Below are positions 1-26,016 of a stretch of DNA of 26,016 nt, piece by piece (the first letter of the stretch is position 1; each line of letters starts with the position of its first letter). This DNA is from a virus. The DNA lies in the IMG/VR virus record IMGVR_UViG_3300038441_000378, positions 1 through 26,016 of that record; one strand, written 5' to 3'. The position numbers and the translations under genes are program-made. The notes under the pieces were generated by a model that made no database searches, was not told the origin of the DNA, and saw nothing but the letters and a program-made list of their open reading frames with translations.

Positions 1-281
1 CGAAGACCTCGAAGAACGAAGAGCGCAAAGTGAAGCTGGAAACCCAGCAACACATGGATAACCTGGAACGTTGGGTTATCAACAACACCGGTGACGGCAA
101 TCGCAACAATATGCTGCTCCGTTTCGCCACTATCCTGGTGGACGCCGGCTTTGACGCCAATCCAGTAATGGAAAAGGTCATCGCGCTCAATCAGAAGCTG
201 CCAGACAAGCTTGATGAGATGGAAATCATGACAACCATCATGAAGACCGTTAACAAGCGCATCATGGCGCGTGTAGCGTAA
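1..281 (+). CDS. DNA primase, C-terminal fragment (gene enters from the left edge)
   Basis: The reading frame is open from base 3 to a TAA at 279-281, so this is the 3' end of a longer gene. An in-frame GTG at 30 is only an internal valine candidate. The visible ~92 residues include a segment (G-D-G-N-R-N-N-M, then L-R-F-A, V-D-A-G-F, A-L-N-Q) that resembles primase C-terminal (PriCT) helical domains found at the end of phage and plasmid primases. The primase starts primer synthesis at the phage fork. The following genes (ATPase, SSB) are the neighbours expected for a primase in N4-like phages. A rho-independent terminator follows at once. The family call rests on a short segment and context; the polymerase and zinc domains lie outside the window. 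Confidence 0.6.
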   Translation, partial: KTSKNEERKVKLETQQHMDNLERWVINNTGDGNRNNMLLRFATILVDAGFDANPVMEKVIALNQKLPDKLDEMEIMTTIMKTVNKRIMARVA

Positions 282-285
282 ATAG

Positions 286-306
286 GCCCCCATCCGGGGG
301 CTTTTT
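286..306 (+). terminator. Rho-independent terminator after the primase gene
   Basis: A perfect 6-bp GC stem (GCCCCC 286-291 with GGGGGC 296-301, loop ATCC) is followed by five T (302-306), starting 5 bases after the primase stop codon. Confidence 0.85.
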
Positions 307-326
307 CGATTTCAAAGGAGGACTGT

Positions 327-1055
327 ATGTCCAAAGGCATCAATGACCATCTGGTCCTGGTTTGTGGCCCCTCGGCCTCGGGTAAATCCGCGTCGTTGCG
401 CAACCTGAAGAACCCAGAGTCGGTCATGTACCTCAACTGCGAAGCTGGCAAGCGATTGCCCTTTCGCACCAAGTTCAAGTACGACCTGACCATCACCAAC
501 CCGCATCAACTCGACCAGGCGTTCGCCAAAGCCGAGGATGACCCGGAAGTTAAGGTGATCATCGTCGACACCCTCACTTTCTTGCTGGACATGTACGTCA
601 GCAAGTTCGTGAAGCCTGCTGCCGACGGCCGCAAGGCCTGGGGCGATTTCGCGGAATACTTCCGCCATGTGATGCAGGATCTGGTGGCCAACAGCTCCAA
701 GATCGTCATCTTCACCGCTCACACCCTCACCAAGCTCAATGAGAAAGAAATGGTGATGGAAACCGCGGTGCCGGTAGCCGGGTCGTTGAAAAACAACGGT
801 ATCGAGGCGTGGTTCTCCATTGTCATCGCTACCACCAAGCTGACCTTGAATGACGAGGTCAAAGAACACGATATGCTGAAGATCACCGAGCGTGAGCGCC
901 TGGTGGGCTACAAGCACGTGTTCCAAACCCAGATCACCAAGGAAACGGTCAATAGCCGTATCCGCGGCCCTATGGGCCTCTGGGACGAGCACGAAACCTA
1001 CATGGATAATGATATCCAGTTGGTCATCGACCGTCTCCAGGAATTCTACGACTGA
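327..1055 (+). CDS. P-loop ATPase, RecA/Sak4-like recombination protein
   Basis: The 242-aa protein has a Walker A motif at residues 14-21 (GPSASGKS) and a Walker B strand ending at Asp81 (VKVIIVDT), followed by a sensor-like strand (KIVIFTAHT). This is the minimal RecA-like core seen in Sak4-type single-strand-annealing ATPases and in the ATPase beside the SSB gene of N4-like phages. It probably acts on single-stranded DNA in phage recombination or replication together with the SSB encoded next. The start ATG at 327 has a strong Shine-Dalgarno (AAAGGAGG at 314-321). The gene stands between two hairpin terminators, so it may be expressed separately from its neighbours. The ATPase fold is clear; the Sak4 assignment is inferred from size and context. 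Confidence 0.75.
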   Translation: MSKGINDHLVLVCGPSASGKSASLRNLKNPESVMYLNCEAGKRLPFRTKFKYDLTITNPHQLDQAFAKAEDDPEVKVIIVDTLTFLLDMYVSKFVKPAADGRKAWGDFAEYFRHVMQDLVANSSKIVIFTAHTLTKLNEKEMVMETAVPVAGSLKNNGIEAWFSIVIATTKLTLNDEVKEHDMLKITERERLVGYKHVFQTQITKETVNSRIRGPMGLWDEHETYMDNDIQLVIDRLQEFYD

Positions 1056-1057
1056 TT

Positions 1058-1086
1058 GCGCCCCTCCGGGCGCTTCTGCGCTTTTT
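1058..1086 (+). terminator. Hairpin terminator after the ATPase gene
   Basis: GCGCCC (1058-1063) pairs with GGGCGC (1068-1073), loop CTCC. A second overlapping hairpin, GCGC (1070-1073) with GCGC (1078-1081), is followed directly by TTTTT (1082-1086). The two hairpins exclude each other. Confidence 0.65.
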
Positions 1087-1116
1087 GTAAACAAAACCCC
1101 ACATAGGTAAAGAAAA

Positions 1117-1857
1117 ATGTCCCTGAACCCATTCGCAGCAGCCAAAGCCCTCGAAAACGAAAAAGTCGGTGGCGAAGAGCGTGACAGCCTGGGTGGCGGC
1201 TTCCTGCTGCCTTCCAACAGCTACGACATGACCATCACCGCCTTCTGGGCCGGTAAGTATGACTCCGGCGCTGGTTTCGTCGAGCTGCACGCTGAAACCG
1301 TCGATGGCAAGAAGTACAAGCTGCGTGAGTGCACCAGCAACAAGAACGGCGACAACTTCTACGAGAAGGACGGCGAGAAGAACTTCCTGCCTGGCTTCAA
1401 CAAGATGAACAGCGTTGCCCTGCTGGCCAGCCGTAAAGGCCTGGCCGATGGCGACTGGCAGATGAAGACCATCAAGGTCTGGAACAAGGACGCCAGCGCC
1501 GAGCTGCCGACCGAAGTTGCCATGAACATGTCCGTGGTCGGCAAGAAGATCACCCTGGGCATCCTGGAAGTCGAAGTCAACAAGACCGTCAAGAACGAAG
1601 CCACCGGCAAGTACGACCCGATTGCCGAAACCCGCGTCGAGAACCAACTCGACAAGGTGTTCGACTTCGAATCGAAGAAGACCATCGCCGAATTCCGCGC
1701 CAAGGCCGAAAACGCTCAGTTCCACGGTGACTGGGTCGCCAAGTACGCCGGCCAGAAACAGAACCGCGTGAAGACCACTGGCCTGGCCCAGGGCGGTGCG
1801 AATTCGGCCGCTGCCGGCGCTGCCGGCGGCAAGCCAGTCGACGACCTGTTCGGCTAA
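1117..1857 (+). CDS. ssb: Single-stranded DNA-binding protein (N4 gp45-type SSB)
   Basis: This 246-aa protein has a beta-rich N-terminal two thirds, a low-complexity Gly/Ala linker (about residues 222-238) and the C-terminal tip PVDDLFG. That acidic plus Phe tail is typical of SSBs, which use it to recruit partners. In N4 the SSB protects replicating DNA and also activates host sigma-70 RNA polymerase at late promoters, so the leftward virion genes in this window are plausible targets. The length is close to N4 SSB (about 265 aa), and it lies after an ATPase and a primase as in N4. The start ATG at 1117 has only a weak purine-rich ribosome site. Its stop overlaps the next start by one base. 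The OB fold itself is inferred, not directly read. Confidence 0.75.
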   Translation: MSLNPFAAAKALENEKVGGEERDSLGGGFLLPSNSYDMTITAFWAGKYDSGAGFVELHAETVDGKKYKLRECTSNKNGDNFYEKDGEKNFLPGFNKMNSVALLASRKGLADGDWQMKTIKVWNKDASAELPTEVAMNMSVVGKKITLGILEVEVNKTVKNEATGKYDPIAETRVENQLDKVFDFESKKTIAEFRAKAENAQFHGDWVAKYAGQKQNRVKTTGLAQGGANSAAAGAAGGKPVDDLFG

Positions 1858-2183
1858 TGTTCTCGGTTCAGGACCTCCTGAACCGGCTGCCAGCTGTTGG
1901 CAGACCCAGTAAGTGCCGGGTGTGCGTAGTTACGCACCAACCCGGCCGTTTAGGCGGCACTCCCGGCGTTGATATCAAAGGTGTCAACCTGGGGTTCGAC
2001 TGGGACGCTAACCGCGTGCTGCTGGTCCCTGAACAGGACATCATCCCCATTGATTCGCGCGACGCGCAGGCGATCACCGCCGAAGCCAAGAAGGTGAATT
2101 CACCGGCTGGCTACGCGGCGTACAAGCGGATCATGCAACTCGAAGCACAACTGAAGGAGCACGGCATTGTCCCTGCAGACTGA
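1857..2183 (+). CDS. Conserved-looking small protein of unknown function
   Basis: This 108-aa protein is not recognised. It contains a Cys-x2-Cys pair (residues 20 and 23), a short beta-type stretch (residues 39-59, with GVNLGFDWD and RVLLVPE) and a helical C-terminus. The ATG at 1857 uses the A of the SSB stop codon (TAATG), so it is translationally coupled to the SSB and probably made with it. Its 3' end overlaps the next gene by 17 bases. The tight packing inside the replication block suggests a DNA-metabolism or regulatory accessory role, but nothing in the sequence proves this. Confidence 0.6.
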   Translation: MFSVQDLLNRLPAVGRPSKCRVCVVTHQPGRLGGTPGVDIKGVNLGFDWDANRVLLVPEQDIIPIDSRDAQAITAEAKKVNSPAGYAAYKRIMQLEAQLKEHGIVPAD

Positions 2184-2724
2184 ACAAGAACAGGAAGAAC
2201 GCCTGAAGGCCATGGGCCTGACTGCGAAGCGCGTCACCCCGGAAATGCTGGACAGTATGATCAAGTCGAAAGACTTCGTCCTGCAACCCTGCAAGACGGT
2301 GATGATCTGTACCCTCACCCTGCACAATGGCTTCAAGCTGTTCGGTATCAACACCACTGTTGATCCGGCCAACTTCAAGCTGGAGCTGGCAGAAGAGTAT
2401 AGCTTCAACGATGCGCGCAATCAGCTGTGGCCGTATGCCGGCTTCCTATTGGCCGAAGACAGCTACCGCGGCAATGCGCCGCTGACCGAAGAACAGCGCA
2501 AGCTGCCGGACCACATCCAGCGTGTGATCATGGAATTCTTCCAGCTGAACGCTCGCCTGGCCGGCCTGTCCGCCTTCCTCAACCAGTTCGCCACCCTGGA
2601 CGAAGCTGCCGCCGCTGAAACCGGCGTATCGCCTGAAGAGATCCTGGATCTCAAGGCGCAGGAAGGCATCATGGTCAAGTACGCCGAAGTGCTGCGCCGC
2701 CGTCTCGAACGCGCCGGCGTTTAA
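2167..2724 (+). CDS. Phage protein of the N4 gp49 / Sf6 gene 66 family
   Basis: This 185-aa protein contains the pattern of the phage gp49/gp66 family: a strand with C-T-L-T-L-H-N-G-F (residues 48-56), D-P-A-N-F (66-70) and A-R-N-Q-L-W-P-Y-A-G-F-L-L (83-95). The family is widespread in podoviruses and its molecular role is unknown. The start is TTG at 2167, chosen because AAGGAG (2154-2159) lies 7 bases upstream and no better start exists. It overlaps the preceding gene by 17 bases. Relative to N4, where gp49 lies next to the virion polymerase gene, it is here separated from that gene by about 4.9 kb. The C-terminal half is helical and charged. Confidence 0.75.
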   Translation: MSLQTEQEQEERLKAMGLTAKRVTPEMLDSMIKSKDFVLQPCKTVMICTLTLHNGFKLFGINTTVDPANFKLELAEEYSFNDARNQLWPYAGFLLAEDSYRGNAPLTEEQRKLPDHIQRVIMEFFQLNARLAGLSAFLNQFATLDEAAAAETGVSPEEILDLKAQEGIMVKYAEVLRRRLERAGV

Positions 2725-2728
2725 GGCC

Positions 2729-3280
2729 TTGGCCATCCTCAACGTACTTGGGTTGGACCCAAGCCTACGCAACTGGGGGCTGGCCGCTGGGAAGCTGGAT
2801 ACGGAGACAGGCGAGGTGGATATCCGCCGCCTGGACGTATTCCGCATCCCTGAACCCACGGGCAAAAACATCAGGGCAAACTCGAAAGACCTGGCCATAG
2901 CCACCGGTCTCTTCAAGGCGGTCTATCCTTATATGAAGGCCGCGAACCTTTGTTTCGCTGAAGTGCCCTATGGCAGCAAGTCTGCCCGGGGCATGGTCTC
3001 ATATGCGGTATCCGTAGCCTTACTGGGGGCAGCGCGTGCACTCGACGCGCCGTTTCTGGAAGTGTCACCTCTGGAAGTCAAGTTGTGTTCCGTGGGTGTA
3101 AAGACAGCCACCAAAGCTGAAATGATCGAGTGGGCCATGACCAAATTCCCGAATGCCCCATGGCCGTATCACAACGGGAAACTGAACGCATCGTTGGCCG
3201 AACACATGGCCGACGCCTGCGCAGCGATTCACGCCGGGTTAAACACCCAAGTTTACCAACAACTCGCCGCTATGCGGTAA
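2729..3280 (+). CDS. RuvC-like Holliday junction resolvase / RNase H-fold nuclease
   Basis: This 183-aa protein begins with a beta strand ending in the catalytic-type motif GLDPSLRNWG (Asp10). It continues with a strand ending at Glu78 (CFAEVPYG) and has a C-terminal helix with E-H-M-A-D-A (Glu158, Asp162). This is the order and spacing of acidic residues in the RuvC-like RNase H superfamily, which cut branched DNA using two metal ions. It would resolve recombination or replication intermediates before packaging. The start must be TTG at 2729, because later Met codons would remove Asp10. No good Shine-Dalgarno is visible, and the upstream stop lies only 4 bases away, so coupled translation is likely. 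Nuclease activity is inferred from motifs. Confidence 0.75.
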   Translation: MAILNVLGLDPSLRNWGLAAGKLDTETGEVDIRRLDVFRIPEPTGKNIRANSKDLAIATGLFKAVYPYMKAANLCFAEVPYGSKSARGMVSYAVSVALLGAARALDAPFLEVSPLEVKLCSVGVKTATKAEMIEWAMTKFPNAPWPYHNGKLNASLAEHMADACAAIHAGLNTQVYQQLAAMR

Positions 3281-3294
3281 AGGAGCAACAACAC

Positions 3295-3699
3295 ATGAAA
3301 CTGACTCTGGGCCACGACGACATCATCGCCGGTATCTGCATGCTGCTGGAATCCAAAGGCATGACCGCCTTCTCCCCGGAAGTGGTCGAAGCCAAGTTCA
3401 CCCAGTCGCGTAAAGAAGGCACCCTGTCCGTCGAGCTGGACACCAACCCGGCGCCGAAGACCGAAGACGCGCCCAAGGCCCCGGTAGCTGAAACCAAGCC
3501 CGAAGCTGCCGCACAACAGTCGGCCACCAAGGACGGCGAGCAAGCCGCAGCTGAAGCCAAGCCGAACGGCGAGACCCAGGCGGAAGTGGAAAAGGCCGCC
3601 GAGCCTGCGCCTGAAGTGCAGACCGAAGCCCCAGCCACTGCCGCCGCAACCACCGAAGCCGCGGCCGCCGGCGGCGACGACGACAACCTGTTCGGCTAA
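3295..3699 (+). CDS. Acidic Ala/Glu/Pro-rich protein with SSB-like C-terminal tip
   Basis: This 134-aa protein has an ordered-looking N-terminus of about 50 residues (starting MKLTLGHDDIIAGICMLLESKG), followed by about 75 residues of low-complexity Ala, Glu, Pro, Thr and Lys. It ends in GGDDDNLFG, nearly the same tip as the SSB of this phage. The ATG at 3295 has AAAGGAG 9 bases upstream. The longer upstream ORF in this frame lies inside the nuclease gene and is not used. The tail suggests it may bind the same partners as the SSB, or mimic it. No family is recognised and the function is unknown. Confidence 0.65.
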   Translation: MKLTLGHDDIIAGICMLLESKGMTAFSPEVVEAKFTQSRKEGTLSVELDTNPAPKTEDAPKAPVAETKPEAAAQQSATKDGEQAAAEAKPNGETQAEVEKAAEPAPEVQTEAPATAAATTEAAAAGGDDDNLFG

Positions 3700-3709
3700 G
3701 GCGTAAACC

Positions 3710-4162
3710 ATGGACCGCAACAAGAAGCAGCATTGGTTCCTGTTGTCGTTCATGGTGCCTGTACCTGGTTCGTGGCAGCCGGCCAGCCTCACGGTTGGCC
3801 GGCCGACCAAGGTAATGCAAAGCGTCGCGATGGAAGCTGCCCGGGACCAGCACGGTTTCCCGGCCAGCACCATCGTTACAGGCGTAAGCTACCTGGGTTA
3901 CGCCAGTGCCCACCAGATGCAAGGCACCAGCGACGAACAGCTGCTGACCAAGGTCAGTGAAGAGTTCCGTCAGGGCATGCGTGCCGCGGTACTCGGTCAA
4001 TCTGGCCAAACGGTCAGCAACCCCTATACAGGCGCCAGCGTGGAAAACGCGAACGTGAAAGCGCAGGAGTGGGATGCTGGTTTCCGTGAGGTAACCGGTG
4101 CGACTCGGGATATTGAAAGTCTCCAACAAGCTGCTGTAGACGAGTTCATCGAAGGGCAGTAA
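3710..4162 (+). CDS. Unknown protein with a ribosome-modulation-factor-like C-terminal segment
   Basis: The N-terminal half of this 150-aa protein (residues 1-75) is not recognised. Residues 85-128 follow the pattern of ribosome modulation factor (RMF): F-R-Q-G-M-R-A-A-x2-G-Q-S, then N-P-Y, then A-Q-E-W-D-A-G-F-R-E. In Escherichia coli RMF the comparable landmarks are G-Y-x-A-G-x2-G-R-S, C-P-Y, and S-Q-W-L-G-G-W-R-E. RMF binds 30S subunits and drives 100S dimer formation. A phage copy could affect host translation, or the motif may be reused in a phage protein. The ATG at 3710 has a weak AAGG site. This is the last gene before a long gene-free region. Confidence 0.6.
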   Translation: MDRNKKQHWFLLSFMVPVPGSWQPASLTVGRPTKVMQSVAMEAARDQHGFPASTIVTGVSYLGYASAHQMQGTSDEQLLTKVSEEFRQGMRAAVLGQSGQTVSNPYTGASVENANVKAQEWDAGFREVTGATRDIESLQQAAVDEFIEGQ

Positions 4163-4253
4163 TCACCCCGTGGAGCCAACCACGTAAATAAACCCGACTA
4201 CCTCCTACTTACTGGCTTAGCGTCCGCAAAGCGGCAGCATCCTGCAGTAGAGG

Positions 4254-4347
4254 CAGTATCGGTAGTTGCACTGTCTATTAAGGCTAACCGGGAGCACGGA
4301 TAGCCCCGATGTAGCGCAGTTAGCGGTCAGTGCAACTACCGATACTG
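4254..4347. repeat. 20-bp perfect inverted repeat
   Basis: 4254-4273 is the exact reverse complement of 4328-4347. The 54-base spacer contains its own hairpin (4282-4305). A perfect repeat of this length outside a gene points to a strong RNA stem within region A; a protein-binding palindrome is less likely with such a long spacer. Confidence 0.9.
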
Positions 4348-4562
4348 GTTGGATGGCCCAAAGGCCACGGGTAAGCGTTGTTTAATCGCCCTGGGAAGAC
4401 CACTTCACGGAATGGTGTAGATGTTAGTACCAAGGCAGCAAACTGCTGTCTGAAACCCAGCTATCCCCGCAGTAAAGCGGTGCTAATTAAACTTGAGTGG
4501 ATATTGTGTTCACTGGTGGGGCCACTCGAAAATAAACCCCCTAAGAGACCAATTGTTGTATG

Positions 4563-4660
4563 TCTCAAACCAGGATTCGAACCTGGCATAGTGGTAAGAG
4601 GCAAAACCTCGGATTGTTGCTGCTGGAAAACTCTACAAAGAATTACTAAAGACTTTGAGG
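4563..4660 (-). other. tRNA-like T-arm and acceptor-like stem (non-canonical)
   Basis: Read on the minus strand, CCAGG, the T-loop TTCGAAT and CCTGG form a perfect T-arm (4586-4570). It is followed without a gap by TTTGAG, which pairs with CTCAAA at 4659-4654 as an acceptor stem would. No convincing anticodon arm lies between them, and the total of about 98 bases is long for a tRNA. Because the element is nearly palindromic it can also fold on the plus strand as part of RNA A. Confidence 0.35.
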
Positions 4661-4760
4661 CCCAACGCGGGATAACCAAGCGCTGCTTCGTGCGCCCCTC
4701 AAACCTTAATTGCCGCTTTAACCGCACTACGGCAATATAAATAATCAGTGTGGCGGTCAA

Positions 4761-4778
4761 GGGTGTATCTAGACACCC
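4761..4778 (+). promoter_or_regulatory. Hairpin in the leader of the membrane/SPFH cassette
   Basis: GGGTGT (4761-4766) and ACACCC (4773-4778) form a 6-bp stem with loop ATCTAG. It ends 12 bases before the ribosome-binding GGGAG (4791-4795) of the next gene. It could protect the 5' end of a processed message or separate RNA A from the coding message; its role is inferred. Confidence 0.45.
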
Positions 4779-4801
4779 AACCTATTAACAGGGAGTGCTA
4801 C

Positions 4802-5053
4802 ATGCGTAAACAAGGTATGAACCCCCACAAGATCGTAGCTTGGTCGATTCTGTTGTTTATCTACGGATTTGCAACTGCCGCCCTGCTCGGTTCCGCAGTA
4901 CCGCAGTTGTTGTCTGCTGACGACACTTCGATGGTAATTGCGGGTGTGTGCGCAGTCTTCTTTTGGGGACTGGTCACTTATTACATGGGGGCGATGATTC
5001 ACAAAGCCCGAAACAAAACCAACACAAGGAAACGTCGCAATGCGCGTTCGTAA
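4802..5053 (+). CDS. Small two-helix membrane protein
   Basis: This 83-aa protein has two predicted membrane helices (residues 11-36 and 43-66) joined by a short loop with Asp residues. The C-terminal tail is strongly basic (residues 67-83), giving an expected N-in/C-in topology. The ATG at 4802 was chosen over an upstream GTG at 4748 because GGGAG (4791-4795) lies 6 bases before it. The last 14 bases overlap the SPFH lipoprotein gene, so the two are probably co-translated and may work together at the inner membrane. The shape is compatible with a small holin or a superinfection/membrane factor, but holin genes of N4-like phages usually lie elsewhere, so no function is assigned. Confidence 0.65.
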   Translation: MRKQGMNPHKIVAWSILLFIYGFATAALLGSAVPQLLSADDTSMVIAGVCAVFFWGLVTYYMGAMIHKARNKTNTRKRRNARS

Positions 5054-5882
5054 CATTCTTGGTGCACTGGCCGTCGGCCTCGCGTGCATCGCTGCAACCG
5101 GCTGCATGCCACAGAAAGTGTCGCCAGGTGAGGTTGGCGTACTGGTTTCTACCGTAGGTAGCGACAAGGGCGTCCAGATGAAGCCGGCCAAATCGGGCTG
5201 GAATATCGTCGGGTTCACCGAGAACCTGTACACCTTCAAGACCTTCGACCAGAATAAAGACCTGGGCAAGGTTTCGTTCAGTGACGCCGACGGCGCCCGC
5301 CTGACCGCCACCATCGGTGTGACGGCCTACGCGGAGCAAGACGCAGCACCGAAGCTGTTCCTCAAGTACCGCAAGGACTTGGACGGCATCATCGAAACCA
5401 ACATGGTCCAAGTGCTGAAGACGGCCTTCGCCAATGAAGCCAGTAAAGTGAAAGTGGACGCGATCTACGGCGCCGGCCAGGAAGAATTCCTGACGCGGGT
5501 GCGCGAGCGTGTACATGCCCACTTTGCCGAGCACGGCCTGATCCTGACCAACCTCTACCTGCTGGATTCGCTGGAGCTGCCGGATACGGTACGCGAACAG
5601 CTGAACAAGAAGGTGGAAGCCAACCAGATCACCGACCGTCTGAAGAACGAAGAAGCGCAGGCCGTAGCCATCGCAGCCAAGCAACGTGCTGAAGCTGAAG
5701 GTGACAAAGCCGCCGCTATCCTGCGTGCTGAAGGCCAGGCCCAGGCCATCGAAACCATCGGTGAAGCCATGCGCCGCAACCCCCAGTACATCGAACTGAA
5801 GAAGGTCGAAACCTGGAAGGGTGATGTGCCGACCACACTGGTCACTGACGGTGGCGCGAATACGCTGCTGCCGTTGAAGTAA
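5040..5882 (+). CDS. SPFH (band 7/prohibitin-like) domain lipoprotein
   Basis: This 280-aa protein starts with a basic N-terminus, a hydrophobic segment (residues 6-19) and A-A-T-G-C22, a near-standard lipobox, so Cys22 is the likely lipidated residue. Residues ~27-185 follow the SPFH pattern: V-S-P-G-E-V-G-V-L-V, a beta-rich middle, then V-R-E-R-V-H and a strand leading to L-E-L-P-D-T-V-R. Residues ~187-245 form a long Ala/Glu/Gln-rich coiled coil, as in HflC, prohibitin and stomatin. Such proteins assemble in membrane rings that control proteases or membrane domains. AAGGAA lies 8 bases before the ATG at 5040. The gene overlaps the small membrane protein gene by 14 bases and is flanked on both sides by candidate structured RNAs. 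Its phage role is unknown. Confidence 0.8.
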   Translation: MRVRNILGALAVGLACIAATGCMPQKVSPGEVGVLVSTVGSDKGVQMKPAKSGWNIVGFTENLYTFKTFDQNKDLGKVSFSDADGARLTATIGVTAYAEQDAAPKLFLKYRKDLDGIIETNMVQVLKTAFANEASKVKVDAIYGAGQEEFLTRVRERVHAHFAEHGLILTNLYLLDSLELPDTVREQLNKKVEANQITDRLKNEEAQAVAIAAKQRAEAEGDKAAAILRAEGQAQAIETIGEAMRRNPQYIELKKVETWKGDVPTTLVTDGGANTLLPLK

Positions 5883-6793
5883 TCCTGTCCCCGGATACAG
5901 GGGAAGTTCACCGCCTGCACTTAAAGGGCGTATGTCCGCCAGGTACATAAAAACCTGGAAACCATGTGAAAGGGAAATACCCAACGGCCATTAGCACGTG
6001 GACGCTCGAAGCGTGCACTGAGACCCCGTCAGGGATAACGATCTAATCACCGCCTTTGATCACGCCACATGGTAGTCGGGAGACTCGCAATAGTTCGACT
6101 ATAAGCCAACGGCGAGTAAGTTGAGACAACAACTAAAAACCCAATACACCGAAAGGTTGTATTGGACTGGAGATGACAAGCGTGCGTCAACACGCCCAGC
6201 TTTGACGGGCCGGTCGCCTGCAAGGGGTAGTGCAATACCCCCAATCAGTGGGTGGATCGTCTCCAGTCCAATGCAGCCTGAATAACTGCATTACCTAAAC
6301 CTAATATTAATCCTCTGTATTGTTAACTTTCTGTCGTAAGCAAGAAGACGCCAGAGGGACAGATTAGGAATAGGGGCAATGAAACAAGTATGACGAAAGT
6401 CTATGGCCGGCTGACGGCCACAATAGATGTGAGTTGCACGAAAGTGTTCTTTGAGAAACTAATGCCTAGTGCGTTAGCCTTTTCAGAATCAAGCAAGCAA
6501 TATGTCGCGCGAAAGCGTGTTAACCGGTTTCGCCGTAGTTGAAACTGGTTTGCGAAGTACAACAGAGAGATACAAGTCGCTGCGAAAGCTGCTCTTTCAC
6601 ATTAATAGCGGATCTGTGTGATTTGCATGTGAATCTGTGTAATGAAAGTGTTTGGAAACAGATGTAAGTCGGCAGGAGTGCCCCAGTTTACTGGTTACTC
6701 TGGCAAGTCAACTCGTGGTCCCAATAATTGAGCGCTTGGCGGTGCACAAACCATAGAGTTGATTTGACCTGAATAACTAGGAGTGTACGTTAC
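5883..6793 (+). ncRNA. Candidate large structured non-coding RNA B (gene-free region)
   Basis: No credible gene lies in 911 bases, yet paired segments occur nearly throughout. They include: 5884-5888/5897-5901; 5954-5958 with 5939-5943; 5962-5968/5995-6001 enclosing GGG/CCC; 6002-6014; 6083-6088/6112-6117 enclosing 6090-6102; GNRA hairpin 6141-6165; long-range stem 6154-6176 with 6257-6279; possible pseudoknot 6180-6207; 6224-6241; 6270-6292; nested CCTAAT/ATTAGG (6300-6305, 6363-6368) and CCTCTG/CAGAGG (6312-6317, 6352-6357); GAC-GAAA-GTC at 6392-6401; CTAT-GGCC/GGCC-ATAG (6401-6426); 6459-6477; 6522-6531/6541-6550; and 6704-6714/6756-6766. Size and style resemble large phage RNAs such as GOLLD, but no family could be matched by eye. 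It could also be two or more RNAs: the hairpin at 6459-6477 is followed by CCTTTT and might be a terminator. Confidence 0.55.
6154..6279. repeat. 23-bp near-perfect inverted repeat
   Basis: 6154-6176 pairs with 6257-6279 over 23 positions, all Watson-Crick except three G-U pairs when read as RNA. The central part (6161-6176 with 6257-6272) has 15 Watson-Crick pairs and one G-U. It is the backbone of region B. Confidence 0.85.
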
Positions 6794-7240
6794 ATGAATA
6801 ACGAAAAAGCGAACCTGATTGCAACGCTGGCCCACGCGGCCAACAACCTGCGTAACGTGACCAACGCCGACGCGGCCACCAATGCAATCTTGGCCAGTAT
6901 CGTAGACCTGGCCCGCCCGGGTGACCGGGTGCAAGGTGAAGTCGGGGCTAACGAACATCAGGAATGCGGCGAGGAATACGCGAACGAGCGTGAACCCACC
7001 AAGCTGGAACTGATCACCGAAGCGCTGCGTGCTGAATATCCACCGTGCCACTGCGGCGAATGCCCGGCAGTGCATGTGCTGGTGCAAGCGGAAGCTCCGG
7101 TGACCCCGGCAGACGCCATCAGCAAAGAGCGTGCCGAAAGCCTAGGCAAGATCATCACCAAACCAGGTGCTGACCACGTATTCGTGGCCCGCGCCAAGGA
7201 ACTGCTGGCGGCCGCCGGTTATGCGATCGTCACCCTGTAA
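6794..7240 (+). CDS. Unknown small protein with a possible zinc site
   Basis: This 148-aa protein is not recognised. The N-terminus is helical (residues 4-40). A Cys/His cluster, Cys85-His86-Cys87-x2-Cys90-x3-His94, plus Cys58, could bind zinc. The C-terminal ~45 residues are helical (A-D-A-I-S-K-E-R-A-E-S-L-G-K). The ATG at 6794 has AGGAG (6779-6783) with a long 10-base spacer. The gene starts just 28 bases after the last hairpin of region B, so the RNA may form part of its leader. Its stop overlaps the next start by one base. Function is unknown. Confidence 0.6.
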   Translation: MNNEKANLIATLAHAANNLRNVTNADAATNAILASIVDLARPGDRVQGEVGANEHQECGEEYANEREPTKLELITEALRAEYPPCHCGECPAVHVLVQAEAPVTPADAISKERAESLGKIITKPGADHVFVARAKELLAAAGYAIVTL

Positions 7241-7455
7241 TGCGGGCGCTGCTCAAGACCTTCTTGGGCATCTGCGTCTTCTTCGCAGCGGGGCTGTCCA
7301 TAATCGCGATGTTTATCGCCTTTGGATTCCTACTGCGAATAATTGGCGTGATTATCGCCATAGTGGGCGTAGTTGGCCTGATAGGCGTGTTCCTGTGGTT
7401 CTGCATTGAAGAACTGATCATTCAGCCGCTTCAGAAACGCCGAAAGCCCCGTTAG
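7240..7455 (+). CDS. Small hydrophobic two-helix membrane protein
   Basis: This 71-aa protein is almost entirely hydrophobic, with two helices (about residues 8-32 and 34-56), followed by an amphipathic stretch and a basic tail K-R-R-K-P-R. The ATG at 7240 reuses the A of the previous TAA (TAATG), so expression depends on the upstream gene. It is the last rightward gene, and its TAG stop lies inside the bidirectional terminator. The size and two-helix form fit a holin or antiholin-type protein, but a holin role is not shown and the usual lysis genes are not in this window. Confidence 0.6.
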   Translation: MRALLKTFLGICVFFAAGLSIIAMFIAFGFLLRIIGVIIAIVGVVGLIGVFLWFCIEELIIQPLQKRRKPR

Positions 7456-7462
7456 GGGCTTT
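7443..7462. terminator. Bidirectional terminator between converging transcripts
   Basis: AAAGCCCC (7443-7450) pairs perfectly with GGGGCTTT (7455-7462), loop GTTA. The A-run on one side and T-run on the other allow termination in both directions. It contains the stop codon of the rightward membrane protein gene and ends 136 bases beyond the stop of the leftward polymerase gene. Confidence 0.75.
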
Positions 7463-7474
7463 CAACTTGTTACA

Positions 7475-7595
7475 AGCGGGGCAGGGAAAGGGCCTCTAGG
7501 GTATATATGCCCGAAGACGTTCCCTTGGCCAGACCTTATGCCTACATCGGTTCGTAGGCTTTAAGGCGGTGGTTCGAGTCCACCACCCCGCTCCT
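7475..7595 (+). ncRNA. tRNA-like element with enlarged D-side domain
   Basis: GCGGGG (7476-7481) pairs with CCCCGC (7586-7591); A7475-T7592 could add a pair. GGTGG (7568-7572), the loop TTCGAGT (7573-7579) and CCACC (7580-7584) form a perfect T-arm with the consensus GGTTCGAGTCC. After T7592 comes CCT, close to CCA. Between acceptor and T-arm are 85 bases: an arm closed by GGGAA/TTCCC (7484-7488, 7520-7524) that encloses GGGC/GCCC with a D-loop-like AGGGTA, and a long arm CCTTA-T-GCCTAC/GTAGGC-TT-TAAGG (7534-7566). This makes a cloverleaf-like fold of about 120 bases with no clear anticodon. It is a tRNA mimic or decayed tRNA, not a normal tRNA. Confidence 0.5.
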
Positions 7596-7598
7596 AGC

Positions 7599-10500
7599 TC
7601 ACTTCAGCAGGCTAAAGGCCGGCAGTTCGTCCAGAGCACCGAAGTAGCCCAACGCACCATCCTGCAGTGGGTTATTACCCAGCTTGTTCATCCAGTACGA
7701 ATCAGTAATGGAGTCCAAGCCAGACCAAGCATGGTTAGCTGCAACCAGAGCCAAACCACGTGCAGGCTTCTCACGAACCAAGCGCATGATGGTCTTCTGG
7801 ATACGCATGTAGTACTTGGTGAACATAACCAAGCCCATGTCGTTCAGGAACTGGATGTTCCGGTGCGACGGCAGGTCGTAGTTCACAAAGGACTCTTCAG
7901 CCTGTTTCAACGCATCAGCCTGACTCAGCGGGTCGCGAGCACGGGTCATGGTGTGTTCGTACATGGCATATCGCGCTACAAGGTCAGACAGCTGGGTAGC
8001 CTGGCTGAGGAACTTGTAGATGCCGGTATCGTGGGTCATGTAGACCTGTTTACCGACTTCACGCATCCAAGCAGGCACCTTATTGGTGTACTTCTGCACC
8101 TTGGTTTGCAGTCGCGACTTGTAGCTGTACTGCGAGTCGTCAGCTTCAACGTCCTCAACGATGGTCGGCATCAAGCCAGCATCAATGAGTGGTTTCAGCG
8201 GGTTACGCGCCAGACGGTCACGCAGCTCAACAATCTCGCCTTCAGCCACGCTGGAGTCGGCATAACCAATTTCTACAGCCTGTTGTAGTTGCAGCAGGCG
8301 TTTGTTGTCGCGGCGGTAGTCCACGGCAGCCTTCAGGCCGATTGCGTGTGCGGCGATAGCCTTGCGCACCGGTACACCTTCCCAAGCCAACAGAGTAAGG
8401 TTGGAAATCATGTTGCCCACCAGGGTAACGATGTTCTTCACCACCAGAATGTCCTTGGTCTCTTTTACCAGCTCTTGCATCACGTCTTCGGCCTTGCCGA
8501 TACGCAGTGCGGCTTTATCACCCAGGAAGTGCTCAGCAACCTGCACAAACAGTTTCTCTGCAAAGTTACGGTCACCCGGCAGCGCAGTAAACGGTTGAGT
8601 GAGGCTGTACTTGCGATAGCCCATGATCAGGTTCAACTGGTCGGCTGGGATACGCATGTTGTCGTCTTTCCACACGCGCTTGATTTCACGCTTGGTGGAT
8701 TCAGGCAACAGGGTGTAAAGCTCACGCAGTTCTGGATCGGTGCTGTCTTTACCCACTACCAAGTAGCTGGCCGGACGGTTCTTGAAGTCAGCGTCGTACT
8801 GGTCGCGCAGAGAGCGGACAACGTCAGCGTTCTGTGCAGCCGAGGACACTTTGTCCACGATCTGACCCGACAGCACACCCAAGACCTGTTCAACACTGTT
8901 GTCACGGTCCAGCAGCGCATCGCGGCTGGTTTCGGACATCATGTAGCGCCAGTCAGCGATTTGGCCGTTAGGTGCCAGCACTGGAACCATATTACCGCGC
9001 TTGGCTTTGCGAGGATCGTAAGCCAGGGAGCGTGCAAACAGTTCATGCTCAACAGCCGCTTTGGCAGCGTTGATCTGCGCCTTATGGGCAGCCGAAGTAA
9101 CCTGAGTGCCTTGCAGCACGTTCAGCGCTTCAGTAGACGGGCTCGAACCCTTGCGGCCCATACCGGTGTAGCTCATCGCACCGGTCAACAGACCAGCTTG
9201 CCCCGAACCGCGGCGAGTGACCAGGACACGGTTGTCACGTACACCAGACGCCGGGTCATGCTGCAGGTTGGTGCCCAGGACGTAGCCAGCGCGCTCGTAC
9301 TTGCCCAGGTCAGCCTTGTCCACCAGCATCACTTCGATATTGGTGTCAGTAATCTCAGGGACATACGCAGATGCCTGCATAGTCTCTTGACCCTTGAACA
9401 GCAGCTCCCCGGACTTCTTCTGCAAGCCAGAATGCAGCTTGAGGATGAAATCTACCCCGTTCTGCGCACCACGATTCGATTCGGTGCGGAACACTTCCAT
9501 GGCCAGCTTCTTGTCAGCAGTACCGGTGTATTCCAGTGCGTAGACTGCGAGAAGCTGGTCTAAAAGCGGCTTAACAACCGCCGCTTGCTGGGCTTGGCCT
9601 ACTTTGGCAGTACCAGTCAAGTTGGCAATGTTCAGCGTGTTCAGCATCAGCTTAGAGCTGGTCGAACCACCTACAACTTTGTGATGGGCCAGGTCCTTGG
9701 TCTGGCTGATCATGTACAGCGCTTCAGGCTCCGCGGCGATTACCTGAGCTTCCAAGTCACGGCGGTGTGCTGCCATCTTGGCCGGGTCTTCCATCAACTC
9801 TTTCAGGCCAGCAGTACCCAGTACATCAGCAATGGCAGCAGCGTTGGTACGCAGGAATACACGAGTAAGCGCAGCACGATGTTGTGGCTCCAGGTTGGCG
9901 CCGCCATCAGCGAATGCTTCGTTGACTTGGGCAACGGTGTACTCAATGTGGTGCTTACGCTCCTGCTCGTTCTTCTTGGCTTCCTTGAAGAGAGCAGTGG
10001 CCACGATGTTGCCGTCATGGGAGCCGCGCATCTCGCTGACGATACCCATGATGGTGCCGTGCTTCGACTTCAGCGCAGCGTCACGCACCTTGGTCATGTG
10101 GTCCAGGACCTGGGTCACACGGTCAGCGGCCAGGGTCGACGCAGCCACGCCCACGAACTTCACCAGAGGCGAAGACGACTGTCGGAAGAAGTTGGACTGA
10201 CCCAGGGCATCGATAGTCTCGCGTGCGCGGGTGCCTACGGCGCCCAGTGCAATCTCCACAGAATCCAGACCATTGACCTTCTGCTTGGCCAGGCGGTCTT
10301 TGCGCTTGGCTTCAATATCCACCAGCTGATCTAGCAGGGTGGCCAGCGCAGTGTTGGCCATGTCACCGGCACGCACCTTGGTGTGCAGCGAAGCCAGTAC
10401 AGTCATGGCTCGGCGGAACAGTTCCATGATTGCGCCACCCCACGACAGGGTCTTCAGCGGCACAGTGGCGTCTGGTGTGGCGAAGTTCAGCACGTTGTTG

Positions 10501-13500
10501 ACTTCGTTCGAAGCCAGGCCCAGTGCAGCGAAGCGAGCCAGGTACTCATTCTTGCCACCGGCGTTTTGACGCGCCTTGAACAGGAATTCGTACTTGGCTT
10601 CAGCCAGCTTTTGCTCGGCATCCGTCGCAGTGTTCCAGTCACCGTTGTGGAAGTTACGCGGCTTCAGTTCGGCGCGGGCTTGGGCGTACAGCTTGCCCAG
10701 GGCATCACGGACGAACAGGGTGGCCGGGTTTTCCATGGCGTGCAGTACCGAGGCTTCCACCGATTCCAGTACATAGGCCTCTTGGGCGTTCAGTACGAAT
10801 TCGTGGGTCAAGGCCTGGCTACCAAACGGACGCTTACCGGTGTCCAGTGCCTTGAGGTACACATCCATTGGGGTGCTGGCTTTGTTGGCCGCAGCGTCCG
10901 CCTTGAATGCGCCGTATGGGCCGTACAGTGGCTCGACCAGGTCAGCCATGATGCTGCGCATGAACTCTTGGTGAGCGGCCGGCGATTGGCGCTTAGACAG
11001 GGCAGCCAATCCATCGAACACCTGGGCCGCAGTCATAGCGTTGACATGGTTTACCGCGTCTTCGTAGCGCAGGGTCAGGTTGTCACGGGTGGTCTTGGTC
11101 TCAGCAGCAGCCTTGAACAAGTACGCACCGCTGGCAACCAGCTGACCCATAGCCGACGCTTCGTTCACGCGGCCACCAAACAGCATGGCGGTCAGCGACT
11201 GGATGAAGTCACGCAGGCCCGACAGCATGCCTTTGGCACGCGCAGGTAAGGTGATGGCAGCCAACACTTCCCTTTGGAAGTCTTGGTTGGTCAGGCCCCA
11301 AGCCAGCAACTCATGGACATTGCCCGTGGCATTGGCGTACTTGGCCGACAGCGGACCGTTGTTGCCGATGAACTCAGCAGCCTTAGTGCGCAGTTCTTCC
11401 AGGCGCGCTACTTCACGACCAACCTGAGTGTTGGTGCCAGTATGTTGCTCAACCAGCTGGGCCAGTGCAGCGTGTACCAGTTCGTGGGTCAGCATCTCAG
11501 TAGTGATACCCGACTCAACAAAGTCAGGGGACTTCACGTAGATGGCTTCACGATTGCCCTGTTGGGCGTACCAGCCACGGGACTTGTCCACGCCAGCGCC
11601 CAGCACACCGTCAACCGGGGTAGTTGGGGTCACGTAAACCACTGGCATGTTACGCAGCGAGCGCGAAGCCATGGCCAGTACCTTCTTGGTGAACGGGTCC
11701 TGTGCGTACTCGCCAACAGCCTGGGCCAGCTGCCCAGCAGTCATTTCGGTACCGGCCAGCAGGTCTACCAGGTTCTGGTCGCTATCAACGACTGGACGGC
11801 CCAACTCACCCCACACGTTGGCGGTAGCGGTGACGTTGTTCACAGCTTCGATGATATCGGCAGCTTCAGCAGCAGGCACGGTACCCAGCGCTTCGTGTAG
11901 GGTTTTGTTCTGCTCCAGCGCAGCACGCACCGCAGGATTTTCCACCTTGGCTTTGTCCAAGGCATTCAAGCTGGTGGCTGGCTGCAAAGTGGTCACCGAC
12001 TGCGACGACAGCTGCTTGAAGGTGCTCGGTTGTAGGTCGGCAGGTGCAGCCTTGGCGGCTTCGTCCAGCGACTCGGCGATCAACACAGCATCTTCGGACA
12101 GCGTCGAACCAACCTTGGCCAGGGCATCACGTGCAGCGGCGCGGTCAGCGTCGGTCACGATGTACGAACCACCTTCGGTAGCGTACTGGCCAACGGCCCG
12201 CATGGAAGCCAGGTAGTTAAGCTTGTCGGTATCTGCCTGTTCAGCCACATGACGGATCGACAGCAGCTGCTCGGTGAAGTTGCCGCGCTTCTTGTCGCCG
12301 CGCTGGGCCATGACTTCGGCCAGCAGTGGCTGAATGCGCGCAGCCAGTTCAGGGTCAGCCATCAGACGGCCCATACCTAGCAGTACGTGGTCCAACATCT
12401 CGGCCATGGCGGTCGGGGCGCTGTAATCCAGCATGGTCTGGTAGGTGGCCTGGTTCAGGTTCTGGCCAACAGTAGCAACGTCATTCAGGTCCACGCCCAG
12501 GGCGTCGTGCACGTTCAACGCCTCCATCTTGCCGTAGACCGACGAGGCGATCATCGAGTCGGAGCTGTGGATGCTGGTAATGAACGGCATTACACCAGGG
12601 TCGACGTTCTGACGGCGCAGGCCGCTGTTCTTGGTCGAACCGGGGAACTGGTACTCACCGTTGCGCAGGCGTACTTGTACTGGCTTGCCAGACAGGTCAA
12701 AGGTCGGCACCGGCACGCCGAAGGTAATGTCGGACTGGTATGGCTGGCTGGAATCCAGCGAGCGCACCGACTTCGACATGTGCATGCCGGCCGACGGCTG
12801 ATTGCTAGCCTTGGACAGTGCAGTTTGCAGCACAGGTTCCATGTCACCCAGGATGCGCTTGACTTCAGCCTGCTGGGCCTTGGTCAGTGCACGCAGTGGG
12901 CGCATTTCGCCGTCTTGCTTACGGCGCGGTACGTCGGGGCTGTTGTCCATGACATAGGCAGTCACAGCACGTTCAGCAGCGTCGTACAGGCTCCAAGCCA
13001 GTTGAGCAGTCTGGTTAATGGTGTCACGGCGCGCCAGGAAGGTAGCGTAGGTATCACCCAGCGCATCTTCGGTCGGCTTGCCGATCAGATCATAGAAGGT
13101 GTCTTTGATGGCACGCTTCTGTTGCTCGGTCAGTTTGGTGTTCAGTGCCAGGTCGTAACCCAGGTTCACGTTCAGTTTCGGCGCCTTGTTGCGCATCAGG
13201 GTATTTACAGCACCCAGCAGCTGTTTCATGCCGGCTTCGTCACGGTTGCCAGCGTAGTCTTCCATCGAGCTGTAGATAGTCTCGATGAAACCATCAGCCA
13301 TGCCTTGTACCGCGGTCTTGGTGTTCGAACCGAACATCATGGCGGTCAGTGGCTGCTTGATGATCTTACGGCCTTTAGAGGTCACACGGCCGTCGTCATT
13401 CTGCAGTTTGCCAGTGATCAGCTGCAGTGCATCCATCAGCTGTACCTGCGAGCTGCCCAGGCGCTTCAGGGTCTCGGCAATGGTGCCTTCATAGAGGTCC

Positions 13501-16500
13501 AGGTTGCCCAGGCCCTTGTAATCGTTGAACTGGGTGAATTCCTGCTCCAGGGAGAAGAAACCACCTTGGTTCAGGGTGTCCCAGCCTTTGGCACCCAGCA
13601 TCAGCAACGAAAGCATCGGGCCGTTGGTAAGACCGTCTACTTCACCCATCAGTTCGGTGTCGAAGGTAGTTGCGCCGTTGCGCACGGCGTTGTGCTGGTG
13701 TGCCAGCGCTACCAGTGCGTCAAGACCGTGGAAGTTGTTACCGGTGGCACGCACGCCGGCCAGGATCTTCTGTTCATTGGCCAGTGTGTCATTGGCTTCA
13801 CCACGCAGGATTTCAGCCAGCGCAGTTACAGCGTCTTGCACACCCGGGCGGTTGACCAGTTGGTCGTAGCCTTGCAGTACCAGATCAGTAGCCTTGGACT
13901 CGGTCTTCTCATCGAATGCCTCGATCACGCGCAGCTTGAAGTTGTCCAGCTGGGCTTTGTCGGTCATGTCGATGGTAGCGTTCCAGCCAGCCATCTTGAT
14001 CATGTGCCGGTGGACCTTGGAGGTCTGCGGGTTGATCACGTTGGCGGTCAGGCCTACACGCTGGGGCTTCCACACCGAGCGACCGAAGAACAGTTCTTGT
14101 TCCAGGCCATTAGTGCTTGGGTCGTTGACCATCTTGGTTACGAACACGCTGAAGTTGTCTACCTGCGCCTTCAGGCCATCATTCTTGGCCTCACGGGAAG
14201 CACGGTTCTCAACGTGGGTTGGCGTGTCGGTGCTATCGACAACACCAGCGATTTCGTAGAGGGCTTGCTGGGACAGGTTGCCCCACAGCTGGTACATGTC
14301 CTGACGGACTACATGTGCCTTTTTGCCTTCTTTTTCCAGGATCGAAGCCAGTACTTTAGGTACATCTTGGTTTGTCCGTTTGGCAGTCTGCTGCGTGAAC
14401 GGTACCGGGGTGTAGCTCGGCTCTACGCCGGACTCTTCGGTACCAAACAGCTTGGACAGCACAGACTGCGAGCCAGTAGAGGCCTCACGCACGAGTTGGA
14501 CAGGGCGTACAGCAACCCACTTACCGTCAACCTGCTCCGCCTTCACACGGATAAAGGTGTGTTGCAGTTTGGCATCAGGGGTGGCGCCGGTCTTCATCAG
14601 CGGTTGCAGCTGAGTGTCAGGCACCTGAATACGCTCGGCAATGCCGAGGGAAACCATGGCGTTGATAGCACGCTGGCCCAGGGAGCTTTCCAGACGAGCG
14701 ACTTCGCTCTCGGATGCTTGGGCATTGGCGCGCAGGCCCAGTGCTTGAACGATACGTTGCCCCAGTTGTGCGGCAATGAACGCTTCACGGGTACCAACCC
14801 GACCCAGCACGGCGTACTCAGTGTTGCTAATGTCCTCATCCAAATCGCGCATGAGGATGGCATTGATGGACTCGTCCGTATTGGTAACTTGTGTGGCCGA
14901 TTCGTTGGCCCAGGTGAACATGCTGTAAGAAGTAGCAGTCACGACGTTCTCGTCCAGAGAACCGTCGTCATTCACCAGATATTGCGCAAGGTCGACAAAA
15001 CGGAAGTCTTGGTTCTTGACCTTGAACTGTTCACGGATTTTCGAGTCCGCCCAAGTGTTGAACTTGAAGAAACGAGCCACCGCTGTTTTCTGCGGCTGGG
15101 ACAGCTCTTTGCGCTGGTCCAGGTACTCATATACCACAGATGGGTCGGTCTTAACCTTGGCAGCAAAGTCAGCGACTTTGACCAGGGGTTTTTGCGACGC
15201 ATCGGTATCTTTGCCCGGATTCTGTTCGAACAGCGCACCAACCAAGTTGAGCTGACGATAATTGTCCGCGGTCACTTCTTCTTGTGGCTTATTGCGGATA
15301 GCAGTCAGCTCACCGGTTTCGACTACCGGTTCTGCGACTGGCTCCACTACAGGGGCCACTTGTTCAACGTTGACTTGGCCCGACTGCGGCTGGGCTTCGA
15401 CAACAGGCGCTACCCCTGCTTGAGGTGCTTCTTGCACAACAGTAGGGGCCTGAACTACAGCTGCCGTGGCTTGGGCAGGCTTATAGCTCGGTGCAGCGTT
15501 TACCAGTGCAGTGAAAGCGTCTGCAACACGGGCCAGGTACTCGGCTTCAGAACTCACAGCGTCCCGGAGCTTGAAGGAGCGGCCGTCCACCACAATGCCA
15601 CCATCTACCTGTGCAGGTACTGGTGCCCACTGACCTTTCGCGTCCGGTGCCAAATAGACCGAATTACCGGTGCCTTTCACTTGCTCGTAAGCAGCGGTGA
15701 TTGCAGCGGCTTTGGACTGCCGGCTTGCGGCGAACTTGCTGATACCTTCGAGTTGCGAGCGGGCAGCAGCTTCGTTGCCTTGGGCCAGGGCCATGCGGAT
15801 AGCGTTACGGTACTGGGGTACCCCTTTGAACCCGTCACCACCGGTAGTGATGTCCGAGCGAACACCTTCAATGGTCTGCAGGTTATCAGCGGCTACTTGC
15901 GCTGCCTGGAAGGCCTTGAAGGCTGTACGTTGCTCAGGGCTCAGCGATTCCGACTCAGCCAGGGTCGAAGCCACCGCAGTGTCAACGGAGTTGGGGTTGA
16001 TCATGGTCAGGGTCAACAGGCGGTCAGCCTGATTGGTATCCCCGGCAGATGCTTGTTGAGCAATCGCAGCAACCTCATCAGCTTCCGGGCTGGCGGCTAC
16101 TTGGAACTGCTCGGCGGCAGCACGAACATCGACGAGCTTTTGACTTAGCTCGGCGTGGTATTCCTGCATACCTTGGATGGTTTCAGGAGTGAACTCGGCA
16201 GCACGTTCCAAGAAAGCGTCATAGCGTGCAATCTCTGCCTCATCGCCTTGATTGGCCACAAGGGCTTCACGACGGGCAGCTACGTCAGCTACTGCTTCTG
16301 GTTCGAACGTCTGGAGCATTACCTCCAGCTGAGACACTTCTTTCGCCAGGTCCTGCTGGATCTCATCAGACTTGGCCACGGCTTCCTGTACAGCCACTTC
16401 ATCGCCGCCTTTGATTGTCTCTTGCAGCGCTTGGACTGCACGGACAGGGTCATAGGTCGGGGATTCCATGTCAGACAGGGCAGTAACGTCGCCCGATTCG

Positions 16501-17720
16501 ACAGCAGTGGTAAACGCGGCTTCAGTGGCGACACGTTGTTCACTTGCCTCCATTTGGGCACGGCCAGTGTTGGCCAGTTCCATTGCCCCGTGGTAGGTAC
16601 CGCCGACCATCGCACCGATGGTAGCAGCCTCCACAATCTCTTCCAGAGAACGGTCTTCCAGGTGTGCCTGACCTTCAGCGAAGGTCTGGTACCCTTCAGT
16701 GATACCTTCCTTGGTCATAGCACCGGCCACGCCTTTAGCGGCCGAACCGACACCAGAAGTCTTGGCAGCCTTGGTGAACCCGCGGAGCATGGACATATCG
16801 CCCACTTGCTCGGCAAGAACAGCAGATGCTGCAAACAAGGCCATCTTGTTGCGGTCAGCGGCTGGTGGCAGTGCGCCTTTGTGCTCAGCTGCGTAGTCGG
16901 TGTAACCCTCGCGCAGTTCATTGAAGCCATAGCCGGCGTTGGTGGCTACACCAAGCGCAGGGTTGGCAGCAACAGCAGCCAGTTGCGGCAGGTTCTCTGC
17001 AGCGTACTCAGCTACGGCGCCAGGGTTGGTGACACCAGAAACCAAGGCATTACCAATGGTTTGGGCCACGCCTTTACCGGTTTGCAGCAGATCGCCAGAC
17101 TCATAGCCTTCGCGGATGTTTGCCACACCAGCGGCCGTGCTTTCGCGAATGTCATCGCTAAGTTCGTCACGGCGGTCGGTATTAACAATCGAAGAGAAGT
17201 CGAATGTGTCAGCGATGTTCTTCGAAACGTCGCGCAGGCCTTGCAGCCCTTGCATACGCTGGAAGTAAGTTTGCGGTACACCACCCTCTTCAGTGCCTGG
17301 TGCAATGGCATCCAACAGGGCGTCATCGCCTTCTTGAATGTCCTCACCGGTCATACGGCGGGTGTACGCAGAAATGACATCGTCAGGCACAGTGGCCTGG
17401 CCGATTTGGGTAATAGCGTCGATTGGAAGGGTAGCCAGGTTGCCGGCTACACGGGTCAAGCCAGAGAACAGCGAAGCGCCGTCGTTGACGACAGTACCCA
17501 GCGCTGAGTCAGCTTCGAGACCCAGTTTATCCACCAGTGCGTTTTCAACGTTGCGGGTGGCACGTTGGTTGGCCAGGTCCAGGTCCAAGACCTTCTGGCT
17601 ACCAATCATGTCCAGCCCAGCACGCGGAGTATAGTCTATAGGGTCGAAAGCCGGGGTAACCCCGGCCTCAACGTCCGCCTGACTGTTCAAAAAGCTAGTA
17701 AGGTCGAACTCATTAGCCAC
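7599..17720 (-). CDS. Virion RNA polymerase (N4 gp50-type giant polymerase)
   Basis: At 3373 aa it is close to the N4 enzyme (about 3500 aa), which is packaged, ejected and transcribes early genes. Residues ~1-740 are helical with Gly/Ala-rich hydrophobic stretches; a Pro/Val/Gln-rich linker spans ~743-803. The single-subunit polymerase follows: GR at 1213-1214 (ELFFGR), motif A Asp1362 (VDGLTNGP), motif B R1451-x3-K1455-x7-F1463-G and motif C His1738-Asp1739 (NVHDALG). K1455 to D1739 is 284 residues, close to N4. F1463 replaces the usual Tyr. C-terminal to it, HELVH (2079-2083) with Glu2137 suggests a zinc metallopeptidase-like domain. The start is GTG at 17718-17720, with GGAGG 9 bases upstream, directly abutting the stop of the preceding gene. 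It is the promoter-distal gene of the leftward late cluster. Confidence 0.93.
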   Translation of the reverse strand: MANEFDLTSFLNSQADVEAGVTPAFDPIDYTPRAGLDMIGSQKVLDLDLANQRATRNVENALVDKLGLEADSALGTVVNDGASLFSGLTRVAGNLATLPIDAITQIGQATVPDDVISAYTRRMTGEDIQEGDDALLDAIAPGTEEGGVPQTYFQRMQGLQGLRDVSKNIADTFDFSSIVNTDRRDELSDDIRESTAAGVANIREGYESGDLLQTGKGVAQTIGNALVSGVTNPGAVAEYAAENLPQLAAVAANPALGVATNAGYGFNELREGYTDYAAEHKGALPPAADRNKMALFAASAVLAEQVGDMSMLRGFTKAAKTSGVGSAAKGVAGAMTKEGITEGYQTFAEGQAHLEDRSLEEIVEAATIGAMVGGTYHGAMELANTGRAQMEASEQRVATEAAFTTAVESGDVTALSDMESPTYDPVRAVQALQETIKGGDEVAVQEAVAKSDEIQQDLAKEVSQLEVMLQTFEPEAVADVAARREALVANQGDEAEIARYDAFLERAAEFTPETIQGMQEYHAELSQKLVDVRAAAEQFQVAASPEADEVAAIAQQASAGDTNQADRLLTLTMINPNSVDTAVASTLAESESLSPEQRTAFKAFQAAQVAADNLQTIEGVRSDITTGGDGFKGVPQYRNAIRMALAQGNEAAARSQLEGISKFAASRQSKAAAITAAYEQVKGTGNSVYLAPDAKGQWAPVPAQVDGGIVVDGRSFKLRDAVSSEAEYLARVADAFTALVNAAPSYKPAQATAAVVQAPTVVQEAPQAGVAPVVEAQPQSGQVNVEQVAPVVEPVAEPVVETGELTAIRNKPQEEVTADNYRQLNLVGALFEQNPGKDTDASQKPLVKVADFAAKVKTDPSVVYEYLDQRKELSQPQKTAVARFFKFNTWADSKIREQFKVKNQDFRFVDLAQYLVNDDGSLDENVVTATSYSMFTWANESATQVTNTDESINAILMRDLDEDISNTEYAVLGRVGTREAFIAAQLGQRIVQALGLRANAQASESEVARLESSLGQRAINAMVSLGIAERIQVPDTQLQPLMKTGATPDAKLQHTFIRVKAEQVDGKWVAVRPVQLVREASTGSQSVLSKLFGTEESGVEPSYTPVPFTQQTAKRTNQDVPKVLASILEKEGKKAHVVRQDMYQLWGNLSQQALYEIAGVVDSTDTPTHVENRASREAKNDGLKAQVDNFSVFVTKMVNDPSTNGLEQELFFGRSVWKPQRVGLTANVINPQTSKVHRHMIKMAGWNATIDMTDKAQLDNFKLRVIEAFDEKTESKATDLVLQGYDQLVNRPGVQDAVTALAEILRGEANDTLANEQKILAGVRATGNNFHGLDALVALAHQHNAVRNGATTFDTELMGEVDGLTNGPMLSLLMLGAKGWDTLNQGGFFSLEQEFTQFNDYKGLGNLDLYEGTIAETLKRLGSSQVQLMDALQLITGKLQNDDGRVTSKGRKIIKQPLTAMMFGSNTKTAVQGMADGFIETIYSSMEDYAGNRDEAGMKQLLGAVNTLMRNKAPKLNVNLGYDLALNTKLTEQQKRAIKDTFYDLIGKPTEDALGDTYATFLARRDTINQTAQLAWSLYDAAERAVTAYVMDNSPDVPRRKQDGEMRPLRALTKAQQAEVKRILGDMEPVLQTALSKASNQPSAGMHMSKSVRSLDSSQPYQSDITFGVPVPTFDLSGKPVQVRLRNGEYQFPGSTKNSGLRRQNVDPGVMPFITSIHSSDSMIASSVYGKMEALNVHDALGVDLNDVATVGQNLNQATYQTMLDYSAPTAMAEMLDHVLLGMGRLMADPELAARIQPLLAEVMAQRGDKKRGNFTEQLLSIRHVAEQADTDKLNYLASMRAVGQYATEGGSYIVTDADRAAARDALAKVGSTLSEDAVLIAESLDEAAKAAPADLQPSTFKQLSSQSVTTLQPATSLNALDKAKVENPAVRAALEQNKTLHEALGTVPAAEAADIIEAVNNVTATANVWGELGRPVVDSDQNLVDLLAGTEMTAGQLAQAVGEYAQDPFTKKVLAMASRSLRNMPVVYVTPTTPVDGVLGAGVDKSRGWYAQQGNREAIYVKSPDFVESGITTEMLTHELVHAALAQLVEQHTGTNTQVGREVARLEELRTKAAEFIGNNGPLSAKYANATGNVHELLAWGLTNQDFQREVLAAITLPARAKGMLSGLRDFIQSLTAMLFGGRVNEASAMGQLVASGAYLFKAAAETKTTRDNLTLRYEDAVNHVNAMTAAQVFDGLAALSKRQSPAAHQEFMRSIMADLVEPLYGPYGAFKADAAANKASTPMDVYLKALDTGKRPFGSQALTHEFVLNAQEAYVLESVEASVLHAMENPATLFVRDALGKLYAQARAELKPRNFHNGDWNTATDAEQKLAEAKYEFLFKARQNAGGKNEYLARFAALGLASNEVNNVLNFATPDATVPLKTLSWGGAIMELFRRAMTVLASLHTKVRAGDMANTALATLLDQLVDIEAKRKDRLAKQKVNGLDSVEIALGAVGTRARETIDALGQSNFFRQSSSPLVKFVGVAASTLAADRVTQVLDHMTKVRDAALKSKHGTIMGIVSEMRGSHDGNIVATALFKEAKKNEQERKHHIEYTVAQVNEAFADGGANLEPQHRAALTRVFLRTNAAAIADVLGTAGLKELMEDPAKMAAHRRDLEAQVIAAEPEALYMISQTKDLAHHKVVGGSTSSKLMLNTLNIANLTGTAKVGQAQQAAVVKPLLDQLLAVYALEYTGTADKKLAMEVFRTESNRGAQNGVDFILKLHSGLQKKSGELLFKGQETMQASAYVPEITDTNIEVMLVDKADLGKYERAGYVLGTNLQHDPASGVRDNRVLVTRRGSGQAGLLTGAMSYTGMGRKGSSPSTEALNVLQGTQVTSAAHKAQINAAKAAVEHELFARSLAYDPRKAKRGNMVPVLAPNGQIADWRYMMSETSRDALLDRDNSVEQVLGVLSGQIVDKVSSAAQNADVVRSLRDQYDADFKNRPASYLVVGKDSTDPELRELYTLLPESTKREIKRVWKDDNMRIPADQLNLIMGYRKYSLTQPFTALPGDRNFAEKLFVQVAEHFLGDKAALRIGKAEDVMQELVKETKDILVVKNIVTLVGNMISNLTLLAWEGVPVRKAIAAHAIGLKAAVDYRRDNKRLLQLQQAVEIGYADSSVAEGEIVELRDRLARNPLKPLIDAGLMPTIVEDVEADDSQYSYKSRLQTKVQKYTNKVPAWMREVGKQVYMTHDTGIYKFLSQATQLSDLVARYAMYEHTMTRARDPLSQADALKQAEESFVNYDLPSHRNIQFLNDMGLVMFTKYYMRIQKTIMRLVREKPARGLALVAANHAWSGLDSITDSYWMNKLGNNPLQDGALGYFGALDELPAFSLLK

Positions 17721-19310
17721 TTACTTATTCCTCCGCAAAGCCGCGTCAATCCAATCGTTGGGCGATACTACAACACCGGATTCCTTTTTGTAAGCATCCA
17801 GTACTGATTTCTCGCGTTTAATCTTCTCAACGCCTAGTTTTGCCATATCGTTTTGATAGGTTGCGCGTCCAGTCTGCGCTTCTACAGCCTGACGCTGCAA
17901 ACCAGGGTTTTCCTTGAAGATACGCTCTACAGCCTTGCGTACATCAGGCCCTTCGGCCGCAATCTTGTTAGCGCCAACATCACGTGCCGCCATCTCGATT
18001 ACAGACGGTGGTACCACGATGTTGGTCTCTTTACCGTCCAGTTTGACGGTAATACCCTCGGTAGCCAACTTGGTAGCCGCCCGGTTGAAGGACTGCAGGT
18101 TAACGTCAGTGCTCAGCCACTGATCGTTGTTTTCCTTCTGGAACTGCGCACCCAACTTGTTCACTTCAGCAATGGCGTCATTAGACGGTGCCATGAACGG
18201 GTTGTTCTGCGCCTTACGGTTGTATTCCTCAGTCAACCGGGTTTGTGTGTCGGTAATCTCGCGGGTAGCGTTTGCAGCCGCATTCTGTGCGCGGGCCTGG
18301 TCTTCAGGCGCCAAACCAGACAGAGACTGTAGGTTGTCGTACTGCAACAGGGCATTCTTCTTGCCTTCGCCAGATACACCAGCTTCGTCCAGTTGAGACA
18401 GTAAACGCTGGCGTGCCTTGGTAGCAGTCTGCCCGCCAAGGCCGGCATCGGACATTTCCTTGGTCACCTTGCTCCGCAGTTCAGGGGACATGACTTCCAA
18501 GTTGAGCGTGCCGTCGGCTTGCAGGCCCACACCGTTGTCTTCAGCGATCTGTGCCAGCACAGACTGTTGGGCCTGGGCGTTGTTACGCTGCTCACCGAAT
18601 ATCTGGTTGGCCAGGTCATCGCCGATACGCGCTTCGTTGACCTTACGCACAGCTTCACCGTGCATGGTTTTGGCGTAGGCCAGGTTCTCGCGCCCAGTCT
18701 CCATGGACAGTGCGTGGGATGCCGCCGAACGAGCTTCAGCACGATTGGCCCGGCCTTCAGCGTTGGCGCGGTACTGACGTTGCTGGTTTTGGTCCAGGGT
18801 GCCGTACAGTTCTTTACGCAGGGCGCCCTCATCCAAGAACTGGTTTTCAGCCAGTGCGCGCTCCACACCAGCACGGTCGTTGGCCGCAGCCAAACCATAC
18901 AGGCTGTCTACGGCACTACGTTCGTTACGACCCTGTACAAAGTCGTCGTACTGACCTTGTTGCACCGCAGCCTTCTGGCCAGCGGCCAGGCGGTCTTGAA
19001 TCGCGTTGCGGGTAGCATTGCGGTCAATGGCGGTACCGAAACCAGTACGAATAGCTTCCAGCGCCTGTTGGCCCTCGGGCGTTGCCAAGGTAGCCAGGTC
19101 GGCGGCTGCTACTCGATCCAGGTAATCATTGGTGTTGTTGGCGGCGGTAGCCAACTGGTTCTGTTGGTTCTGCTTCACGTTGGCGCGAACCAGATCTTGC
19201 AGGGCATTCATACCCTGCTGCGTCTGCTGCTGCGCCTGAGCAATGAGGCCAGAGGCCCCACTGCCCGATACCGTGTTACCAACGTTCCGCCAAGTAATTG
19301 GGCTGGCCAT
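17721..19310 (-). CDS. Internal virion/structural protein (ejection protein-like)
   Basis: This 529-aa, Ala/Gln/Asn-rich, largely helical protein begins MASPITWRNV, an opening shared by many podovirus structural proteins. It lies directly upstream of the giant virion polymerase, the place of N4 gp51. Its stop codon touches the polymerase GTG, so the two are translationally coupled. Its own ATG overlaps the stop of the preceding gene (TAATG) and has little Shine-Dalgarno of its own. Long heptad-like stretches (about residues 150-230 and 300-350) suggest coiled coils. The likely role is an internal core or ejection partner of the polymerase; this is inferred from order and composition. Confidence 0.65.
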   Translation of the reverse strand: MASPITWRNVGNTVSGSGASGLIAQAQQQTQQGMNALQDLVRANVKQNQQNQLATAANNTNDYLDRVAAADLATLATPEGQQALEAIRTGFGTAIDRNATRNAIQDRLAAGQKAAVQQGQYDDFVQGRNERSAVDSLYGLAAANDRAGVERALAENQFLDEGALRKELYGTLDQNQQRQYRANAEGRANRAEARSAASHALSMETGRENLAYAKTMHGEAVRKVNEARIGDDLANQIFGEQRNNAQAQQSVLAQIAEDNGVGLQADGTLNLEVMSPELRSKVTKEMSDAGLGGQTATKARQRLLSQLDEAGVSGEGKKNALLQYDNLQSLSGLAPEDQARAQNAAANATREITDTQTRLTEEYNRKAQNNPFMAPSNDAIAEVNKLGAQFQKENNDQWLSTDVNLQSFNRAATKLATEGITVKLDGKETNIVVPPSVIEMAARDVGANKIAAEGPDVRKAVERIFKENPGLQRQAVEAQTGRATYQNDMAKLGVEKIKREKSVLDAYKKESGVVVSPNDWIDAALRRNK

Positions 19311-19801
19311 TAGCGAATCCGGTTCTTTTCCAGGTAGGTATCCACGCTTTCATAAGCGTTGGGGTTAGACGCCACGCGCGCACGCTGGCGATCTTCCAGT
19401 TCGGTGTTAATGCTTTGACGCTGTGCACCGAAGTTCAGGTCAAACTGGCGACGGGACTCTTTCAGCTGGTCCTGGGCCAGCCCCATCGCTTGACGGCCTT
19501 GCAGTGCACCGAAAATCGACTGACCAATGCCCAATGCCGCAGGCGCCCAACCCATGGTAGTTACACCGTCCTTGGTTTTGCCAAAGGCGCTGTCCATGTT
19601 GAAGATGTTGCGGAAAGCGTCCATGAAGCTGCCACCAGCACCGGCAGCCTCGGAAGCAGCCGAGCCCAGGCCAGAGCCCGTCAACAGGGCATTGGTGTTC
19701 AGTTGGGTGGCGCCCGGTGCGTTGAACGCAGCGCCACCGAAGTTCAGCGACTGCGCCAGGTCGGCAGCGCTCAAAGGATTGTCAGAATATGGCCAGGCCA
19801 T
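19310..19801 (-). CDS. Small virion protein of the internal-virion/ejection type
   Basis: The chosen product is 163 aa, starting MAWPYSDNPL at 19801, because AGGAG lies 7 bases upstream; a longer ORF starting at 19879 would run 98 bases into the preceding gene. The N-terminal ~75 residues are Gly/Ala/Asn-rich. Then comes G-W-A-P-A-A-L-G-I-G-Q-S-I-F-G-A-L-Q-G, a helix with L-K-E-S-R-R-Q-F-D-L-N-F, and a terminal N-T-E-L-E-D-R-Q-R-A-R followed by S-V-D-T-Y-L-E-K-N. This sequence pattern recurs in small podovirus virion proteins encoded before the large ejection proteins. The position corresponds to N4 gp52. It overlaps the upstream gene by 20 bases and the next by one. Confidence 0.65.
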   Translation of the reverse strand: MAWPYSDNPLSAADLAQSLNFGGAAFNAPGATQLNTNALLTGSGLGSAASEAAGAGGSFMDAFRNIFNMDSAFGKTKDGVTTMGWAPAALGIGQSIFGALQGRQAMGLAQDQLKESRRQFDLNFGAQRQSINTELEDRQRARVASNPNAYESVDTYLEKNRIR

Positions 19802-22070
19802 TGTCTCGCTCCTGTAAAGAGAGTGTGTCATTGATACGAGGCAGTGTGAGCGCCGTATCGTGGTAGTACTGAGTCGCAAGGAACCCAGTTGCGCCGATGT
19901 TACCCGAATGAACAGTACGGGTGTACAAGTCGTTCGGGGTTTCGCCCAATATGATCATAGGCTGCTTGTTGATGAAGTCATCGGGTATCAGGCCAGCCAT
20001 GTTGGAGTTTAGGCCCAACAAGTCCTTCTGCTCGGCCAGGCTGTCGTACAGTCCGGCCGACATTTGTTGGAACTGGGTCAGCTCATCAATAACACCGGTG
20101 AACATAGCCTGCATGGTTTCAGCCGAGGTGTCCGCCAGGTTGGTGGCAACACTGATTAGTGTCTCGCCCCAGTTAGCGTTAGCGGCAATACCGTAGGCGC
20201 CAGCCGCCACAGCAAGCACGGCGGCTACCATACCAAGCTCAGGACCTACAATTTTTACGAACAGCTGCACACCAACTTTGATAACCAAACCAGTGACGAT
20301 GATCGTCAGCACTGTCAGTGCCAAAGCACCCACACCCAGCGCCGCAGCTGCCACAATGGATTGCCAGGCCGCCCCCAAGGACACAATAGTGATCACCACT
20401 GCCACGATCATCATTAGAACCCTGAACGCACCAGAGGCGTACCACGGCTGCTTAATCTTGACTACCGTGTTGACCATCAGCTTGAGGGAGCGACACAGCA
20501 GGTCTTCACGCTTGTCCAAGCCAATGGTTTCCACAATGGCGCGGTCAGCGGGGATAAGCATAGTGTCGTCGCCAGGACCTGCGGCAAAACCTTTCTTGGT
20601 GTGAACTTCATAGTTCATGCGCAGGTTGTACACCGCAATTTCGTCATACACCGACTCATTGACCTGGTGCTGGTACACATAGGCTTTCTGCGTGGGTACG
20701 TTGGTGCCAGTGCCCACACCGTTAGGGCCCTGGGTAGCAAACGTCTGCGCGTTCTGCGGCACATCCTTGAGTGCGCCTTTGTACTGGTTTACACCAGTTA
20801 CCACGCCGGTGCGTCGCACCTTCACTATTCCCGAGAATTGGTAGCTGATGGCGAACTGTTTGTCCTTGATGCGCTGGAACTGAGATGGACTGGAGGTAAA
20901 GGCGTTCATCTTTCCGTACAAGTCCGGTACCAAGCCTGGCTGCGGTTTTGCGTTAGCGTGCAGTCGGTCGAAGTGCTTGAATAGGTATTCCAACTCACTT
21001 TGCTCTTCGCCGCCTGGATTTACCCCAAAGCACATCATGACCTGGCTTACGTCGTCCTTCTCTACGTCCTTAACTACAGCGTCGTTCATAGTGTCGTAGT
21101 CAACACCGATGTAGTGACACCAACGCACCATTGCCTGGTATTCGTCGTTAGTTAAGGCAGACTGGGCCGTCTGGCGCCCAATTCGGTAGTAAACCCATGG
21201 ATAGTACGTGCCAATGCCCAAGTCAGTGGCCTGGAACACAATGTCCACCAATGGGTACGTGCCAGCCCCGTGCATATAGGTGAAGAAGCCTACTTTGCCT
21301 GTGGAGTCTTTATAGCGTGCCATATGGTAGTCAGCGTCATCCGAATACCCGGCCATGGTAACTGTCACACCGCGGCGCACGAAAACGCCCGGGGAGTCTT
21401 CATACTCGTAGGTGATTGTAACGTAGTCCTCAGTTGCAACACTGGACACTTCATAGTCAGGTTGCTCAGCGTAAGAGCCGACGTAGGGCAAGCTATTGAA
21501 CGGCGCCGAAGGCAAGTAACCCGATTTGGGTGATGGGCCCAGTTGATCCAGGCAACCCAGGTCACTGGTTTCCACCATCCAGTCATAGTGCACTTTACGC
21601 ACCGTGACGACCATATTTACCAGGTAGCACTTCTTGTTGGCCGTCTGCTGTGTGAGCTTGACCAGCTCGTTGGTTGCAGGGTTGTATAGCAGTGCTGTGA
21701 AGCAGTGCTGCCACCCAAAGTGCATAGCATTGAGCGGAGCCATGCGGTAGTACTCCAGTGTGACAGTCCTGCCAATATTGGCTTGGATTGCCTGCTTTAC
21801 CACCGACTCTGCGTCTATGTACGACTTGATATCCGACTTAGGGATGCCAAGTGGATAGTTACCTGGTTTGGCTGCCCAGGTGTAGCCACAGCTTGCACGC
21901 ACACCAATGGAGTTACTCAGTTCCTCCATGATCTGCCCTTGTACGTCAGTGCCGCCCATGATGGCCTTGGTAATTCCATTACGTGCGCTGTCTGGGATGG
22001 CACCATCCTCAAACACGTCAGCTACGGTCACGTTGACCTTGTAGCTGGTTTTACTGCTGAAAAGACCCAT
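19782..22070 (-). CDS. Virion structural protein with internal membrane segments
   Basis: This 762-aa protein has a soluble N-terminal part rich in Tyr, Val and Thr (residues ~1-540), a strongly hydrophobic block (about 545-630: three helices with V-V-I-T-I-V-S-L-G-A-A, L-A-L-T-V-L-T-I-I-V-T and A-V-L-A-V-A-A-G-A-Y-G), and a helical C-terminus. No enzyme motif is seen. The position between the coiled-coil protein and the small internal virion protein matches N4 gp53. Membrane segments in a virion protein suggest insertion into the host membrane during DNA ejection; this is inference. The ATG at 22070 has AGGGGA 6 bases upstream. A terminator hairpin stands just before it. Confidence 0.65.
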   Translation of the reverse strand: MGLFSSKTSYKVNVTVADVFEDGAIPDSARNGITKAIMGGTDVQGQIMEELSNSIGVRASCGYTWAAKPGNYPLGIPKSDIKSYIDAESVVKQAIQANIGRTVTLEYYRMAPLNAMHFGWQHCFTALLYNPATNELVKLTQQTANKKCYLVNMVVTVRKVHYDWMVETSDLGCLDQLGPSPKSGYLPSAPFNSLPYVGSYAEQPDYEVSSVATEDYVTITYEYEDSPGVFVRRGVTVTMAGYSDDADYHMARYKDSTGKVGFFTYMHGAGTYPLVDIVFQATDLGIGTYYPWVYYRIGRQTAQSALTNDEYQAMVRWCHYIGVDYDTMNDAVVKDVEKDDVSQVMMCFGVNPGGEEQSELEYLFKHFDRLHANAKPQPGLVPDLYGKMNAFTSSPSQFQRIKDKQFAISYQFSGIVKVRRTGVVTGVNQYKGALKDVPQNAQTFATQGPNGVGTGTNVPTQKAYVYQHQVNESVYDEIAVYNLRMNYEVHTKKGFAAGPGDDTMLIPADRAIVETIGLDKREDLLCRSLKLMVNTVVKIKQPWYASGAFRVLMMIVAVVITIVSLGAAWQSIVAAAALGVGALALTVLTIIVTGLVIKVGVQLFVKIVGPELGMVAAVLAVAAGAYGIAANANWGETLISVATNLADTSAETMQAMFTGVIDELTQFQQMSAGLYDSLAEQKDLLGLNSNMAGLIPDDFINKQPMIILGETPNDLYTRTVHSGNIGATGFLATQYYHDTALTLPRINDTLSLQERDNGLAIF

Positions 22071-22091
22071 GTAGTTCCCCTAAATGAGAAA

Positions 22092-22107
22092 GGGGCCATA
22101 AGGCCCC
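22092..22107 (-). terminator. Hairpin terminator between the coiled-coil and 762-aa genes
   Basis: On the minus strand GGGGCC-TTAT-GGCCCC forms a perfect 6-bp stem followed by TTTCTC. It lies in the 54-base gap downstream of the coiled-coil gene and just upstream of the 762-aa gene, so it would reduce read-through within the late cluster. Confidence 0.65.
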
Positions 22108-22124
22108 CTTCTTGCTGCTTGCTG

Positions 22125-23279
22125 TTAGGCTTGAACCCCTGTCAGGAGCTTCGTCACCATTCGACCAATAGTTGCGTCGTTCAGCATGTTGGTTGCATCG
22201 GCTACAGTACCAGAGTCCGTAGTACGGCGCACCGACCAACTATCCACCAGCAACTTGGCTGCCTTCTGCTCGGCGTCACGCTGGAAGCCATCAGACTGAG
22301 CCTTGTACAGCGTCTTCTGCCGGCCGATCACAGAGTTCTCATCAACACCAGTCTCTACGATCTGAGCACGCTCGGTGGCCTGCTTCTGCTGGATCAACGA
22401 AGTCTGGGCCGTAGCCTGGAGCTTGTTCACCACAGTCAGGTCGTACTGTGCACGCAACAGGCATTCCTGTGCGATGAGGTTCTGTAGTTCCTGCGTTGCC
22501 TTGGCGGTCTCGGCAATGATCTGCTTCAACTGCTCGGCCATGTTCAGTTTCTGTTGGGTGGACACCGCAGTATCCGCTGTGATCTTAGCGATGTTCGCCG
22601 TGATCGCCTTCAACTCTTCTGCCATGTTGAGCTTCTGCTGCGTAGACACAGCGGTGTCGGCAGTAACTTTGGCTGCCTGTGCCGTAGTCAACTTGGCTTC
22701 TTCAACCAGGTTCAACTTCTGCTGTGTTTTGTTCGCAGTGTCGGCTACAACGTTCAGTTCCTGCTTAGCGAGCATGGAGATGTCGGCAGTGATCTTTTCG
22801 ATCTCTTTGGCGGACACAACCAGCTGGTTATCCAGGATCAGGCCTTCTTTCGCCACGTTCGCAGTCTGCGCGGTGATCATGCCGGTCTGCGCAGTGACAT
22901 GATCGTCAGCAACGTCAGCCGAAACAATCTCGCGGTCGATCTTACGGATCTGCGCGGCAATCAGGTCTTTGTTGAGGAGTTCCTTCGCCAGCTCTGCTTC
23001 AGCCAGCTTGATCTGCGCTTCAGTCAGGCGAACCTGCGCATCGACCAGTGCGGCCTTGTTGGCGGCCTCATCTTTCTGCAGCAGGAACAGGGTGGCGTTT
23101 TGCAACACCGGTGCCAGCGAGTTCAGGTAGACGTTGGCGTAGTCGGCACCCCGGAGTCGGTTGAGTTTGAACTCTTTTTCCAGGTGGCCGACCATTGCCC
23201 GCATCAGCGTATCGAAGGCACCATTACCCTCGACTTTGGCTTCCGTCAGGTCAGCCAGGGTGATTGGGGCGATGGCCAT
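22125..23279 (-). CDS. Coiled-coil virion protein with three 28-residue repeats
   Basis: This 384-aa protein is nearly all helical and very rich in Ala, Lys, Gln, Glu and Thr. Three adjacent 28-residue repeats (177-204, 205-232, 233-260) share the core A-D-T-A-x-x-T-Q-Q-K-L-N; 28 residues is four heptads, as expected for a coiled-coil rod. The N-terminal ~65 residues look globular (M-A-I-A-P-I-T-L-A-D-L-T-E-A). The C-terminus has a conserved-looking S-V-R-R-T-T-D-S. It lies where N4 gp54, a virion protein, is encoded. It may form an elongated internal or tail-associated rod; the location is not determined. The ATG at 23279 has GGAG 9 bases upstream, overlapping the end of the previous gene. 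Confidence 0.65.
   Translation of the reverse strand: MAIAPITLADLTEAKVEGNGAFDTLMRAMVGHLEKEFKLNRLRGADYANVYLNSLAPVLQNATLFLLQKDEAANKAALVDAQVRLTEAQIKLAEAELAKELLNKDLIAAQIRKIDREIVSADVADDHVTAQTGMITAQTANVAKEGLILDNQLVVSAKEIEKITADISMLAKQELNVVADTANKTQQKLNLVEEAKLTTAQAAKVTADTAVSTQQKLNMAEELKAITANIAKITADTAVSTQQKLNMAEQLKQIIAETAKATQELQNLIAQECLLRAQYDLTVVNKLQATAQTSLIQQKQATERAQIVETGVDENSVIGRQKTLYKAQSDGFQRDAEQKAAKLLVDSWSVRRTTDSGTVADATNMLNDATIGRMVTKLLTGVQA
22500..22751 (-). repeat. Three tandem 84-base coding repeats
   Basis: This is the DNA of the three 28-residue repeats in the coiled-coil virion protein. The copies differ at many third codon positions while the peptide T-Q-Q-K-L-N is unchanged, so the array is old and held by selection on the protein. 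Confidence 0.8.
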
Positions 23280-23285
23280 GCGTTA

Positions 23286-23891
23286 TTACTCCTGAGTACC
23301 AGCAGCCATGGCCTGGCGCTGGGCCAGATCTTTCAGCTCAGCCGGGGTCAGTGGGTCCAGTACTTCGATAGCGAATTCGCGGATCATGCGGTGCTCTTTC
23401 ACTTCGATTTGCTGTGGGCCCACGCGCTTGCTGACGAAAGCCAGATACTGACGGTCACGAAGAGTCTGCAACAGCAGGTTCTCGATATGCCATTCCACTT
23501 CGAAAGGAACGAAGCGGTTGATCGAGATACTACGGTTGGCCACCGAGAACTGCTCACCTTGCCATTCCTTTTTCATCGGGTTCATGCAGGTGATGCGCAC
23601 ACGCACCAGTTTGCGGGCTTCGTTGTACTTCTGTACACGCAGTTCGTTGGCGGTCAGCGCACGGGGCTTGGCCGGTTCGGTCACGGTAGGCTTGGGGATC
23701 GAAGCATTGGCTGCCGGGGTTTCGGCCAGGTCGTCTTCTTCTTCGTCTTCATCGACGGTTTCGCCGGCCAGAGCCGCATTGACCTTGTTACGCAGCGCTT
23801 CAACGCCGATGGACGGGTGGAACTTCAGACCGATCTGGTTTGCACGCGCCTTGAGTGCTTCGAGTTCGGTTACCTGGACTTCATCAGACAT
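23286..23891 (-). CDS. Unknown late protein with an N-terminal HeH/SAP-like segment
   Basis: Residues 8-41 of this 201-aa protein resemble a short helix-extended-helix (HeH/LEM/SAP-like) motif: L-E-A-L-K-A-R-A-N-Q-I-G-L, then I-G-V-E-A-L-R-N-K-V. An acidic run (46-55) and a Pro-rich linker follow. Residues ~80-175 look like a folded beta domain (V-R-V-R-I-T-C-M-N-P-M-K-K-E-W). HeH/SAP segments often bind nucleic acid or a protein partner, and occur in phage head-region genes. It lies beside the major capsid gene, at the place of N4 gp55. The ATG at 23891 has AGGAG 7 bases upstream. It may be a capsid accessory or DNA-associated protein; this is not established. Confidence 0.6.
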   Translation of the reverse strand: MSDEVQVTELEALKARANQIGLKFHPSIGVEALRNKVNAALAGETVDEDEEEDDLAETPAANASIPKPTVTEPAKPRALTANELRVQKYNEARKLVRVRITCMNPMKKEWQGEQFSVANRSISINRFVPFEVEWHIENLLLQTLRDRQYLAFVSKRVGPQQIEVKEHRMIREFAIEVLDPLTPAELKDLAQRQAMAAGTQE

Positions 23892-23932
23892 GTGTGTCTC
23901 CTAATAGGGTTTGGTGTAGCTGGTACCCAAAA

Positions 23933-23951
23933 GGGGAGCACTAGGCTCCCC
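23933..23951 (-). terminator. Hairpin terminator after the major capsid gene
   Basis: On the minus strand GGGGAGC (23951-23945) and GCTCCCC (23939-23933) form a perfect 7-bp stem with a 5-base loop, followed by TTTT. It starts 20 bases after the capsid gene stop. It probably limits read-through so that capsid message is more abundant than the message for downstream virion genes. Confidence 0.8.
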
Positions 23952-23970
23952 GATTGGTTTTCGCTAGCCC

Positions 23971-25164
23971 TTACAGGCGGCCAACGGACTTGATGATGCC
24001 GATACGCTCAGGGCGCAGGACCATGAAGCCGTAGTACCACTTGATGGACATGAAGCCCATCTCGCCGTATGGGTCCAGGCGGTCAGCAGTCTGCTCGCCA
24101 GGCTTCTTGTTGTAGATCTTGAACTTCTGGTTCTTGCCATCGCTCTGGAAGCCAATGGTGGTGAACGAGTCGGCGCCGATGACCAGCAGCGGGAACACGT
24201 CGTACTTGCCACCGGTTTCGTGGTTGGACACGTCATCAGCTTCAACGTCGGCACCAGCACCGGCCCATTTCAGCATTTCAGGCACGATGATGATGCGGAA
24301 CTCGTCGACCGCACCGATTTCACCGGTCATCAGCGAGCCGGCATCGGCGTACATGTGCGACGGGATGAAGGCCGGGTTGCCGTGCAGGTCCTTCATGGCA
24401 CGCAGGGTCGGGATCAGTTCGGAACCGCAGTACATGGCACGGGCACCGGCGACGGTACGGGTGTCGATGTAGCGCGAGCCGGTGATCATTTTGATCATGC
24501 GCGGGGTGCGGTTGTTGGTCAGCTGGATGGCCAGGCGCATCAGGTCGTCGTAGGTGACAACGTCATCCTTACCGACAGTGGCGTTGCTGGTGGCATCACC
24601 GGCGTAGCGAATCACACCGGCCGAGTTCAGCAGGTCGATTTGCAGGGCCGCTTCGGACATTTGCACCGCGCCGTTGATCATTTCGCGGTTGATGTGCTGC
24701 GACAGCTCGGCGTCAGTATCGAAGTCCAGGGATTCCTGGGTGTATTCCTGGAAGAAGCCGAACTTTTCCAGGGTGCCTTTCAGCAGCTTACGGGTGAAAC
24801 CAACACGGTTCACACGACCGCCGAATTCGGACAGGGTCGGCAGCTTGCCCGGGATCAGGCCGATATCCTTCGAGGAACCGTACAGGTTACCGTTGGCAAT
24901 GGTGGCGCCGGAGGCGTCGATACCCTGGTCGTTGATGTTGCGGTCGTCGAGCAGCGGGATGTAGTGGAACTTGGTGATCTCTTTACCCATGTTCTTGGGC
25001 ATGGAGGTCACGTCGGCCAGCTGAGTGAAGTACTGCTCTTTACGAGCTTCGATCAGGGCCTGGCGCTGGTGGTACGAGGTTACGGCCTGTGGGCCAATGC
25101 TCGAATCCACGCCGCCTGCAGGATCGTTGTACGCGGCCGGTTTGTACGGGTTTGGTGCAGCCAT
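23971..25164 (-). CDS. Major capsid protein (N4 gp56 family)
   Basis: This 397-aa protein forms the head shell, HK97 fold expected. It matches the N4-gp56 family in length (about 400 aa) and landmarks: an N-terminal arm with S-Y-H-Q-R-Q-A-L and [18 protein letters not shown], a helical spine region with [20 protein letters not shown], and a C-terminal [20 protein letters not shown]. The ATG at 25164 has AAGGGGA 8 bases upstream. Codon use is strongly GC-ending, more than in the polymerase gene, as expected for a highly expressed gene. It is preceded by a scaffold-like gene and followed by a strong terminator. No cleavable prodomain is evident. Confidence 0.9.
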
Positions 25165-25181
25165 TGGGTGTGTCCCCTTTC

Positions 25182-26016
25182 TTACAGTTTCAGTTTGGCG
25201 AAATCATCGTCGGACATGTTCCACACATCGACGACTTTTTTCTTCGGAGCCGGGTTACCGGTCTTCCGGGTTGGTGCAGCTGCTTTGCGGCGTTGTTCGT
25301 CCGCTTCGCGCGTTGCCCGGGCTTTTTCCTTGCCCGGTGTCACCAGCTTACGCTGGCCTTGCTTTTGCGGAGCGATTAGGTCAGCGAGCTGCCCGTCTTT
25401 CTCCAGTTGCTGGCCTACATCACGGTAGGCTTGCAGCATCGGGACACCCCGAAGGTTGCCCAGAGCTTTTTGGCGGTTTACCTCGTCCATGACGCGGTCG
25501 TACACACCATTGTCCATTTGCTGGCCCAGAGTTCGCAGAACTTCTGGATTGTCGCCAACTGCGTTCTTGGATGCTGCGTCCCACTTATTGGCGACAGTGT
25601 CGATCAATTCGTTGTAACGCGGCAGAGTACGCAGGCCATCGAGCACTTCTTCGAATACCATCTCTTTTTCAGAGGTCTGGTAGTTACCAGGCTTGTAGTT
25701 GGAGACTTGATCGTCTTCAACAGACAGTGGATCGAAGTTGGCGTCTTTAACCAGCTTGGCAATAGCTTGAGGGTTCTTTTTGTGCAAGTCAATCAGGTAA
25801 GACAGCTTTTCGATGTCTGCCAGACCTTCACGCTCCAAAGAACGCACCAAAGCAAGTTGAGGCTTCAACTCTTCCATCTTCTTGGAATAGTTGGCCCCCA
25901 TCTGCATCAGACGAATACCTTCGTCAGCAGAACGGATGCTCATCTCGCGACCGTTGGCTTTAAACGGTTTGAACAAGCGCTCAGCTTCTTCAGCCTGCTC
26001 TTTGGCCGGGTCTTTG
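25182..26016 (-). CDS. Scaffold-like protein, partial (gene enters from the right edge)
   Basis: The frame stays open to base 26016, so the N-terminus is outside the window; the TTG at 25976 is an internal Leu, preceded by at least 13 residues rich in Glu, Ala and Lys. The visible ~277 residues are helical and charged. The C-terminal part is very basic (about the last 60 residues, K-P-K-type runs), ending [16 protein letters not shown]. Helical, charged composition with a basic C-terminus just upstream of the capsid gene is typical of head scaffolding proteins, and N4 gp57 occupies this place. The scaffold role is inferred from context and composition. Confidence 0.55.

Follow-up and report, generated by a model that had tools for sequence, protein, structure and literature searches.

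What is a stretch of 911 nt without a gene doing in the genome of a schitovirus? The question is raised by positions 5883-6793 of a viral contig from IMG/VR (record IMGVR_UViG_3300038441_000378), of which positions 1 to 26,016, hereafter the window, were analysed. A first-pass annotation, made from sequence alone, had read this gap as a candidate large structured phage RNA recalling GOLLD and ROOL. Few giant structured phage RNAs are known, GOLLD and ROOL among them, and their function is unexplained. The contig was assigned to the schitoviruses (N4-like). ORFs for a Sak4-like annealing protein, a single-strand binding protein, and a RuvC-like resolvase precede the region, and a virion RNA polymerase ORF of 3373 aa converges on it from the opposite strand, the end of that ORF sharing 68-69% identity with Littlefix and phCDa. 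The claim of a gene-free gap of about 0.9 kb held: the ORF before it stops at 5882, the one after it begins at 6794, and the ORF list contains no ORF longer than 65 aa in between. No promoter or terminator bounding the RNA was seen in the window.

Those of the structural elements proposed within the gap that were checked also held. The 23-bp stem (6154-6176 with 6257-6279) is 87% complementary and the 11-bp stem near the 3′ end (6704-6714 with 6756-6766) is 91% complementary, and the 10-bp hairpin at 6522-6550 is also part of the minimum free energy (MFE) fold. GNRA-looped hairpins were confirmed at 6078, 6151, 6395, 6440, and 6511; in total, the plus strand carries 10 such hairpins against 2.1 ± 1.4 in shuffled sequences (none of 300 shuffles reached 10), and the minus strand 1 against 1.0 expected. 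The MFE z-score of the gap is -6.25 on the plus strand and -2.8 on the minus strand; this score was nevertheless rejected as proof of a structured RNA, because two of three equal-length coding controls from the same window reached -4.0 and -4.5, and folding energy is thus only weak evidence. The signal is also uneven, with a z-score of -0.9 for the first 233 nt (5883-6115) and -5.4 for 6116-6793, and there is no demonstration that the 5′ quarter of the gap, from 5883 to about 6118 (the first ~235 nt), belongs to the RNA at all.

Evidence of another kind came from relatives, which were reached through the neighbouring virion RNA polymerase gene and not through the RNA itself: a blastn search of the window RNA against 50,697 phage records and plasmids gave no meaningful match. 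Noncoding loci of 0.9-1.6 kb lie at the same place in the phages Littlefix, 98PfluR60PP, and phCDa, and in about ten uncultured phages (Table 1); the IMG/VR contigs with such a locus are L023, L035-L040, L042, L050, L061, L084, and probably L046. The loci of the three named phages contain no annotated RNA, and Littlefix has a single doubtful 39-aa ORF there. A conserved ORF in relatives would have refuted the RNA reading, and none takes the place of the RNA. Counterparts of the fast-evolving ORF at 6794-7240 come after the RNA locus in relatives, and the window shares this syntenic position, the RNA lying ahead of both the fast-evolving ORF and the gene for the virion RNA polymerase. The proposal of a large structured phage RNA is therefore supported, by syntenic noncoding loci in related schitoviruses and by stems that covary, and there is little doubt that a structured RNA family exists. 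A further contig, 3300028596_000133, shows 0 differences in the 911 nt, so that it yields no covariation.

Table 1. Coordinates of the RNA blocks, their parts, and neighbouring genes in the window, with the corresponding loci and nearby elements of related phages.
Feature	Genome or contig	Position	Strand	Basis or remark
N4-like ORF	Window	3710-4162		Directly before RNA block 1; counterpart, by place, of the gene preceding the RNA in Littlefix and L016
RNA block 1, noncoding	Window	4163-4801	+	At the place of the Littlefix RNA, right behind ORF 3710-4162
A-type hairpin CGTGG-AGCCAA-CCACG, then AAACCCGA	Window	4169-4184	+	R2 match, sequence
Perfect 20-bp stem (4254-4273/4328-4347) around exchangeable M-beta module	Window	4254-4347	+	
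U domain: GAGAC-CAATTGTTGTAT-GTCTC hairpin, second hairpin, conserved GAAAACTCTACAAAG	Window	4536-4645	+	
Small membrane protein gene	Window	4802-5053	+	Between RNA blocks; phrog_1130, E 5e-9
SPFH-domain lipoprotein gene	Window	5040-5882	+	Between RNA blocks; phrog_200, E 1e-64
5′ part of gap, noncoding	Window	5883-6118	+	No excess structure; no similarity to relatives detected
RNA block 2, core of the finding	Window	6119-6793	+	A hairpin, s2:s3 covariation, E domain, R2 match
A hairpin AGTTG-AGACAA-CAACT, then AAACCC	Window	6119-6134	+	Motif scan, R2 match
Strand s1 (CCCAATACA)	Window	6140-6148	+	Partner of s2 in fold I
Strand s2 of 23-bp stem	Window	6154-6176, core 6158-6171	+	
Strand s3 of 23-bp stem	Window	6257-6279, core 6262-6275	+	
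Strand s4 (TGCATT)	Window	6287-6292	+	Partner of s3 in fold I
E domain, nested stems with TTGTTAACT...GTNGTAAGCA..GAAGAC	Window	6292-6439	+	Alignment to L023
Run of short hairpins, several GNRA-looped (6395, 6440, 6511), plus 10-bp hairpin 6522-6550	Window	6391-6551	+	
3′ terminal long stem (includes 6704-6714/6756-6766)	Window	6694-6778	+	Directly before ribosome-binding site
Fast-evolving downstream ORF	Window	6794-7240	+	Littlefix gp09 at blastp E 4e-4; other matches weak
RNA locus	Littlefix (L030)	5113-5996		884 nt
RNA locus	98PfluR60PP (L031)	8348-9250		903 nt
RNA locus	phCDa (L041)	2528-3539		1012 nt
RNA locus	L016			874 nt
tRNA-like element	Littlefix (L030)	7384-7596		
tRNA-like element	98PfluR60PP (L031)	~10600-10940		
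tRNA-like element	phCDa (L041)	~12620-12760		
tRNA-like element	L035 and L050			
~100-nt structured module	L016	10620-10710	-	
~100-nt structured module	Littlefix (L030)	~7262-7375		
~100-nt structured module	98PfluR60PP (L031)	~10610-10730		
~100-nt structured module	L023, L036, L038			

Within these loci, the part best conserved among relatives is the GH module, at the 3′ side. In an alignment made with MAFFT (A3; 11 sequences, window left out, one sequence shortened at the 3′ end by 5 nt for register), 97.5% of cells are paired and 17 of 26 pairs vary on both sides, with a covariation score of 0.539 against 0.247 ± 0.022 in shuffles and at most about 0.1 with the partner strand slid. The 23-bp stem singled out in the first-pass annotation, here termed s2:s3, withstands the same check across 13 distinct members including the window (96.7% of cells paired; 8 of 14 pairs two-sided; 0.582 versus 0.211), and the insert that it encloses varies from 53 to 224 nt by phage. 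The same sequences have a second set of partners: s2 can pair with an upstream strand, s1, and s3 with a downstream strand, s4. Taken together, s1:s2 and s3:s4 are 90.8% paired, with two-sided changes in 6 of 15 pairs (0.346 versus 0.150), and one position changes in all four strands together, which the Littlefix group has as G, C, G, C and the window as A, U, A, U; in Littlefix itself, s1 pairs only weakly. Relatives show the like at the 3′ end of the RNA, where strand s6 pairs either with s5, which is part of the GH module, or with s7 (s6:s7, 5 of 20 pairs two-sided; 0.260 versus 0.111).

By nearest-neighbour energies, the two folds of s1-s4 differ by only -2.6 to +4.7 kcal/mol in 13 of 14 members, the outlier being phCDa (+9.0 kcal/mol). 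Strand s1 resembles s3, and the near-balance of the folds is therefore partly built in; the informative part is the joint conservation of both pairings. Alignments A4, A5, and A9 were put by hand into pairing register, which biases them towards structure; slid controls score far lower, but A3 alone largely escapes this bias. With that reservation, the RNA contains mutually exclusive helices of similar energy, both pairings of which are conserved.

Whether the window belongs to this family was examined separately. The GH module (model R1) was not recognised in it: the best plausible match, at 5953-6037, scores 8.6 bits (E 0.14), as against 73-104 bits in relatives. Membership rests on the shared place and setting and on four further features. 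A hairpin with an AGACAA loop followed by AACCC, the A motif, is restricted, in 3.4 Mb of sequence summed over both strands, to the window, L016, L023, Littlefix, 98PfluR60PP, and copies of these, and arises in 2 of 20,000 shuffled versions of the window RNA; in the window, as in the family, it is followed by the competing helices s1-s4. A covariance model of the A-hairpin part (R2), built without the window, has two matches in it, one at 4169-4268 (29.1 bits, E 9e-5) and a weaker one at 6119-6176 (18.8 bits, E 0.014). The E domain aligns to that of L023 with a score of 66 against 26 ± 5 in shuffles, none of 500 reaching it, and the U domain of the family is present as well. Exact matches to the 16-mer CCAATACACCGAAAGG were set aside as due to chance, apart from that in the near-identical contig.

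The first R2 match and the U domain lie outside the gap, in a second noncoding block of like character at 4163-4801, and the claimed bounds of 5883-6793 are thus not those of the RNA locus. By blastn, block 1 resembles L046 (E 1e-11), L061 (6e-8), phCDa (8e-7), and L042 (8e-7). The module enclosed by its 20-bp stem carries GATGTAGCGCAG at 4308-4319, and 33 nt of it are 94% identical to the L042 module. The U domain aligns to L046 with a Smith-Waterman score of 104 against 18.7 ± 3.6 for shuffled sequence, and its stems covary (6 of 10 pairs two-sided; 0.600 versus 0.213). The RNA locus of the window is accordingly split into two blocks, 4163-4801 and 6119-6793 (perhaps from 5883), by two auxiliary genes, and the noncoding total of 1.55 kb is similar to that of L023 and L046. 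For the first of these genes, the ATG at 4802, which lies behind an AGGGAG ribosome-binding site, is preferable to the GTG at 4748; the second, encoding the SPFH lipoprotein, was found by tblastn in 341 phage records.

The 3′ stem at 6694-6778 is taken to be the counterpart of the s6:s7 stem of relatives; this homology is inferred from position only, and sequence homology was not shown. An exact 11-nt repeat, CCTGAATAACT, occurs at 6277-6287, in the s3-s4 loop, and again at 6768-6778, in the 3′ terminal stem, and might conceivably mark a long-range link. For 5883-6118, similarity tests found nothing in common with relatives apart from one 13-mer, GGAAACCATGTGA, at 5957-5969, which is shared with Littlefix and L016 (blastn E 0.008). 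Relative to the core, the 13-mer is on the 5′ side in the window and on the 3′ side in relatives, and IMG/VR contains the pattern GGAAACCATGTGARRKGG in only three contigs, all in the clade. Circular permutation, which this placement suggested, was dropped, R1 reaching only 8.6 bits there and the 5′ part being without other similarity.

The RNA appears to be confined to one clade of Pseudomonas-type schitoviruses. Searches with R1 found nothing convincing, and no GH module, in Litunavirus, LUZ7-like, and more distant schitoviruses, and the polymerase search of genome contigs turned up only four distant relatives. Matches to the E and H patterns outside the clade in IMG/VR were rejected, as they look like coding sequence matched by chance. 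L046, at 12871-14430 on the minus strand, belongs to a more distant schitovirus contig (polymerase 53% identical); its 1.56 kb of noncoding sequence holds the U domain plus two sets of s1-s2-s3-like competing repeats whose sequences are unrelated.

The sequences enclosed by s2:s3 are exchangeable. The position of at least two module classes varies between phages, being either inside this stem or in a separate one upstream of it: M-alpha lies inside in L035, L039, L050, and L061 and outside in L036, L037, L038, and L040, whilst M-beta lies inside in L037, L038, phCDa, and L084 and outside in L039 and L042. The variable modules precede the shared 3′ part of the RNA. The upstream modules of L036, L037, L038, and L040 have a closing stem of their own, in part followed by ACC, and genuine tRNAs lie near the locus in several phages.

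Two rival explanations draw on this exchange. The first holds that the transcript is a precursor, cut by tRNA-processing enzymes into several small RNAs, with release of separately closed modules of which some end in ACC and others resemble tRNAs, such that no single giant RNA exists. The separately closed modules with their partial ACC ends, the tRNAs and tRNA-like elements nearby, and the changing position of modules all favour it, and it cannot be dismissed. Against it, s2:s3, s5:s6, and s6:s7 span modules and covary, and therefore the core must stay together; moreover, no ACC-ended module was recognised in block 2 of the window. The second rival supposes a signal at the DNA level, serving replication, packaging, or recombination, with the s1-s4 repeats forming cruciforms or marking module recombination. 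In its favour, s1 and s3, and likewise s2 and s4, are repeats of each other, and modules are exchanged at these borders; G-U pairs in the covarying helices, the enrichment of GNRA hairpins on one strand only, and the stronger folding signal on that same strand nevertheless make it improbable.

Could the RNA instead be a known one? The covariance models proposed in the first-pass annotation (GOLLD, ROOL, HEARO, OLE, and introns) were run, and Rfam searches gave nothing relevant at gathering score over the window, nor at E up to 10 over 5800-6900 and 4150-4800, with these families included. GOLLD and ROOL models also found no match in eight loci of relatives (E up to 1-5). Group I and II introns had no model match in the window, where the flanking genes look complete, and neither the Rfam tRNA model nor ARAGORN matched the core RNA. 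GOLLD is a large phage RNA, often longer than 800 nt, found near tRNAs, with a better conserved 3′ part, a variable 5′ part, and unknown function, and it assembles into an RNA-only cage of 14 copies; ROOL is a large ornate phage RNA near tRNA islands, also of unknown function (PMC12286853). A strongly diverged GOLLD or ROOL would account for the size, the phage setting, the nearby tRNAs, and the conserved 3′ and variable 5′ parts (PMC12286853). It is nonetheless very unlikely, as neither model matched the window RNA at E up to 10 or relatives at E up to 1-5.

The likeness to GOLLD and ROOL is thus one of style and setting only, because no Rfam model matches. The new RNA differs from GOLLD in its conserved competing helices, its exchangeable plug-in modules, and its restriction to one schitovirus clade; from ROOL, whose large size, nearby tRNAs, and unknown function it shares, it differs in helices and hosts. 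With phage tRNA arrays it has in common the tRNAs and tRNA-like cloverleaves nearby and the modules that end in ACC after a closing stem, but the core RNA is not a tRNA. No description of such an RNA in schitoviruses was found in the open-access literature searched (subscription papers and most preprints were outside its scope), and competing helices combined with swappable modules are, to our knowledge, not reported from GOLLD or ROOL. The RNA is accordingly regarded as a new, previously undescribed family.

A further comparison is with attenuators and riboswitch expression platforms, in which one strand takes either of two conserved partners in an RNA upstream of a gene. The locus could be a very long cis-acting leader regulating the gene at 6794, its helices switching the ribosome-binding site or steering transcription. 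Mutually exclusive helices are typical of switches, the same fast-evolving ORF always follows, and an s6:s7 stem precedes it in 15 of 15 relatives, in most of them only a few tens of nt from the start. The leader explanation remains possible, but several points speak against it. The s1-s4 helices are 500 nt away from the start codon, the ribosome-binding site is left uncovered by s7, and no terminator or covered start site was found. The RNA is several times larger than such platforms, with modules swapped inside its stems, and a length of 0.9-1.6 kb, exchanged modules, and nearby tRNAs go far beyond the needs of a leader. In the window phage, furthermore, two genes lie inside the locus.

The preferred explanation is a free-standing, scaffold-like RNA of a new family that folds by strand exchange. 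The locus would encode a modular RNA of ~0.7 to 1.6 kb on the coding strand of the block of replication genes, directly ahead of the 3′ end of the convergently oriented gene for the virion RNA polymerase. Each strand would have two partners (s2 with s1 or s3; s3 with s2 or s4; in relatives, s6 with s5 or s7), and re-pairing may follow the order of transcription, s1:s2 forming first and s3 then displacing s1, and so on. Alternatively, re-pairing may take place between copies of the RNA during assembly. The predicted outcome is a free-standing RNA in a scaffold-like particle, as for GOLLD and ROOL. As a whole, this reading could as easily prove wrong as right; transcription as a separate RNA, folding path, assembly, and a role in infection are all inferred. 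There are no expression data for any member, no bounding promoter or terminator is apparent, and the locus always stands before the same gene, as a leader would; the two genes that split it in the window are also odd for one continuous RNA.

A bolder version of the scaffold reading, which is no more than a possibility, sees plug-in modules mounted on strand-exchange helices that evolution has kept balanced, such that copies may fold alone or link into an RNA-only assembly, with the tRNA-like elements as processing marks or cargo. If true, giant phage RNAs that form cages or scaffolds would have a third, unrelated origin. Several phages of the family, namely Littlefix, 98PfluR60PP, and phCDa, are in culture on Pseudomonas fluorescens-type hosts; with competing helices and swappable modules at hand, deletion, helix-swap, and assembly experiments are therefore feasible, and the role of giant phage RNAs becomes testable within a short infection cycle.

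Several further elements were observed around the locus. In the window, a tRNA-like cloverleaf at 7475-7592 on the plus strand, undetected by ARAGORN and by the Rfam tRNA model, has a 7-bp acceptor stem and a T arm reading GGTGG-TTCGAGT-CCACC; an outsized arm replaces its D arm, and a second arm is unusual. A conserved structured module of ~100 nt (GGCTGATGAGG...CCGCAGCRTTT...GGGGCC), without a match in Rfam, is situated close to the polymerase gene or within the RNA locus. L035 carries a possible group I intron at 11731-12477 on the minus strand (41.6 bits, short of a gathering score set at 50). Littlefix, 98PfluR60PP, phCDa, and relatives have tRNA-like elements with a normal T arm and an altered or enlarged anticodon region, one of which is short in Littlefix and long in 98PfluR60PP.
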